A stretch of 64,000 nt of DNA from Sphingopyxis sp. FD7 (GTDB lineage Bacteria > Pseudomonadota > Alphaproteobacteria > Sphingomonadales > Sphingomonadaceae): NCBI RefSeq assembly GCF_003609835.1, contig NZ_AP017898.1, positions 1,736,001 through 1,800,000 on the forward strand. Direction: 5' to 3'. Positions 1 through 64,000 of the stretch are shown piece after piece. A model generated the notes under the pieces. The model had not been told where the DNA came from. It ran no database searches and saw nothing but the letters and a program-made list of their open reading frames with translations. Each line of letters opens with the position of its first letter. The stretch's first letter is position 1. The position numbers and the translations under genes are program-made.

Positions 1-395
1 ACGTCGCCGCCCGCGGTGCGCGCCATGCCGCCAATCGGCAGGCGGTCGACGTCGATCCCGATCGCCTCGGCGTCGCGCCGTGTCAGCGCGACGATCGACG
101 CGCCGCTGTCGACCATCATTCGGATAGAGGCGCCATCGACTTGCGTATCGGCATAAAAATGCGAATCGCCCGCCCGCGCGAGGCGCACCTCGCCACCGGA
201 CGAAGCCGGAGCCGGCGCCGACGACCAGCCGCCGCGCCTGCCGCGCGCGGTCGTCCAATTGCTGTTGGTCGATGGATCCTCGGCCGCCGTTTCGGCGCGA
301 TCCTCACCCGTCGAGCGGCTGGCAACGCTCGCCACGCCGACCGACACCGCGGTAATCGCAACCGCCAAACCAAGAAACCGCCCGATCATGGGCAT
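1..395 (-). CDS. Retropepsin-like (clan AA) aspartic protease, C-terminus cut off by the window start
   Basis: The first 131 or so residues are present; the rest lies before base 1. The start at 395 gives an N-terminal hydrophobic segment (residues 3-24), a Thr/Ser/Asn/Arg-rich linker, and then the active-site motif MMVDSGASIVALT at residues 93-105. DSGA is the catalytic Asp loop of single-domain retropepsins. This matches the membrane-anchored periplasmic proteases (TIGR02281-like) that are common in alphaproteobacteria. A second in-frame ATG at 389 is an alternative start. Substrate is unknown for the family. The family call is fairly sure, the exact role is not. Confidence 0.82.
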   Translation of the reverse strand, partial: MPMIGRFLGLAVAITAVSVGVASVASRSTGEDRAETAAEDPSTNSNWTTARGRRGGWSSAPAPASSGGEVRLARAGDSHFYADTQVDGASIRMMVDSGASIVALTRRDAEAIGIDVDRLPIGGMARTAGGD

Positions 396-424
396 CCTTG
401 TCGCAAACAGGGGTTGGGGATTGG

Positions 425-1075
425 TTAAGCGGGATCGCGGTTCGTGGCAGTTCCGGCCAACGCGCCGCCGCCCTGCTCGATGAAGGCGCGCCACCTGGGC
501 GTTTCGCCGCGAATGCTGTAGGCGATGCGTGCGCAGGCATAAGGGCGTCCGGGCCGATTGTCGGCCTCCGATGCGGTCGTCGGCCACACGCTTTCGCCGC
601 GCGATGACCAGCACACCAGCGCCTCGGCCTCCTGCCCCGCCTCGATCGCCGCGCGCTCGTCGGCGCTCCATGAAGCGGGGGCGCTCCAGCCGAAGATTGC
701 GCGGTGCGGCGTCGCCCGGCCCCACAGGGCTTCGCCGAACGGGCTGTCGTGGTCGGCGAGCATCGCCCGCACCCGCGCGCGATCGGCGGGCGCGAGCCAC
801 TGGCCGCCGAGCATCGCCGCCCAGCGCGCCTCGTCGCGCGCGCGCAGCGCCGCCGCCAGTTCGTCCGCCGCTGCGGCGAAACGCGGGGTCCACGCCGAAT
901 CGGCCGCGAGCGGCGCGAGCCGCGCGGGCGGACGCGGGGCTTCGGCTTCGGCCGGCAGCAGCGATTCGGGCGCCGCGGCCAGCGGCGCGGTGGGGGCGAT
1001 AGCGGCGGCGAACGCCGACAAGAGCAGCAGGGCGCGCATCGACACGATGATAGCAGACATGGCTGCACCTGTCAT
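425..1075 (-). CDS. Exported protein of unknown function
   Basis: I do not recognise this 216-residue protein. It starts with a hydrophobic signal peptide (MRALLLLSAFAAA, then an Ala-rich cleavage region). The mature part is Ala/Trp-rich, with a helical repeat-like stretch rich in AWTPRF, ARWAAML and RARVRAML, and two cysteines that could pair in the oxidising periplasm. The start at 1075 is chosen because its ATG overlaps the ygfZ stop in an ATGA junction, implying translational coupling. In-frame ATGs at 1060 and 1039 are alternatives, and the one at 1060 gives a shorter n-region. It is downstream of ygfZ and probably co-transcribed with it. Confidence 0.6.
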   Translation of the reverse strand: MTGAAMSAIIVSMRALLLLSAFAAAIAPTAPLAAAPESLLPAEAEAPRPPARLAPLAADSAWTPRFAAAADELAAALRARDEARWAAMLGGQWLAPADRARVRAMLADHDSPFGEALWGRATPHRAIFGWSAPASWSADERAAIEAGQEAEALVCWSSRGESVWPTTASEADNRPGRPYACARIAYSIRGETPRWRAFIEQGGGALAGTATNRDPA

Positions 1076-1797
1076 GAACTGGCGAGAAGCCCCTCGCGCA
1101 TCCACGGCGGCGCGGCGGCGGGATCGATCGCCTCGACCCGCCGATGCTCGACCGACCAGCCAAGGTCGGAATAGGCAACGATCTGCCTTTTTTCATCGGC
1201 ATCGGCGATCGGCACGACGACGAGCCGTCGGTTGACCTTTTGCCGCCAGTTCATCCGCGCGGTATTTTCCTGTCCGACATAGCAGCCCTTGACGAAGCTG
1301 ACGCCATTAAGCTCGGCGGCATTGCATTCGAGCCACAGCGTCGTGCCGTCGCCCAGCTCGCCGCGCCCCTCGGCGACGCCGAGCGCCAGCCGGTGCGCGC
1401 GCCACGCGGCGTCGGCGCCCTCGCCTTCCGCCGCGGGCGCCAGCCAGCGCTGGCCGAGTTCAGGCAGACGCGGATCGACGACGCCAAGGTCGCCGCCGGG
1501 CGCCCAATGGACGCACAGATCGGGTTCGCGCGCGATGGTGATCGCGCGGCGCAGGCGATAGAGCGTCAGCCGCCTGGCAAGGTCACCCGCCGCGTCGCGC
1601 TCGCAGTCGATCAATATGTCGTCGCCATCGCCCCAGATCAGGAAATCGAACAGCGCCTTGCCCTGCGGTGTCAGCAGCGCCGCCCAGACGGGCAGATTGC
1701 CTGCCACATCATTGGTGACGAGGCCCTGGAGGAAACCGCGGACGTCCTCGCCCGACAGGCGGATGAGCGCGCGGTCCATGAGGGTTGTGTTAGCCAT
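1072..1797 (-). CDS. ygfZ: YgfZ/GcvT-family folate-binding protein
   Basis: This 241-residue protein has the signature KGCYVGQE motif (here followed by NTARM) near residue 180. In YgfZ the motif carries the conserved Cys of the tetrahydrofolate-binding GcvT fold. YgfZ supports maturation or repair of iron-sulfur enzymes such as MiaB in the cytoplasm. N-terminal [17 protein letters not shown] matches the family start. Length is in the shorter alphaproteobacterial range. It faces pyrC divergently across about 70 bases and is followed by an overlapping exported protein gene. Confidence 0.92.
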
Positions 1798-1865
1798 GCG
1801 CGGACAATAGGGAGCGCGGGAGCCAAGTTAAAGCCCCTCCCCTGAAGGAGAGGGGGGAGAATGAC

Positions 1866-2888
1866 ATGACCGACCGCCTGACGATCCGCCGCCCCGACGA
1901 CTGGCACGTTCATCTGCGCGACGGGGCGATGCTGGCCCATGTCGCGCCCTATACCGCGCGCCAGTTCGCGCGCGCGATCGTCATGCCCAACCTGTCGCCG
2001 CCCGTGACCACCGCCGAGGAAGGCCGCGCCTATCGCGAACGGATCAATGCCGCGGTGCCCGCCGGGTTTGACTTCACTCCGCTGATCGTCGCCTATCTGA
2101 CCGACGCCACCGACGCGGACGAAATCGCGCGCGGCCATGCCGAGGGGGTGTTCACCGCCGCCAAGCTCTACCCCGCCCATGCGACCACGGGCAGCGCGCA
2201 CGGCGTCACCGACGTCGCGAACATCATGGGCGTGCTCGAACGGATGCAGGACATCGGCATGCCGTTGCTCATCCACGGCGAGGTCACCGACGCGCACGTC
2301 GACATCTTCGACCGCGAGGCGGTGTTCATCGACCGCACGCTCGAACCGCTGGTGCGCGCGCTGCCCGCGCTCAAGATCGTTTTCGAGCATATCACCACCG
2401 CCGAGGCCGCGCAGTTCGTCGCCGACGCGCCCGCCAATGTCGCCGCAACGATCACGCCGCAGCATCTCCACATCAATCGCAACGCGATGCTCGTCGGCGG
2501 CATCCGGCCGCACGCCTATTGCCTGCCCGTCGCCAAGCGCGAGCATCACCGGCTCGCGGTGCGCGCCGCGGCGACATCGGGCTCGCCCAAATTCTTCCTC
2601 GGCACGGACAGCGCGCCGCACGCGGTCCACACCAAGGAAGCGTCGTGCGGCTGCGCGGGCATTTTCAATGCGCCGTATGCGCTCGAAAGCTATGCGATGG
2701 CATTCGATCAGGACGGCGCGCTCGACAAGTTCGAGGGATTTGCCAGCGAGCATGGCCCGCGCTTCTACGGCCTGCCGCTCAATGAGGGAACGGTGACATT
2801 GGAGCGCGCCGAAATCATCGTCCCCGACCGGATCGGCGAGGTTGTTCCCTTCCACGCGGGCGAAACGATCGGCTGGCGGCTGGTCTGA
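1866..2888 (+). CDS. pyrC: Dihydroorotase (class II)
   Basis: PyrC cyclises carbamoyl-aspartate to dihydroorotate in de novo pyrimidine synthesis in the cytosol. The 340 residues match the class II (E. coli PyrC-like) length. The zinc ligands HVH sit at residues 14-16 (WHVHLRDG), the lysine to be carboxylated is in FTAAKLYPA near residue 103, HGEVTD holds a further His, and GTDSAPH gives the catalytic Asp near the C-terminus. A strong purine-rich ribosome site (GGGGGAGA, 1853-1860) precedes the ATG. It stands alone with no pyr neighbour in the window. Confidence 0.97.
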
Positions 2889-2914
2889 TCCAGCGGACCC
2901 TTATTTGACTATAT

Positions 2915-3016
2915 CGTCATCCCGGCGAAGGCTGGGATGACGGGAAGGGATGAAGGCGGCGTCTGTGCGATCGATCGAGGTCGCTGGCGGCCCCCGCCTT
3001 CGCGGGAGCGACGGTG
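2915..3016. repeat. Dispersed palindrome between pyrC and rarD
   Basis: CGTCATCCC (2915-2923) and GGGATGACG (2934-2942) form a perfect 9-bp stem around a GGCGAAGGCT loop. A degenerate second copy follows at about 2989-3016 (CCCGCCTTCGCGGGAGCGACGG). The pair lies between convergent genes and could also act as a transcription terminator. Confidence 0.7.
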
Positions 3017-3017
3017 A

Positions 3018-3935
3018 TTAGGCCACCTCGATCATCCGCTCGGCGCGCATCTTGCGCCACATGTCGAAACTGAACACCCCGATGCTGATCCAGATCAGCA
3101 CGAAACAGGCAAGCTGGGCGGGTTTCATTGGCTCGCCGAAAACGAACAGGCTGAGCAGGAACTGGATCGTCGGCGCCAGATACTGCACAAAGCCGAGCGC
3201 GGCGTAGCTCATCCGCCGCGCCGCCGTCGCAAAGAGCAGCAGCGGCACCGCGGTCACCACCCCGCCCGCCATCAACAGCAGGCTGATCGACGTGTCGGAA
3301 GCAAAGCCGCGACCGTCGCCGATGCCGATATACCAGGCCGATAGCGCAAGCGACGGCAGCAGCAGCACCGTCGTTTCGACCGACAGGCCGGGAAGCGATC
3401 CCACCGGCACAACCTTGCGCAGCAGACCATAGACGCCGAAGGAAAAGGCCAGCGTCAGGCTGATCCACAGCGTATCGAGCGCCCCCGCGAGCAGGATCGC
3501 GACGCCGATGCCCGCGATCACCACCGCGAGCAGCTGCATCCGCGACAGCCGCTCGCCGAGGAAGAGCATCCCCAGCATCACATTGACGAGCGGATTGAGA
3601 TAATAGCCGAGGCTCGCGGCGAGCACATGGTCGGTGAAGATCGCATAGATATAGACGAGCCAGTTGACCGCGATCAGCAGCGCGCTCGCGAGCAGCAGGC
3701 GCAGCGTCCGCCAGTCCTTGAGCGCCGCCAGATATTCGCCGATCTGGCGCCGGAAAAGCATGATGAGGAAACAGAGCGGCAGCGACCAGATGATCCGCTG
3801 TGTCAGCACTTCGACCGGCGGGACGCTGTCGACGAGCTTGAAGAACAGCGGGACAAATCCCCAGATGCCATAGGCGGCGATCGCAAAGGGCAGGCCGCCC
3901 TGGTCGCTCCCCGCGGGGGCCGCTGTCTGTGCCAT
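3018..3935 (-). CDS. rarD: EamA/DMT-family permease RarD
   Basis: This 305-residue inner-membrane protein has about ten hydrophobic helices and the RarD start pattern PFAIAAYGIWGFVPLFFKL followed by PPVEVLTQRIIWSLP. RarD proteins belong to the drug/metabolite transporter superfamily; the original chloramphenicol-sensitivity name does not establish the natural substrate. Further family blocks are NWLVYIYAIFTDHVLAASLG and YYLNPLVNVMLG. The C-terminal tail (MRKMRAERMIEVA region) is charged and cytoplasmic. It is convergent with pyrC. Confidence 0.93.
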   Translation of the reverse strand: MAQTAAPAGSDQGGLPFAIAAYGIWGFVPLFFKLVDSVPPVEVLTQRIIWSLPLCFLIMLFRRQIGEYLAALKDWRTLRLLLASALLIAVNWLVYIYAIFTDHVLAASLGYYLNPLVNVMLGMLFLGERLSRMQLLAVVIAGIGVAILLAGALDTLWISLTLAFSFGVYGLLRKVVPVGSLPGLSVETTVLLLPSLALSAWYIGIGDGRGFASDTSISLLLMAGGVVTAVPLLLFATAARRMSYAALGFVQYLAPTIQFLLSLFVFGEPMKPAQLACFVLIWISIGVFSFDMWRKMRAERMIEVA

Positions 3936-3955
3936 GGCGCCGCGCTTCTAGAAGA

Positions 3956-4177
3956 TCAGATGATGCCGCCGCCCAGCATCAGGCGGATGACGCCGATGAT
4001 GACGACCACGATGTTGAGGTTCCGCCCGCTCGTCTTGTCCGACATCGCGCCGAGGGCGAGGCCGACCACGGCGAAAGGCACGATCACCCAGTTTGCCCAG
4101 CCGAGCAGCGGAATGAAGGCGAAAACCGCGAGAATCAGAGCGATAACCCCGATGGCGAGCGAAGCGATGTTGAGCAT
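3956..4177 (-). CDS. Small two- or three-helix membrane protein of unknown function
   Basis: This 73-residue protein is almost entirely hydrophobic: LNIASLAIGVIALILAVFA, then a Trp-containing segment (GWANWVIVPFAVVGLALGAM), a short polar turn (SDKTSGRNLN) and a last helix ending GGGII. The start at 4177 (MLNIASLAIG) is preferred because the upstream extension is Arg-rich and unlike a protein start. It lies 20 bases downstream of the rarD start on the same strand. No catalytic motif is visible. Function unknown. Confidence 0.65.
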   Translation of the reverse strand: MLNIASLAIGVIALILAVFAFIPLLGWANWVIVPFAVVGLALGAMSDKTSGRNLNIVVVIIGVIRLMLGGGII

Positions 4178-4360
4178 GGCCGGAGTTCTCGCACGCCGCC
4201 GCCGATGCGGCAAGGGGCTTTCGGTTCGTCGATGGATGCGGTCGATTCATCTTGTTGTTTCAGGTTCATGCAACGGGATTCGGGCCTGGCTCGTTTTTCT
4301 TCCCGAAGCGCCCGACCCCGTCCTGCGGGGTGGAAGCGCCGAACCAGGAAAGGACTTGTC

Positions 4361-4759
4361 ATGCGTATCTTGAGCAAAGGCCTGATGGGCGCATTCGTCG
4401 CCGCCAGCGTCCTTGGCACCACGCCGCTCCATGCGGGTGTGACCACCCCGGCAAAGGCGCCGAGTTATCACGCGTTCGACCAGGCGTCGGACTTTCACCG
4501 CAAGCGCAAGGATCGCCGCTATTATGCGCGTGGCGAGCGTCTTGGTCGGGATTCGCGCATCTGGCGCGGCGATGACGGCCGCTATTATTGCCGGAAGGAC
4601 AATGGCACCACCGGCCTGTTGATCGGCGGCGCCGTCGGCGGCCTCGCGGGGCACGAGATCGCGGGCGACGGCGACAAGCTGCTCGGCACCGTGCTTGGCG
4701 CCGCGGGCGGTGCGCTGCTCGGTCGCGAGATCGACCGCGACAAATATCGCTGCCGCTAA
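4361..4759 (+). CDS. Glycine-zipper exported envelope protein
   Basis: This 132-residue protein has a signal peptide (MRILSKGLMGAFVAASVLG, cleaved near HAG), a basic Tyr/Arg-rich middle (HRKRKDRRYYARG) with a YYCRKDNGTTG segment, and a C-terminal glycine-zipper hairpin GLLIGGAVGGLAG ... LGTVLGAAGGALLG. This is the Gly-zipper 2TM layout (17 kDa antigen/RcnB-like neighbours). Such proteins sit in or span the envelope, and the exact role is unknown. The ATG has a good ribosome site (AGGAAAGGA, 4346-4354). A very strong hairpin follows at 4803-4857. Confidence 0.8.
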   Translation: MRILSKGLMGAFVAASVLGTTPLHAGVTTPAKAPSYHAFDQASDFHRKRKDRRYYARGERLGRDSRIWRGDDGRYYCRKDNGTTGLLIGGAVGGLAGHEIAGDGDKLLGTVLGAAGGALLGREIDRDKYRCR

Positions 4760-4802
4760 CGAACAGAAACCGTCTCGCGTGCGGGTTTGAGACCCCTCCA
4801 CC

Positions 4803-4857
4803 CGCACACGCTGATGGCGAGGGCACCGGTTAACGCCGGTGCCCTCAAGCGTGTGCG
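4803..4857. terminator. Two-tier perfect hairpin, probable terminator
   Basis: Outer arms CGCACACGCT (4803-4812) and AGCGTGTGCG (4848-4857) are perfect complements. Inside them GAGGGCACCGG (4819-4829) pairs perfectly with CCGGTGCCCTC (4836-4846) around a 6-base loop. An asymmetric internal bulge (GATGGC versus A) separates the two stems. Only a weak T-rich tail (TCTTGTTC) follows, so Rho-independent termination is plausible but not textbook. Confidence 0.7.
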
Positions 4858-4919
4858 TCTTGTTCATCGGCCGTTCTTGCCCCACAAGCGTCGTCCAACG
4901 CTGCGGGAAAGTGAATATC

Positions 4920-5471
4920 ATGCTGAACGGCCCTCTGCTCGTCACCGAGCGATTGATCCTTCGTCCACCCGCGGCGGAGGATTTCGACGCTTTTGCCGCG
5001 ATGTGCGCCGAAGAAGAGACGATGCGCTTCATCGGCGGCGTCTGCCCGCGGTCGGCGGCCTGGCGTCAATGGTGTACGCTCGCCGGCGCCTGGCATATCC
5101 GCGGCTTTTCGATGTTCTCGGTGATTGAGCGCGCCAGCGGCGAATGGGTCGGCCGCCTCGGCCCGTGGGAGCCCGACGGCTGGCCCGCGCCTGAAATCGG
5201 TTACGGCGTGCGCGCGAAGTTTGCCGGCAAGGGCTATGCCTTTGAAGGCTGTATCGCGGCGTGCGACTTTGCGGTCGAGTTTCTGAAATGGCCCGAGCTG
5301 ATGCACAGCATCGACCCCGCGAACACGCGGTCGCAGGCGCTGGCGACGCGGCTGGGGGCGAGGAACAGCGGACCGACCCGCCTCCCCGCGCCCTTTGAGG
5401 ACGCACCCGTCGATGCCTGGACGCAAAGCGCCGACGCCTGGCGTAGCAAGCGAAAGGAGTTCCGCCCGTGA
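4920..5471 (+). CDS. GNAT-family N-acetyltransferase (RimJ/RimL-like)
   Basis: This 183-residue protein opens with TERLILRPPAAEDFDAF, the hallmark of the RimJ/RimL-type acetyltransferase_3 branch, and carries the acetyl-CoA loop region EIGYGVRAKFAGKGYAFEG near residues 95-113. NTRSQALATRLGA is the family's conserved C-terminal helix. It should transfer an acetyl group from acetyl-CoA to an amine, but the substrate cannot be told. The ATG at 4920 follows GGGAAAG. The stop overlaps the next start by four bases (GTGA), so the two are translationally coupled. Confidence 0.88.
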   Translation: MLNGPLLVTERLILRPPAAEDFDAFAAMCAEEETMRFIGGVCPRSAAWRQWCTLAGAWHIRGFSMFSVIERASGEWVGRLGPWEPDGWPAPEIGYGVRAKFAGKGYAFEGCIAACDFAVEFLKWPELMHSIDPANTRSQALATRLGARNSGPTRLPAPFEDAPVDAWTQSADAWRSKRKEFRP

Positions 5472-5908
5472 CCGACCAGCATATCGACCCCGAACGCGCG
5501 CAGTTCGACGCCTTCAAGGCGCTGCCGCGCGATACCGTCATTCACATGCTCAACCTTGTCCGCTTCCGCGGCAAGGCCGCCTATCCGCCCGATCATCCGC
5601 TTGCCGCTGAGGGTCTGACGGGCGCCGAGGCCTACCGCCATTATGGCGCCGACAGCGGCCCGGTCTTCCGGCGTGTCGGCGGGCGGATCGTCTGGACGGG
5701 CACGATGGAGGCGATGGTGATCGGCCCCGCGGCCGAGCGCTGGGATGCGGTCTTTATCGCCGAATATCCGAACAGCGGCGCCTTTCTGGAAATGGTCACC
5801 GACCCCGTCTATCGCGCCGCCGTCGTTCACCGCCAGGCGGCGGTCGAAACCTCGCGGCTCATTCGCTGCGCGCCGAAAGCGTCTCGGTCCGAGACAGGTT
5901 TTGGCTAA
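5468..5908 (+). CDS. DUF1330-family protein
   Basis: This 146-residue protein has the DUF1330 pattern: hydrophobic strand TVIHMLNLVRF, GAEAYRHYGADSGPVF, RIVWTGTMEAMVIGP, WDAVFIAEYPNSGAFLEMVTDPVYRAAVVHR. DUF1330 proteins are dimeric ferredoxin-like (ABM-type) folds without a settled biochemical role. It uses a GTG start overlapping the acetyltransferase stop by four bases. Confidence 0.85.
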   Translation: MTDQHIDPERAQFDAFKALPRDTVIHMLNLVRFRGKAAYPPDHPLAAEGLTGAEAYRHYGADSGPVFRRVGGRIVWTGTMEAMVIGPAAERWDAVFIAEYPNSGAFLEMVTDPVYRAAVVHRQAAVETSRLIRCAPKASRSETGFG

Positions 5909-5977
5909 TAAAGCCTTACCCGTTAACGCATTTTCTTTGCCCCTTTTTAACCAGGATCGGGCAATCCGGGGGAAAGA

Positions 5978-5992
5978 TTAAGGGAGTGTTAG
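5978..5992 (+). promoter_or_regulatory. Weak CtrA-box-like sequence
   Basis: TTAA-N7-TTAG (5978-5992) comes close to the alphaproteobacterial CtrA consensus TTAA-N7-TTAA. It lies immediately before the lipoprotein start at 5995 and overlaps its ribosome site (AAGGGAG), a position typical of repression rather than activation. One base differs from the consensus, so this is only a candidate. Confidence 0.25.
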
Positions 5993-5994
5993 CG

Positions 5995-6744
5995 ATGATG
6001 GTGCGCGGAAAATGGCTGGTCGCCGGGCTGCTGATGGCGGCGATGCCGCTCGGCGGGTGCCGGGACCAACCCGAAGCCAAGTCCGACCTGGCACCGCTCG
6101 ACGGCGATCTGGCGAGCGGCGATCCCGCGATCAGGGGCGCGCTCGAAGACAGGATCATGGTGGACCCCAAGCTCGCGGGGCAATCGAATCGCAACGCCGC
6201 CGGGCCCGGCAACCGTCCGGTCGACGGCGGCGTTCCCGGCCTTGCGGGCGGCAAGGCGGCGACGGCGGCAGAGGCCGCTGCGGCGCTCAAGGCGGGCAAG
6301 CTGCTCCCCGCGCCCAAGGCGCTGCCGCTGGAAGCCGGCTGTGACGGCTGCGAGGCGCAGGCGCGCCCGGTCACGATCGGCGCACTCGCGCGCGACCAGC
6401 AAAGGGGCGGCTGCGACGCGAAGCTGACCTATGGCAATGGCTGGGCGAACCGTCTGCCCGCGGCATTCAAAGTCTATCCGCGCGCGACGCTGCGCGAAGC
6501 CGCGGGCGTCGATGGCGGCAAGTGCAACCTGCGCGTCGTCAATTTCCAGACCGCGGCGTCGATGCAGGCGGTGCTCGACTATTATCACACCATGGCGATC
6601 CGCGCAGGCTATACGAGCGACCACCGCGTCAACGGCAACGAACATATGCTCGGCGGCACCAAGGGCGATCTGGCCTATGTGCTGATGCTGCGCCGCGACG
6701 GCGGGATGACCGACGTGGACCTGGTGGCATCAGGCGGCAAATAG
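5995..6744 (+). CDS. Lipoprotein of unknown function
   Basis: The 249-residue product has a lipoprotein signal with lipobox LGGC (Cys22) after KWLVAGLLMAAMP. The N-terminal third is low-complexity, Gly/Ala/Asp-rich and probably flexible. The C-terminal part, from about residue 130, looks folded: LTYGNGWANRLPAAFKVYP, then CNLRVVNFQTAASMQAVLDYYHTMAIRAGY, and GDLAYVLMLRRDGGMTDVDLV. Five cysteines lie beyond the lipid Cys, including a CDGC pair. The ATG at 5995 is preferred over an upstream GTG at 5986 because of the spacing to AAGGGA. I do not recognise the family. Confidence 0.7.
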   Translation: MMVRGKWLVAGLLMAAMPLGGCRDQPEAKSDLAPLDGDLASGDPAIRGALEDRIMVDPKLAGQSNRNAAGPGNRPVDGGVPGLAGGKAATAAEAAAALKAGKLLPAPKALPLEAGCDGCEAQARPVTIGALARDQQRGGCDAKLTYGNGWANRLPAAFKVYPRATLREAAGVDGGKCNLRVVNFQTAASMQAVLDYYHTMAIRAGYTSDHRVNGNEHMLGGTKGDLAYVLMLRRDGGMTDVDLVASGGK

Positions 6745-6766
6745 GCTCTCCTTCAAGCGGGAAAGA

Positions 6767-6797
6767 AAGGCGCCGGGGACTGGCGCCCCGGAGCCTT
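6767..6797. terminator. Bidirectional terminator hairpin
   Basis: AAGGC-g-CCGGGG (6767-6778) pairs with CCCCGG-a-GCCTT (6786-6797) with a single G/A mismatch and a 7-base loop. It sits between the plus-strand lipoprotein gene and the minus-strand CsbD gene and fits a shared terminator for convergent transcripts. Confidence 0.7.
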
Positions 6798-6821
6798 CTC
6801 AAGCATAAGGACGGCCGCGCG

Positions 6822-7004
6822 TCAGACCTTGTCGCCGAGCGCGCCCTTGACCGTACCCTTCAGATTCTCGGCCTCGCCCTTGCGCTCCTGCACTTCGCCC
6901 TCGGCGCGCAGGCGCTCATTGTCCGTCGCCTTGCCGATCGCCTGCTTGACGTTGCCCACGGCTTCGTTGGCCAGGCCTTTCGCTTTGTCGGTGAGTTCAC
7001 CCAT
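6822..7004 (-). CDS. CsbD-family stress protein
   Basis: This 60-residue hydrophilic protein has the family pattern GELTDKAKGLANEAVGNVKQAIGKATDNERLRAEG followed by ERKGEAENLKGTVKGALGDK. CsbD-like proteins are small, flexible, helix-prone proteins often induced by general stress; their molecular role is not defined. The ATG at 7004 is supported by GGAGA eight bases upstream. In alphaproteobacteria such genes are often under the general stress sigma factor EcfG, but I could not identify a confident promoter here. Confidence 0.9.
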   Translation of the reverse strand: MGELTDKAKGLANEAVGNVKQAIGKATDNERLRAEGEVQERKGEAENLKGTVKGALGDKV

Positions 7005-7237
7005 GACATTTCTCCGTTGTTTTCCAAGAGGCTGTCGATCAACCTCCTGATAAGGCAACGCCCGCATGCCGCCATCGTTCCGTCGGCGACGATCAGGCGA
7101 CGCCGCGCCGGGACAGGTCGCGCTTCGTGCCAATGTGGCCACGATATCGGTTGCAATCAGCGCCGGTTCGGGCATCCTCGACTTCTGGGCATCGCAAAAA
7201 CAGTTCCATTCTTGTCCTGTTCGGGGGGAGTTCGGCG

Positions 7238-8884
7238 ATGCGCAATTTTATTCCCGCAGCCATGATCGTGCCGCTTGCGGCCTGTACCCATGTTGCGACT
7301 TTTCGGACGCAGGACATTGCCCCGCCCGCAGAGGGCGAAGCGCTGAAGGGCGCCTCCTACGCCCTTCCGATGGTCCAGTTCGATCTGGAGATAGCCCGGT
7401 CGCTTTCCTCCTGCGACGCGACGGCCGCGCCTGTGTTCGCGGTCAAGGCGACCGCCAAGGAGTCCTATGTCGAAGGCGAAAGGTTCGAGATCGACCCCTC
7501 CGCGCTCAGTTCGGTTTTCAAGACATCCTCGCTCGCGATCGAGAAATATGACGATCTCGACACGCTCAAATCGTTCAACGCCAGCGCCGACGACCGAACC
7601 GGCGACATCCTCGTGGCCGTCGCGCGGACCGGGATCGCGATTGCCGGGGCGACCGCGGGCATCCCGGTGCCGCTGGACGCGGTCGGCGAGTCCTCGCCCT
7701 GGAAAAATGTGCTCGAAAGCTCGCAGTCCATCCGCTTGTGGTGCTCGGCGGAGGCGCAGAAGCGTCTGGCCGCGGTTGAGGCCGAAACCGACAATCTCGA
7801 ACGGCTGAACGCCGAGCTCGATGCCGTCAACGCCCATGTCGTACGCCTGAAAGAACTCGCGGTGTTTCGCCGGTTCGACAAGGCGATGATGGACGAGTTG
7901 TATCAGGAGGTCCAGAAGCAGCAGCAGCTTGCGGCCGCGATCGAGACCGCCCAGACGGCGCTGGCCGACGCGACCGCCGCGCTCAGCGCGAAAACCGAAC
8001 TTCGCTGGCCCACCGCCTCGTCGGCGACGCCGCGCGCGGAAGATCTCCAGCACGACGTCCGCTTTTCGGATTCCTCGCGCAAGCTACGAAAATTCTGCGC
8101 CAATTTTCAACTTGTCGCCTGGAACGGCGTCAGCGGCGTGCCGCTCGATCCTGCAACCCTCGCCGGCGATGACGCGGCGCTCGACGCGCATTGCGAAGCG
8201 GTGATTGCGGTCCTCCGGAAATCGATCGACGTCCGGCTGCGGTTCGCCCCCGTCACTCAGACCCGCTGGGTCGCCGACGGCACCGCCAGCCTCGCCTACC
8301 AGCTGCCATCCGGGGCACCGGCCAGGGGCCTTTTGATTCGCGAGCCGGTCCGCGCCAGCCTTGTCGCCGAATATCGCCTTTCCGGGTCTGCGGACTGGAA
8401 GACCGCGTTGAAGGATGAACCATTATGGGTGCCCCAGCTCGGTACGCTGCGTTTTCTGAAGTTCGCGAGCGGTCCGTTTGAAAATGAACTGCTGTCGGTC
8501 GAACTGCGCAAGGACGGCCGGATCGAAAAGCAGCGATATGAAACCAAGGAAGCCGCGCTTGCGCGGCTGGCGACGAGCGCCACGGACATCGCCGAACGTG
8601 TGCGCAGCGACGCCGAAAAGCGCGAGGACCGGCGGCGCGCCGACGAAAAATATCTCCGCGAGACCGCCGCGGCCGCGCGCGCCGAGGATCTGGCGCGGCT
8701 GCAATATCAACTCGACATGCTGACCAAGCAAAAAGCGCTGATCGAAGCGGCGCGCGACGATTCGGCGGAACGGCTCGCCGCCGCCGAACTGGCGCAGATC
8801 AACGCCGACATCGCGATGCTCAAGGCACAGATCGACCGGATCAAGCTGACAAACGAACTCAGTCTGCTGCAACCGCCGGAATGA
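7238..8884 (+). CDS. Large coiled-coil lipoprotein of unknown function
   Basis: The 548-residue product has a short lipoprotein signal (MRNFIPAAMIVPLAAC, lipobox LAAC, Cys16). A first domain (about residues 35-150) includes ERFEIDPSALSSVFKTSS and a hydrophobic Gly/Ala stretch ARTGIAIAGATAGIPV. A first coiled coil follows (about 165-250, repeated LERLNAELDAVNAHV heptads), then a mixed beta region, and a second long charged coiled coil from about 440 to the end (ARAEDLARLQYQLDMLTKQKALIEAA). The start at 7238 follows GGGGGGAG. I cannot assign a family. The length and coils suggest a structural or scaffold envelope role. No operon partners are close on this strand. Confidence 0.7.
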   Translation: MRNFIPAAMIVPLAACTHVATFRTQDIAPPAEGEALKGASYALPMVQFDLEIARSLSSCDATAAPVFAVKATAKESYVEGERFEIDPSALSSVFKTSSLAIEKYDDLDTLKSFNASADDRTGDILVAVARTGIAIAGATAGIPVPLDAVGESSPWKNVLESSQSIRLWCSAEAQKRLAAVEAETDNLERLNAELDAVNAHVVRLKELAVFRRFDKAMMDELYQEVQKQQQLAAAIETAQTALADATAALSAKTELRWPTASSATPRAEDLQHDVRFSDSSRKLRKFCANFQLVAWNGVSGVPLDPATLAGDDAALDAHCEAVIAVLRKSIDVRLRFAPVTQTRWVADGTASLAYQLPSGAPARGLLIREPVRASLVAEYRLSGSADWKTALKDEPLWVPQLGTLRFLKFASGPFENELLSVELRKDGRIEKQRYETKEAALARLATSATDIAERVRSDAEKREDRRRADEKYLRETAAAARAEDLARLQYQLDMLTKQKALIEAARDDSAERLAAAELAQINADIAMLKAQIDRIKLTNELSLLQPPE

Positions 8885-8896
8885 ACGACTCTCCGA

Positions 8897-9670
8897 TCAG
8901 ATGAGCCCCGCCAGCGGGCTCGACGGGTCGGCATAACGGCGCTGGCCCATCCGGCCCGCCAGATAGGCATCGCGCCCCGCCTCGACCGCGAGCTTCATCG
9001 CGCGCGCCATGCGCACGGGGTCTTTGGCTTCGGCGATAGCAGTATTCATCAGCACGCCGTCGCAGCCGAGTTCCATCGCCACCGCCGCATCGCTCGCCGT
9101 GCCGACGCCGGCGTCGACGAGCACCGGCACCGACGCGCCCTCGACGATCAGGCGGATCGTCACGCGATTCTGGATGCCGAGGCCCGACCCGATCGGTGCA
9201 CCCAGCGGCATGATCGCGACCGCACCCGCATCCTCGAGCTGCTTCGCCGCGATCGGATCGTCGACGCAATAGACCATCGGCAGAAAACCCTCCTTGGCGA
9301 GCACCTCGGTCGCCTCGAGCGTTTCGCGCATGTTCGGATAGAGCGTCTTCGCCTCACCGAGCACCTCGAGCTTCACCAGATCCCATCCCCCCGCCTCGCG
9401 CGCGAGGCGCAGCGTGCGGATCGCGTCGTCGGCGTTGAAGCAGCCTGCGGTGTTGGGGAGGTAGGTGATCTTCTTGGGGTCGATATAGTCGGTCAGCATC
9501 GGCGCCGCCGGATCGGACACATTGACGCGGCGCACCGCGACGGTGACGATTTCCGCCCCCGACGCCGCGACCGCGGCGGCATTCTGCTCGAAATCCTTGT
9601 ACTTGCCGGTGCCGACGATCAGTCGCGACGTAAATGTCCGCCCGGCGACACTCCATTGATCCGATGACAA
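8897..9670 (-). CDS. thiG: Thiazole synthase ThiG
   Basis: ThiG builds the thiamine thiazole phosphate from deoxyxylulose phosphate, dehydroglycine and ThiS thiocarboxylate. The 257-residue protein carries the Schiff-base lysine in VKLEV (Lys100), and the phosphate-binding loops [12 protein letters not shown] and [19 protein letters not shown]. The start is read as TTG at 9670: a near-perfect GGAGG lies eight bases upstream and the thiS stop is one base away, giving a tight thiS-thiG junction. No ATG lies at a suitable position. Confidence 0.95.
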
Positions 9671-9671
9671 C

Positions 9672-9872
9672 TCAACCGCCTCCCACGAAATGAACGATCT
9701 CCAGCGCATCGCCTTCGGCGAGCGCGACGTCGGCGAGCGTCGAGCGCGGCACGATCGCGCGATTGCGTTCGACCGCGACCTTTTTGACGTCGAGGCCGAG
9801 CGACGCGACGAGATCGGCGATGCTGCCTTCGCGCACCTGCCGCGGCTCGCCGTTGAGAATGACCGAGATCAC
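9672..9872 (-). CDS. thiS: Sulfur-carrier protein ThiS
   Basis: This 66-residue ubiquitin-like protein ends in the required diglycine tail (HFVGGG). The C-terminal Gly is adenylated and thiocarboxylated to donate sulfur to ThiG. Strand pattern [10 protein letters not shown] and [13 protein letters not shown] fits ThiS. The start is a GTG at 9872. It is co-transcribed with thiG, from which it is separated by one base, and is divergent from aroQ. No thiO, thiE or thiF lies within the window. Confidence 0.93.
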
Positions 9873-9953
9873 TTGGGATTCCGCCTTGCTTTGCCTTTTG
9901 CCGAGCAGCCCATATAGGGGGAGCGCGCATAGTAGCAACCGAAAGCCAAGCCT

Positions 9954-10394
9954 TTGCCCGACCTGCCCACCGTCTTCGTCCTCTCCGGCCCCAATCTCAA
10001 CCTGCTCGGCACGCGCGAGCCCGAAATCTATGGCCATGACACGCTGAACGATATTCACGCCCGGCTGGAGGCGCAGGCGGCCGAGCTGGGCCTGCGCGTC
10101 GAATGCCGCCAGACCAACCATGAAGGCGTGCTGATCGACTGGCTGCACGAAGCCTATATATCGGGCGCCAAGGCCGTGCTGTTGAACGCGGGAGGCTATA
10201 CGCACACGTCGATTGCGATCCACGACGCGATCAAGTCGATCAAGGTGCCGGTGATCGAGGTGCATCTGTCGGACCCGGCAAAGCGCGAGCCCTTTCGTCA
10301 TATCAGCTATGTCGGCATGGCGGCCGCGGCTCATTTTGCGGGGCATGGCGCAAACAGCTACACGCTGGCGCTGGACGCCGCCGCCCGTCTCTGA
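9954..10394 (+). CDS. aroQ: Type II 3-dehydroquinate dehydratase
   Basis: AroQ converts 3-dehydroquinate to 3-dehydroshikimate in the shikimate pathway. The 146 residues include [17 protein letters not shown] (active-site Arg and Tyr), [20 protein letters not shown] (catalytic His region) and EVHLSDP. The start is a TTG at 9954 and no in-frame ATG precedes the conserved N-terminus. It stands just upstream of accB-accC, an order often seen in proteobacteria. Confidence 0.96.
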
Positions 10395-10461
10395 CAATAG
10401 GGCGCATCAAAAACGGGGTCAGGCGCCTCGACGACGGCGCCGCAACAACAGGACAATTCTC

Positions 10462-10950
10462 ATGGGTGACCATAAAGACAATGGCATCAACATCGATCCG
10501 GCTTTCGTTCGCGCGCTCGCCGAATTGCTCGACGACACGCAGCTCAGCGAAATCGAGGTCGAAGACGGCGACCGCAAGGTGCGCGTCGCGCGCAACCTGA
10601 GCGCCGCCGCCGCGCCCGTCGCCTATGCGCCGCCGTCCGCGGCAGCCGCGCCCGCCGCCGCCGCTCCGACGCCCGCTGCCGCTACCGCTGCTGCCGCGCC
10701 CGCTGCCGACAACTTCGCCGACGCGGTCAAGTCGCCGATGGTCGGCACCGTCTATCTCGCGCCGGAACCCGGCGCGCCGAACTTTGCCACCGTCGGCTCG
10801 GCGGTGAAGGCAGGCGACACGATCCTGATCATCGAGGCGATGAAGGTGATGAATCCGATCACCGCGCCGACGGCGGGCACGCTGAAAGCCGTGCATGTCG
10901 AGAACAGCCAGCCGGTCGAGTTCGACCAGCCGCTGTTCACCATCGGATAA
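10462..10950 (+). CDS. accB: Biotin carboxyl carrier protein of acetyl-CoA carboxylase
   Basis: AccB carries biotin between the carboxylase (AccC) and transferase (AccAD) halves of acetyl-CoA carboxylase. The 162-residue protein has an N-terminal dimerisation/binding region (residues 8-47), a long Ala/Pro hinge (48-82) and the biotinyl domain with the acceptor lysine in EAMKVMN (Lys128). It is followed after nine bases by accC. Confidence 0.97.
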   Translation: MGDHKDNGINIDPAFVRALAELLDDTQLSEIEVEDGDRKVRVARNLSAAAAPVAYAPPSAAAAPAAAAPTPAAATAAAAPAADNFADAVKSPMVGTVYLAPEPGAPNFATVGSAVKAGDTILIIEAMKVMNPITAPTAGTLKAVHVENSQPVEFDQPLFTIG

Positions 10951-10959
10951 GGTCCGCCC

Positions 10960-12321
10960 ATGGCCATCGAAAAACTGCTCATCGCCAACCGCGGCGAGAT
11001 TGCGCTGCGTATCCACCGTGCGTGTCACGAAATGGGCATTCGGACGGTCGCGGTCCATTCGACCGCCGACACCGATGCGATGCACGTCCGCCTCGCCGAC
11101 GAAGCCGTGTGCATCGGTCCGCCCGCGGCGAAAGACAGCTATCTCAACATCCCGGCGATCATCTCGGCCGCCGAGATCACCGGCGCGGACGCGATTCATC
11201 CGGGCTATGGCTTCCTGTCCGAAAACGAGCGCTTCGCCGAGATCATCGAAGCGCATGACATGATCTTCGTCGGCCCGAAGCCCGAGCATATCCGCACGAT
11301 GGGCGACAAGGTCGAGGCGAAGCGCACCGCGGTCGCGCTGGGCCTTCCTGTGGTTCCGGGCTCACCGGGCGCCGTCACATTCAACGACGAGACGAAACGG
11401 CTCGCCAGGGACATCGGCTATCCCGTGCTCATCAAGGCCGCCTCCGGTGGCGGCGGGCGCGGCATGAAGGTGGTGCCCGACGAGGACAGCCTCGAAAGCC
11501 TGATGGGTCAGGCTTCATCCGAAGCGGCCGCGGCATTCGGTGACCCGACCGTTTACATGGAAAAATATCTCGGCAACCCGCGCCACATCGAGTTCCAGGT
11601 GTTCGGCGACGGCAACGGCAATGCCATCCACCTCGGCGAGCGCGACTGCTCGCTCCAGCGCCGTCACCAGAAGGTGCTCGAGGAAGCCCCCTCGCCCGTG
11701 ATTTCGGCCGAGGAGCGCGCACGCATGGGCAAGGTCTGCGCCGACGCGATGGCGGCGATGGGCTATCGCGGCGCGGGCACGATCGAGTTCCTCTGGGAAA
11801 ATGGCGAATTTTTCTTCATCGAGATGAACACGCGCATCCAGGTCGAACATCCGGTGACCGAGATGATCACCGGCTTCGACCTGGTGCGCGAACAGATCCG
11901 CATCGCGGGCGGCGCCGGGCTTTCGGTAAGGCAGGAAGAGCTGGAGTTCCGCGGCCATGCGATCGAATGCCGCATCAATGCCGAGGATCCGCGCACTTTC
12001 CTGCCCTCGCCGGGCAAGGTCACGGCCTATCACCCGGCGGGCGGGATGCATGTTCGCGTCGATAGCGGGCTTTATGCGGGCTATTCGATCCCGCCCTATT
12101 ATGACAGCATGATCGGCAAGCTGATCGTCTATGGCCGCAGCCGGGAAAGCTGCATGATGCGGATGCGCCGCGCGCTCGAGGAAATGGTGATCGCAGGCGT
12201 CAAGACGAACATCCCGCTCCATCAGGCGCTGCTCGCCGACCCCGACGTCATCCACGGCGATTATACGATCAAATGGCTGGAAGAATGGCTGGCGAAGCAG
12301 GATGAGGGCGGCGGGGCCTGA
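10960..12321 (+). CDS. accC: Biotin carboxylase subunit of acetyl-CoA carboxylase
   Basis: AccC uses ATP and bicarbonate to carboxylate biotin on AccB, the first step of fatty-acid synthesis. The 453-residue protein shows the full ATP-grasp layout: N-terminal [16 protein letters not shown], the glycine-rich loop [12 protein letters not shown], the catalytic [14 protein letters not shown] motif, and the C-terminal FLPSPGKV block. Length is standard. It forms an operon with accB; the biotin genes bioFDA lie 47 kb downstream in the same window. Confidence 0.98.
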
Positions 12322-12425
12322 GCCACGCCCGCTCTCCTTCAGGGGAGAGGGCATTGGGCCTCGTGCGCCGAGCCGTGCTCCGCTTGACTTTCGCTAACGC
12401 GTCTTTTTGGCTATGGGCTTTGACT

Positions 12426-13784
12426 ATGGTCAAAAAAGCCTCTTTTCCGGCGCGTCCCGCCGCGATGTTTCTCATCCCGCTGGCGTTGCTCGCGGCCCCT
12501 TCCTTCGCGCAAACCGATGTCAAGGAAGATTCGGTCGTCCTCCAGCCCGACAAGGTGACCGACGACGCGCCGGTCGTCGCGGCGCAGCTCGAAATGCCGA
12601 GCTGGTCGGAGGAGAATGCAACCGCGCTGCTGAGCTTTATCGAAAGGGTCGGCGACGAGGGGCTGTTCGCCAGAGATTATAATCCCGATGCGCTCGCCGC
12701 CGCGATCCTGTCCGACGATCAGGCCCGGCTCGACAAGCTCGCGACCGAAACCTTCCTGCTGCTTGCAACGCATCTGCGCGATGGGCGCACGCCCAATGCG
12801 GCGCGCAAACAATGGTTTATGACCGACAGCGATGCCGAGACCGAGCCGCTGCTCGCGCTGCTGACCGCCGCGCTCGGCGCCGCTACCGTGCCCGAAACGC
12901 TGGCGAGCCTGAACCCCGTCCATCCCGATTTCGCGGCGCTCAGGGCATCGCTGAAAAAGGCGAAGACAAGCGCCGACGCCAATGCGATCCGCGTCAACAT
13001 GGAACGCTGGCGCTGGATGCCGCGCGACCTTGGCGAACGCTATGTCGTCAGCAATGTGCCCGAATATCTGACGCGCGTCGTCCACGGCGGCACCGTCATC
13101 GCGACGCACAAGGCCGTCGTTGGCAAGAAATCGACCCCGACGCCGCAGCTCAACCCGATGGCGACCGGGATCATCGTCAACCCGAACTGGACGCTGCCGC
13201 GCAGCATCATCAACGAAGGCATCGGCGCGACGATCGCGCGCAACCCGGCCGCCGCGCGCGCGCAGGGCTATACCTGGACCGGCAGCGGCAAGACGCTGTC
13301 GGTCGTGCAGAAGCCGGGGCCGAACAATGCGCTCGGCGTGATGAAGATGGAAATGCTCAACGAACATGCCATCTATCTTCACGATACGCCCTCCAAGGAA
13401 GCGTTCAATGCCGCGGCGCGCGCTTTCAGCCACGGCTGCATCCGCACCGAACGCGCGCTGCACTTCTCGGGCCTGATGGCGGTGATGTTCGCGGGGCGCA
13501 GTCCCGAGGAGTTTGGCGAAGCCATCGCCAGCGGCAAGACGACGCGCTTCGGCTTCGACCAGCCCTTCCCCGTCTATGTCGCTTATTGGACCGTCGTGCC
13601 CGACGGCAAGGGCGGCGTCAGAAAGCTCGCCGACCTGTACGAGCGCGACGCGCCTGTTGTGGCGAGCTTCGCCAAGCCCGGCCGACCGGCCGCAACGGTG
13701 ATCGCGCCGGTGCCGCCGCCGGTCGTCCCCACGGTCGAAACGACGGTGCGCGTCACGACGCCGGGGACCAGCGGCATTTATTGA
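12426..13784 (+). CDS. L,D-transpeptidase (YkuD domain, YcbB-like)
   Basis: The 452-residue exported protein begins with a signal peptide (KKASFPARPAAMFLIPLALLAA, cut near SFA). An N-terminal scaffold region (GDEGLFARDYNPDALAAAI, LATHLRDGRTP) of the YcbB family precedes a YkuD catalytic domain with the active-site motif SHGCIRTERAL (Cys near residue 339). Such enzymes form 3-3 crosslinks in peptidoglycan or attach proteins to it. The usual YcbB length is above 500, and I see no peptidoglycan-binding repeat between scaffold and YkuD, so this is a compact variant. The start at 12426 is chosen because the upstream extension lacks a signal-like n-region. Confidence 0.88.
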   Translation: MVKKASFPARPAAMFLIPLALLAAPSFAQTDVKEDSVVLQPDKVTDDAPVVAAQLEMPSWSEENATALLSFIERVGDEGLFARDYNPDALAAAILSDDQARLDKLATETFLLLATHLRDGRTPNAARKQWFMTDSDAETEPLLALLTAALGAATVPETLASLNPVHPDFAALRASLKKAKTSADANAIRVNMERWRWMPRDLGERYVVSNVPEYLTRVVHGGTVIATHKAVVGKKSTPTPQLNPMATGIIVNPNWTLPRSIINEGIGATIARNPAAARAQGYTWTGSGKTLSVVQKPGPNNALGVMKMEMLNEHAIYLHDTPSKEAFNAAARAFSHGCIRTERALHFSGLMAVMFAGRSPEEFGEAIASGKTTRFGFDQPFPVYVAYWTVVPDGKGGVRKLADLYERDAPVVASFAKPGRPAATVIAPVPPPVVPTVETTVRVTTPGTSGIY

Positions 13785-13910
13785 GCGGCGTCGGCCGGCA
13801 CGGCCGGAAGCTGCCCTCTATCTAATCGTCATACCGGCGAAGGGCGGGATCTCGCCGGTAGGGCATGGCCGAAAACCGCGATGCCCCCTTTCCGTACGCC
13901 GATGCGGCCA

Positions 13911-13942
13911 CAAGAAAAGGGCCGGAGTTTCCCCCGGCCCTT
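13911..13942 (-). terminator. rplA: Intrinsic terminator of the rplK-rplA transcript
   Basis: Read on the minus strand, AAGGGCCGG (13942-13934) and CCGGCCCTT (13925-13917) form a perfect 9-bp stem with an 8-base loop, followed by TTTTCTTG. It lies 22 bases after the rplA stop. rplJ-rplL are not downstream, so the transcript apparently ends here. Confidence 0.9.
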
Positions 13943-13964
13943 CCCCAAATCCGATGCGCTTCGA

Positions 13965-14663
13965 TCAGGCGCCGGTCAGTTCGGCCGTATCGACCTTCAC
14001 GCCGGGGCCCATCGACGACGACAGCGCGACCTTGCGGACATATTTGCCCTTGGCGCCCGCCGGCTTCGCCTTGACGATCGCGTCGACGAAGGCGTCGAAG
14101 TTCTGGCGGAGCTTTTCCTCGCCGAACGACAGCTTGCCGAGACCGGCGTGGATGATGCCGACCTTTTCGACGCGGAACTCGATCTGACCGCCCTTGGCGG
14201 CCTTCACGGCTTCGGCGACGTTCGGGGTGACGGTGCCCAGCTTCGGGTTCGGCATCAGGCCCTTGGGCCCCAGCGTCTTGCCGAGGCGCCCGACGATGCC
14301 CATCATATCCGGCGTCGCGATGACGCGGCCATAATCGAGGTTGCCCGCGAGCATGTCTTCCATCAGGTCTTCGGCGCCAACCTTGTCGGCGCCGGCGGCC
14401 AGCGCCTTTTCGGCATTGTCGCCGCGTGCGAACACGGCAACCTTGACGTCCTTGCCGGTGCCGGCGGGCAGCGTGACGACGCCGCGGACCATCTGGTCGG
14501 CGTGACGCGGATCGACGCCCAGGTTCATCGCGATTTCCAGCGTTTCGTCGAACTTGGCCGAAGCCAGCTCGCGCACCAGCTTGATCGCTTCGTCGACGCC
14601 GTGCAGCTTGGCCTTGTCAATCTTGCCCTCGAGGGCCTTCTGCTTCTTGGTCAGCTTGGCCAT
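13965..14663 (-). CDS. rplA: 50S ribosomal protein L1
   Basis: L1 forms the mobile stalk at the ribosomal E site and typically represses its own operon by binding leader mRNA. The 232 residues contain [19 protein letters not shown], and the signature [22 protein letters not shown]. It begins two bases after the rplK stop, so the two genes are tightly coupled. Confidence 0.98.
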
Positions 14664-14665
14664 GG

Positions 14666-15097
14666 TCAGCCCTCCGTCACTTCGAGGCCCATCGAGCGGG
14701 CGCTGCCTTCGATGATCTTCGTCGCCTGTTCGATGTCGTTGGCGTTGAGATCCTTCATCTTGATCGCGGCGATTTCGGCGAGCTTCGAGCGCGCGATCTT
14801 GCCGCCGCTGATCTTGCCGGGTTCCTTCGAGCCCGACTTCAGGTTCGCGGCCTTCTTGATGAGGTAGGTCGCCGGAGGCGTCTTGGTGACGAAGGAAAAG
14901 CTCTTGTCGGCGTAGACGGTGATGATCGTCGGCGTCGGCGTGCCCTTGTCGAGCCCGTCGGTCGCGGCGTTGAACGCCTTGCAGAACTCCATGATGTTGA
15001 CGCCGCGCTGACCGAGCGCCGGCCCGAGCGGCGGCGAGGGGTTTGCGGTCCCCGCCGGAACTTGCAGCTTGATATAGCCGCTGATCTTCTTGGCCAT
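14666..15097 (-). CDS. rplK: 50S ribosomal protein L11
   Basis: L11 binds 23S rRNA at the GTPase-associated centre. The 143-residue protein starts [42 protein letters not shown], with the conserved PPLGPALGQ loop, and ends with the expected RSMGLEV block. The ATG at 15097 follows AGGAGGC. Upstream, where nusG would normally be adjacent, an inverted repeat and a thioesterase gene intervene. Confidence 0.98.
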
Positions 15098-15267
15098 GAC
15101 GGCCTCCTTTCTTTCTGTCGCCCCGAACCTTGATCCGGGGCTCAAAATAAGCGGTCAAGCAGAGGGCATCACCCCTCCTCCCGCGCGGAATCGCACCCGT
15201 GCCTGATGCGAAGCGGCGCCGTTAGCGGGTATGGCTGGAAAAGGCAAGCATTGGTCGCCGACGGACC

Positions 15268-15349
15268 GGCGAGATCCCGGCCTTCGCCGGGATGACGATC
15301 AAAAGAATGTCGCCCTTATCGTCATCCCGGCGAAGGCCGGGATCTCGCC
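15268..15349. repeat. Perfect 32-bp inverted repeat
   Basis: Arms at 15268-15299 and 15318-15349 are exact reverse complements (core GAGATCCCGGCCTTCGCCGG), separated by 18 bases. Each arm is itself partly palindromic. It fills the space between rplK and the thioesterase stop and belongs to the same dispersed family as those at 2915, 37317 and 59164. Confidence 0.9.
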
Positions 15350-16294
15350 CTATCCGCCCGCCGCGCCTTCGGGCGGCGTGATGCGCAGCAGGCCTTCCTG
15401 CATCGCCGAGGCGATCAGCGTGCCGTCCTGGCGGTAGATCAGCCCGCGATTGATGCCGCGGCTGCCGCCGGTCCAGTCGCTGTCCATGACATAGACGAAC
15501 CAGTCGTCGACGCGGATGTCGTCGTGGAACCACATCGCATGGTCGAGGCTGGTCGAGAACAGCCCCGGCGTCGACCAGGTGAAACCGTGCGGCAACAGCG
15601 ACGAGGAGAGCAGCCCCATGTCGGAGGCATAGGCGAGGAAGGCGCGGTGGAGCAGCGGATCGTCGCCGATCGGCGCCGCGAGCCGATACCATTGATAATG
15701 CGCCGTGGCCTTTTCGGTCGAGGGGGGACGGAAACTGCGAATCTCGAACGGCCGCAGCCGCGCCATGCGGTCGAGCTGCGCGTCGCTGACATTGGGGTCG
15801 GCGGCCATATTCTCGACGAACTCGGCGCATTCTTCGGGCGGCAGCAGGTCGGGCATCAGCGCCTGGTGCGCGGCGCCCGGCTCGGGCGCGTGAAAGGATG
15901 CGGTGAGGTTGAAGATCACCTTGCCATCCTGTCGCACCACGACGCGGCGGTTGGCGAAGCTGCGCCCGTCGAAGTCGCGGTGGACGCGGAAATGGAGCGG
16001 CTTGGCCTCGTCGCCGCCGCGCAGGAAATAGGCGTGCAGCGAATGCGCCGCCTTTCCGGGATCGACGGTGCGCGCCGCGGCGACGAGCGCCTGCGCGATC
16101 ACCTGCCCGCCAAAGATGCGCTGGCGCGTCGGCTTGGCAAAGGCGGGAAAGGTGAACTCATCCTCCAGCCCCGGCACGGGTTCGAGGTCGAACAGCCGCG
16201 TCACCGCCGCGACGACCTTTTCGGGCGAAAAGGTGGCCTGGATTTCGCGCGCGCGTTCCACGCGGGCCTGAATCGCGTCGGGAGTCAGGCTCAT
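15350..16294 (-). CDS. tesB: Acyl-CoA thioesterase II (TesB family)
   Basis: TesB hydrolyses acyl-CoA to free acid and CoA. The 314-residue double hot-dog protein has RIFGGQVIAQALVAAARTV, HSLHAYFLRGGD, FANRRVVVRQDGKVIFNLTASF in the first half, and SLDHAMWFHDDIRVDDW with GINRGLIYRQDG in the second. Catalytic Asp, Thr and Gln positions of the family lie in those second-half blocks. It lies between nusG and rplK in the secE-nusG-rplKA run, which is unusual. Its stop abuts the 32-bp inverted repeat. Confidence 0.93.
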   Translation of the reverse strand: MSLTPDAIQARVERAREIQATFSPEKVVAAVTRLFDLEPVPGLEDEFTFPAFAKPTRQRIFGGQVIAQALVAAARTVDPGKAAHSLHAYFLRGGDEAKPLHFRVHRDFDGRSFANRRVVVRQDGKVIFNLTASFHAPEPGAAHQALMPDLLPPEECAEFVENMAADPNVSDAQLDRMARLRPFEIRSFRPPSTEKATAHYQWYRLAAPIGDDPLLHRAFLAYASDMGLLSSSLLPHGFTWSTPGLFSTSLDHAMWFHDDIRVDDWFVYVMDSDWTGGSRGINRGLIYRQDGTLIASAMQEGLLRITPPEGAAGG

Positions 16295-16355
16295 GCGATC
16301 ATCCCATCTTTCGCTGGATCCCCGCGTTCGCGGGGATGACGACCTTTTGGGGTCG

Positions 16356-16892
16356 TCACTTCATCCGTTCCACCTGCTCGAAATCGAGTTCGACCGGCGT
16401 GGCGCGGCCGAAGATCGAGACGCTGACCTTCACGCGCGCCTTGTCGAAATCGAGTTCCTCGACCACGCCGTTGAAGCTCGCGAACGGGCCTTCGAGCACC
16501 TTGACCTGATCGCCGATTTCGTAATCGACCCGGATTTCGGTCTTCGGACGCGCCGCGGCCTCTTCCTTGCTGTTCAGGATGCGCGCGGCTTCGGCCTCGC
16601 TGATCGCCTGCGGCTTGCCCGACGAGCCGAGGAATCCCGTGACCTTCGGCGTATTCTTGACGAGGTGATAGACATCGTCGGTCATCGTCAGCTTGGCGAG
16701 GACGTAACCGGGGAAGAATTTGCGTTCGGCCTGAACCTTCTTGCCGCGCTTGACCTCGGTGACGGTTTCGACCGGCACCTCGACCGCCTCGACGAAGTCG
16801 GTGAGGCCCATGCGCTCGGCCTCGGCGAGCACCGAATCGCGAACCTTGTTCTCGAAACCCGAATAGGCGTGAATGATGTACCAGCGCGCCAT
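16356..16892 (-). CDS. nusG: Transcription termination/antitermination factor NusG
   Basis: NusG binds RNA polymerase, aids Rho and links transcription to translation. The 178 residues show the NGN domain start RWYIIHAYSGFENKVRDSVL, the FFPGYVLAKL block, and the KOW motif GDQVKVLEGPFASFNGVVEE. It follows secE with a 35-base gap. A short GC-rich palindrome (about 16314-16344) separates it from tesB. Confidence 0.98.
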   Translation of the reverse strand: MARWYIIHAYSGFENKVRDSVLAEAERMGLTDFVEAVEVPVETVTEVKRGKKVQAERKFFPGYVLAKLTMTDDVYHLVKNTPKVTGFLGSSGKPQAISEAEAARILNSKEEAAARPKTEIRVDYEIGDQVKVLEGPFASFNGVVEELDFDKARVKVSVSIFGRATPVELDFEQVERMK

Positions 16893-16927
16893 AATGATCC
16901 GTATCCTGTCCCTGAAAGCCGCGGGCG

Positions 16928-17125
16928 TTAGCGCGCGAGCGACGTCAGCCAGCTGACGATGTAACTGAAAACCGTATCGACGCCGAGGAAGAAGAGCGAC
17001 AGGATCGTGGCCATGATCAGCACCAGGATCGTCGTCTGCACCGTTTCGCGGCCGGTAGGCCAGACGATCTTGCCAGCTTCGGTCTTCACCTGGTTGACGA
17101 ATTCGCCGATTTTGACTTTCGCCAT
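16928..17125 (-). CDS. secE: Preprotein translocase subunit SecE
   Basis: SecE clamps and stabilises SecY in the inner-membrane Sec channel. The 65-residue single-helix form has the conserved amphipathic VNQVKTEAGKIVWPTGRET segment, then one transmembrane helix (TTILVLIMATILSLFFLGVD). The start at 17125 fits this length; upstream in-frame codons would add an atypical extension. No tRNA-Trp or tuf gene is found upstream. Confidence 0.96.
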   Translation of the reverse strand: MAKVKIGEFVNQVKTEAGKIVWPTGRETVQTTILVLIMATILSLFFLGVDTVFSYIVSWLTSLAR

Positions 17126-17282
17126 GTCCGTTCGGTCCTCGTAAGCGTCAAAGTTACCGGCCAGATGGGTCGTCGCGCCCGGCGCGTCAAGCGCGCTTCG
17201 GGCAACAGTCCGCCCACCCTCCCCGAGCATGTCGGCGAAAGGCGGAAGGAAAACGGCGCATCTGTCCGAATGAAAGCGGCCT

Positions 17283-18629
17283 TTACTTGCGCGCCGTGGC
17301 GATTGCAAGCGGATGGTCGCGGGCGAAGTCACGGCGCATCAGCAGGAGCAGCAGCACCATCACCGCCCAGCTGGCGGTCGGCTGGAGCGCGAAAAGGAAA
17401 TGCAGCTCGCGCGCCGCGGCGGCGCCGTCCCTGGGATCGAAGCCGACAAGGTCGAGCATCGCATAGCTGACCGCGATCGCCGCCGCGACGCCGAACTTCT
17501 GCATCAGGTTGAGCAGCGCGAACAAGAAGGCCGCGCGCGACCGGCCGCAGCGTTCGGCATCGCGCGGGATCAGATCGGCGAGCATCGAGTGAATGAACAG
17601 CAGGCCGACGAAACCGGTGCCGAGCGCCAGCGAAAAGAGCGTCGCCTGCGCAAGCCCGCGTGGCGCCTGTCCCAGCGTGGCCACGAGGAGCGTCGAAATG
17701 AGCAGCGCCATCGCAATCATCATCGGCGGTTTGCCAAAGCGCCGCGCGAGGAAAGTCCAGACGGGCGAAGCCAGCGCGCCGCCGACGAAGCTCGCGAACA
17801 GAAGCACCGCGCTCTGGGCGTCGAGGCCCAACACGGCATCGGCAAAAAAGACGAATAGCGAGGTGAGCGATCCGAACGCGAAACTGTTGAGGAACTGCAC
17901 GCCGAAGAGCAGCATCATTGGCGGAAAGCCAAGCGAGACGCGCATTTCGTGGCGCCAGCCGATTCCCGGTTCGGCGACGACGCGACGCCGCGGGACGCGC
18001 GCGATGGCATAGAGGGCGACCGGCGCCAAAAGCAGGAAGAGACTGGCATAGGCGATGATCCGTCCCTGCAGGCTGATCGACGGCATGAGCAATTGTGCCG
18101 CCGCAGGAGCGGCGAAGGCCAGGATCAGCGCGATCTTCGCGAACCAGTCGCGCATCCCGTAGAGCAGCGCGCTGTCGGCGGGGGTGCGCACGAGCGCCGA
18201 ACCCCACGACAGCTGGGCGACTTCGTAAAGGCTGAAGCTGGAGTAGAAGAGCACCATAATCAGAAACAGCGCGGCGAACGGTAAGCGGTCGCCGACCGCG
18301 ACGAGCGCAAGCAGCAGCAGGCCGAGTGGCAGCAACGCGATCAGCATCCAGCGGCGATGCGCGCCGAGCCCGGTGCGGACGCGATCAACCATCGTCCCGA
18401 TCAGCGGATCGACCACCCCGTCCCAGATCGTCGTGAGCGAAAAAAGCAACCCGACGAGCGCCACCGGAATCACCCCGCCTTCGGCGATATAGGGCGGGAG
18501 ATAGACGCTGAACGGCAGCGCGAGCATTGCCGTTGGCCCTGCGGTCGCAGCATAGGCCGCGACGACCCGCGGCCGCAGCGCCGGCGGGCGGGGCGCGGAC
18601 GCGGCCGTTGGCAGGGCGGAACTGGCCAT
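17283..18629 (-). CDS. MFS transporter of the glycoside-pentoside-hexuronide (GPH) type
   Basis: This 448-residue, roughly 12-helix inner-membrane protein has GPH/sodium-symporter features: AYAATAGPTAMLALPFSVYLPPY in helix 1, LTTIWDGVVDPLIGTMVDR with the conserved Asp and Asp-Pro, and GLGAHRRWMLI in the first cytoplasmic loop. The substrate is likely a sugar or glycoside but cannot be fixed. It is downstream of the TetR gene on the same strand, with a 7-bp palindrome between them (18675-18692). Confidence 0.85.
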   Translation of the reverse strand: MASSALPTAASAPRPPALRPRVVAAYAATAGPTAMLALPFSVYLPPYIAEGGVIPVALVGLLFSLTTIWDGVVDPLIGTMVDRVRTGLGAHRRWMLIALLPLGLLLLALVAVGDRLPFAALFLIMVLFYSSFSLYEVAQLSWGSALVRTPADSALLYGMRDWFAKIALILAFAAPAAAQLLMPSISLQGRIIAYASLFLLLAPVALYAIARVPRRRVVAEPGIGWRHEMRVSLGFPPMMLLFGVQFLNSFAFGSLTSLFVFFADAVLGLDAQSAVLLFASFVGGALASPVWTFLARRFGKPPMMIAMALLISTLLVATLGQAPRGLAQATLFSLALGTGFVGLLFIHSMLADLIPRDAERCGRSRAAFLFALLNLMQKFGVAAAIAVSYAMLDLVGFDPRDGAAAARELHFLFALQPTASWAVMVLLLLLMRRDFARDHPLAIATARK

Positions 18630-18674
18630 GTGACGACGCTCCCCAAAAAGGCAGGAAGCGCAATGCTTTCAGCT

Positions 18675-18692
18675 ATTGACAGCCGTGTCAAT
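18675..18692. promoter_or_regulatory. Operator-like palindrome before the MFS gene
   Basis: ATTGACA (18675-18681) and TGTCAAT (18686-18692) are perfect complements with a 4-base spacer. The site overlaps the stop of the TetR gene and lies 46 bases upstream of the MFS start. TTGACA also resembles a -35 box. It differs from the palindrome at 19361, so it may serve a different regulator. Confidence 0.55.
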
Positions 18693-19332
18693 GAATCTGG
18701 CATATCCTGAAATGCGATATGAACGGCCGAAGGCGCCAGTCGATCTCTTCCCTGCCCAGCCATTCTTCCTCGATTCCCGCCAGCGCGTTGAGCATCGAAT
18801 CGCCGAATACGATGTTGAGGAACAATTTCGCTGCGGCTTCGGGATCGTCAATGTCGGCCTCGCCCGCCGCCGCCCAGCGGGTGAAGAGTTCGGTCAATTC
18901 GGCGATCGCGGGCAGATGGATGTCGCGATAGATGCCGACCGCGAAATCACGGTCGCGCACGCTTTCCGACACCAGCATCCGCATGAGCGCTATCGCGCGC
19001 GGCGACTGCATCGCATCGCTCTGCCGATAGGCATAGCTTTTAAGAAGGTCCACGTTCGACATGGCCGCGGTCGCCGCCGGATCGGGGGGGCTGAACGCAG
19101 TCTCTTCGGACCACCGCGTCGCCATGGCGCGCAGCAGGCCCTGCTTGTTCCCGAAAAGGTCATAAAGCGTCGCCAGAGAGCCACCCGAACGCCGGACAAT
19201 GTCGGCGAGACTGGTGCGGTCATAACCCTGTTCGAGGAACAGAGCCTCCGCCGCATCCAGAATCGCATTGTGCCGCCGTTCGCGCGGTGATCCTGTATCT
19301 CTTTGAGATAAAGTCGTTCCCGGCTCCGTCAA
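18688..19332 (-). CDS. TetR/AcrR-family regulator
   Basis: The 214-residue protein has an N-terminal helix-turn-helix (RRHNAILDAAEALFLEQGYDRTSLADIVRRSGGSLATLYDLFGNKQGLL) followed by a helical ligand domain of AefR/AcrR type. The start is taken as TTG at 19332 with GAGGA eight bases upstream; an ATG at 19383 is in frame but would place the divergent-promoter palindrome (19361-19378) inside the coding region. It is divergent from the RND efflux operon, the classic position of its repressor, and may also control itself and the downstream MFS gene. Confidence 0.88.
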   Translation of the reverse strand: MTEPGTTLSQRDTGSPRERRHNAILDAAEALFLEQGYDRTSLADIVRRSGGSLATLYDLFGNKQGLLRAMATRWSEETAFSPPDPAATAAMSNVDLLKSYAYRQSDAMQSPRAIALMRMLVSESVRDRDFAVGIYRDIHLPAIAELTELFTRWAAAGEADIDDPEAAAKLFLNIVFGDSMLNALAGIEEEWLGREEIDWRLRPFISHFRICQIH

Positions 19333-19360
19333 TTTTTCATTCCTCGTCCCTTGCCCATGA

Positions 19361-19378
19361 CTGTAATTTGAATTACAG
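19361..19378. promoter_or_regulatory. Perfect operator palindrome in the TetR/RND divergent promoter
   Basis: CTGTAATT (19361-19368) and AATTACAG (19371-19378) are exact complements around TG. It lies 29 bases upstream of the TetR TTG start and 68 bases before the RND adaptor start, in an AT-rich island. Position and form fit a TetR-family operator that controls both directions. Confidence 0.75.
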
Positions 19379-19445
19379 AGCATCGTCGGCGCAAGCTTTC
19401 GCCTATAAAAACATCCCGCACAACAGCGATTTTTCAGGGGTCAAC

Positions 19446-20600
19446 ATGAGTCGCGTCTCTCCTCCCCGCTGCGCCGTCGGCGCCGCACTCGTCCTGCTGC
19501 TGACCAGTTGCTCGTCCGAAGCGCCATCCGCGCCGCCGCCGCCCGAAGTGAATATCGTCACCGTCCGCGCGCAGGCCGTGCCCAATGTCATCGAGCTACC
19601 CGGCCGCGTCCAGGCGTATCGGACGTCGGAGGTTCGGGCGCGTGTCGATGGCATCGTCGAACGCCGCCTGTTCGACGAAGGCAGTTTCGTGCGCGCGGGC
19701 ACCGCGCTTTTCCGTATCGACCCGCGCCAGCTGATCGCGAACGCCAACGCCGCGCGCGCGCAACTGGCCCGCGCACAGGCGACCGCAGCGAACGCGCGGC
19801 AGGTGGTCGCGCGCTATCAGCCGCTGCTCGCCGACCAGGCGATCGGCAGGCAGGAATATGACGCCGCGGTCGCCGCGCAGCGCACCGCCGAAGCCGATGT
19901 CCAGGCGGCGCAGGCCAATCTGGAGTCGGCGCGGCTCAACCTCGGCTATGCGTCGGTCACCGCGCCGATTTCAGGCCGCGTGCGCCGCGCCGAAGTGACC
20001 GAGGGCGCGCTCGTGAGCGCCGCGCAGGGCACGCTGCTGACGACGATCGAGCAGATCGACCGCGTCTATGTCAATTTCGGCCAGTCGAGTTCGGACCTGC
20101 TGGCGACGCGCCGCGACATGGGGTCGGGCCGGATCAGCGCGCCGCAGCTCGAAAGGGTCGAAGTCCAGCTTATCCTTGAGGATGGCAGCGCCTACCCTGT
20201 CGTCGGCCACCTCGACTTCCTCGACCTATCCATCGACGAGGCAACGGGGACCGCCGCGCTGCGCGCCGAGTTCCCCAATCCCAACGCCGCGCTGCTTCCC
20301 GGCCAGTTCGTGCGCGCGCGCATCTTTGCCGGCAACCGCGCCGACGGGATGCTGATCCCGCAGCGCGCGGTCAAGCTGACTGCCGATAATGCGAGCGTGA
20401 TGGTGCTCGACGCGAAGAATGTTGCGACGCCGCGCCCGATCAAGCTCGGCGCGATGGTCGCGGGCCAGTGGGCGGTGCTCGATGGGCTGAAACCCGGCGA
20501 CCGGGTGATCGTCGACGGGCTGCAAAAGGTGCAGCCGGGCCAGCCGGTCCGCATCGCGCCGCCCAAGGGAACGGCGTCGACGCCGCCCGCGAAGCGCTGA
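19446..20600 (+). CDS. RND efflux periplasmic adaptor (membrane fusion lipoprotein)
   Basis: The 384-residue AcrA/MexA-type adaptor has a lipoprotein signal (lipobox LTSC, about Cys23). Lipoyl half-motifs (VPNVIELPGRVQAYRTSEVRARVDGIV and SARLNLGYASVTAPISGRV) flank an alpha-hairpin (LIANANAARAQLARAQATAANARQ), followed by the beta-barrel and membrane-proximal domains. It bridges the pump and the outer-membrane channel. It begins a four-gene operon and is followed after six bases by the pump. Confidence 0.95.
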   Translation: MSRVSPPRCAVGAALVLLLTSCSSEAPSAPPPPEVNIVTVRAQAVPNVIELPGRVQAYRTSEVRARVDGIVERRLFDEGSFVRAGTALFRIDPRQLIANANAARAQLARAQATAANARQVVARYQPLLADQAIGRQEYDAAVAAQRTAEADVQAAQANLESARLNLGYASVTAPISGRVRRAEVTEGALVSAAQGTLLTTIEQIDRVYVNFGQSSSDLLATRRDMGSGRISAPQLERVEVQLILEDGSAYPVVGHLDFLDLSIDEATGTAALRAEFPNPNAALLPGQFVRARIFAGNRADGMLIPQRAVKLTADNASVMVLDAKNVATPRPIKLGAMVAGQWAVLDGLKPGDRVIVDGLQKVQPGQPVRIAPPKGTASTPPAKR

Positions 20601-20606
20601 TCCGGC

Positions 20607-23600
20607 ATGACCCCCCGCTTTTTCATCGACCGGCCCATTTTCTCCTGGGTCATCGCCATCGGCATCCTGCTCGCCGGGATCATCGCGCTGCGCGGGTTGC
20701 CCGTCGAGCAATATCCCTCGGTCGCGCCGCCGTCGCTGACGATCGGCGTGACCTATCCCGGCGCCGACGCGAGCACGCTCGAGCAGAATGTCACGCAGGT
20801 CATCGAGCAGGAACTGAACGGCGTCGAGGGTTTCCTCTACATGGCCTCGACCAGCGAATCGAACGGCACCGCGTCGATCACCCTGACCTTCGAGGCGGGG
20901 ACCGACATCGACAATGCGCAGATGGAGGTGCAGAACCGCCTGCGCCGCGTCGAACAGCGCCTGCCCGAAGATGTGCGGCGCCAGGGCATTTCGGTGACCG
21001 AGGCCAATTCGGGCTTCCTGCTGATCGTCGCGATCACCTCGAAGAGCGGCAACACCGACCCGATGGAGGTCAACAATTTCGCCAACACGCGCGTGCTCGA
21101 CGAGCTTCGCCGCGTGAACGGCGTCGGCAATGTGCAGGCGTTCGCGCCCGAATATGCGATGCGCATCTGGCTCGATCCGCAAAAGCTCGCGTCCTACAAT
21201 CTCTCCGCCGCCGAAGCGCTGGGCGCGGTGCAGGAACAGAACAGCCAGACGCCGGGCGGCCAGTTGGGCGACCAGCCGATCGCCAAGGGCGCCGAGCTCA
21301 ACGCCGTCATCACGACGCAGGGCCGCTTCACCAAGCCCGAACAGTTTGAAAGCATCATTCTGCGCGCCAACCCCGACGGGTCGGCGGTGACGCTGGCCGA
21401 CGTCGGCCGCGTCGAGCTGGGCGCCGCAAGCTATCTCTTCTCGTCCGAGCTCAACGGCAAGCCGATGGCGGGCCTTGCGGTCCAGCTGACCCCCGGCGCC
21501 AATGCGCTGTCGACCGCCGCGGGCGTGCGCGCGCAGATGGCGGAACTGGAAAAGGGCTTCCCCCCCGACATCAGCTGGTCGATCCCCTACGACACGACGC
21601 CCTTTGTCGAGCTGTCGATCGAGGAGGTGGTGAAAACGCTGGTCGAGGCGATGGTCCTCGTCTTCCTCGTCATGTTCCTGTTCCTGCAGAACTGGCGCGC
21701 GACGGTGATCCCCACGATCGTCGTGCCGATCGCGCTCGCGGGGGCGTGCCTGGGCCTCTGGATGTTCGGATTTTCGATCAACGTGCTGACCTTGTTCGGC
21801 ATGGTGCTGGCGATCGGCATCCTCGTCGACGACGCGATCGTCGTGATCGAGAATGTCGAGCGCATCATGAACGAAGAGCATCTGCCGCCCTATGAGGCGA
21901 CGGTGAAGGCGATGGGACAGATCACCAGCGCGATCATCGGCATCACGCTGGTGCTGATCGCGGTGTTCATCCCGATGGCCTTTTTCCCCGGATCGACCGG
22001 CGGCATCTATCGCCAATTCTCGATGACGCTGGCGATCTCGATCGCCTTCTCGGCGCTGCTCGCGCTCACGCTGACGCCGGCGCTCTGTGCCACGATGCTG
22101 AAGCCGCACGACCAGACGCAGCGGACGGGCCCCGTGGGCGTGTTCTTCGATCGCTTCTTTGCGCGCTTCAACGAATGGTTCGGCCGCACGACCGACCGCT
22201 ATCAGGGCAGCGTGGGCAAGATGCTGTCCGCGCCGCTGCGCTGGCTGGGAGTGTTCGTGGCGATGGTCGCGGTGACCGCGCTGCTGTTCTTCCGCCTGCC
22301 CGGATCCTTCCTGCCGCAGGAGGACCAGGGCTATCTCATCACCGTGATCCAGGCGCCGCCCGGCGCCACGACGCAGCGCACCAACGAAGCGACGAAACAG
22401 GTCAAGGCCTTTTTCGCCGAACAGCCGCAGGTCGCGAACATCGTGCTCGTCAACGGCTTCAGCTTCTTTGGCCAGGGGCAGGCGAACGCGATCATGTTCA
22501 CGCCGCTGAAACCCTGGGACGAACGCACGGGCGAAGGCGACAGCGCCGACGCGATCGCCGGCAAGGCGATGGGCACGCTGATGGGCATAAAGGAGGCCTT
22601 TGCCTTTTCGCTGAGCCCGCCGTCGATCCCCGAACTCGGCACGTCGAGCGGCTTCACCTTCAAATTGCAGGATCGCGGCGCGAACGGGCGCGAGGCGCTG
22701 GTCGCCGCGCGCAACCAGATGCTCGGCGGCGCGATGCAGAGCAAGCTGCTCGCCAACGTCCGCCCCGAAGGGCAGGAGGACGCGCCGGTGCTGAAGCTCG
22801 ACATCGACCGAATCCAGGCGCGCGCGCTCGGCCTGTCGATCGGTGACGTTAATGCAACGCTCGCGATCAGTTTCGGCAGCGCCTATGCCAATGATTTCAC
22901 GCGCGAAGGCCGCGTGCTGCGCGTGCTGCTCCAGGCCGACGCCGCCAACCGGATGACGCCGCAGGACGTGCTCGATCTCCGCGTGCGCAGCGCAACGGGC
23001 GACATGGTCCCCTTCGGATCGTTCAGCAAGGCCGAATGGTCGGCCGAACCCCCGCAGCTTCAGCGCTACAACGGCTATCCGGCGATGACCATCTCGGGCG
23101 AGCCCGCGCCGGGCCAGTCGACCGGCGAGGCGATGGCCGAGATGGAGCGGCTGGCGGAGCAATTGCCGCCTGGATTCTCCTATGAATGGACCGGCATTTC
23201 CTATGAGGAGAAGCAGTCGGCGGGGCAGATCGGCATGTTGCTGGGCCTGTCGCTCGTCGTCGTCTTCCTGCTGCTCGCGGCGCTTTATGAAAGCTGGTCG
23301 GTGCCGGTCGCGGTGCTGCTGGTGGTGCCGCTGGGCGTGCTCGGCGCGGTCCTCTTCTCGATGGTCAGAGGACTTTCGGCCGACATCTATTTCAACGTCG
23401 GCCTGATCACGATCATCGGGCTTGCCGCGAAGAATGCGATCCTGATCGTCGAATTCGCGATCGAGCAGGAGGCGGAGGGCAAGTCGACGCTCGACGCGGT
23501 GATGGAGGCGGTGAAGCTGCGCCTCAGGCCGATCATCATGACCAGCCTGGCCTTCATCCTCGGCATGGTGCCGCTCGTCATCGCGACCGGGGCGGGCGCC

Positions 23601-23771
23601 GCGAGCCGCATCGCGGTCGGATCGGGCGTGATGGGCGGGATGATCGCCGCGACGTTGCTCGGCATCTTCTTCATCCCGCTCTTCTATCTGTCGGTGCGCA
23701 AGTGGCTGAGCCGCAAGCGGCCCCCCGCCCCCGCCGAGAAAGGTCATCATGAGGAACCCGGCCATGCGTAA
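20607..23771 (+). CDS. RND multidrug efflux pump (HAE1 family)
   Basis: The 1054-residue inner-membrane pump begins MTPRFFIDRPIFSWVIAIGI, typical of AcrB/MexB. TM4 carries the proton-relay Asp-Asp pair in GILVDDAIVVIENVER, and TM10 the relay Lys in GLAAKNAILIVEFA. Large periplasmic loops (porter and docking domains) are complete, and the TolC-docking segments match the usual length near 1050. It exports hydrophobic or amphiphilic compounds using the proton gradient. Sequence alone does not define the drugs. Confidence 0.97.
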   Translation: MTPRFFIDRPIFSWVIAIGILLAGIIALRGLPVEQYPSVAPPSLTIGVTYPGADASTLEQNVTQVIEQELNGVEGFLYMASTSESNGTASITLTFEAGTDIDNAQMEVQNRLRRVEQRLPEDVRRQGISVTEANSGFLLIVAITSKSGNTDPMEVNNFANTRVLDELRRVNGVGNVQAFAPEYAMRIWLDPQKLASYNLSAAEALGAVQEQNSQTPGGQLGDQPIAKGAELNAVITTQGRFTKPEQFESIILRANPDGSAVTLADVGRVELGAASYLFSSELNGKPMAGLAVQLTPGANALSTAAGVRAQMAELEKGFPPDISWSIPYDTTPFVELSIEEVVKTLVEAMVLVFLVMFLFLQNWRATVIPTIVVPIALAGACLGLWMFGFSINVLTLFGMVLAIGILVDDAIVVIENVERIMNEEHLPPYEATVKAMGQITSAIIGITLVLIAVFIPMAFFPGSTGGIYRQFSMTLAISIAFSALLALTLTPALCATMLKPHDQTQRTGPVGVFFDRFFARFNEWFGRTTDRYQGSVGKMLSAPLRWLGVFVAMVAVTALLFFRLPGSFLPQEDQGYLITVIQAPPGATTQRTNEATKQVKAFFAEQPQVANIVLVNGFSFFGQGQANAIMFTPLKPWDERTGEGDSADAIAGKAMGTLMGIKEAFAFSLSPPSIPELGTSSGFTFKLQDRGANGREALVAARNQMLGGAMQSKLLANVRPEGQEDAPVLKLDIDRIQARALGLSIGDVNATLAISFGSAYANDFTREGRVLRVLLQADAANRMTPQDVLDLRVRSATGDMVPFGSFSKAEWSAEPPQLQRYNGYPAMTISGEPAPGQSTGEAMAEMERLAEQLPPGFSYEWTGISYEEKQSAGQIGMLLGLSLVVVFLLLAALYESWSVPVAVLLVVPLGVLGAVLFSMVRGLSADIYFNVGLITIIGLAAKNAILIVEFAIEQEAEGKSTLDAVMEAVKLRLRPIIMTSLAFILGMVPLVIATGAGAASRIAVGSGVMGGMIAATLLGIFFIPLFYLSVRKWLSRKRPPAPAEKGHHEEPGHA

Positions 23772-25179
23772 GCTGATTGCGCTCGCCGCAGCGACAACGC
23801 TCGCTGGATGCGTGAACATGGCGCCGCCACACGAGCGGCCGCCGCTGGCGACCGCAGCCGATTATCCCGCCGAATTCGCGGGCGACGTGACGCTCGGCCA
23901 GCGCGCGACCGATATCGCCTGGCGCGATTTCTTTGCCGATCCGCGACTCGAAGCGCTGATCGTCGAAGCGATCGCCCATAACCGCGATCTCGCCGTTGCG
24001 GTGGCGCAGATCGAGGAGGCGCGCGGCCTCTATCGCATCCAGGCGGCCGATCGCCTGCCGACCATCGGCGCCAGCGCTGACGCAACGCGGACGCGCGGCC
24101 CATCGCTGACCGGTGCGGGCACCGACACGACGAACCGCTATTCCATCGGCGTCGGCGTCACCTCGTTCGAGCTCGATTTCTGGGGGCGCGTCAAGAATCT
24201 CTCCGAAGCGGCGCGCAGCCAGTATCTCGCGACCGAGGCGGCCGAGCGCGCCTTTCGCCTTGCGCTCGTGCGCGACGTTGCCTCGACCTATTTCGCCTCG
24301 CGCGGCGCCGAGGAGCAGATCGAGCTGGCGGAAGCGACGGTGACGAGCCGCAAGGAAGGGCTGCGCATCGCCAGGCGCCGCCTCGACGCCGGGGTCACCT
24401 CGGCGCTGGACTATCGCCAGTCGGAGACGCTGCTGACGCAGGCGGAGACGCAGCTCGCCAGTCTGAAACTCGGCAAGGCGCAGGCCGACAATTTTCTCGC
24501 CGTGCTGACCGGCGGTCCGGTCGCGGGGCCCCTGCCCGCGCCGCTCCCGCTTGTCGCGCAGGCCGGGTCGCCCGCGCTGACCGCAGGACTGCCCTCCGAC
24601 CTGCTCGTCGCCCGCCCCGACATCGTCGCGGCCGAAGAACGGCTGCGCGCCGCCCGCGCCAATGTCGGCGCGGCGCGCGCCGCCTTTTTCCCGTCGATCT
24701 CGCTCACCGGCAGCTTCGGCTTTGCCTCGGGCGCGCTCGACGACCTGTTCGGCGACGATGGGATGACGTGGAGCTTCGGCCCGTCGATCAGCCTGCCGAT
24801 CTTCGATTTCGGACGGCGGCAAGGCAATCTGACCGTCGCCGAGGCGCGCGAGGACATCGCCGTCGCCACCTATGAACGCACCGTGCAGGGCGCCTTTCGC
24901 GAAGTGGCCGACGCGCTCGCGGGCCGCCGCTATCTCGCCGAACAGGTCGCGGCGCAGGAGCGCGGCACGCTCGCCACGCGGCAGATCGCCGACCTCGCGC
25001 GCAAGCGGTACCGGGAGGGCGTTTCGACCTATCTCGAAGTGCTCGACGCCGAGCGCAATCTGTTCGCGTCCGAACAGACGCTGATCGAGCTCCGCCGCGC
25101 GCAGGTCGACAATCTCGTCACCCTCTATGTCGCGCTCGGCGGCGGGCTGGTCGAGCGCGCAGGAGGCGCGGCGCGGTGA
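23764..25179 (+). CDS. NodT-family outer-membrane efflux lipoprotein
   Basis: The 471-residue OprM/NodT-type channel has a lipoprotein signal (MRKLIALAAATTLAGC, lipobox LAGC) and duplicated TolC-like coiled-coil repeats: DPRLEALIVEAIAHNRDLAVAVAQIEEARG and ARPDIVAAEERLRAARANVGAARAAFFPSISL. The start at 23764 has GAGGA eight bases upstream; an in-frame ATG at 23749, also with a good ribosome site, would add five residues. It overlaps the pump gene by 8 or 23 bases, so translation is coupled. Confidence 0.95.
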   Translation: MRKLIALAAATTLAGCVNMAPPHERPPLATAADYPAEFAGDVTLGQRATDIAWRDFFADPRLEALIVEAIAHNRDLAVAVAQIEEARGLYRIQAADRLPTIGASADATRTRGPSLTGAGTDTTNRYSIGVGVTSFELDFWGRVKNLSEAARSQYLATEAAERAFRLALVRDVASTYFASRGAEEQIELAEATVTSRKEGLRIARRRLDAGVTSALDYRQSETLLTQAETQLASLKLGKAQADNFLAVLTGGPVAGPLPAPLPLVAQAGSPALTAGLPSDLLVARPDIVAAEERLRAARANVGAARAAFFPSISLTGSFGFASGALDDLFGDDGMTWSFGPSISLPIFDFGRRQGNLTVAEAREDIAVATYERTVQGAFREVADALAGRRYLAEQVAAQERGTLATRQIADLARKRYREGVSTYLEVLDAERNLFASEQTLIELRRAQVDNLVTLYVALGGGLVERAGGAAR

Positions 25180-26282
25180 GCGGCGAGACGCTGCTGCTCA
25201 AAAATCTGCTCGGCCCTCAAGCGATCGCGACGATCGCCGACGCCGGGGCGGCGGCCACACCGCACTTCGACCGGCCGATGTTCGTGCGCGCCGCGTCGGA
25301 CGGCCTCGACGCGCTGTCGATCATGGAGCGCGTGCGCCATATCGCCGATGCGCTGCACCATGCACTGCCCGATGACTATGGCGCTACACTCGATACGTTG
25401 CGCGCCATGGCGCCGCGATTGACGCACGCTTTTCAGGCGATCGCGATCACCGAAGTCGTGGCGCGCCATGGCCTCGACGATTTCGACCGCTCGATGGCGG
25501 CGCTCGCCGACCTCACGCGCTTCGGTTCGGCCGAGTTCGCGATCCGTCCGTTCCTCGCCGCCGATCCCGACCGCGCGCTGGCGACGATGGAGCGCTGGAC
25601 CGCGAGCGCCGACGAGCATGTCCGGCGGCTCGCGAGCGAAGGCGCGCGGCCGCGCCTGCCCTGGGCGGCGCGGGTGTCCGCGCTGAAGGCCGATCCTACA
25701 CGCGCCGCGCCGATCCTTGAGGCGCTGAGGGCTGACCCTGCCATCTATGTCCGCAAATCGGTCGCGAATCATCTCAACGACATTGCCAAGGATCGGCCCG
25801 ACTGGCTGCTCGGCCGTCTCGCCGCCTGGCCGCAGGAGGACGAGCGCACCGCATGGATCGTCCGCCACGCGCTGCGCACGCTGATCAAGAAAGGCGACCC
25901 CGCCGCGCTTGCGCTGATCGGCGTCGGGCACGGGGCAGCGGTGACGGTGCGCCGCTTTATTGTCGAACCCGCGTCGGTGCGCCTTGGCGAGCGGATTGCC
26001 ATCGCCGTCGAGCTGGCGTCCGAGTCACCCGACGCTCAGCCGCTGGTGGTCGATTACCGCATCCGTTACGCGCGCCCCGGTGGCAAGAGCGCGGCCAAGG
26101 TGTTCAAGCTCAAGAGCTTCACGCTGGCGGGCCGCGACATCGCCACGCTGTCGATCTCGCAGACGATTCGCGACTTCACCACGCGCCGCCATCATCCGGG
26201 GCGGCACAGGGTCGAGTTGATCGTCAATGGTCGGGGGGTTGGCGAAGCGTCGTTCGAACTCCTGGCCGACGCCAACGATTAG
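25176..26282 (+). CDS. AlkC-like DNA alkylation repair glycosylase with C-terminal Ig-like domain
   Basis: The 368-residue protein shows HEAT-like helical repeats of the AlkC/AlkD superfamily (HVRRLASEGARPRLPWAARV, DPAIYVRKSVANHLNDIAKD, RTAWIVRHALRTLIKKGDPAALALIG), whose members excise positively charged alkylated bases without base flipping. From about residue 255 a beta-rich tail (VRRFIVEPASVRLGERIAIAVEL ... HRVELIVNGRGVGEASFEL) resembles the Ig-like extension described for Pseudomonas AlkC. It starts at a GTG overlapping the NodT stop by four bases (GTGA), so it is translationally coupled to the RND efflux operon. The family call is firm, the substrate is inferred. Confidence 0.85.
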   Translation: MSGETLLLKNLLGPQAIATIADAGAAATPHFDRPMFVRAASDGLDALSIMERVRHIADALHHALPDDYGATLDTLRAMAPRLTHAFQAIAITEVVARHGLDDFDRSMAALADLTRFGSAEFAIRPFLAADPDRALATMERWTASADEHVRRLASEGARPRLPWAARVSALKADPTRAAPILEALRADPAIYVRKSVANHLNDIAKDRPDWLLGRLAAWPQEDERTAWIVRHALRTLIKKGDPAALALIGVGHGAAVTVRRFIVEPASVRLGERIAIAVELASESPDAQPLVVDYRIRYARPGGKSAAKVFKLKSFTLAGRDIATLSISQTIRDFTTRRHHPGRHRVELIVNGRGVGEASFELLADAND

Positions 26283-26344
26283 ACCCGGCCGCCTCTCTCC
26301 AGCTCGTCATTCCGGCGCAGGCCGGGACGACGGAATGAATGGAA

Positions 26345-28414
26345 TCAATTGCCCGGCGGCGCCCCGGTATCGGGTCCGATCGGTTCGGGCTGGCGGTCCT
26401 CGATCGGGACGCGAAGGTCGATGCGGCTGCCATTGATCTCCGTCGAGATCACGGCGTCGCCGTCCCGGATGCCGATGCGCGTGCCGTCGGCGATGGGAAT
26501 GTCGCCAACGTCAGGAATCACCGGACTGTCCTGCGGCTCGACGGGCCCGGTCGGATCGACGGGGCGCGGCCGCGGCGACGCCTTTTGCCCCGCCGCCTGG
26601 ATCATGAAATCGCGCCACATGCGCGCGGGCAGGCCGCCGCCCGAGATCCCCTGAAGCGGGCTGTTGTCATCATTGCCGATCCAGATGCCAACGACGAGGC
26701 CGCCCGCATAGCCGACGAACAGCGCGTCGCGATTGTCCTGACTGGTGCCCGTCTTGCCGAAATTGGGCTGCGGCAGCCGCGCCGCGCGGCCCGTTCCCCG
26801 ATTGACCGCGGCACGCAGCATCTTTTCCATATCCTTGTGCACACGCGACCCGAAGCGCGACGGCCCCCAGACGAGATTTTCGAGCCAGCCCTTTTCCTCG
26901 GCCTTGAAGGCGTGCGGTTCGACCGGATAGCTGTTCGCCGCAACCGCGGCATAGGCGGCGGTGAGTTCGAGCAAGGTCATGCTCGACGTTCCGAGCGCAA
27001 GGCTGGGATCACCCTCGGCCAGCGGCGCGGTGACGCCCAGGTCGCGCGCCATGTCGATCACCTTGTCGCTGCCAACTTCGCTGAACAGGCGCACGGCGGC
27101 AACGTTGCTGGACGACGCAAAGGCGTCTTCGAGGCTGATCTGCCGCGAATAGGCGCCGCCCGCATTTTTGGGGCGATAGGCGCCCGTTTCGATCGCGCGG
27201 TTGTCGATCATGTCACCCGGTTCCCACCCGGCGCGCAGCGCGGCAAGATAAACGAACAGCTTGAAGGTCGATCCTGGCTGGCGCCGCGCCTGCGTCGCGC
27301 GGTTGAAGGGCGAGGCGGCATAATCCTTGCCGCCGATCATCGCGACGACCTCGCCATTCGGGCGCATCGCGACGAGCGCGACCTGCGCCTTGCCCAGCCC
27401 CGCGCGGCTGGTGACGCGCCGCGCGATCGCCTGAAGCCGCGCATCGAGCGTCGTCGCGATCGTCTGGCGCGAATAGCCGACGTCGCTCAATTTGCGCGCC
27501 TCGGGCAGCGCCCAGTCGGCGAAATAGGTGCCCGTGGGCAGCGTATTGCGCGTGCGCACGTCGATGCGCGGGGTGCGGATCGCGCGCGCCTCGCGCTCGG
27601 TCATCCGGCCCGTCGCGACCATCGCGTTCAGCACCAGCTTCATGCGCTTTTCGGCGAGGCCGGGATTGCGCGTCGGGGCGAGGCGCGAGGGCGCCTGCAC
27701 CAGCCCCGCGAGCATCGCCGCCTGCGCCGGGGTCAGATTTTCGGGCTGGCGGTAGAAATAATGGAGCGACGCCGCGCGCAGCCCATAGGTGTTGTCGCCG
27801 AAATAGGCGTTCGACAGATAGCGTTCGAGGATTTCGTCCTTCGTCAGCCACGCCTCCAGCCAGAAGGCGATCAGCGCCTCGCGCGCCTTGCGTCCCAGCG
27901 TGCGCTTCGGCGTCAGGAAAGTGAACTTGGCGAGCTGCTGGGTGATCGTGCTGCCGCCCTGCGTCGGACCGCCCGTCATGTTGCTCCACACGGCGCGCGC
28001 GACGCTGCGCGGGTCGATGCCCCAGTGCGAATAAAAGCGCCGGTCCTCGATCGCGAGGAAGGCGCCGGTGACATGGTCGGGCAGGTCGCGCGCCCTGACC
28101 GGCCGATCGACGATCGCCCCCGACCGCGCGATCGGCGTCCCGTCGGACGCGAGCAGGGTAATCTGCGGCGGCGCGATCGGTTCGAGCGATTTCGACAGCG
28201 GCGCGGTGAGCGCAAGCCAGCCGACGAGCAGGATGAAAATCACGCACAGAACCGAAAATCCGCGCGCGATCCGGCGCGCCCATTTACGCCGCCTGGATTC
28301 GGGAAGCGGCGGGGTCAGCGACAGCGGCGATGACGGCGGAACGTCGGCGAACGGCCCACCACCCGTCATCGCAAGGGTGGGGTCGGCGCCTTCGGGTTTG
28401 CGGAACCAGGTCAT
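26345..28414 (-). CDS. Class A penicillin-binding protein (transglycosylase/transpeptidase)
   Basis: This 689-residue bifunctional peptidoglycan synthase has a cytoplasmic Pro-rich tail, one transmembrane helix (VLCVIFILLVGWLALTAP, about residues 55-72), and a GT51 domain with the catalytic Glu in FLAIEDRRFYSHWGID and GGSTITQQLAKF. The transpeptidase domain carries the active-site Ser in RQPGSTFKLF, SSSN and GKTGTSQ. The C-terminal tail is Pro-rich. It makes and crosslinks glycan strands at the inner membrane. The start at 28414 is the best supported; the upstream 13 codons look unlike protein. Confidence 0.95.
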   Translation of the reverse strand: MTWFRKPEGADPTLAMTGGGPFADVPPSSPLSLTPPLPESRRRKWARRIARGFSVLCVIFILLVGWLALTAPLSKSLEPIAPPQITLLASDGTPIARSGAIVDRPVRARDLPDHVTGAFLAIEDRRFYSHWGIDPRSVARAVWSNMTGGPTQGGSTITQQLAKFTFLTPKRTLGRKAREALIAFWLEAWLTKDEILERYLSNAYFGDNTYGLRAASLHYFYRQPENLTPAQAAMLAGLVQAPSRLAPTRNPGLAEKRMKLVLNAMVATGRMTEREARAIRTPRIDVRTRNTLPTGTYFADWALPEARKLSDVGYSRQTIATTLDARLQAIARRVTSRAGLGKAQVALVAMRPNGEVVAMIGGKDYAASPFNRATQARRQPGSTFKLFVYLAALRAGWEPGDMIDNRAIETGAYRPKNAGGAYSRQISLEDAFASSSNVAAVRLFSEVGSDKVIDMARDLGVTAPLAEGDPSLALGTSSMTLLELTAAYAAVAANSYPVEPHAFKAEEKGWLENLVWGPSRFGSRVHKDMEKMLRAAVNRGTGRAARLPQPNFGKTGTSQDNRDALFVGYAGGLVVGIWIGNDDNSPLQGISGGGLPARMWRDFMIQAAGQKASPRPRPVDPTGPVEPQDSPVIPDVGDIPIADGTRIGIRDGDAVISTEINGSRIDLRVPIEDRQPEPIGPDTGAPPGN

Positions 28415-28471
28415 GCTTGGGGCCGTATTACAGCCCCAACACAGCATAGGCAAATGGCTTGTCGCGCCGTC

Positions 28472-29440
28472 TCAGCTGCCCGCGCTGCGCAGCGTATCGC
28501 GCGCGACGCGCTGCAACGCCGCCGCCTGCGCATTGGAAAGGCCAAGCTCGTCCGCTCCCTTCTCATCCGGTCCCAGCGTCGTCGGATCGCGGCCGGTGAC
28601 CGCGCCAAAGGTCACCAGCGCCGAGAGATAATAGCCCGCGACGCTGGCGTGATAATGGTCATAGGCCCACAGGTCGAGCTGGCCATAGCCGATGCCGTCA
28701 TAGGGGTTGGGATCGGCCACCCCCTCCATCATCGCGCGGTTCCACGCCTGTCCGACCGGCAGGATGCCGGCAATCGCGGGGTTGGATGCGCGCACCTTGT
28801 CGGCGGCGGCGCGCAGATCGTCGGCCATCGCGGTCACCGGCTTGCCATACCAATGTCCCTTGGGCGTATAGGTCTGGTCGGCGCGCGTCCAGCTGGCCAT
28901 CAGGCGGATGTCGACCGCAGGATTGCGCGCCTTGAACAGCCTGGCAAGCCGATCGACATCGCGCAAATAATTGCCGGGATCGCCGGGCCGGTCGCGGTCG
29001 AGCGTGCTGAACTCCTGCAGCACGACGACGTCCCACGCGCGGTCGAACCGCTGGCGCCGCTCGTCATAATGAAAGCCCAGCGACTTGCCGCCCTGCGTCT
29101 CGAGGCTGACCCGATAGTCGAGCCCCGCCTGCTCGGTGAACAGCTTGAACAGCGCCGGAACGCCGCCATAGCCGGCGTTATTAAGGTCGGTGACCGATCC
29201 CGCGCGCCAGTTGCGCGCCGCCGAATGCGCGCCCTGCGTAAAGCTGTTGCCGATGAACAGAATCGTTCGCGGCGCGGCCCTGGGTTCGCTCCGCGCCGCC
29301 GCGGCATCACCATGCGGGGCGGTGCTGGCGACCGCCTGGCCGGGCGCGCACCCCGCCAGCGCGAGCAGCACCGCGCCCCACATGGCCTTCAGGGGTCCAG
29401 TGGATCGAAGCCCCGAAGCCGTTCGTTCGCTATATCGCAT
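28472..29440 (-). CDS. SGNH-fold hydrolase, lipoprotein
   Basis: The 322-residue protein has a lipoprotein signal (AMWGAVLLALAGC, lipobox LAGC). The catalytic Ser lies in TILFIGNSFTQG (block I of SGNH/GDSL), and the Asp/His pair in LWAYDHYHASVAGYYLSAL. An Asn/Gly block (VVVLQEFSTL) sits in between. Such enzymes cleave ester bonds. Its ATG overlaps the TonB receptor stop by one base (TAATG), so it is translated by coupling from that gene. A downstream start near the lipoprotein Met (MWGAV) is possible. Confidence 0.82.
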   Translation of the reverse strand: MRYSERTASGLRSTGPLKAMWGAVLLALAGCAPGQAVASTAPHGDAAAARSEPRAAPRTILFIGNSFTQGAHSAARNWRAGSVTDLNNAGYGGVPALFKLFTEQAGLDYRVSLETQGGKSLGFHYDERRQRFDRAWDVVVLQEFSTLDRDRPGDPGNYLRDVDRLARLFKARNPAVDIRLMASWTRADQTYTPKGHWYGKPVTAMADDLRAAADKVRASNPAIAGILPVGQAWNRAMMEGVADPNPYDGIGYGQLDLWAYDHYHASVAGYYLSALVTFGAVTGRDPTTLGPDEKGADELGLSNAQAAALQRVARDTLRSAGS

Positions 29441-32400
29441 TAAAAGCTGCCCCGAAGCTGGACGTAGAACTCGCGCGGTTTAACCGAATGATATTCGGGG
29501 TAATAGCCATAGCTTTCGTCGACGAGCGGCGGCGCGCTGTCGAAGACGTTGTTGACGCCAAGGCGCAGGCGCACGTCGCGGCGGTCGCCGAGCCGGAAGC
29601 GATATTCGCCATAGAGGTTGACGCGCCAATCCTCCTTGACCTTCCAGTAGACGGTTTCGCCATCGACGGTGATGTCGGCGCTGGTGTCGATCATGTCGGA
29701 CACATAGCGCACCGATCCGCCCAAGCTGAAATCGTCCAGCCGCCAGCCGAAGGTCGCGGTGCCGCGCCAGCGCGGATTGCCGTCGAGCTTGACGCGATCG
29801 ACCTGCAATTCGGCAAAGTCGCCCGCGAAGGCGGGGTTCTGGGCGAGCGCGGCGAGCAGGTCGTTGCGCACCACATCGAGCTTGTTGAGATAGGTCGCCT
29901 CCACCCCGAAGCGGAAGGTGCCCGCCGACCCCGCGTCGATGCTGGTCGACAGGCCGAAATCGAAACCGTCCGCAACCTGGCGGTCAAGGTTGATATAGGG
30001 ATCGAAAATGAACTGGACCTGCCCCGCCGCCTGCCGCGGCGCATCGGGATTGGCGGCATTATAGGCGTCGAAGGCGGCCTGATCGGCGGCGGTCACCGGC
30101 GCGCGGACGACGTTGGGATTGCTCGAACCCTGCTGGCGCAGCAGGAAGTCGAGCGCGAGCGCTTCCTGATCGCCAAAGGCGCCGATCACGCCCGTCTGCT
30201 CGAAGCGCCAATAATCGACATTGATCACAAAGCGCCGGAAGACGTTGCTTTCAAAAGCTTTGGTGAGATCGAGCGTCGCGCCGACGACAAAGGTTTCGGT
30301 GTCTTCATTCTTGAGGTCAGGGTTCGACTGGCGGACCGACGCCAGATAGGCGTCGCCGGTCGATACCGGATCGCCCGTCACGTCTCGGCGGTAATAATCC
30401 TCGGTGCCGAGGTTCAGCCGCGAAATGTCGCCGCGGTTGAGCTGGACCAGATTGGGAACGCGAAAGCCCTGCGAATAGGCGGCGCGCAGGTTGAACGCCG
30501 CGACCGGGAACCATGACAGCGCGACCTTGGGCTTCACCGCCCCGTCCTTGATGTCATCGAAATACTCGCCGCGCACCGCGAGTTGCAGCGTCAAATCGTT
30601 GATGAACCTCCCCTCGCCGCGGTGCAGCGGGATCAGCGCCTCGCCAAAGGCCGAAAAAACGTCGCGGCCCGCGCTGGAGTCGCGCGTCGGGCTGACCCCC
30701 ACAACGTCGGACACGCCGGAAACGTTCGATTCATCGAAGATGATCGTCCCGTCGAGCCGCGGGTCGCGATCCTCTTCATAATAATCATGCCGCCACTCGG
30801 CCCCGAAAGCGAGCCCGACGGGACCGTCGATCAGGTCGAAGGCGGCGTTGTTCGATATGCGGAAATCGGCGGTCATCAATTCGGTCGTGCCGACGTTGGT
30901 ATTGGAAATCCGCACCCGGTCCCACTGCTCCTTCGTGTTGGCGTTGGGGCCGCCGAAGGGGTTGATCGCGTCGGGGGTCGCTTTCGCCAGCTCGGCCGCG
31001 AGCAAAGTCTTCGACAGGCGATTGCTTTCGGTGTCTTCGGTGCGGTTGCCGCTCATCGCCACCGCGCCTTCCCAGTCCCAATCGCCGAACTGGCCGCGCA
31101 GCCCGGCGAGCAGGCGATAGGTTTCGGTCTGCGTGTCGATAAAGCGCGGGCCAAGGTCGGTCGGGCGCCAGTTGACGAGCAGGATGTCGCGCCCTTCGGC
31201 GGGCACATCGCTGCTATTGAGGCCGGGCAAGCGGTTTGGGCTGCCGACCGCGCCGAAGGGATTCCAGTAATTGCTCGCCGGGACGATCAGAAAGGCGAGC
31301 CCGCTGTCGACGGGCTGCGCCGCGCGGTTCGAACTGGTGGTCGCGCGGTAATAAAGCGCCTCGGCGAAGAGTTCGACGCCGCCCTCGAACTCATGCTCCA
31401 GATTGGCGAAAGCGTTATAGCGCTTGGCCGACGAAATCAGCTGACGTCCCTTGGCCGTCACCGGATCGTTGGCGATATCGACGCCCTCGTTCAGCGAATT
31501 GTTCGGCTGGTTCGCCCCGAAATCATAGCGCAATGCCGTGTCGAGCGAACCATCGTCGAGCCCCATGCAGCCCTCGCTGCCCGTGCCGAGTTCGGCGCGG
31601 GTTCCGGGGAAACCGCACGGCTGGATGTGAAAAACGCCGCTCGAACTGGTGAGCGCCGTCGTGCCCTGGCGAACGCGCCGACCGACGAAGACGCCGTCGG
31701 CATTGACCGACCCGACCTGAAACTGGCCAAAGGGTGACGAGGTCGAGGTGTTGCGAAAATCGACCGTCTCGGTCGCAAAGGGCGAGTCACCGAGAAAAGC
31801 GCGCTTGTCGACCGAGTTGAATTGCGGCCCCAGTTCGCTGGAGAAGAGGCCATTGCGATCATAATAGCTGCCCGAGACCATCAGGCGCGTGCGCCCCTTG
31901 TTGAACTCGACGCCAAAGCCGCCATCAATGCTGATCTCGTCGGATTTCGTCCCCTCAAGCCTGCTATATTCAAAGTTCAGCACATTGCGGTTGAAGTCCG
32001 CGTCGAGGATCGTGTTCACCACCCCCGCCGTCGCGTCCGATCCGTAGAGCGCCGACGCGCCATCGCGCAGCACCTCGACCCGGTCGATGCCCGTCGCCGG
32101 AAAGGCGTTGACGTTGACGATCTGGCGCGGGGTCGATCCGATGTCCTGGTTCGCGGCGTGCGCCGCGATACGGCGGCCGTTGAGCAGGATCAGCGTATTG
32201 CCGGTGCCAAGCCCGCGCAGATTGACCGTCGCGACGTCGCCGCGCGCATCGTTCGGGCCATCGGCGGCGCCGTTGATTTCGGCCGAACCCGCCTGCGCGA
32301 TATATTCCATGATCTCGCCGGTCGAGCTGGCGCCGAAGCTGTCGATCTCCTCCTTGCCGAGCGTCGTGACCGCGATCGCGCCGCTGTCCGAGGCCCCCTT

Positions 32401-32568
32401 GATGTTCGATCCGGTCACGACGATTTCCTCGTCGGCGGCAGCCCGAGCAGTTTCGTCCTGCGGCGCGGCGTCCTGCGCCTGCACCATCGTCGCCGTCATT
32501 CCGGCCGCGACGATCAGCGCGATCCGGCTGCTCTGGCGCACCCAGCGGCTCTTTATGGTCTTGATCAT
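29440..32568 (-). CDS. TonB-dependent outer-membrane receptor
   Basis: The 1042-residue receptor has a signal peptide (SSRIALIVAAGMTATMVQAQD), a TonB-box-like segment (DEEIVVTGSNIKG), a plug domain (RGLGTGNTLILLNGRR, VEVLRDGASALYGSDATAGVVN) and a beta-barrel ending in Phe (QLRGSF). This is the large receptor type used for nutrient import, and the substrate is unknown. The start at 32568 is favoured over 32580 for the GGGGGA spacing. It begins 30 bases after dctA on the same strand and is coupled to the SGNH esterase. Confidence 0.95.
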   Translation of the reverse strand: MIKTIKSRWVRQSSRIALIVAAGMTATMVQAQDAAPQDETARAAADEEIVVTGSNIKGASDSGAIAVTTLGKEEIDSFGASSTGEIMEYIAQAGSAEINGAADGPNDARGDVATVNLRGLGTGNTLILLNGRRIAAHAANQDIGSTPRQIVNVNAFPATGIDRVEVLRDGASALYGSDATAGVVNTILDADFNRNVLNFEYSRLEGTKSDEISIDGGFGVEFNKGRTRLMVSGSYYDRNGLFSSELGPQFNSVDKRAFLGDSPFATETVDFRNTSTSSPFGQFQVGSVNADGVFVGRRVRQGTTALTSSSGVFHIQPCGFPGTRAELGTGSEGCMGLDDGSLDTALRYDFGANQPNNSLNEGVDIANDPVTAKGRQLISSAKRYNAFANLEHEFEGGVELFAEALYYRATTSSNRAAQPVDSGLAFLIVPASNYWNPFGAVGSPNRLPGLNSSDVPAEGRDILLVNWRPTDLGPRFIDTQTETYRLLAGLRGQFGDWDWEGAVAMSGNRTEDTESNRLSKTLLAAELAKATPDAINPFGGPNANTKEQWDRVRISNTNVGTTELMTADFRISNNAAFDLIDGPVGLAFGAEWRHDYYEEDRDPRLDGTIIFDESNVSGVSDVVGVSPTRDSSAGRDVFSAFGEALIPLHRGEGRFINDLTLQLAVRGEYFDDIKDGAVKPKVALSWFPVAAFNLRAAYSQGFRVPNLVQLNRGDISRLNLGTEDYYRRDVTGDPVSTGDAYLASVRQSNPDLKNEDTETFVVGATLDLTKAFESNVFRRFVINVDYWRFEQTGVIGAFGDQEALALDFLLRQQGSSNPNVVRAPVTAADQAAFDAYNAANPDAPRQAAGQVQFIFDPYINLDRQVADGFDFGLSTSIDAGSAGTFRFGVEATYLNKLDVVRNDLLAALAQNPAFAGDFAELQVDRVKLDGNPRWRGTATFGWRLDDFSLGGSVRYVSDMIDTSADITVDGETVYWKVKEDWRVNLYGEYRFRLGDRRDVRLRLGVNNVFDSAPPLVDESYGYYPEYHSVKPREFYVQLRGSF

Positions 32569-32598
32569 ATCATCCCCCATCCTTCTTTATTTGTCCGG

Positions 32599-33939
32599 TC
32601 AGTCGGTGTCGGTTTCGATCGGCACTGCGGCCAGTGGCGCGGGATCGCCAGCGAGCGCGCGGGCGAGCGCGTCGCGGTCGAGCCCCTTTTCCCAGCCCGC
32701 CACGACGATCGCCGCGAGCGCGTTGCCGATGAAATTGGTGAGCGCGCGGCACTCGCTCATGAAGCGGTCGATACCGAGGATCAGCGCGAGCCCCGCAACG
32801 GGCACCGACGGCACGATCGACAGCGTCGCCGCGAGCGTGATGAACCCCGCGCCGGTGACCCCCGCCGCGCCCTTCGAGCTGACCATCGCGACGAGCAGCA
32901 GTGCGATCTGGTCGCCGAGGCTGAGGTCGACGCCAACCGCCTGCGCGATGAACGCCGCCGCGAGCGTCATGTAGATGTTGGTGCCGTCGAGGTTGAAGCT
33001 GTAGCCCGTCGGCACGACGAGGCCGACGATCGGCTTGGCGCAGCCTGCGCGCTCGAGCTTTTCGATGAGGCTGGGCAAGGCGGCTTCGGACGAGGAGGTG
33101 CCGAGCACGAGCAGCAGTTCGGCCTTGAGATAGGCGATCAGGCGAAAGATCGAAAAGCCCGAGAAATGCGCGACCGCGCCGAGGATCACGATCACGAAAA
33201 AGAGCGAGGTCAGATAGAAGGTCGCGATCAGCAGGCCGAGATTGGCAAGCGATTCGACGCCATATTTGCCGATGGTGAAGGCCATCGCGCCGAACGCGCC
33301 GATCGGCGCGAACTTCATCAGCATCGCGACGAGGCCGAAAAACACCGTCGAAACCGTTTCGAGCAGGGTCAGCACCTGCCGCCCCGGCTCGCCCGCGTGC
33401 GACAGCGCAAGCCCGAACAGGATCGCGACGAACAGCGCCTGCAATATCGACCCTTCGGTCAGCGCCGAGACGAAGGTGACCGGAATGATGTCGAGCAGGA
33501 AGGCGGTCAGCGTCGCCTCATGCGCCTTCGCCTGATATTGCGCGACCGCGCCCGCGTCGAGCGTCGCGGGGTCGATATTCATCCCCGCGCCGGGCTGCAC
33601 CACATTGGCGACCACCAGCCCGACGATCAGCGCGAGCGTCGAGAAAAAGAGGAAATAGGCAAAGGTCTTGCCGACGACGCGGCCGAGCGCTTTCGTCTCG
33701 CCGCCGATCGAGGCGATGCCGGTTGCGACGGTCAGGAAGATGACCGGCGCGATGATCATCTTCACCAGCTTGATGAAGCCGTCGCCGAGCGGCTTGAGTT
33801 CGGTGCCGACCGCGGGCCAGAAATGGCCGAGCAGCACACCCGCAACGATCGCGGCGAGCACCTGCACATACAGATGCGACCACCAGGCGCGCGGCCGGGC
33901 AGGGGTCGGCGCTGCCATCACATTGACGTTGGCTGCCAC
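32599..33939 (-). CDS. dctA: Dicarboxylate/amino acid:cation symporter (DctA-like)
   Basis: DctA-type carriers import C4-dicarboxylates with protons or sodium. The 446-residue, eight-helix plus two-hairpin protein has HP1 region [21 protein letters not shown]7 block [22 protein letters not shown]2 [20 protein letters not shown], and TM8 [24 protein letters not shown]. All match the GltPh/DctA fold. The start is read as GTG at 33939 with GGGGAGAG upstream. The neighbouring divergent dctB-dctD genes support the dicarboxylate call, while the downstream TonB receptor and esterase are unusual partners. Confidence 0.9.
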
Positions 33940-34109
33940 CAGCCTCTCCCCTTGTTGTGCGCCGCGGCGGCGCGACCTGCGGCCGTTCACTGGTCTTTGG
34001 GCAAGTTTAGGGAGCCGGTGGATCGGCGGTCAAACGGGCGACGAAATCCAGATAAGACGATGTATTTCATATATTAAATATCGGGCAGGATCGGCACGTC
34101 CACGCGATT

Positions 34110-34125
34110 TGTGCGAAATGCCACA
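34110..34125. promoter_or_regulatory. Dyad in the dctA/dctB divergent region
   Basis: TGTG (34110-34113) and CACA (34122-34125) flank an 8-base centre, giving TGTGCGAAATGCCACA. It resembles the stronger dyad at 34142 and could be a DctD-type site. An AT-rich block (34061-34082, containing ATATTAAATAT) lies on the dctA side. Confidence 0.45.
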
Positions 34126-34141
34126 TACTAAAATCCCTTGT

Positions 34142-34159
34142 TGTGCAATAATCCGCACA
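34142..34159. promoter_or_regulatory. Strong dyad overlapping the dctB start
   Basis: TGTGC (34142-34146) and GCACA (34155-34159) are perfect complements with an 8-base centre. The form is close to rhizobial DctD upstream-site dyads. The last base is the A of the dctB ATG, so protein bound here should affect dctB expression itself. Confidence 0.55.
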
Positions 34160-35955
34160 TGACCGAGTCGCGCGATTCGCCCATCATCGCTCCCTCCACC
34201 GGCCGCCGCCGGTTGCTGATTGCGGTCGCCACGGGGCTGGCGATCCTGCTGCTCGCGGGGTTCGGCCTCGCCCACTGGGCCGCCGACCGCGCCGGAGCGC
34301 AGACGGCCGTGGAAGCGCAACAGAATGCCCGCGCGCACGCGAGCCTGCTCGAAAGCGAATTGCAGAAGTTCCGCCTGCTGCCGCGCGTGCTCACCGAATT
34401 TCCCGATGTGCGCGCCGCGCTCGCCGACAAGAGCGATGCGGCGTCGCGCCGCCTGAACCGTGAGCTCGAACAGCTGGCGGCGCGCACCGATGCGGCGGTG
34501 ATCTATGTGCTCGATGCCGACGGCACGACGATCGCGGCGAGCAACTGGCAGTCGCCGACCAGCTTCGTCGGCGAAAATTACCGCTTCCGCCCTTATTTTC
34601 GGGGCGCGATGCAGCGCGGCGAGGCCGAATTGTTCGCTCTGGGAACGGTGAGCGGGCGTCCCGGCCTCTACCTTGCACGGCGCGTCAATGCGGGCGAACG
34701 GGCGCTCGGCGTCATCGTGCTCAAGGTCGAGTTCGACAAGCTGGAAACCCGCTGGGCCGATTCGGCTGCGACAACGCTCGTCACCGACGCCGCGGGCATC
34801 GTCGTGATGAGCAGCGTGCCGCGCTGGCGCTTTCGCGCCTTCGCGCCCCTGTCGGCGGCCGACCGCCAGCGGCTGCGCGCGACGCGCAGCTATGGCGACG
34901 CGCCGCTCGACCCGCTGCCCCTCCGCCGCAGCGGCGACCTCCTCCGCATCGGCGATCGCTCCTATTTTCAGGTGGCGGAGCGCGTGTCGCTGCCCGGCAG
35001 CACGCTGCGTCTGCTCCAGCCCGCCGAACCCGCGCGCGCGAGTGCCGATGCGACCGCGCGCGTGATCTTCCTGATCCTTCTCATCCTTGTCGGCGCTGCG
35101 ATCGTCACCCTGCTCCGCCTCGTCGAACGGCAGGCGCTGCGGCAGGCGGCGCATGAGGCGCTCGAACGCGAAGTGGCCGCGCGCACGCGCGATCTCCGCG
35201 ATGCGAACGACGAGCTGCGGCAGGCGTCCGAGCGGCAGGCCGAAACCGACCGCCGCTATCGCGCCGCGCGCGAGGAGCTGGCGCAGGCCAGCCGCCTCGG
35301 TTCGATCGGACAGATCACCGCGGGGGTGGCGCACGAGATCAACCAGCCGGTCGCGGCGATCCGCAGTTTTGCCGAAAACGCCCTCGCCTATCTGAGCCGG
35401 GCAGAGGACGACAAGGCGCGCGCCAATCTGGACCATATCGTCGCGCTGACCGCGCGCGTCGGCGCGATCACCGGCGAATTGCGCAATTTCGCGCGCCGTG
35501 CGCCCGCGCCGCTGGGGCCGGTCGCGTTGCAGTCCGCCATCGACGGCACGCTGCTGCTGATCGGCGACCGGCTGCGCGCGCAGGGCATCGCGCTCGCCAT
35601 CGACATCGAGAACCCCGCGGCGAGCGTCCACGCCGACCGCGTCCGGCTGGAGCAAATCCTGGTCAACCTGTTGCAGAATGCCGCCGATGCGGTGCGCGGC
35701 GTCGAGGATGCCCGCATCAGCCTGACCGCGCATGGCAGCGACCCGGTGATCATCGACATTTGCGACAACGGCCCCGGCGTACCCGCCGACATCAGGCCGC
35801 AGCTGTTCACCCCCTTCGTCACCGGCCGCCCCGATGGCCTGGGGCTGGGGCTCGCGATCGCCAGCGACATTGTGAAGGCGTTCGGCGGCACGCTGACGCT
35901 CATCCCCTCGCCATTGGGCGGTGCGGGGTTCCGCCTGACGCTGAGGTCGGCATGA
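34159..35955 (+). CDS. dctB: C4-dicarboxylate sensor histidine kinase DctB-like
   Basis: The 598-residue sensor has an N-terminal transmembrane helix (LLIAVATGLAILLLAGFGLAHW), a periplasmic double-Cache/PDC-type domain (about 45-300) with NYRFRPYFRGAMQRGE and GLYLARRV blocks, a second helix (VIFLILLILVGAAIVTLL), a coiled coil, then HisKA with phospho-His in GVAHEINQPVAAIRS (His392) and an HATPase with GLGLGLAIA. It probably senses dicarboxylates and phosphorylates DctD. I see no clear ribosome site; the ATG is overlapped by an operator dyad, so leaderless translation is possible. It overlaps dctD by four bases. Confidence 0.92.
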   Translation: MTESRDSPIIAPSTGRRRLLIAVATGLAILLLAGFGLAHWAADRAGAQTAVEAQQNARAHASLLESELQKFRLLPRVLTEFPDVRAALADKSDAASRRLNRELEQLAARTDAAVIYVLDADGTTIAASNWQSPTSFVGENYRFRPYFRGAMQRGEAELFALGTVSGRPGLYLARRVNAGERALGVIVLKVEFDKLETRWADSAATTLVTDAAGIVVMSSVPRWRFRAFAPLSAADRQRLRATRSYGDAPLDPLPLRRSGDLLRIGDRSYFQVAERVSLPGSTLRLLQPAEPARASADATARVIFLILLILVGAAIVTLLRLVERQALRQAAHEALEREVAARTRDLRDANDELRQASERQAETDRRYRAAREELAQASRLGSIGQITAGVAHEINQPVAAIRSFAENALAYLSRAEDDKARANLDHIVALTARVGAITGELRNFARRAPAPLGPVALQSAIDGTLLLIGDRLRAQGIALAIDIENPAASVHADRVRLEQILVNLLQNAADAVRGVEDARISLTAHGSDPVIIDICDNGPGVPADIRPQLFTPFVTGRPDGLGLGLAIASDIVKAFGGTLTLIPSPLGGAGFRLTLRSA

Positions 35956-37289
35956 GTTTTTTCACCACCGAGCAGTCGATCCTCTTCGTCGACGACGATG
36001 CGACGCTGCGCGAAGCCAATGCGCAGACGCTCGACCTGGCAGGCCTGGCGGTCGAAACCTTTGCCGATGCACAGAGCGTGCTGCCGCGCATCGCCGCCGA
36101 TTTCGCGGGGATCGTCGTCACCGACATCAGAATGCCGGGCATGGACGGGCTGGAGCTGCGCGCCGCGATCCACGCCATCGACGCCGACATTCCCGTGGTG
36201 CTGATAACCGGCCACGCCGATGTGACGATGGCGGTGCGCGCACTGCACGACGGCGCCTTCGACTTCCTCGCCAAGCCTTTTGCGGCAGACCATCTGGTCG
36301 GCGTCGTGCGCCGCGCGCTCGCGCACCGCGCGCTGATCCTCGACAACCGGCGGCTGACCGCCGCGGCGGCGGCCATCGACAGTCCTTTGATCGGCGACAG
36401 CCCCGCGATGGTTCGTTTGCGCGAGACGATCGCGCAGCTGGCACAGGCCGACATCGACGTGCTGATCGAGGGCGAGACGGGAACGGGCAAGGAGCTGGTG
36501 GCGCACATGCTCCACCGCCAGAGCCGGCGGAGCGCGGCGTCGCTCGTCGCGGTCAATTGCGCCGCACTGCCGCACGACCTGGCCGAAGCCGAACTGTTCG
36601 GCAGCGACCTGACCGACCGCGCGACCGGCAAGCTGGGGCAAGCGGGGCGTATCCGCAGCGCGCATCGCGGGACTTTGTTCCTCGACGAGATCGACACGAT
36701 GCACCCCGCGGTGCAGGCGAAGCTGCTGCGTGTGATCGAGGAGCGCGAGGTGCAACCGCTCGGCGCCAGCGCGCCCGAGCCCGTCGACCTGCGCGTCGTC
36801 GCGGCAACCAAGACCGACCTGATGGACGCGGTGCGCGGCGGCGACTTTCGCGAGGATCTTTATTACCGGCTGCACGTCGTCAAGCTGCGTATCCCGCCGC
36901 TGCGCGAGCGGCGGTCGGACATTCCGCAGACCTTTGCCTTCTTCCTCGATGAAGCGGCCTCCAAAATGGGCCTGCCGGGGTTCCGGATCGACGACGCCAC
37001 GCGGCGGCATCTGGTCGAACATGACTGGCCGGGCAACGTCCGCGAGCTCAAGAACTTTGCCTATAGCGTCGTGCTCGACCTGCCGTCCGACCCCGCGCGT
37101 TCGGCGATGCCCGCCGCCGCGCCGCTCGCCGAGCGGCTGCGCCGGTTCGAGGCGACGATCATCGAGGACACGCTTGCCCAGACACGCGGCAATATCGCCG
37201 AAACGATGGCGCAGCTCGGCGTGCCGCGAAAGACGCTGTACGACAAGATGGCCAAGCTGGGGATCGACCCGAAACGGTTCCGCGGCTGA
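35952..37289 (+). CDS. dctD: DctD/NtrC-type response regulator lacking the GAFTGA motif
   Basis: This 445-residue regulator has a receiver domain (DDD at 14-16, phospho-Asp in VTDIRMPG at Asp58), an AAA+ domain with Walker A EGETGTGKE and Walker B GTLFLDEID, and a C-terminal Fis-type helix-turn-helix (GNIAETMAQLGVPRKTLYDKM). The normally invariant sigma-54-contact loop GAFTGA is here TDRATG (residues 221-226) at exactly the same spacing from ELFG, so it is substituted, not deleted. DctD usually activates dctA from distant sites with sigma-54; this protein may work with sigma-70 or as a repressor. The start overlaps the dctB stop (ATGA). Confidence 0.93.
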   Translation: MSFFTTEQSILFVDDDATLREANAQTLDLAGLAVETFADAQSVLPRIAADFAGIVVTDIRMPGMDGLELRAAIHAIDADIPVVLITGHADVTMAVRALHDGAFDFLAKPFAADHLVGVVRRALAHRALILDNRRLTAAAAAIDSPLIGDSPAMVRLRETIAQLAQADIDVLIEGETGTGKELVAHMLHRQSRRSAASLVAVNCAALPHDLAEAELFGSDLTDRATGKLGQAGRIRSAHRGTLFLDEIDTMHPAVQAKLLRVIEEREVQPLGASAPEPVDLRVVAATKTDLMDAVRGGDFREDLYYRLHVVKLRIPPLRERRSDIPQTFAFFLDEAASKMGLPGFRIDDATRRHLVEHDWPGNVRELKNFAYSVVLDLPSDPARSAMPAAAPLAERLRRFEATIIEDTLAQTRGNIAETMAQLGVPRKTLYDKMAKLGIDPKRFRG

Positions 37290-37316
37290 GCGCGGCAAGG
37301 GGACAACCAGCAAGGT

Positions 37317-37395
37317 CGTCATCCCGGCGAAGGCCGGGATCTCGCCGGTGCGTCAGGCAGAGTAAGGTGAGATCCCGGCCTTCGCCGGGATGACG
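37317..37395. repeat. 27-bp perfect inverted repeat after dctD
   Basis: Arms at 37317-37343 and 37369-37395 are exact complements (CGTCATCCCGGCGAAGGCCG and on), with a 25-base spacer. It belongs to the same dispersed family as 15268 and 59164 and lies between convergent genes. Confidence 0.88.
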
Positions 37396-37429
37396 ATGGA
37401 ATATGGGGCGGGCGTCAATCCGGCTCGCG

Positions 37430-38614
37430 CTATTTCCCCTGCGCCGCGAGGATACGCAGCACGTTGCCGCTCCACATTTTTTCGATGTCGGCGTCAGAAT
37501 GGCCCGCCGCCTTCAGCCTGGCCGTGACCTTGGGCAGCGCGGTTATGTCCTCGATGCCTTTCAGCCCGCCGCCGCCGTCCCAGTCGGCGCCGAAGCAGAT
37601 ATGATCGGGGCCAGCCACCTCGATCGCGCGCAGCACCATCTTCATATAATCCTCGAAATCCGCCGCCCATAAGGGCTCGCGCTTGTCGAGTTCGCGCCAT
37701 TTCCGGTGGAGCTCGGCCTGCTCGGCGCGCGTCATGGTGCCGATCCGCTCATATTGCCCGAACAGCTCGCCGCGCGCCGGGGTCATGTTCATTTCGGACA
37801 GGAAGACCGTCGAAATGCACATCGCCCCGCCCTTCGCCGCAAGCGCCTTCAGCCGCGCGTCGTCGAGGTTGCGCGGATGGTCATAGGCCGAGCGCAGGCT
37901 GGAGTGCGAGAGGATGATCGGATATTTCGACAGCTCCAGCAGCTGATCGAATGCGGCATCGGATGAATGGCTCGCGTCGATGACGATGCCGAGGCGGTTC
38001 ATTTCGGCCACCCATTGCTTGCCAAGCGGGCTCAGCCCCTTCCAGCGGGCCTCGCCGGTCGCACTGTCGGCAAGCTGGTTTGTTCGCGAATGCACCGGCC
38101 CCGCCATCCGCACGCCCTTGCGGTAAAACTCCTCGAGCAGCGCCAGATCCTCGCCGAGCGGATAGCTGTTTTCCATCGACTTGAAGGCGACCAGCTTGCC
38201 CGCGCGCGTCAGCCGCTCGGCGTCCGCCGCGGTGCGCGCGGGGGCAATCGCGTCGGGATATTTCGCGATGGTCCTGTCGATCAGGTCCGACCTTCCCCGC
38301 GCAAAGGCGAGCGCGTCGGCATAGCCCTTTGCCGTCAGCGGCCCCTGCTCGGTATAGATGACGAAGAAGCCGCCATCGAGATGGCCGTCCTTCATCCGCG
38401 GAATATCGAGCTGGACCATATCATCGGCCAACGTGTGACGATCGGCAAAGCTCCACCCCGCGCGCTCGAAATGAAGCGGCGTGTCGAGATGGGTGTCGAG
38501 CACGAGCATCCGGCTGTGCAGCGGTGCTTCGGACGGCTTTGGCTTGTCGTCGCCGGTTGAACAGGCGGCAAGGGTGGCCGCGGCCAGCAGGATCGAGACA
38601 GGTTTCAACATCAT
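37430..38614 (-). CDS. Membrane dipeptidase (M19 family), lipoprotein
   Basis: The 394-residue zinc dipeptidase has a lipoprotein signal (VSILLAAATLAACSTG, lipobox LAAC), the first metal motif HLD in VLDTHLDTPLHFE, a bridging Glu region (KSMENSYPLG), and later His ligands in IDASHSSDAAFDQ and ILSHSSLRSAYDHPRN. M19 enzymes cleave dipeptides, including those with a C-terminal D-residue. ATG codons at 38614 and 38611 are adjacent; either may be used. It is divergent from a D-aminoacylase-like gene, suggesting a shared role in D-amino-acid peptide use. Confidence 0.92.
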   Translation of the reverse strand: MMLKPVSILLAAATLAACSTGDDKPKPSEAPLHSRMLVLDTHLDTPLHFERAGWSFADRHTLADDMVQLDIPRMKDGHLDGGFFVIYTEQGPLTAKGYADALAFARGRSDLIDRTIAKYPDAIAPARTAADAERLTRAGKLVAFKSMENSYPLGEDLALLEEFYRKGVRMAGPVHSRTNQLADSATGEARWKGLSPLGKQWVAEMNRLGIVIDASHSSDAAFDQLLELSKYPIILSHSSLRSAYDHPRNLDDARLKALAAKGGAMCISTVFLSEMNMTPARGELFGQYERIGTMTRAEQAELHRKWRELDKREPLWAADFEDYMKMVLRAIEVAGPDHICFGADWDGGGGLKGIEDITALPKVTARLKAAGHSDADIEKMWSGNVLRILAAQGK

Positions 38615-38764
38615 TCTCCACGAACCGGCGGGTGTGGCCATGCCAATCGCTATGATCGGGGCATCAAGGATGAAATGGGTCGATCCCCCTTTGTCGGCGC
38701 GCGCGGCCCGGCCTTGCGAAAGGCCCGGCGCCCTCTTACCAATGGGTCAGCGAGAGGGAAGCCG

Positions 38765-38875
38765 ATGCAACTTGATGATCCCGATCGGGCAATTGTCAAA
38801 CAGGAAATGGAGGGGTTGACGGCCGGGCGGCTCGTGCTCGCGGCAGCGCCTCGCCAACCGACGGAGAGACCATGA
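38765..38875 (+). CDS. Possible 36-residue upstream peptide coupled to the amidohydrolase
   Basis: An ATG at 38765 with a good ribosome site (GAGAGGGAAG) opens a 36-codon frame (QLDDPDRAIVKQEMEGLTAG and on) whose TGA overlaps the next ATG by four bases. This arrangement is typical of coupled genes, but the peptide matches no family I know. It could be a genuine small protein or a leader controlling the amidohydrolase. Confidence 0.35.
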   Translation: MQLDDPDRAIVKQEMEGLTAGRLVLAAAPRQPTERP

Positions 38876-40566
38876 CCAGCCCGCGGCGCTTCACCCCGGC
38901 CCTGCTGCTGAGCGGTTCGATGCTGCTCGCGGCGCCGATCGCGGCCGAAACGCCCGCCTATGACGTGATCATTCGCGGCGGGACGATCTACGACGGGTCG
39001 GGCGGGCCGCCCGTCGTCGGCGATGTGGCGATCAGGGATGATCGCATCGTGGCGGTGGGCCGGGTTGCGGGCTCGGCCAAAAGCGAAATGTCGGCGAAGG
39101 GAATGGCGGTGGCGCCGGGCTTCATCAACATGCTGAGCTGGGCCACCGAATCGCTGATCGCCGATCCCAAAAGCCAGAGCAACATCCGGCAGGGCGTGAC
39201 GCTGGAGGTGATGGGCGAAGGCTGGTCGATGGGGCCCCTGAACGCGGCGATGAAGGCGCAGGAAAGGGCGCGGCAGGGCGACATCCAATATGCGATCGAA
39301 TGGACGAGCCTCGGTGACTATTTCGACTGGCTCGAAAAGCGCGGCATTTCGACCAATATCGCGAGCTTCGTCGGCGCGGCGACGGTGCGCGTGCACGAAC
39401 TGGGCGAAGGCGATATCGACCCGACGCCCGAGCAGCTGGGCCGGATGCGCGCGCTGGTGCGGCAGGCGATGAACGAAGGCGCGATGGGCGTCGGCAGCTC
39501 GCTCATCTATGCGCCCGGCTCCTATGCCGAAACCGACGAGCTGGTCGCGCTGACCAGCGAGGCGGCGAAGTGCGGCGGCATGTATATCAGCCATATGCGA
39601 TCCGAGGGCGACCGGATCGAGGAGGCGGTCGACGAGCTGATCGACATATCGCGCCGATCGGGCGCGCCCGCGGAAATCTATCACCTCAAGATGGCGGGGC
39701 GCAGCAACTGGGGCAAGCTCGATACCATCGTGAAGAAGATCGAGGATGCGCGCGCCGAAGGACTGCGCATCACGACCGACATGTATACCTATACCGCCGG
39801 TGCGACCGGGCTCGACGCCGCAATGCCGACCTGGGTGCAGGCGGGCGGGCTCGAGGCGTGGATCGAGCGGTTGAAAGACCCCGCGATCCGCGCGCGCGTT
39901 GCCGAGGAAATGAAGAAGCCCGGCGGCGACTGGGAAAATCTCTATTTCGGCGCGGGCGCCGACAAAATGATCCTGTCGGGGTTCAAGAGCGAGGCATTGA
40001 AGCCGCTCACCGGCAAGACGCTCGCCGAGGTCGCCGCGATGCGCGGCAAGTCGCCGGAGGAGACCGCGATGGACCTCGTCATCGAGGATGGCTCGCGCGT
40101 CGGCACCGTCTATTTCCTGATGTCCGAGGATAATGTCCGCAAACAGATCCAGCTGCCGTGGATGAGCTTCGGCTCCGATGCGGCGTCGCAGGCGACCGAG
40201 GGCGTGTTCCTGAAATCGGGCGCGCACCCGCGCACCTATGGCAATTTCGCGCGGCTGCTCGGCCGCTATGTCCGCGACGAAAAGCTGATCCCGCTCGAAC
40301 AGGCGGTGTATCGGCTCACCACCCTGCCCGCGACCAATTTGGGCATCACGGATCGCGGCGCGCTGAAGCCCGGCTATTATGCCGATGTCGTGGTGTTCGA
40401 TCCCGCGACGATCGCCGACCGTTCGACCTTCGAGGCGCCGCACCGATATTCGGTGGGCGTGCGCGATGTGTTCGTGAACGGCAAACAGGTGCTGAAGGAC
40501 GGCGAACATAGCGGCGCGATGCCGGGACGCGCAGTGCGCGGAGCGGGTTTCAACCGCTGTCCATGA
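38872..40566 (+). CDS. D-aminoacylase-like amidohydrolase, exported
   Basis: The 564-residue protein has a signal peptide (PALLLSGSMLLAAPIAAE) and the N-acyl-D-amino-acid deacylase layout (YDVIIRGGTIYDGSG, GVTLEVMGEGWSMGP, MYISHMRSEGDRIEEAVDE, EIYHLKMAGRSNWGK, SFGSDAASQATEG, HPRTYGNFARLLGRYVRDE). The usual HxH metal pair after APGFID is replaced by NMLSW (APGFINMLSWATESL), so the first metal ligands are missing, as in a known variant subgroup of these proteins. It may hydrolyse D-amino-acid derivatives or a related substrate. Neighbours are an M19 dipeptidase and a LuxR regulator. Confidence 0.85.
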   Translation: MTSPRRFTPALLLSGSMLLAAPIAAETPAYDVIIRGGTIYDGSGGPPVVGDVAIRDDRIVAVGRVAGSAKSEMSAKGMAVAPGFINMLSWATESLIADPKSQSNIRQGVTLEVMGEGWSMGPLNAAMKAQERARQGDIQYAIEWTSLGDYFDWLEKRGISTNIASFVGAATVRVHELGEGDIDPTPEQLGRMRALVRQAMNEGAMGVGSSLIYAPGSYAETDELVALTSEAAKCGGMYISHMRSEGDRIEEAVDELIDISRRSGAPAEIYHLKMAGRSNWGKLDTIVKKIEDARAEGLRITTDMYTYTAGATGLDAAMPTWVQAGGLEAWIERLKDPAIRARVAEEMKKPGGDWENLYFGAGADKMILSGFKSEALKPLTGKTLAEVAAMRGKSPEETAMDLVIEDGSRVGTVYFLMSEDNVRKQIQLPWMSFGSDAASQATEGVFLKSGAHPRTYGNFARLLGRYVRDEKLIPLEQAVYRLTTLPATNLGITDRGALKPGYYADVVVFDPATIADRSTFEAPHRYSVGVRDVFVNGKQVLKDGEHSGAMPGRAVRGAGFNRCP

Positions 40567-40585
40567 AGCGCGGAGGACGGAACGC

Positions 40586-41335
40586 GTGACCGATCGCAGG
40601 GCCGAATGCTGGGCGGACATGCCGCAGCTGATCGCCGCGGTGCAAGCAGCGGGCGATATGCTCGGCCTCCCCCATGTCGCGGCGCAAGCCAACCTCGGCG
40701 ACCCCGAACCGATGAGCGATGTCGAGGGGCGTCCCTATGCCGAGACCAGCTTTCGATGGATCGACCCCGACTATGCCTATTGGCGCGACCGCAAGCTGGC
40801 GCTGCACGTCGCTTTCCTGACCGCGGCGCGGTTGATTGCCGAGCCCTTTTATTACAGCGACGGGCGCCTCGGCACCTGGCGGCCGACCGCGCTGCTCGAC
40901 GCGGTCGATTGTTCGCAGGCCAGGAACACCCCCAATTTCGGCGAAGCGATCATCGCGCCCGTTCACCTGCCGCGCGGGCTGGTGGGGGCGGTCTTCTGGT
41001 GCTCGCGCGAGCCGGTGGGGGTCGAGGCGCTGTTCGATGAACATGCCGCGCGGCTGCACATGCTCGCGCTGCGCCTGGTCGCCACGCATAATGAAGCGCG
41101 CGGCCGCCCGCGCAACGCCATGGTGCCGCAGACGCTGACCCGGCGCGAGGTCCAGTGTCTGCGCTGGGCCGCCGCAGGCAAGACCGACGCGGAGATCGGT
41201 ATCATCCTGTCGCTGTCGGTGTCGACGGTGCGCTTTCACCTTCGCAACGCCGCCGGCAAGCTGGGCGCCACCGGGCGCGCGCAGTCGATCCAGATCGCCG
41301 CGGGGCTCGGCTATGTCGGCGCGCGCGCAGCCTGA
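40586..41335 (+). CDS. LuxR-family regulator with autoinducer-domain-like N-terminus
   Basis: The 249-residue protein ends in a LuxR helix-turn-helix (LTRREVQCLRWAAAGKTDAEIGIILSLSVSTVRFHLRNAAGKLG). The N-terminal 160 residues (RWIDPDYAYWRDRKLALHVAF, GLVGAVFWCSREP) have the general look of the autoinducer-binding domain. No LuxI-type synthase lies in the window, so it would be a solo. The start is GTG at 40586 after GGAGG. It stands between the amidohydrolase and the acyl-CoA catabolic cluster and may regulate either. Confidence 0.85.
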   Translation: MTDRRAECWADMPQLIAAVQAAGDMLGLPHVAAQANLGDPEPMSDVEGRPYAETSFRWIDPDYAYWRDRKLALHVAFLTAARLIAEPFYYSDGRLGTWRPTALLDAVDCSQARNTPNFGEAIIAPVHLPRGLVGAVFWCSREPVGVEALFDEHAARLHMLALRLVATHNEARGRPRNAMVPQTLTRREVQCLRWAAAGKTDAEIGIILSLSVSTVRFHLRNAAGKLGATGRAQSIQIAAGLGYVGARAA

Positions 41336-41384
41336 CGCGGGTGCCAGCTTTGCGGCGCGCGGCAGGACGTCCTAATCCGGGCGC

Positions 41385-42515
41385 ATGGACATGTTGAACG
41401 ACCCCGCGCTGCTGGCCTTTCGCGACGAGGTTCGCGCCTTTCTGCGCGCGAACCTGCCCGAAGACATCCGCCACGGCGCGGCGCGCGCAACGAGCGTCTT
41501 CATCGACCCCGCCATCTCGCTGCCCTGGCAACGCATCCTGCATCGCAAGGGCTGGGCCGCGCCCGACTGGCCCGCCGAGTTCGGCGGTCCGGGGTGGACC
41601 GAGATCGAGCGCTATATCTTTGCGGCCGAATGCGCGCGCGCGGGTGCGCCGAACCTCGCGCCGATGGGGCTCAAAATGGTCGCGCCGGTGATCATGCATT
41701 ATGGCAGCGCCGAACAGCGCGCCCATTATCTGCCGCGCATCCTGTCGGGCGAGGATTATTGGTGCCAGGGCTTTTCGGAGCCCGGCGCGGGGTCCGACCT
41801 TGCCGCGCTGCAATTGCGCGCGGTGCCTGATGGCGACGATTATGTCCTCAACGGGTCGAAGATATGGACGACGCACGCGCATTTCGCGAACCGCATGTTC
41901 GCGCTGGTGCGCACCTCGACCGAAGGCAAGCCGCAGGCAGGGATCAGCTTCCTGCTGCTCGACATGGCGACGCCGGGAATCAGCGTCGAACCGATCCGCA
42001 CGCTCGCGGGCGACCATGAGTTCAACCAGGTCTTTTTCGACGAGGTTCGCGTGCCGCAGGCGAACCGGCTGGGCGCCGAAAATGCCGGCTGGTCGGTCGC
42101 GAAACATCTGCTGACCTTCGAGCGCGGGGGCAAATATGCGCCGGGCCTGATCGGGCGGCTCGAACGGCTGCGCGCGTTCGGCGGTCACGACCCTGTGCTG
42201 CGCGCCGCGCTCGACCGCGAGGCCGTGGCGCTGCGGGCGCTGCAAGCGCTCGAGCTCAAGGCGATGCGCGGGGTCGGCGGCAGTCCGGCGCTCCATGCCT
42301 CGGCGCTCAAGATCCTCGGAACGGAGGCAGCGCAGCGCATCGACACACTTGCCTGCGAAGCCATGGGCCAGGCAGCGTGGGCCGAGGCCGACGGACAAGT
42401 GGCCGACGAACTGGCGGTCGCCGTGCCGCGCTATCTGAACGACCGCGCCGCGACCATCTATGCCGGGTCGAACGAAATCCAGCGCGACCTGATTGCACGA
42501 ACGCTGCTGGGTTAG
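41385..42515 (+). CDS. Acyl-CoA dehydrogenase, larger (alpha-type) subunit
   Basis: This 376-residue FAD enzyme has the ACAD signatures WCQGFSEPGAGSDLAAL and YVLNGSKIWTTHA, the FERGG helix and the C-terminal IYAGSNEIQRDLIARTLLG. It oxidises an acyl-CoA to the 2-enoyl-CoA. Length and C-terminus fit the larger subunit type of heteromeric sterol/steroid ACADs (FadE29-like). A second ACAD of 338 residues lies convergent downstream, a natural partner candidate. Its TAG stop is the first three bases of the repeat element 42513-42658. Confidence 0.93.
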   Translation: MDMLNDPALLAFRDEVRAFLRANLPEDIRHGAARATSVFIDPAISLPWQRILHRKGWAAPDWPAEFGGPGWTEIERYIFAAECARAGAPNLAPMGLKMVAPVIMHYGSAEQRAHYLPRILSGEDYWCQGFSEPGAGSDLAALQLRAVPDGDDYVLNGSKIWTTHAHFANRMFALVRTSTEGKPQAGISFLLLDMATPGISVEPIRTLAGDHEFNQVFFDEVRVPQANRLGAENAGWSVAKHLLTFERGGKYAPGLIGRLERLRAFGGHDPVLRAALDREAVALRALQALELKAMRGVGGSPALHASALKILGTEAAQRIDTLACEAMGQAAWAEADGQVADELAVAVPRYLNDRAATIYAGSNEIQRDLIARTLLG

Positions 42516-42658
42516 GGCCGATCGACATTCAGAAGCTGGCGAGTCGAAAATGGTGGTTTTCCGTGGTCCGGAGCGCAGCGCGCTTTTTGCACATGAGCAG
42601 CGGAAGCGCGGAAGGCCGCCATTTGCAGACCGCCAGAGCTGAATGGCGATTGGTCCTA
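42513..42658. mobile_element. 146-bp element with terminal inverted repeats, copy 1
   Basis: The left end TAGGGCCGATCGACATTCAG (42513-42532) is a 20-bp terminal repeat; the right end (42639-42658) is its inverse with three mismatches. The first 50 or so bases are identical to copy 2 at 44813. No coding frame of note is inside. The terminal TAG is the stop codon of the upstream ACAD, and on the other strand the right end supplies the TAG of the convergent ACAD. It looks like a non-autonomous (MITE-like) or mobile terminator element. Confidence 0.85.
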
Positions 42659-43672
42659 GGCGGCCGCAGAACGCGCCAGATGACCGGCACGCGCGCCGAA
42701 AGCCGCGACGATGGCGAGCGCGCGTTTGAAATGGCCGCCAAGGCGGAGCTCCTCGGTCAATCCCATCGCGCCGTGAATCTGCACCGCACTTTCGCCGACG
42801 ACCCGCACCGCATCGGCGACTTCGATGCACGCCGCGCTGACTGCCGCCGCGCGGTCGGCGTGCGCCCGGTCGACGGCAAGAATGGCCTCCTCCGTCAGCG
42901 CCGCCGCCTTCATCATCGCCAGCTGCATGTCGGCGGCGCGGTGGCGCAACGCCTGAAAATGCCCGATGGGTGCCCCGAACTGCCGCCGCTGGCTCATATA
43001 GTCGATGCTGTCGGCGATCATCCGCTGCATCAGCCCGACGGCCTCGGCGCAACGCGCCGCGAGGATCAGATCGGTCGTCAGGTCGGCCGCGCACGCCGCG
43101 GCGTCGCCCGACGCGAGCAACTCCGCATCATTGGGTTGCAGCGCCACCGTCAAATCGGCAGTCACGCTGCCGTCGTGCATGATACGATGGCGCTGTTCGA
43201 CCTTGTCATGGTCGGCGGCGATGAGCATCAGCGCGTCGGGATCGGCAAGCAGCAGCAAATCGGCTTCGGCCGCGCCCGCGACGAGCGCCGCGCCGCCGCG
43301 CACCGCGCCCGCGTCACAGACCGGCATCGACGCGGCCGACGCGGCACAGATCGTCGCGATCCGGCGCTCGCCGCTCGCAAGGCCGGGCAAGGCCCGGTGC
43401 GTCGGCGCGACGGCGCCGAGGATCATCGTCGCGGCGACGTGCGAAAGCCAGTCGGCGCCCGCCAGCGCCGGCCCGAGTTCGGCGATCACCAGCGCGATGT
43501 CGATCGCACCGCCGCCGAAGCCGCCGGCGGCCTCTGGCACGGCGAGACCGGCAAGCCCGAGCGCATCGGACAACTCGCGCCAGCCGGGCTGCGCATGGTC
43601 GGCCAGAAAGCGTTGCACGCTTTCGAGCAGCACCCGCTGCTCGTCGCTGAGCGGAAGGTCCAGCGTGGCCAT
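42656..43672 (-). CDS. Acyl-CoA dehydrogenase, smaller (beta-type) subunit
   Basis: The 338-residue protein is a diverged ACAD: N-terminal DEQRVLLESVQRFLADHAQPG, middle GLAVPEAAGGFGGGAIDIALVIAELG, and C-terminal YMSQRRQFGAPIGHFQALRH with VQIHGAMGLTEELRLGGHFKRAL. It lacks the usual IYEGT-type ending. The size and ending match the smaller subunit of heteromeric ACADs in steroid side-chain degradation (FadE28-like). Alone it may be inactive. The stop codon lies in the right terminal repeat of the 146-bp element. The upstream region carries CTGAC-N6-GTCAG (43771-43786) and an AT-rich segment. Confidence 0.88.
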   Translation of the reverse strand: MATLDLPLSDEQRVLLESVQRFLADHAQPGWRELSDALGLAGLAVPEAAGGFGGGAIDIALVIAELGPALAGADWLSHVAATMILGAVAPTHRALPGLASGERRIATICAASAASMPVCDAGAVRGGAALVAGAAEADLLLLADPDALMLIAADHDKVEQRHRIMHDGSVTADLTVALQPNDAELLASGDAAACAADLTTDLILAARCAEAVGLMQRMIADSIDYMSQRRQFGAPIGHFQALRHRAADMQLAMMKAAALTEEAILAVDRAHADRAAAVSAACIEVADAVRVVGESAVQIHGAMGLTEELRLGGHFKRALAIVAAFGARAGHLARSAAA

Positions 43673-43903
43673 GTCAGAATATGGCCGCGTCGGTTGCGGG
43701 CGCGCGGATGATGCTATCGGTCATTGTGTCTCCCGCCCCGCTTGTGCCGCGGTCCGTGGCGCGGGTCTAGCTGACGCGCGTGTCAGGTCGCACAGGCCCC
43801 CTCGCCGCCATATACTTAGTAATAAAACTATTGCATGGGGCACCATGCGCAAAGCGGGACGAATCGGGACAGCGGCGCCGCGAGGCGCAGAGGAGACGGG
43901 GCG

Positions 43904-44815
43904 GTGAATCCGATCTGGCTTCCTGCATCGCTGCTCGGCGGCTTGTTTCAGGCATGGCGCACCGCGCTCCAGCAACGCCTGCGCGCCGAGCTCAGCGTCA
44001 GCGGCGCAGGGCTGGTTCGCTATCTCTACGGCGTGCCCTTCGCATTTTTTCTGGCGGCGATCTGGCTCGCGATGCAGGGCGATGCGGCGCCAGCCCTTGA
44101 CAAGGCCTTTGCGGGCTTCGCCGTCGCCGGGGCGATCACGCAGATGGCGGGCACGATCCTGCTCATCATGGCATTCGGACACCGCGGCTTTATCGTCGGT
44201 ACGGCCTTTTCCAAGACCGAGGCGGTACAGGCAGCGCTGGTAACGGCATTTTTTCTCGGCGAACGACTGCCCCTGCTCGCCTGGTTCGGCATCGTCGCCG
44301 GGGTCGCGGGGGTGCTCATGCTCGCGCTGGCCGGGCGCGGCGTTTCGGCGGGCGAGGTCTGCCGCGCTCTGGGCCAGCCCGCCGCGCTCTGCGGCCTCGC
44401 TGCGGGGGCGATGTTCGCCCTCGCGGCGATAGCGGTCAAACTCGCGACCGCCGAGCTGGAGGGCGTCGACCTCATCGGGTCGGCGCTGATCACGCTCGTC
44501 GCCGTGATGGCGATCCAGACGAGCTTGCACCTGCTCTGGGTTGCCATGCGCGACCGCGCGACGCTCGCCGCCGTGTTTCGGACCTGGCGCAATTCGAGCC
44601 AGGTCGGCTTGCTTTCGGCGCTTGGTTCGGCCTGCTGGTATGTGGGTTTTGCCGCCGCACCCGCGGCGCTGGTTCGCGTCGTCGGCCAGGTCGAGGTTGT
44701 CTTCACCGTCGGCTTTGCGCATTTCTACCTGCGCGAGCCGGTACGCTGGCACGAGATTGCGGGGCTGCTCCTCGTCGTCGGCGGCGTGGTGATGGCGCTG
44801 ATCGCGACGCTTTAG
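43904..44815 (+). CDS. DMT (EamA-like) membrane transporter
   Basis: The 303-residue protein has about ten hydrophobic helices in two EamA-like halves (LVRYLYGVPFAFFLAAIWLAM; LLSALGSACWYVGFAAAPAALV) with a KTEAVQAALVTAFFLGERLPL block typical of DMT exporters or permeases. The substrate is unknown. The start is GTG at 43904 after AGGAGA. It is divergent from the small ACAD and its TAG stop lies in copy 2 of the repeat element. Confidence 0.82.
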   Translation: MNPIWLPASLLGGLFQAWRTALQQRLRAELSVSGAGLVRYLYGVPFAFFLAAIWLAMQGDAAPALDKAFAGFAVAGAITQMAGTILLIMAFGHRGFIVGTAFSKTEAVQAALVTAFFLGERLPLLAWFGIVAGVAGVLMLALAGRGVSAGEVCRALGQPAALCGLAAGAMFALAAIAVKLATAELEGVDLIGSALITLVAVMAIQTSLHLLWVAMRDRATLAAVFRTWRNSSQVGLLSALGSACWYVGFAAAPAALVRVVGQVEVVFTVGFAHFYLREPVRWHEIAGLLLVVGGVVMALIATL

Positions 44816-44959
44816 GGCCGATCGACATTCAGAAGCTGGCGAGTCGAAAATGGTGGTTTTCCGTGATCCGGAGCGCAGCGCGCTTTTTTTGCACGTGAGC
44901 AGCGGAAGCGCGGAAGGCCCCCATTTGAGACCGCCAGAGCTGAATGTCGATCGGCCCTA
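44813..44959. mobile_element. 147-bp element with terminal inverted repeats, copy 2
   Basis: Both ends are perfect 20-bp inverted repeats (TAGGGCCGATCGACATTCAG). It is a direct repeat of copy 1, differing by a few substitutions and two extra T in the internal T run. Its outer TAG triplets are the stop codons of the DMT transporter (plus) and the HMG-CoA-lyase-like gene (minus). Copies 1 and 2 bracket a 2.2-kb segment. Confidence 0.88.
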
Positions 44960-45859
44960 GGGAAAAGCGGGCGCCCGGCTGACCATCGCGGGCAATGGCC
45001 GATTCATCACGCCCGTCAGCCACCCGGCCGCGTCCACGGCCCGCGGCAAATCGAGTCCCGTACCGAACCCGCTGTTTTCGAGCATATAGACGACATCTTC
45101 GGTCGCGACATTGCCCGCCGCGCCGGGGGCAAAGGGGCAGCCGCCGAGTCCGCCGAGCGACGCATCGACCGTCGCGACGCCTTCCTGCACCGCCGCCCAG
45201 ACATTCGCGATGCCCGTGCCGCGCGTGTTGTGGAAATGCACGCGCACCGGAACGCCGCCGATCGCTTCGCGGACGCGGCCGACCACCTCGGCGACCTGCG
45301 CGGGTACGCCAACCCCGATCGTGTCGGCGAGCGCGATTTCGCGCGGGGCCGCGTCGGCGGCGCGCTTCGCCATCTCGACGACGCGGCCGATCGCCACCCG
45401 GCCCTCAATGGGACAGCCGAAGGCGGTTGCAATGGTGATCTGGCCGCTGCGGCCGGCCTTCTTTGCCAGCGCGACGATCTCCATCGCGGCGGCGAGCGAT
45501 TCGTCGGAGCTTTGCCCCTGATTGCGGATGCCGAAGCTGTCGCTCGTCACGCACACGGCGCCGAGTTCATCTATGCGCCCGGTGGCGACCGCACGTTCGG
45601 CGCCGCGACGGTTGAGGACGAGGCCGATAAAGGTCACATCCTCGCGATCGGGCAGCATCGCGACAAGCTCTTCCGCATCGGCGAGTTGCGGCACCTTCTT
45701 CGGATTGACGAAGCTCGTCACTTCGATGCGGCGCACGCCATAATCGATCGCGCGCCGGATCAGCGCGAGCTTGTCGGCGGTCGCGACGGTCGCCGCTTCA
45801 TTCTGCAGCCCGTCACGCGGGCCGACCTCGACGATTTCCACGGCATGATTTCTCAACAT
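44957..45859 (-). CDS. Hydroxymethylglutaryl-CoA lyase family enzyme
   Basis: This 300-residue DRE-TIM-barrel protein has the metal/catalytic start VEIVEVGPRDGLQNEA, VTSFVNPKKVPQLADA, HFHNTRGTGIANVWAAV with the His-x-His ligands, and the lid motif GGLGGCPFAPGAAGNVATED with the catalytic Cys. All HMG-CoA lyase hallmarks are present. It cleaves 3-hydroxy-3-methylglutaryl-CoA or a longer 3-hydroxy-acyl-CoA by retro-Claisen reaction. The start at 45859 (MLRNHAVEIV) is favoured. It is divergent from the CoA-transferase gene. Confidence 0.93.
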   Translation of the reverse strand: MLRNHAVEIVEVGPRDGLQNEAATVATADKLALIRRAIDYGVRRIEVTSFVNPKKVPQLADAEELVAMLPDREDVTFIGLVLNRRGAERAVATGRIDELGAVCVTSDSFGIRNQGQSSDESLAAAMEIVALAKKAGRSGQITIATAFGCPIEGRVAIGRVVEMAKRAADAAPREIALADTIGVGVPAQVAEVVGRVREAIGGVPVRVHFHNTRGTGIANVWAAVQEGVATVDASLGGLGGCPFAPGAAGNVATEDVVYMLENSGFGTGLDLPRAVDAAGWLTGVMNRPLPAMVSRAPAFP

Positions 45860-45904
45860 CCTGGCCTCGGTCCCATGCGAGTCATTTAGCAGGTTGAAAA
45901 TTAC

Positions 45905-45916
45905 ATAGCATTCTAA
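45905..45916. promoter_or_regulatory. AT-rich motif in the lyase/CoA-transferase divergent promoter
   Basis: ATAGCATTCTAA (45905-45916) matches 9 of 12 bases of the perfect palindrome TTAGTATACTAA at 47776. The flanking CTAAGTATA also appears, inverted, at about 43812-43820 before the DMT/ACAD pair. It may be a weaker site for the same regulator, or just a promoter -10 region. Confidence 0.35.
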
Positions 45917-45978
45917 GTATAAGATGACCATGGGTGTTATGGGCCGACCCTATCAGAGCCGGCCGCGAAAGGAACGAT

Positions 45979-47142
45979 ATGGGCGAGACGGGCAGCGGGG
46001 GCGCGCTGGAAGGCATCAGGGTGGTCGAGATGGGGCAGCTCATCGCCGGTCCCTTCTGTGGCCAGTTGCTCGGTGACATGGGCGCCGAGATCGTCAAGCT
46101 CGAACCACCCGTGACGGGCGACCAGATGCGCCACTGGGGCCAGGGCGACAAGCCCAGCTGGTGGAGAGTCATCGCGCGCAACAAATTTTCGGTCGCGTGC
46201 GACCTGCGGACCGAAGACGGTCAGGCGCTTGCCCGCGACCTGATCGCGAGGGCCGACATCCTCATCGAGAACTTCCGCCCCGGCACGCTCGAAAAATGGA
46301 ACCTCGATCCTTTGGAACTCCGCAAGACCAACCCCGGACTCATCGTCGTGCGCGTGTCGGGCTATGGTCAGACCGGACCCTATTCGGCCCGCGCGGGCTT
46401 CGGCGGGATCGGCGAGGCGATGGGCGGCTGGCGCGGCATCGTCGGCTATCCCGACCGGCCCCCTGCCCGCATGGGCGTGTCGATCGGCGATACGCTCGCC
46501 GCGACCTATGGATGCCTGGGCGCGCTCGCCGCGCTCCATCACCGCAGCAAGACCGGCGAGGGGCAGATCGTCGATTCGGCGCTCTATGAAGCGGTGTTGC
46601 AGGTGATGGAGTCGACCGTGTCGGACTATTCGGCCAGCGGCACCAAGCGGCGCCGCACCGGATCGACGCTGCCCGGCATCGCACCGTCGAACGTCTATCC
46701 CTGCAAGGATGGCGAATATCTGATCGGCGCCAACCAGGACGCGGTTTTTGCGCGGCTTTCCGCGGCGATGGGACGGCCCGAGCTTGCGAGCGACGCACGC
46801 TATGCCACGCACCGCGCCCGCGGAGCACGGCAGGAAGAGCTCGACGCACTGATCGGCGAATGGACGCGCACGCTGACCATCGCCGAGCTTGAAGCGAAGA
46901 TGGTCGAAGCCGCCGTGCCCGCCGGCCGTGTGTTCGACGCCGAAGACATGCTCGCCGATCCGCATTTCGCCGCGCGCGAGGCGCTGGTGACAGTCGCCGA
47001 CGACGAGTTTGGCGAGATCACCATGCAGGGCGTTTTCCCGAAACTGTCGGCGACGCCGGGCGGGGTGCGCCGCCCTGCTCCGCTGGGTGTCGGACAGGAT
47101 AGCGCCGATGTGCTCAAACGCTGGCTGGGGCGCGAGACCTGA
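45979..47142 (+). CDS. CaiB/BaiF-family CoA-transferase
   Basis: The 387-residue class III CoA-transferase has LEGIRVVEMGQLIAGPFCGQLLGDMGAEIVKLEPP at the N-terminus (catalytic-Asp domain about residue 165), DLIARADILIENFRPGTLEKW, VRVSGYGQTGPYSARAGF and STLPGIAPSNVYPCKDG. It moves CoA between carboxylic acids to activate a substrate, consistent with a catabolic cluster of ACADs and a CoA lyase. The ATG at 45979 follows AAAGGA. Confidence 0.94.
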   Translation: MGETGSGGALEGIRVVEMGQLIAGPFCGQLLGDMGAEIVKLEPPVTGDQMRHWGQGDKPSWWRVIARNKFSVACDLRTEDGQALARDLIARADILIENFRPGTLEKWNLDPLELRKTNPGLIVVRVSGYGQTGPYSARAGFGGIGEAMGGWRGIVGYPDRPPARMGVSIGDTLAATYGCLGALAALHHRSKTGEGQIVDSALYEAVLQVMESTVSDYSASGTKRRRTGSTLPGIAPSNVYPCKDGEYLIGANQDAVFARLSAAMGRPELASDARYATHRARGARQEELDALIGEWTRTLTIAELEAKMVEAAVPAGRVFDAEDMLADPHFAAREALVTVADDEFGEITMQGVFPKLSATPGGVRRPAPLGVGQDSADVLKRWLGRET

Positions 47143-47227
47143 AGCAGTGGGACCAGCGCGCCGCGCGTCCGGTCTGGCCGACGGCGACCCCCCATCGCGA
47201 TCGCTACCCCGAACAAGCGGCGTCAGT

Positions 47228-47734
47228 TCACAATATCTCGTGGATCACATGACGGACGCCGGACTCGGTTCGCTCGCCGACCCCGACCGCGAGCATACCG
47301 TTGAGCCAGCCATATTTCGCGTTCGCGGTTTCGAAGACCGGCGCGATTCGCAAATAGTAGCGCGAGGGGGGCGCGTCCGACACGGCCGGGTCGGCAAAGG
47401 TGGCGCGTACATCGTCGGGAATGAGGCTGCGGCCGGTATAGCTCACATAGATGAGCGCGCCGTCGTCGGTCTGCCACACCGCGCGCGCGTCGAAGGTGCC
47501 GACCGAGGCGCTTTCTCCCAGCCGTCCGCTGCGCGACCAGTTGCCACCGCCCGGCAGGACCATCCCGCTGAGTTGCGGACCGAAAAAGCGCCCGCCGCTG
47601 ATGTAGCCGAGGCGCTGCTCGCCGAATGGCGAAGCCCCGATCCCGATGATCCCGCCGCCCACCTCGAACTCGGCGGTGCACAGATACCGGCTTGCCAGCG
47701 CGCTCGGCGCCGCCGTGCGATTTTCCGTCGTCAT
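47228..47734 (-). CDS. DUF3237-domain protein
   Basis: The 168-residue cytoplasmic protein has the DUF3237 pattern: GYISGGRFFGPQLSGMVLPGGGNWSRSGRLGESASVGTFDARAVWQTDDGALIYVSYTGR. DUF3237 proteins form a beta-barrel of unknown biochemistry and often sit in degradation clusters. The ATG at 47734 follows GGGGA. It is divergent from the TonB receptor, sharing the promoter that holds the palindromes at 47776 and 47790. Confidence 0.8.
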   Translation of the reverse strand: MTTENRTAAPSALASRYLCTAEFEVGGGIIGIGASPFGEQRLGYISGGRFFGPQLSGMVLPGGGNWSRSGRLGESASVGTFDARAVWQTDDGALIYVSYTGRSLIPDDVRATFADPAVSDAPPSRYYLRIAPVFETANAKYGWLNGMLAVGVGERTESGVRHVIHEIL

Positions 47735-47775
47735 GCCACGAATCCCCTTCCTGCCTATGGACAAGCATAAAACAA

Positions 47776-47787
47776 TTAGTATACTAA
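47776..47787. promoter_or_regulatory. Perfect 12-bp palindrome TTAGTATACTAA
   Basis: The site lies in the DUF3237/TonB-receptor divergent promoter, 41 bases from the DUF3237 start. It is fully self-complementary in an otherwise GC-rich region. Diverged versions may occur at 45905 and near 43815. Confidence 0.5.
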
Positions 47788-47789
47788 GG

Positions 47790-47804
47790 GTCAATCAGAT
47801 TGAC
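47790..47804. promoter_or_regulatory. Operator GTCAAT-N3-ATTGAC, site 1
   Basis: Perfect 6-bp half-sites with a 3-base centre (CAG), two bases after the TTAGTATACTAA palindrome and 53 bases before the receptor ATG. The same 15-bp form occurs at 52851-52865, so a common regulator is likely. Confidence 0.65.
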
Positions 47805-47857
47805 GGAACGGAATCATGTCCGGAACCGGCAGCAACAGCTTCTATGGGAGGGTGAAC

Positions 47858-50221
47858 ATGAAAGCTCGCAACAAGTTTCTGCTATCCGGCGCGGCACCGC
47901 TCGCGATGCTCCTGAGCGCCGCACCGGCGGTGGCGCAGGACAGTTTCGATCCGTCCGGCACCGACGAAGCCGGGGCCGCCAATGACGAAATCATCGTAAC
48001 GGCGCGTTTCCGTGACGAATCGTTGCAGGACGTGCCGCAGGCGATTTCGGCCTTTGGCGAGCAGACGCTGACCAAGATTGCCGCGCGCGACATCACCGAT
48101 CTGGCGCCGTCGACACCCAATATCAGCATCCAGCCGGTTGCGACCTTCTCCAACTCGGCGGCGATCTTCATTCGCGGCCTCGGCGCACAAGGGATCGAAT
48201 CGACCGAGGAGAGCCCGGTGGGCGTGTCGATCGACGGCGTCTATATCACGCGCCCGGTGGCGACGATGCTCGACACCTTCGACCTCGATCGGATCGAAGT
48301 CCTGCGCGGTCCCCAGGGAACCTCGTTCGGCAAGAACTCGCTTGCGGGTGGTATCGCGGCCTATAGCAAGAACCCCGGTCGCGACTGGGGCGTGCAGGCC
48401 GAAGTGACCGTCGGCAACTACGGCCGGATGGACGCGCGCGCGGCGCTCGACATGCCGCTTGTCGAGGATCGGCTGGGCGTCCGGCTGGTGCTCAACAAGG
48501 AAACCTATGACGGCTATTTCACCAACCGGCTGAACGGCAAGAAGGTCGGCGGGCAGGACCGGCTGACGCTGCGTGGCACCGTGGTGTTCACGCCGACCGA
48601 GACGCTGGACGTCAACCTCAAGGCCTTTCTCGTCCGCGACCGGTCGAGCGCGCCCGGCGGCGACGCCGCGCCCAACCGCAACCAGCTGCTCTGGCAGGTC
48701 TTCCGCTTCGAGGAGCCCGACGACGGCGCCTATACGATCGGCCGCGACTTCCCCGCCGACCATGACACCGACCAGCTCGGCCTGATCGGCAATATCGGGT
48801 TCGACATGGGATCGTGGCAGGCGAAGTCGATCACCGGCTATATCGAAACCGACGATTTCAACGACAGCGACTTCGACCAGTCGGAGGTCTTTTTCTTTCC
48901 AACCTTTCGCCTGCAATCGCACCGCCAGTTCAGTCAGGAGCTGCGCCTGCAATCCGATTTCTCCGACCGCGAAGACGCCTTGGCGCGCCTCAGCCTGGTG
49001 TTCGGCGGCTATTATCTGAAACAGAGCTTCGAACTCACCCAGGCCTTCCCGACGCTTCCCGTCCTGCTTGCGCCCACCCTGCGCTTCGGCAGCCAGGATT
49101 TCGTGACCCAGGACAATAGCGCCAAGGCGCTGTTCGGGCAGGCCATCTATGGCGTGACCGACCGGCTGAACCTGACCTTCGGCGTGCGGCAAAGCTGGGA
49201 ATCGAAAGATTATTTCCGCGACCCGACCGGCACGCTGCTCTCGCCCGCCTTCTTCAACACGCGCGCGACGGTCAGGTCGCTCGCCGAAATGGAAGAGATC
49301 GCCAATGCCAATTTTGCGGTCGGTCGGGCGTTCAAGCTCGGTTATGACCGCAATCGCATGACCTTCAAGGCGGGCGTCGATTATCGTCTGACCGACGACG
49401 TCATGGTCTATGCGGGTTTCAGCCAGGGTTACAAGGGCGGCGGTTTCGGCGCGCGATCGGCAACCACGACCACGGCGGGGCCGACGCGCGACAATACCGC
49501 CAACCTTTATGAAGCGGGATTCAAGGGCGACTTTTTCGACAATCTTCTTCGCCTCAACCTCACCGGCTTTGTGACGAAGTTCAAACAACTGGAGTTCGGC
49601 GTTTTCTTCCCCAATCCCAACGTCGCGTCGGGGCAGGAAACGGCGCAGCTCAACATCGGGTCGGCGACCACGAAAGGGCTCGAACTCGAAGCCACGCTGA
49701 AACCTTCGCAGGTCTTCCGTCTTTCGGCGAACATCGGCTATCTCGATGCAAAATACACCGATTTCTGCGCGGATATCGACGGTCCCTCCGCCTTCGCAAC
49801 GCCGCCGACATCGACCTGCGGCAACGTCACGCTGCTGCCCAACGGCACCTATCTCGTCGACCGCGATCTCACGGGACTGAAGCTCGTGCGCGCGCCCCGA
49901 TGGCAGACCCAGTTTTCGGCCGAATATGACGTCCCCCTTGGCAGCGCGGGCCGTTTGAGTTTCCGCGCGGCGATGCTGTATCGCAGCACCTATTATTCGA
50001 GCGTCGCGAACGATCTGGCCGGAAAGACGGGCGATTTCACGCTGGTCGACGGTTCGGTGGGCTGGGAAAGCGCCGACGGGCGGTTTCGGGCGATGGTCTG
50101 GGGCAAGAATCTGACCGACAAGACCTATGTGGCCGCGCTGACGCCGACCGCGCAATTCTTTACCCAGCGCTTCTACAACGCGCCGCGCACCTTCGGCCTG
50201 ACGCTGGGGGCCAGCTTCTGA
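47858..50221 (+). CDS. TonB-dependent outer-membrane receptor
   Basis: The 787-residue receptor has a signal peptide (ARNKFLLSGAAPLAMLLSAAPAVAQD), a TonB-box-like NDEIIVTARFRDESLQDVPQ, a plug with FIRGLGAQGIESTEESPVGVSIDGVY and VLRGPQGTSFGKNSLAGG, and a barrel ending in Phe (FGLTLGASF). This is the smaller receptor type often found with hydrophobic or aromatic substrates in sphingomonads. The start at 47858 follows GGGAGGG. It probably imports the substrate of the surrounding cluster. Confidence 0.95.
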   Translation: MKARNKFLLSGAAPLAMLLSAAPAVAQDSFDPSGTDEAGAANDEIIVTARFRDESLQDVPQAISAFGEQTLTKIAARDITDLAPSTPNISIQPVATFSNSAAIFIRGLGAQGIESTEESPVGVSIDGVYITRPVATMLDTFDLDRIEVLRGPQGTSFGKNSLAGGIAAYSKNPGRDWGVQAEVTVGNYGRMDARAALDMPLVEDRLGVRLVLNKETYDGYFTNRLNGKKVGGQDRLTLRGTVVFTPTETLDVNLKAFLVRDRSSAPGGDAAPNRNQLLWQVFRFEEPDDGAYTIGRDFPADHDTDQLGLIGNIGFDMGSWQAKSITGYIETDDFNDSDFDQSEVFFFPTFRLQSHRQFSQELRLQSDFSDREDALARLSLVFGGYYLKQSFELTQAFPTLPVLLAPTLRFGSQDFVTQDNSAKALFGQAIYGVTDRLNLTFGVRQSWESKDYFRDPTGTLLSPAFFNTRATVRSLAEMEEIANANFAVGRAFKLGYDRNRMTFKAGVDYRLTDDVMVYAGFSQGYKGGGFGARSATTTTAGPTRDNTANLYEAGFKGDFFDNLLRLNLTGFVTKFKQLEFGVFFPNPNVASGQETAQLNIGSATTKGLELEATLKPSQVFRLSANIGYLDAKYTDFCADIDGPSAFATPPTSTCGNVTLLPNGTYLVDRDLTGLKLVRAPRWQTQFSAEYDVPLGSAGRLSFRAAMLYRSTYYSSVANDLAGKTGDFTLVDGSVGWESADGRFRAMVWGKNLTDKTYVAALTPTAQFFTQRFYNAPRTFGLTLGASF

Positions 50222-50317
50222 CCATGGGCCAATGGCGTTCGCGGCCCGAACCCGTCAGGGGATCGGCGCCGCGCGCCGCCTTGCGTGCCTGACGGGCGCC
50301 GCAATCTGGGGAGTGTG

Positions 50318-51613
50318 ATGACCGAGGCCACCGCCGTTTCCTCCGGCGCCGCAGCGTCCGACAGCGGCCTTGCGCTGCGTCGCAACGTCGCGCTGGTGAT
50401 GCTGTTCATCGTCGGCACGATCAATTTCGTCGATCGCCAGCTTCTGTCGGTGCTCGTCGAACCGATCCGTGCCGAGATGAACTTCAGCGACACGCAGTTC
50501 GGCCTGCTGACCGGCCTCGCCTTCGCGCTTTTCTATGCCGCGATGGGCGTGCCGGTCGCGATGATCGCCGACCGCTGGAACCGCATCCGGCTGATCGGCA
50601 TCGCCTGCGTGGTGTGGAGCGGTTTCACCGCCGCGTGCGGGCTGGTATCGACCTTCTGGCAATTGGCGCTGATGCGGTTCGGCGTCGGCGCGGGCGAAGC
50701 CGGTGGCACGGCGCCGTCGCTTTCGGTGCTCGCCGACTATTATCCGCCCGCGCAGCGCCCGCTCGCGATCGGCCTCTTCACCTGCAACGGCCCGTTCGGC
50801 GTGTTCGTCGGCGCCGCATTCGGTGCCTGGGCGGCCGCCAATATCGGCTGGCGAAACGCCTTTGTCGTGATTGGCATCGTCGGCATCCTGATCGCCCCCC
50901 TGCTCATCTGGCTGGTTCGCGAGCCCGCGCGCGGCGCCATGGACACGCACAAGCCCGCCGATAAAGCGCTGCCGTTCGGCCAGAGCCTCGCAATGTTCGT
51001 TCGCCGCCCCTCGCTGCGCATGGTGATGATCGGCAGCGGGCTTGCCGCCTTCGTCAGCTACGGGATGCTCAACTGGATCCCCGCCTTTCTGATGCGCACG
51101 CAAAAGATGCCGCTGGAGGCCATGGCGACCTGGTTCGCGCCGGCGGCGGGCATCACCTTCGGCATTGGCATTCTTGGCGGCGGCTGGCTCGTCAGCCATC
51201 GCGCCAAACGCTCCGCGCGCGCCTATGGCACGATTCCCGCCTGCGCGACGGCGGTGCTCGTCCCGACCTTCATCGCCGCGCTGCTCGTCGACACCTGGCA
51301 GGCGTCGCTCGCGCTGATGCTGATCCCGATGGCGGCATGCACCGCCTATATTGCCCCGGCGCTCGCGCTTGTGCAGAATCTGACCCCACCGCGCAGCCGC
51401 GCGACGGCCGCCGCGTTGCTGATGCTGATGTTCAACATCGTCGGCCTTGGCCTCGGCCCGCTTTTCGCTGGTATGGTCAGCGATGTGCTGAGGCCCCAGT
51501 TCGGCGACGCGAGCCTGCGCTGGGCTCTGATGGCGCTGATGCCCTTTGCCGCCGCGGCAGGCATCGCGCAGTTCGCGATGACGCGTCACCTCGACAATGA
51601 TTTTGCCGAATAG
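50318..51613 (+). CDS. MFS transporter (spinster-like)
   Basis: The 431-residue (from 50318), 12-helix inner-membrane protein has VALVMLFIVGTINFVDRQLLSVLVEPIRAEM, LTGLAFALFYAAMGVPVAMIADRWNR (MFS loop 2-3 motif), and RFGVGAGEAGGTAPSLSVLADYYPP. This matches the spinster-like MFS members common in sphingomonad degradation loci. It follows the TonB receptor by about 100 bases on the same strand and likely continues uptake across the inner membrane. Confidence 0.88.
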   Translation: MTEATAVSSGAAASDSGLALRRNVALVMLFIVGTINFVDRQLLSVLVEPIRAEMNFSDTQFGLLTGLAFALFYAAMGVPVAMIADRWNRIRLIGIACVVWSGFTAACGLVSTFWQLALMRFGVGAGEAGGTAPSLSVLADYYPPAQRPLAIGLFTCNGPFGVFVGAAFGAWAAANIGWRNAFVVIGIVGILIAPLLIWLVREPARGAMDTHKPADKALPFGQSLAMFVRRPSLRMVMIGSGLAAFVSYGMLNWIPAFLMRTQKMPLEAMATWFAPAAGITFGIGILGGGWLVSHRAKRSARAYGTIPACATAVLVPTFIAALLVDTWQASLALMLIPMAACTAYIAPALALVQNLTPPRSRATAAALLMLMFNIVGLGLGPLFAGMVSDVLRPQFGDASLRWALMALMPFAAAAGIAQFAMTRHLDNDFAE

Positions 51614-51629
51614 ACGGCGGGAGGAGTCC

Positions 51630-52025
51630 ATGATCGACCTCGACGACATCCGCAGCCTGGCGACGCGCTTTTTCGACGCGATCGAGGCGGGCGACATCGA
51701 CACGATGCGCGACAGCTTCACGCCCGATGCCGAAATCTGGCACAATAGCGACGAGTTGATCGTCACCCGTGATCAGACCGCCGCCACGTTGACCGGCATG
51801 GTCGCGCGAATCAGGGATCGCGAATATGCCGACCGCCGCCTCACCGTCTTTCCCGGCGGGTTTGTTCAGCAGCATGTGCTGAAGGGCGTCCGCGTCCACG
51901 ACGGCGTTCCCGTCCGCCTGCCCTGCGCGATCATCTGCAAGGTCGAGAATGGCCGAATCACGCGGCTCGACGAGTATTTCGACAGCGCGCACGTCGCCGA
52001 GTTCCGCAAGTTCGCCGATGCTTGA
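51630..52025 (+). CDS. SnoaL-like/NTF2-fold protein
   Basis: The 131-residue protein has the NTF2-like pattern DIRSLATRFFDAIEAGDIDTMRDSFTPDAEIWHNSDE with later HDGVPVRLPCAIICKVENGRITRLDEYFDSA. Members include isomerases, dehydratases and hydrolases; the activity cannot be fixed here. The ATG at 51630 follows GGAGGAG. It sits directly after the MFS gene (16-base gap), so it is probably co-transcribed. Confidence 0.82.
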   Translation: MIDLDDIRSLATRFFDAIEAGDIDTMRDSFTPDAEIWHNSDELIVTRDQTAATLTGMVARIRDREYADRRLTVFPGGFVQQHVLKGVRVHDGVPVRLPCAIICKVENGRITRLDEYFDSAHVAEFRKFADA

Positions 52026-52035
52026 CCTTGCCACT

Positions 52036-52142
52036 CGTCATTGCGAGCGAAGCAGGCCGAAGGCGGCCGCAGGCCCACCAGTCCAGGGCGGTTTGCTCTG
52101 CTCTGGATTGTCGCGCCGCCCTCGACTCCTCGCGATGACGGG
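52036..52142. repeat. Dispersed palindromic repeat
   Basis: CGTCATTGCGAGC (from 52036) and CTCGCGATGACG (to 52142) form imperfect terminal complements around a GC-rich centre with CAGGGCGG and GGATTGTCGCGCCGCC. This is the GTCATTGCGAGC type of sphingomonad repeat and lies inside the apparent operon, between the SnoaL-like gene and the next. Confidence 0.65.
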
Positions 52143-52176
52143 GATTTGATTTCCCAGGATTTTTCAGGAGTATCCC

Positions 52177-52824
52177 ATGCCCGTTCTCCGTCAGGTTCCC
52201 CGTTCAGAAGTCACCGACGACACCGTGCTCGCCTATTACAACCGCCTGTTCGGCGATCGCGACCCTGTCGCCGAACCGGGCACGGCGACCGGTACGCCGG
52301 GCGATTGGTGGACGGTTTACGCGCTCGCCCCCGACATCTTCAAACATGCGGTCGACGGCTTTGCCGTCTATCGCCACCCGGCGCGCAAGATCGACCCCGT
52401 GCTGCGCGAACTCGGCCAGACGCGCGCCGGCTGGGTCAAGGGCAGCCAGTTCGTTTTTTCGCAGCATTGCAAGTCGCTCCGCGGACTCGGCGTCAGCGAA
52501 GAGAAGATCGCGGCGATCGCGCACTGGCAAGTCGCCGACTGCTACGACGAACAGGAACGCGCCGTGCTCGCCTATGCCGATTGTTTGAGCCAGGCGGGCG
52601 GGCGCGTGCCGCTGGCGGTGTTCGACAAGCTCAAGACCTTCTGGGACGATGAGCAGATTTTCGAGTTCACCTACATCACCTGCCTTTACGACATGCACGC
52701 GGTCATCACCCGCGCGCTGCGCATGGAATATGATGCACGCGAAGATCCGATCGTCGAGATTGCAGCACCCGAAGGCTTCAATGCCGCCGACTTCCTGAGC
52801 GCGCCGCGCCCGGCGACGGATTGA
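52177..52824 (+). CDS. Carboxymuconolactone decarboxylase-like protein
   Basis: The 215-residue all-helical protein (VYALAPDIFKHAVDGFAVYRHPARKIDPVLREL, SQFVFSQHCKSLRGLGVSEEKIAAI, YDEQERAVLAYADCLSQAGGRVP) fits the CMD/AhpD-like family. The AhpD CxxC is not present; a single Cys in FSQHCKSL is at that place. Roles in the family range from decarboxylation to redox, so function stays open. It is in the catabolic cluster. Confidence 0.8.
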   Translation: MPVLRQVPRSEVTDDTVLAYYNRLFGDRDPVAEPGTATGTPGDWWTVYALAPDIFKHAVDGFAVYRHPARKIDPVLRELGQTRAGWVKGSQFVFSQHCKSLRGLGVSEEKIAAIAHWQVADCYDEQERAVLAYADCLSQAGGRVPLAVFDKLKTFWDDEQIFEFTYITCLYDMHAVITRALRMEYDAREDPIVEIAAPEGFNAADFLSAPRPATD

Positions 52825-52847
52825 ACGCCGACGGAACGCCAGCGTAT

Positions 52848-52868
52848 ATCGTCAATTAAATTGACGAT
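52848..52868. promoter_or_regulatory. Operator GTCAAT-N3-ATTGAC, site 2
   Basis: ATCGTCAATT-A-AATTGACGAT (52848-52868) is a perfect 10-bp inverted repeat. Its core 52851-52865 has the same GTCAAT-N3-ATTGAC form as site 1 before the TonB receptor. It lies about 95 bases upstream of the VOC gene. Confidence 0.75.
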
Positions 52869-52963
52869 TAAGGTCGACACTGGTACAAGACTCACGCTCG
52901 ACTGGCACGAGTGGATGAAAAGCCGCCCCAGCGTCACCGCAAACCGAATGATCAAGGAGATGG

Positions 52964-53560
52964 ATGATGGCTGCAACGAACAGCGAATTCGAGTTCTGCG
53001 GGGTCAACCACCTCGCGCTCGTGTGCAAGGATATGGCGAAAACGGTCGCCTTTTATCGCGACATCCTGGGCATGCCGCTGACCAAGACGATCGACCTGCC
53101 CGGCGGGCGCGGCCAGCATTTCTTTTTCGACATGGGCAATGGCGACAGCCTCGCCTTTTTCTGGTTCCCCGACGCGCCCGAAGCCGCGCCCGGCATTTCG
53201 GCCCCCGCGGCACTGCCGACGAAGGGCAGCTTCGTCTCGGCGCACGGGTCGATGAACCATATCGCGATCAATGTCCCCGCCGAACGCTTCGATGAATATT
53301 ATCAGCGGCTGGTCGACAAGGGCGTCGAGGTCACCAGGATCCTCAACCACGACAATTCGCCGACGCAGTCGTCCGACGAGATGAACGACGATGTCTTTGT
53401 GCGGTCGGTCTATTTCTTCGATCCCGATGGCGTGTGTCTGGAGTTTGCCGCCTGGACCAAGACCTTCGACGACCGTGACGTTGCGCACGATCCGATGCAG
53501 GCCGACGGAACGAAGGCCGCAGGCATGGTTACCGGCCGCGCCGCGGTGCCCGCCGAATAA
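52964..53560 (+). CDS. VOC-family (glyoxalase/dioxygenase-fold) protein
   Basis: The 198-residue protein has the paired beta-alpha-beta-beta-beta pattern: VNHLALVCKDMAKTVAFYRDILGMPLTKT (first ligand His), SMNHIAINVPAERFDEYYQRLVDKGVEV (second His), and SVYFFDPDGVCLEFAAWTK (ligand Glu). The metal set His/His/Glu looks intact, so a metal-dependent lyase, isomerase or dioxygenase is possible. The ATG at 52964 has AAGGAGA upstream. A perfect operator palindrome precedes it, matching the one before the TonB receptor. Confidence 0.88.
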   Translation: MMAATNSEFEFCGVNHLALVCKDMAKTVAFYRDILGMPLTKTIDLPGGRGQHFFFDMGNGDSLAFFWFPDAPEAAPGISAPAALPTKGSFVSAHGSMNHIAINVPAERFDEYYQRLVDKGVEVTRILNHDNSPTQSSDEMNDDVFVRSVYFFDPDGVCLEFAAWTKTFDDRDVAHDPMQADGTKAAGMVTGRAAVPAE

Positions 53561-53603
53561 GGTTCCGATCCGCTGGATCTCCGCTTGCGGAACTCCTCCT
53601 CGA

Positions 53604-53628
53604 CCCGGCCATCGGCCGGGTTCCTTTT
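53604..53628 (+). terminator. Intrinsic terminator at the end of the catabolic cluster
   Basis: CCCGGCC (53604-53610) pairs with GGCCGGG (53614-53620) across a 3-base loop, followed by TTCCTTTT. It ends the transcript of the VOC gene just before the convergent serB stop. Confidence 0.85.
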
Positions 53629-54511
53629 ATCCAAGTACCCAACTGCGCCGGGGATAGCCCTGAGCCCAGAGCAAGGCGGTCAGGTCGTGATGCCGGATCA
53701 CCGCCGCCGACGCCGCGGCGGCGGCTGGATGCGGATGATAGCCGATGCCGAGCCCGGCTGCGGTTATCATCGGAATATCGTTTGCGCCGTCGCCAACCGC
53801 CAGCGTCTCGGCGAGCGGCAGGCCGTGCGCCGCGGCCTCGGCCTTCAGCGTCGCGAGCTTCGCCTTGCTGTCGACGATCGGTTCGAGCACCTTGCCGGTG
53901 AGCTTGCCGCCCGCGACCTCCAGCTCGTTGGCGACCACCTTGTCGAAGCCAACGGCTTCGCCCACCGGCCCGGCAAAGGGCATGAAGCCGCCCGACACCA
54001 GCACCGAGAATGCGCCATGCGCCTTCATCGTCTGCACCAGCGTCCGCGCGCCGCGCGTCAGTTTCACGCGCTCCATGCGGCATTCGACCAGCGCCGCCTC
54101 ATCCATGCCCGCGAGCAGGCGGACGCGCTCCTCCAGCGCGGCGCGAAAATCAAGCTCGCCGTTCATCGCGCGCGCGGTAATCGCCGCAATCTGCGGTTTC
54201 AGCCCGGCATAATCGGCCAGCTCGTCAATGCACTCGACGGTGATCATCGTCGAATCCATGTCGGCGACGATCAGCTTCTTGGTGCGATCGCCCAGCGGCT
54301 GAACGACGATGTCGAGGACTCCATGGTCCATCAGCGCCAGCTCCCTGCGCGCGCTGACCAGGCTGCCGTGAAAGACGATGTCAGCGGCATCACCGACATC
54401 CAGCCAGTGCGGCGCGCCGACATCGTGCCCCGTTGCGTCGAGCCGGTCGATCGCCTCGCGAACCACCTCGTCGGTCAGCTTTCCGGCTGCTATCAGGGTC
54501 GCGACGAACAT
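53627..54511 (-). CDS. serB: Phosphoserine phosphatase
   Basis: SerB makes L-serine from phosphoserine. The 294-residue HAD enzyme has an N-terminal ACT-like segment ([21 protein letters not shown]), the catalytic motif [10 protein letters not shown] (DxDxT), [11 protein letters not shown], and [12 protein letters not shown] with GLGIGYHP. The ATG at 54511 follows AAGGAGA. Its start codon shares bases with that of miaA on the opposite strand. Confidence 0.95.
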
Positions 54512-55484
54512 GGCATCTCCTTCTTTCTCGACCGCCAGCGCGCGGCTGCCCGTAGCACTTATCGCCGGACCCACCGCCAGCGGCAAGAGCGCTTTGGCGG
54601 TCGCGCTTGCGAAAAGGCTTGCCGAAGGCGGCCGCGGCGCGGTTGTGGTCAATGCCGATGCGAGCCAGATTTATGCCGATTTGCACATTCTGTCGGCACG
54701 TCCATCCGTCGAGGAGATGGGCGGTGTCCCGCATCGGCTGTTCGGCCATGTCGACGGCGCCGAAGCTTACAATGCCGCCCGCTGGGCCGCCGAAGCGCGC
54801 GACGCGATTGCCGACGCGCATGCAGGCGGCAACATTCCTATCCTGGTCGGCGGGACCGGCCTGTATCTTCGCACCCTGCTCGACGGTATCGCCCCCGTGC
54901 CCGTCATCGCGCCCGAGGTCCGAGACGCGGTGCGCGCCCTGCCCGTGGCCGAAGCCCATGCGGCGCTGGCCGTCGCCGATCCCGATGCGGCCGCGCGCCT
55001 GAACCCTGCCGACGCCACCCGCGTCGCGCGCGCGCTCGAAGTCGTGCGTTCGACCGGGCGCACGCTGGCCAGTTGGCAGCAGGCGCGCGAAGGAGGCATT
55101 GCCGACCATGTCGCCCTCGCCCCGATGGTCCTGTTGCCGCCGCGCGACTGGTTACGGCAACGCTGCGATGCGCGGCTTGGTCAGATGTTCGCGGGCGGCG
55201 CCATCGAAGAGGTCGAAGCCCTGCTGACCCGCGACCTCCACCCCGATCTTCCCGTCATGCGCGCGATCGGTGTCCCGCAGATCGCGGCCTTCCTCGATGG
55301 CACAGCGAGCCGCGACGAGGCGCTGGCGGCCGCGCAGGCGGCGACGCGCCAATATGCCAAACGCCAGGTCACCTGGTTCCGCCATCAGCCCCCGGCGAGC
55401 TGGCCACGCTCGACAGAGTCATTAAACAACGAGAAGCTCGATGATATAGTAATAAAATTACGTGATGCTGTGTTGACAAGATAG
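54510..55484 (+). CDS. miaA: tRNA dimethylallyltransferase
   Basis: MiaA isopentenylates A37 of tRNAs reading UNN codons. The 324-residue protein has the P-loop [15 protein letters not shown] (residues 20-27 core), [29 protein letters not shown], and the C-terminal [13 protein letters not shown] block. The ATG at 54510 overlaps the serB ATG on the other strand (CATG, 54509-54512), so the two genes are head to head with no spacer. The ribosome site is weak. The frame ends just before the ilvB attenuator region. Confidence 0.95.
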
Positions 55485-55488
55485 AATC

Positions 55489-55540
55489 ATGCAACTATTG
55501 CCCGCAACCCTGTTGCAGCGCACAAGCGCTGCGTTTTTGT
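55489..55540 (+). promoter_or_regulatory. Candidate leader peptide and attenuator of ilvB
   Basis: A short frame from ATG 55489 reads MQLLPATLLQ, with four leucine codons in the first nine. GCAGCGC (55515-55521) and GCGCTGC (55526-55532) form a perfect stem followed by GTTTTTGT, an intrinsic terminator. Upstream GCAAC (55504-55508) can instead pair with GTTGC (55512-55516), which overlaps the 5' arm and would prevent the terminator. The frame has no early stop, which is atypical. ilvB begins at 55559, 26 bases after the terminator stem. Confidence 0.55.
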
Positions 55541-55558
55541 GTGGAAAGGTGTTTCGTC

Positions 55559-57313
55559 GTGACGGAAATGAGCGGTGCCGACATGGTGGTTCAGGCGCTG
55601 GTCGACCTTGGCGTCGATACGGTGTTCGGCTATCCGGGCGGCGCGGTGCTTCCGATCTATGACGCGCTCTACAAGCACCCGACGATCAAGCATATTCTCG
55701 TCCGCCATGAACAGGCCGCGACCCACGCGGCGGAGGGCTATGCGCGCTCGACCGGCAAGCCGGGTGTCGTGCTCGTCACCTCGGGCCCCGGCGCGACCAA
55801 CGCCGTCACCGGCATCACCGACGCTTTGCTCGATTCGATCCCGATGGTCGTGCTCACCGGCCAGGTGCCAACGACGCTGATCGGCACCGACGCCTTTCAG
55901 GAGTGCGACACGGTCGGAATCACGCGTCACTGCACCAAGCATAATTATCTCGTCATGGACCCCGACCGCCTGGGGCCGATCCTGCACGAGGCGTTTCACA
56001 TTGCGACGCACGGCCGCCCCGGCCCGGTGGTGATCGACATTCCGAAGAATGTGCAGGTCGCGACCGGCACCTACAGCGTGCCCGAGTTCATCCAGCACAA
56101 CAGCTATCGTCCGCAGGTCGAACCCGACGCCGACGCCATCGCACAGGCGATCGACATGATCGCCGCGGCCGAGCGGCCGATCTTCTACACCGGCGGCGGC
56201 GTCATCAATGCGGGCCCCGACGCGAGTGCTGCCTTGCGCCAGCTCGTGTCGCTGACCGGCGCGCCGATCACCTCGACCTTGATGGGACTCGGCGCCTTTC
56301 CCGCCGATGATCCCAAATGGCTCGGCATGCTCGGCATGCACGGCACGTACGAGGCCAATATGGCGATGAACCGCGCCGACCTGATCATCGCGGTCGGCGC
56401 GCGCTTCGACGACCGCGTGACCGGCCGTCTCGACGCTTTTTCGCCCGATTCAAGGAAGATTCACATCGACATCGACCGTAGCTCGATCAACAAGATCGTC
56501 CCCGTCGATCTCGCGATCGTCGGCGACGCGGGCCGCGCGCTCGACGCGCTGATCGCGGCGTGGCACGACAAGGGGCACAGGGCGCGCGACCTCGGCGAAT
56601 GGTGGCGCCGCGTCGATGGCTGGCGCGCGACGCGCTGCCTGGATTTCCCCGAAAAGACGGAAACCGACGCCGACATCATGCCGCAGCGTGCGGTCAAGGC
56701 GCTGTTCGACGCGACGCGCGGGATGGACCCGATCATCACCACCGAGGTCGGTCAGCACCAGATGTGGGCGGCGCAGCATTTCGGATTCTTCGCGCCGAAC
56801 CGCTGGCTGACGTCGGGCGGGCTCGGCACGATGGGCTATGGCTTCCCTGCCGCGGTCGGCGCGCAGATCGCCAACCCGGACCGCCTCGTCATCTGCATCG
56901 CGGGCGAAGCCTCGCTCCAGATGAACATTCAGGAAATGGGCACGGTCAGCCAGTACCGGCTGCCGGTGAAGATCTTCATCCTCAACAATGAATGGATGGG
57001 GATGGTCCGCCAGTGGCAGGAACTCACTTACGAGAGCCGCTATTCGAACAGCTATTCGGACAGCCTGCCCGATTTTGTGAAACTCGCCGATGCCTATGGC
57101 TGGACGGGCCTCAGGATCGACACGCTGGGCCAGCTCGAGGAGGGCATCGCAAAGATGATCGAAACCCCCGGCCCGGTGATCGTCGACTGCCGTGTCGCCA
57201 AGCTGGCCAACTGTTTCCCGATGATCCCGTCGGGCGCCGCCCACACCGACATGATCCTTCAGCCGAACGACATCACCGGCACGATGGACGACGAAGCGAA
57301 AGCGCTGGTGTGA
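55559..57313 (+). CDS. ilvB: Acetolactate synthase large subunit
   Basis: IlvB condenses pyruvate (with pyruvate or 2-ketobutyrate) using thiamine diphosphate and FAD, the first step to valine, leucine and isoleucine. The roughly 584-residue protein has the catalytic Glu in LVRHEQAATHAAEGYARSTG, the FAD-domain segment GVINAGPDASAALRQL, and the ThDP motif IAGEASLQMNIQEMG ending in LNNEWMGMVRQWQ. In the ThDP GDG motif the Asp is replaced (GEAS), as in several acetolactate synthases. The start is GTG at 55559 after AAAGG; an in-frame ATG at 55568 is possible. Confidence 0.96.
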   Translation: MTEMSGADMVVQALVDLGVDTVFGYPGGAVLPIYDALYKHPTIKHILVRHEQAATHAAEGYARSTGKPGVVLVTSGPGATNAVTGITDALLDSIPMVVLTGQVPTTLIGTDAFQECDTVGITRHCTKHNYLVMDPDRLGPILHEAFHIATHGRPGPVVIDIPKNVQVATGTYSVPEFIQHNSYRPQVEPDADAIAQAIDMIAAAERPIFYTGGGVINAGPDASAALRQLVSLTGAPITSTLMGLGAFPADDPKWLGMLGMHGTYEANMAMNRADLIIAVGARFDDRVTGRLDAFSPDSRKIHIDIDRSSINKIVPVDLAIVGDAGRALDALIAAWHDKGHRARDLGEWWRRVDGWRATRCLDFPEKTETDADIMPQRAVKALFDATRGMDPIITTEVGQHQMWAAQHFGFFAPNRWLTSGGLGTMGYGFPAAVGAQIANPDRLVICIAGEASLQMNIQEMGTVSQYRLPVKIFILNNEWMGMVRQWQELTYESRYSNSYSDSLPDFVKLADAYGWTGLRIDTLGQLEEGIAKMIETPGPVIVDCRVAKLANCFPMIPSGAAHTDMILQPNDITGTMDDEAKALV

Positions 57314-57344
57314 CGATGGAAGCCGACATGATCCTCCCCCATCG

Positions 57345-57445
57345 GGGGAGGGGGACCATGCGAAGCATGGTGGAGGGGCACGCGGTGTCAAGCGCGGCGG
57401 ATGCGGGCCTGTACCCCTCCACCAGCTTCGCTGGTCCCCCTCCCC
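57345..57445. repeat. Palindromic element inside the ilvB-ilvN operon
   Basis: Arms at 57345-57378 and 57414-57445 are near-perfect complements (GGGGAGGGGGACCA ... GGTGGAGGGG). Each arm contains its own small hairpin (ACCATGCGAAGCATGGT; ACCAGCGAAGCTGGT). It separates ilvB from ilvN by 148 bases, and the ilvN ribosome site (GGGAGGA) follows directly after it. Confidence 0.85.
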
Positions 57446-57461
57446 GTGCCAGGGAGGATCA

Positions 57462-57980
57462 ATGAAAATCAAAACCGAAGCCGGCGAGCGCCATGTGCTC
57501 GCGATAACCGTCGACAATGAAGCGGGGGTGCTCGCCAAGATCACCGGCCTGTTCACCGCGCGCGGCTATAATATCGAAAGCCTGACCGTGGCCGACATCA
57601 GTTCGGACCATGCGCTGAGTCGCATCACGATCGTCACCAACGGCCCGCCGCCGATCATCGACCAGATCATCGCGCAGCTCGACCGGCTGGTCCCCGTCCA
57701 CAAGGTCGTCGACCTGACCGACGCGGGCGAAACGCATGTCGAGCGCGAGATCGCGCTGGTGAAGGTCGCGGGGACCGGCGACAAAAGGATCGAGGCGCTG
57801 CGCATGGCCGACGTCTTCCGCGCCAAGGTCGTCGATACGACGCTGACGAGCTTCATTTTCGAGATCACCGGGACGAGCGACAAGGTCGACCGCTTCATCG
57901 CCTTGATGCGCGAGTGCGGGCTGGTCGAGGTCGGCCGCACCGGCGTCGTCGCCATCGCCCGCGGGCCGGAGGCGCTCTAG
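57462..57980 (+). CDS. ilvN: Acetolactate synthase small (regulatory) subunit
   Basis: The 172-residue subunit stimulates IlvB and confers valine feedback inhibition. It has an N-terminal ACT domain (HVLAITVDNEAGVLAKITGLFTARGYNIESLTV) and the C-terminal IlvN domain (EREIALVKVAG, FIFEITGTSDKVDRFIALMRECGLVEVGRTG). It lies downstream of ilvB across a palindromic element that may tune the ratio of the two subunits. Confidence 0.96.
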   Translation: MKIKTEAGERHVLAITVDNEAGVLAKITGLFTARGYNIESLTVADISSDHALSRITIVTNGPPPIIDQIIAQLDRLVPVHKVVDLTDAGETHVEREIALVKVAGTGDKRIEALRMADVFRAKVVDTTLTSFIFEITGTSDKVDRFIALMRECGLVEVGRTGVVAIARGPEAL

Positions 57981-57993
57981 GGTTTACGTTTAG

Positions 57994-59145
<1,152 letters not shown>

Positions 59146-59163
59146 TAGCCGAATCTTGACTTT

Positions 59164-59240
59164 CGTCATCCCGGCGAAGGCCGGGATCCCGCCGTTGCGC
59201 TTTACGCGATGGTGAGATCCCGGCCTTCGCCGGGATGACG
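59164..59240. repeat. 25-bp perfect inverted repeat before bioF
   Basis: Arms 59164-59188 and 59216-59240 are exact complements of the CGTCATCCCGGCGAAGGCCG family. It separates ilvC from the biotin genes. Confidence 0.88.
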
Positions 59241-59254
59241 TGTTTGAGGATAGA

Positions 59255-60391
59255 ATGCCCAACTCTCCCTTCGACACCCACCGCCGCGATCTCGCCGCCC
59301 TGTCGGCCCAAAGCCGCCGCCGCGCCCTCGCGCCGCGCACCGGCCGCGATTTCGCATCGAACGACTATCTGGGCCTCGCCAGCTCGGACGCGCTGCGCGC
59401 CGCGCTTGCCGCGGGCATCGAACGCGGCCTCCCCGTCGGCTCGGGCGGCTCGCGGCTGCTCCGCGGCAACCACGAAGAGCATGAAGCGCTCGAAGCGCAC
59501 GCCGCGCGTCATTACGACAGCGAGGCGGCGCTGTTTTTCGCGACCGGATTCGCCGCCAATGCCGCGCTTTTCGCAACCTTGCCCCAGCGCGGCGACCTTG
59601 TCGTCCACGACGAACTGATCCATGCCAGCGCGCACGACGGGATGAAGCTCGGCCGCGCCGGGCATGTCGCCGCCGCGCACAATGACGCGCAGGCGTTCGA
59701 GGACATCATCGTCCGCTGGCGCGCGGGCGGCGGCGCCGGAACGCCGTGGATCGCGGTCGAAAGCCTCTACTCGATGGACGGCGACCGCGCGCCGCTCACG
59801 GACCTCGCCACCATCGCCGACCGTCACGACGCTATCCTCATTGTCGATGAAGCCCATGCAACGGGCGTCTTCGGTCCCGCCGGCGCGGGCCTGTCGCACG
59901 TTCTTGCACGCCGCGACAACCTCATCACGCTGCACACCTGCGGCAAGGCGCTGGGCGTCGAAGGCGCGCTGCTCTGCGCGCCCGCAATCGTTCGCGATTT
60001 CCTTCTAAACCGCGGCCGCCCTTTCATCTTTTCGACTGCACCGTCGCCGCTGACGGCGTGGCTGGTCCGACAGGCGATCGAGACGGTCGCAACCGAGCCC
60101 GAGCGTCAGGCACGCCTCCACGCCCGCGTCCGCCATGCCGCCGAACGCCTCGTCCCGCTGGGCATCCCGGCGAGCGGCACGCAGATCCTGCCGGTGATCC
60201 TTGGCGACAATGACCGCACGATGCGCATCGCGGACCAGCTTCAGCGTGCAGGCTTCGACATTCGCGGCATCCGTCCACCCACCGTCGCCCAAGGCACCGC
60301 GCGCCTCCGCATCGCAATCACGCTTAACGTCGATGAAGCCGATATCGACGATTTGGCCGACGCCCTCGCCGCCGCGATGGCCGTCGCATGA
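59255..60391 (+). CDS. bioF: 8-amino-7-oxononanoate synthase
   Basis: BioF joins pimeloyl-ACP/CoA and alanine in the first ring step of biotin synthesis. The 378-residue PLP enzyme has [47 protein letters not shown] and the PLP-lysine motif [13 protein letters not shown]. The ATG at 59255 follows GAGGA. It is the first gene of the bioF-bioD-bioA run. Confidence 0.95.
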
Positions 60392-60996
60392 TGCGCTTCG
60401 TCGTCACCGGCACCGACACGGGTATCGGAAAAACCATCTTCTCCGCCGCTTTGGCGCAAGCGACCTGCGCGTCCTACTGGAAGCCGATCCAATCGGGGCT
60501 TGACGAGGAAACCGATAGCGCGACCGTCGCACGCCTTGCGGACGTCCCCGTCCTGCCCGAAGCCTACCGCCTCGTCACCCCCGCCTCGCCGCATCTCGCC
60601 GCCGAACTTGACGGCGTCGAGATCGACGTCGCAACCCTCGTCCCGCCGCCCGGCGACCTCATCATAGAGGGGGCCGGCGGCGCGCTCGTGCCCGTCACGC
60701 GTGCGACCCTGTACGCCGACCTTTTTGCACGCTGGCAAATCCCGGTGATCGTTTGTGCGCGGACCAGTCTCGGCACGATCAATCATAGCCTGCTGACGAT
60801 CGAGGCGCTCCGGTCGCGCGGCGCGCCTATCCACGGGCTCGCCTTCCTCGGCGACGCAGTGGAGGACAGCGAGGCGATCATCGCGGAAATCAGCGGCGTC
60901 CCCCGCCTGGGACGCCTGCCGATCATCGATCCGCTGAACAGCGACATGCTGGGGGAGGCGTTCAAAGCGAATTTCGACCTCTCCGACTTCCGCTAG
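60388..60996 (+). CDS. bioD: Dethiobiotin synthetase
   Basis: BioD closes the ureido ring with CO2 and ATP. The 202-residue protein has the P-loop [26 protein letters not shown] with the catalytic Lys, and [14 protein letters not shown]. It overlaps bioF by four bases (ATGA). Confidence 0.95.
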
Positions 60997-61000
60997 TCTG

Positions 61001-61044
61001 CGTCATCCCCGCGAAAGCCGGGTTCCCGCTTCGCGGGAATGACG
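61001..61044. repeat. Palindrome between bioD and bioA
   Basis: CGTCATCCCCGCGAA (61001-61015) and TTCGCGGGAATGACG (61030-61044) pair with one mismatch. It lies inside the biotin operon. Confidence 0.75.
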
Positions 61045-61064
61045 ATGGGGTATAGGAGCACACG

Positions 61065-62321
61065 ATGACCGCAAACCAATCCCCCGTCTGGCACCCCTTC
61101 ACCCAGCACGGTCTCGGCGAGCCGATCCCGCTGATTTGCAACGCAAAAGACGCGAAACTCTACGACGCCGACGGCAACAGCTGGATCGACGCCATCTCCA
61201 GCTGGTGGGTCACCACCCACGGCCATGCGAACCCGCGCATCATGGCGGCGATCCGCGACCAGTCGGAGAAGCTCGACCAGATCATCTTTGCGGGCTGGAC
61301 GCACGAGCCCGCCGAAACGCTCGCCGCCGAACTGGTCCGCATCACTCCCGAGCCGCTCACGCGCGTCTTCTTCTCGGATTCGGGTTCGACGAGCGTCGAG
61401 GTCGCGCTCAAGATGGCGCTTGGATACTGGTTCAACATCGGCGAGGCCCGAAGTCGCATCCTCGTGCTCGAACACAGCTATCACGGCGATACGATCGGAA
61501 CGATGTCGGTCGGCGAGCGCGGCGTCTATAATCGCGCCTGGCAGCCGCTGCTCTTCGACGTCGACACCATCCCCTTTCCGCACGAAGCCATGGAACAGGC
61601 CACACTCGACGCGCTCGAAGCCGCCTGCGCCGCCAAACCGGCCGCCTTCATCGTCGAGCCCCTGATCCTCGGCGCGGGCGGGATGCTGATCTATCCCGCA
61701 TGGGTGCTCGCCGAGATGCGCGCCATCTGCGCGCGCCACGGCGTCCTTTTCATCGCCGACGAGGTGATGACCGGCTGGGGCCGTACCGGCACGCGCTTCG
61801 CCTGCGACCAGGCGGGGGTGATCCCCGACATTATTTGCCTGTCAAAAGGCCTGACGGGCGGTGCGATCCCGCTCGCGGTGACGCTGTGCATCGAGCCGAT
61901 ATTCGACGCCCATTTTTCAAAGGACCGCGGCAAGACCTTTTATCATTCGTCGAGCTACACCGCGAACCCGATCGCCTGTGCCGCCGCGAAGGCGAACCTT
62001 GAAATCTGGCGGGACGAGCCGGTGTTGCAGCGGGTCGACGCTCTCGCCGAGGCACAGGCCGCGCATCTGGCGCTGCTTTCGCAGCATCCGCGCGTCGCCA
62101 ACCCTCGCCGGATCGGCACGATCGCCGCGCTCGACGTGACGGCGCCCGATTCGGGCTATCTTTCAAGCCTCGCGCCCCGGCTCGCGGCCTTTTTCCGCAC
62201 GCGCGGCATTCTCCTCCGCCCGCTCGGCAACAGCGTCTATGTGATGCCACCCTATTGCACCGATGCGACGGAACTGGGGAAGGTGTGGGAGGCGATCGCG
62301 GCCTCGCTCGACGAACTCTGA
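61065..62321 (+). CDS. bioA: Adenosylmethionine-8-amino-7-oxononanoate aminotransferase
   Basis: BioA transfers an amino group from S-adenosylmethionine. The 418-residue class III aminotransferase has IDAISSWWVTTHGHANPRI, HSYHGDTIGTMSVG, FIADEVMTGWGRTGT and the PLP-lysine block CLSKGLTGGAIPLAV. Trp-Trp in SSWWV is a BioA signature. bioB is not in the window. Confidence 0.96.
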   Translation: MTANQSPVWHPFTQHGLGEPIPLICNAKDAKLYDADGNSWIDAISSWWVTTHGHANPRIMAAIRDQSEKLDQIIFAGWTHEPAETLAAELVRITPEPLTRVFFSDSGSTSVEVALKMALGYWFNIGEARSRILVLEHSYHGDTIGTMSVGERGVYNRAWQPLLFDVDTIPFPHEAMEQATLDALEAACAAKPAAFIVEPLILGAGGMLIYPAWVLAEMRAICARHGVLFIADEVMTGWGRTGTRFACDQAGVIPDIICLSKGLTGGAIPLAVTLCIEPIFDAHFSKDRGKTFYHSSSYTANPIACAAAKANLEIWRDEPVLQRVDALAEAQAAHLALLSQHPRVANPRRIGTIAALDVTAPDSGYLSSLAPRLAAFFRTRGILLRPLGNSVYVMPPYCTDATELGKVWEAIAASLDEL

Positions 62322-62455
62322 CCGGACGCCTGCTCAGCCTAGGTTCAGCGTCGTCCCGCTATCGCGCACCCAAATGGCGCCAAAGGCGGATTGCGCTGGA
62401 CCATCGGGCGTGTCCGCTGATACGGAGCGTCCGGACTTTCTCGAATAGGGTAAAG

Positions 62456-63796
62456 ATGACCAGATTTTCGACCATGACCGGCCTGATTGCGCTGGCCGCC
62501 GCGGCGGTGACTCCGGGGTTTGCGCAGACGGTGGCCGACGACGACGTGCCCGCGACGAGCCTGAACATTCCGGGCAATGTTCAGCTTTACGGTGACAACA
62601 AGCCCAATGTCTATCGCCCCTCGGCGACGGTGAATGGCGAGATCATCACCGCGACCGACATCGAACAGCGGATGGCGTTGATCCGCATCGCCAACAACAA
62701 TGTCGAGCTGCCGCCCGAAGAGGAACAGCGCCTGCGCAATCAGGTGTTCAGCAACCTGATCGACGAAAAACTGCAGATTCAGGAAGCGCGCGCCGCCGAC
62801 ATCACGATCGACGAGAATATCGTCAACGACCAGTTCGCCCGCCTGGCGGCACGCTTCAAACAGACGCCCGAGCAATTTTCGGCCTATCTGGCGTCCAAGG
62901 GTTCGTCAGCGGCTGCCGTGAAGCAGCAGATCCGCGGCGAGTTTGCATGGGACCGCCTGCTGTCGCGCAACATCCAGTCGACGACCAACGTGTCGACCGA
63001 AGAAGTCGACCTGATCGTCAAGCAGATGGAAGCGGCCAAGGGCCAGGACGAGTTTCACCTCGGCGAAATCTATCTGTCGGCGACCCCCGACAATATCGCC
63101 GCGGTCACCGAAAATGCGCGCAAAATCATTCAGGCGCTCCAGGCCGGGGGCAGCTTTGCCGCCTATGCCCGCCAGTTTTCGGAGGCATCGACCGCGGTGG
63201 TCGGTGGCGATCTCGGTTGGGTGAAGGCGGCGCAGCTTCCGGCTTCGATGGCTGAAGCGGCGTCACAGATGCAGCCCGGCCAGCTTGTCGGCCCGATCGA
63301 GGTGCCCGGCGGCATTTCGATCATGCTGCTGATCGACCGGCGGCAGGTACTGACCGCCGACCCGCGCGACGCCGTGCTCAGCCTCAAGCAGATTTCGCTC
63401 GACTTTCCCGAAGGCACGACGCCCGAAAAAGCGTCCGAACTCGCTGGCCGGTTCGCAAGCGCCACGCGCACGATTGCCGGCTGCGGCGCGGCCGACACGG
63501 TGGCGCAGCAGCTGGGAGCCTCTGTGGTGTCGCGCGACAATATCGCGATGCGCGCGCTTCCCGCGCCGTTGCAGGCGACGCTCGTCGACCTCCAGGTCGG
63601 CCAGACGACGCAGCCCTTCGGCGCCGCGAACGAGGGCATCAGCGTGCTCGTGCTGTGCGGGCGCGACATGCCCGAAACGGCAACCGCGCCGAACGTCGAG
63701 CAGATCGAGCAGAAGCTGCTGGAAGAAAAGGTCAACAAGCGCGCCCAGCGCTATTTGCGCGACCTGCGCCGCGACGCGGTGATCGAATATAGCTGA
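62456..63796 (+). CDS. surA: SurA-type periplasmic peptidyl-prolyl isomerase chaperone
   Basis: SurA helps outer-membrane proteins fold in the periplasm. The 446-residue protein has a signal peptide (FSTMTGLIALAAAAVTPGFAQ), a SurA N-terminal chaperone domain (ATVNGEIITATDIEQRMALI ... NLIDEKLQIQEARAADI), and a parvulin domain (FHLGEIYLSATPDNIAAVTENARKIIQAL, FSEASTAVVGGDLGWV). A second, degenerate parvulin region follows. It overlaps pdxA by one base (TGATG). The surA-pdxA order is widely conserved. Confidence 0.92.
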   Translation: MTRFSTMTGLIALAAAAVTPGFAQTVADDDVPATSLNIPGNVQLYGDNKPNVYRPSATVNGEIITATDIEQRMALIRIANNNVELPPEEEQRLRNQVFSNLIDEKLQIQEARAADITIDENIVNDQFARLAARFKQTPEQFSAYLASKGSSAAAVKQQIRGEFAWDRLLSRNIQSTTNVSTEEVDLIVKQMEAAKGQDEFHLGEIYLSATPDNIAAVTENARKIIQALQAGGSFAAYARQFSEASTAVVGGDLGWVKAAQLPASMAEAASQMQPGQLVGPIEVPGGISIMLLIDRRQVLTADPRDAVLSLKQISLDFPEGTTPEKASELAGRFASATRTIAGCGAADTVAQQLGASVVSRDNIAMRALPAPLQATLVDLQVGQTTQPFGAANEGISVLVLCGRDMPETATAPNVEQIEQKLLEEKVNKRAQRYLRDLRRDAVIEYS

Positions 63797-64000
63797 TGCA
63801 GGCCCATGACACTCGGCGCCCGATCGCGGTCACCATGGGCGACCCGGCGGGCGTCGGCCCCGAAGTCACCGCCCGCGCCTGGGCCGCGCGACGCGAGCAT
63901 GATCTGCCGCCCTTCGTCGCTATCGGCGACATCGCCGCGATCGAAGCCGTCTGGGAGGGGCCGGTCGCGCGCGTTGGCGACATGGCCGAAGTCGGCCGCA
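63796..64000 (+). CDS. pdxA: 4-hydroxythreonine-4-phosphate dehydrogenase, cut off by the window end
   Basis: PdxA oxidises 4-phosphohydroxy-threonine in pyridoxal-phosphate synthesis. Only the first 68 residues are present. They contain the family start RRPIAVTMGDPAGVGPEVTARAW. The ATG shares one base with the surA stop, so translation is coupled. Confidence 0.93.
   Translation, partial: MQAHDTRRPIAVTMGDPAGVGPEVTARAWAARREHDLPPFVAIGDIAAIEAVWEGPVARVGDMAEVGR

Follow-up and report, generated by a model that had tools for sequence, protein, structure and literature searches.

Mobile palindromic elements of probable IS5/IS427 type at shared stop codons of convergent genes in Sphingopyxis sp. FD7 and related sphingomonads

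Two short palindromic elements, each placed exactly between the stop codons of a convergent gene pair, were found in the window analyzed here, a 64,000-nucleotide stretch of the Sphingopyxis sp. FD7 genome, and they belong to a new family of miniature inverted-repeat transposable elements (MITEs) of the IS5/IS427 type. While this kind of element is already known, the insertion niche of the family is unusually exact, and its exactness and frequency merit specialist attention. We consider it highly probable that the MITE is moved by an IS5-family transposase of the IS427-group type, that it inserts at the TA of YTAR sites with ends that begin with G, so that stop codons are kept, and that some insertions are later purged.

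Copy A occupies positions 42513 to 42658 on the forward strand (146 bp), consisting of a 142-bp element proper (42515 to 42656) between two TA dinucleotides (42513 to 42514 and 42657 to 42658). Copy B, also on the forward strand, occupies positions 44813 to 44959 (147 bp), with a 143-bp element proper (44815 to 44957) between TA at 44813 to 44814 and 44958 to 44959. Each is thus a noncoding palindrome of 142 to 143 bp flanked by a duplicated TA. The two are 94% identical, in agreement with the preliminary description, which had presented them as near-identical twins with a 20-bp terminal inverted repeat. The repeat is exact at three of the four ends (from 42513 and 44813 on the forward strand and from 44940 on the reverse strand), but the fourth (42639 to 42658, reverse strand) carries three mismatches; four matches at three or fewer mismatches compare with 0.01 expected. 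Whichever strand is folded, copy B forms one hairpin (-97 and -88.4 kcal/mol, with z scores of -11 and -12), and the folding energies of copy A are -88.8 and -68.2 kcal/mol. In an alignment of 27 copies, which omits L063, L008, and L235, 12 of the 53 paired positions had changes on both sides, some of them outside the terminal repeat. Short length (146 to 147 bp), the lack of a transposase gene, and terminal inverted repeats are the features of a MITE, as are dispersed copies and a target duplication with empty sites, both of which were found. The only Rfam match was subthreshold and lay outside both elements. One promoter-like sequence per element, a weak match to the consensus (9/12), occurs on the forward strand at 42522 and 44822, two being found versus 0.5 in shuffled sequences.

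As had been noted, the adjoining open reading frame (ORF) terminates on the border TAG at each of the four junctions in the window. Copy A separates two genes assigned by Pfam as acyl-CoA dehydrogenases, one on the forward strand (41385 to 42515) and one on the reverse strand (42656 to 43672), whereas copy B separates an EamA/DMT-type transporter gene (43835 to 44815, forward) from an HMGL-like gene (44957 to 45931, reverse), again assigned by Pfam.

The closest relative (G064), 95 to 97% identical in this region, is empty at both sites and has exactly one TA at each, reading CTGGGC-TA-GGCGG at site A and GACGCTT-TA-GGGAAA at site B. In both cases this single TA lies within the stop codons of both convergent genes, the forward stop being TAG and the reverse stop TAG (site A) or TAA (site B). 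Because the empty sites hold one TA, each insertion in the window added the element and one extra TA, and because the element starts with G at either end, both genes now end in TAG. The preliminary description had taken the outermost TAG as the element's own and had suggested a module that carries its own stop codons; this applies to a single base, the G, while the outer TA is host DNA that was duplicated as the target. Its other suggestion was that the element inserts where the stops of tail-to-tail genes overlap, as in CTAG, and this is borne out by the empty sites at both window loci and at further loci and by the target counts given below. With G-first ends, insertion at a TA common to overlapping convergent stops leaves both genes full length and ending in TAG, as the filled and empty sites together show. 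Deletion or shuffling of the 2.15-kb segment between the copies, which had been raised as a possibility, was not seen in G064, where the gene order is the same and the elements are absent. Other inverted-repeat sequences occupy the same window junctions in some other species.

When 10 other sites from the FD7 genome were looked up in G064, seven were recognizable as empty, and no reading was obtained for the other three. Four of the seven have YTAR (L002, L007, L008, and L009), whereas three do not (L004, TGACC; L011, CTGG; L012, TTGG), and thus a later change in one lineage is needed at these three. The empty site at L009 reads GCCTAGCG; in the FD7 copy, TA is preserved where it forms part of a gene's stop, and TG stands on the opposite side. 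Ten sites of other species at which both ends of the element are stops were also queried in six genomes, and the six with junction-spanning matches were aligned. For five of these (L055, L061, L066, L223, and L229) the orthologous site was empty, with YTAR as a shared stop, in at least one genome. At L065, the one aligned orthologue (in G059) has separate stops, and at L223 the gene ends are unshared in FD7 and G064.

The targets of the 46 copies with TA on both sides were CTAG (n = 31), TTAG (n = 13), CTAA (n = 1), and ATAG (n = 1); at L217, the copy in CTAA, CTAG stands at the left end and TAA at the right. The element thus inserts at the TA within YTAR sites, most of them CTAG, and this TA is duplicated, as the empty sites show. 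In both sampled genomes, no 4-mer is more depleted than CTAG (observed/expected ratios of 0.43 and 0.49), and CTAA/TTAG comes next. Only 186 of 555 classified YTAR sites in FD7 and 133 of 482 in G015 lie inside genes, and 17 of the 32 YTAR sites in the convergent gaps of G015 are already stops. The scarcity of CTAG and the location of YTAR sites, mostly outside genes and many on stops, would steer insertions to gene ends, and these counts show this in part.

The preliminary description had proposed a search of the whole genome and of related sphingomonads, and this revealed a dispersed family in both. With the 147-bp query, FD7 yielded 28 matches at 18 places, all on contig C1, and 12 of the 18 hold near-full-length copies of 88 to 100% identity. 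Matches were found in at least 51 of 148 genomes, at least 47 of them in the same genus (FD7 included), where five candidates were scored per genome and "no match" (as for G015) means none among those five. The terminal repeat alone, at one mismatch or fewer, was found in 56 of 347 genomes of the family, representing 33 of 96 genera, with one reversed-control match among the matches listed. The element is also carried by 23 plasmid records, from Sphingobium (n = 12), Shinella (n = 7), Phyllobacterium (n = 2), Allorhizobium (n = 1), and Novosphingobium (n = 1). Eight plasmid records among 20 listed were checked, seven of which had been chosen for a gene under the match, so that this sample leans towards stops. 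In the Shinella HZN7 plasmid both genes of the deposited annotation end on the border TAGs; in six others (H6, H7, H9, H10, H12, and H16) one gene does, and in H1 none does.

Of 71 copies tabulated, 43 end on a neighbor's stop and 28 touch none, so that placement on stops is not exclusive. Both ends are stops in 13, so that both convergent genes are served, and one end in 30. This set omits 11 of the 29 loci from L055 to L083 (L067, L069, L073, L075, and L077 to L083), which lie at contig edges or are partial, older matches. It includes orthologous, nonindependent copies (L015/L074/L234 and L070/L225) and copies that partly share flanks (L239/L368 and L068/L228), none of which has both ends on stops. 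Genes outside the window were called by a codon-score script trained on the window, with a score limit of 12 for the copies and 15 for the background; repetition at 12, 15, and 25 led to the same conclusions and left the totals of 28, 30, and 13 (none, one, and both) unchanged. For 20 proteins encoded at ten both-stop sites, 18 had a Pfam match at an E value of 0.001 or better, although two of these were below Pfam's own cutoff.

A census of four genomes gave 38 copies, 18 from FD7 and 20 from G068, G070, and G053 (E value of 1e-12 or better; 15 already in the 71-copy set), with both stops in 8, one stop in 12, and none in 18. As a background, 444 kb of FD7 held one shared stop among 369 noncoding YTAR sites, a sample that cannot include sites already occupied, while 400 kb of G015, in which no match was found among five candidates, held 3 shared stops and 55 single-stop sites among 349. 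Shared stops are therefore in approximately 20-fold excess in the census (8/38 versus 3/349; P = 6e-7), and contact with any stop is also in excess (P = 2e-6); at a stricter gene-score limit the values were 6e-6 and 2e-4, respectively. Within convergent gaps, compared with those of G015, contact with any stop was not in excess (P = 0.12 for 66 copies and 0.39 to 0.55 for the census), whereas the excess of shared stops was modest and consistent (P = 0.007 to 0.016). The 71-copy set shows avoidance of divergent gaps (6/70 versus 84/349; P = 0.004), which is only weak in the census (P = 0.07). All of these statistics come from small numbers and a background of two genomes. Much of the bias towards any stop comes from where YTAR sites lie. 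As this location alone leaves the excess of shared stops, selection or an unrecognized preference also acts, and loss of insertions from genes and promoters probably contributes to the enrichment between convergent genes.

Three inverted pairs of the terminal repeat lying approximately 854 bp apart proved to be insertion sequences (IS) whose transposase, of the IS5 family, is divided between two reading frames. Repeats paired at 850 to 855 bp were present at 15 of 17 IS loci examined, four of them in the same genus (G055, G044, G028, and G001), and at 13 of the 15 paired loci the IS is flanked by TA on each side, always within YTAR. Allowing one substitution, the core TAGG-NNNN-ATCG(A/C)CATT was found at the two ends of 15 of the 17 loci; the exact repeat of the window stands at one end of L344, and one end of L345 differs from it by one outer base. 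Both IS repeats and MITE copies vary mainly at bases 5 to 8, and in G055 the position of an IS coincides exactly with one end of a MITE copy. The transposase matches NF033580 above the cutoff, as well as PF13340 and PF01609, as seen with one first ORF and one second ORF, and in the seven IS inspected the long ORFs occupy different frames and AAAAG is conserved near nucleotide 406. Since the ends are near identical and the target and the duplication are the same, we infer that the IS transposase moves the palindromic, noncoding MITE in trans. On these sequence features, IS5-family IS of the IS427-group type in related genomes are likely the autonomous partners. An intact IS with these ends was not found in FD7, whose 49 repeat sites include no inverted pair at IS spacing and whose 14 IS5-type matches are at best 51% identical; in G064, a single repeat end remains next to a partial first ORF. 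The IS427 group of Paracoccus (IS1248, ISPpa6, and others) is described as mostly 832 to 865 bp, with two overlapping ORFs, a frameshift motif, and a 2-bp duplication, one listed member having 4 bp (PMC3281130). The putative partners resemble it in size (850 to 855 bp, within approximately 830 to 865 bp), in the 2-bp duplication, and in overlapping ORFs with a predicted slippery site, their group being assigned from these features rather than from a tree or ISfinder, whereas the window element itself has no transposase.

The 2-bp TA duplication would also suit a MITE of IS630/Tc1-mariner type, like the pneumococcal RUP element, which is attributed to IS630-Spn1 (PMC2229807). This origin is extremely improbable, as five PF13358 loci in 4 of 10 genomes had no such terminal repeat at four or fewer substitutions, and near-identical repeats instead bound IS5-family elements. 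An IS630 partner was accordingly rejected, since the ends are not common to a DDE_3 transposon at those five loci. Nor does it seem at all likely that the elements landed inside gene ends and supplied the stops by truncating or extending the genes, even though each TAG takes its G from the element and orthologous stops differ at L065 and, in FD7 and G064, at L223. In at least one genome, the stops have the same place in the empty orthologues of both window sites and of five of the six other both-stop sites, from which truncating insertions were rejected as the source of the stops; moreover, truncation should leave about two convergent gene ends inside the element for every border TAG, but such ends are few (L013, L068, L221, and L235).

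A role of the element in ending or protecting transcripts is possible. One form of this idea, which we regard as doubtful, is that of a domesticated bidirectional terminator or insulator, in which insertions are kept because the hairpin stops or protects both transcripts. The single hairpin of copy B and the folding energies of copy A, the paired changes on both sides of the stem, the excess of shared stops beyond what the target alone gives, and the other inverted-repeat sequences at the same junctions are consistent with it. Stop contact is also less frequent among IS copies (3/15, with both stops in 0/15) than among MITEs (43/70; P = 0.004), but most of the IS sampled belong to other genera, where gene calls are less certain. 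However, a scan of positions 42400 to 45100 for intrinsic terminators (a GC stem and then a T run) found four sites, none inside either element, and the T run of the element lies in the hairpin loop rather than 3' of the stem. Paired changes at the ends would be expected as well if both ends are recognized alike. A related and similarly tentative reading is a mobile separator of overlapping convergent genes, whereby shared-stop insertions are favored, the hairpin ends or protects both transcripts, and the G-first ends are invisible to the proteins; if true, the genome repeatedly gains ready-made 3' ends by transposition. Convergent pairs that carry the element, set against those that lack it, offer a natural experiment on intergenic read-through.

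ERIC and Correia repeats are located near gene ends. By description, the window element resembles RUP, Correia/NEMIS, ERIC, and YPAL in being a small palindromic repeat, and RUP also targets TA (PMC2229807). YPAL is described there as having no TA termini and duplications of 3 to 26 bp, and membership in it was rejected because the window element has a TA duplication. The QMITE2 element of Coxiella is reported mainly from 3' untranslated regions, a similar placement, but exact sharing of stop codons, a feature of the present family, does not figure in the description consulted (PMC10969869). In Escherichia coli, IS5 targets Py-T-A-Pu, most often CTAG, which has been called underrepresented (PMC5493358 and PMC11677980); the target is the same as here, although IS5 duplicates 4 bp and this family 2 bp. 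A search of mainly open-access literature found no title or abstract opening that describes this family or a MITE on shared stops, which is weak evidence. The family represents a case of a transposon inserting at base pairs common to two stop codons, as compact a site as a genome offers, with neither protein altered, and it links three facts, namely, that CTAG is scarce, that it is an IS5-family target, and that it is the overlap of two TAG stops.

At the nonstop ends of FD7 copies L001 to L012, the duplicated TA has been lost in 10 of 15 cases, whereas the 4% divergence within the element predicts approximately 1.2 (divergence being taken from 11 copies and the TA count from 12); most commonly, TG now stands at a left end or CA at a right end. 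This suggests decay of CTAG-type sites that are not maintained as stop codons, with the contrast being partly circular, as ends scored as stops keep TA by definition. In enterobacteria, the scarcity of CTAG has been tied to VSP repair (PMC5337935). The FD7 genome has a Vsr-type gene adjoining an ORF that by eye resembles a cytosine methyltransferase, an observation that serves as a lead only.

Among the FD7 copies of the MITE L002 and L004 to L012, the TA duplication was gone at 10 of the 15 ends that do not coincide with the stop codon of a neighboring gene. This loss far outpaces divergence within the element, with the lost TA most commonly replaced by TG at the left end and by CA at the right end. 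Each of the two copies in the window also contains one weak, consensus-type sigma-70-like promoter match on the forward strand, at equivalent positions (42522-42551 in copy A and 44822-44851 in copy B).

In relatives, a MITE copy was found on the stop common to two genes lying tail to tail, one with an Aconitase domain and the other with an Aconitase_C domain (L061 in genome G040, positions 85-2228), and in another genome a MITE copy carries an 853-bp copy of the putative partner IS inserted precisely at its TA end (L180/L237; G055:C1). The family has also reached Hyphomicrobiales plasmids, as identified in Shinella (L369 and L371).

The convergent junctions A and B may be hot spots. In other species, different sequences of approximately 120 to 160 bp occupy junction A (L115, L116, L117, and L118 in genomes G045, G039, G067, and G028, respectively) and junction B (L120 in G051), with inverted repeats visible in several of them. 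Within a 444-kb sample of the FD7 genome, 9 of 49 convergent gaps were 140 to 164 bp long, including both window sites, a hint of additional element families.

A Vsr-type endonuclease ORF adjoins an ORF resembling, by eye, a cytosine methyltransferase in FD7 (G000:C1:1613461-1615491; L249, 13461-15491), and this pair may have a bearing on the scarcity of CTAG. Vsr was present in 5 of the 13 genomes of the genus checked.
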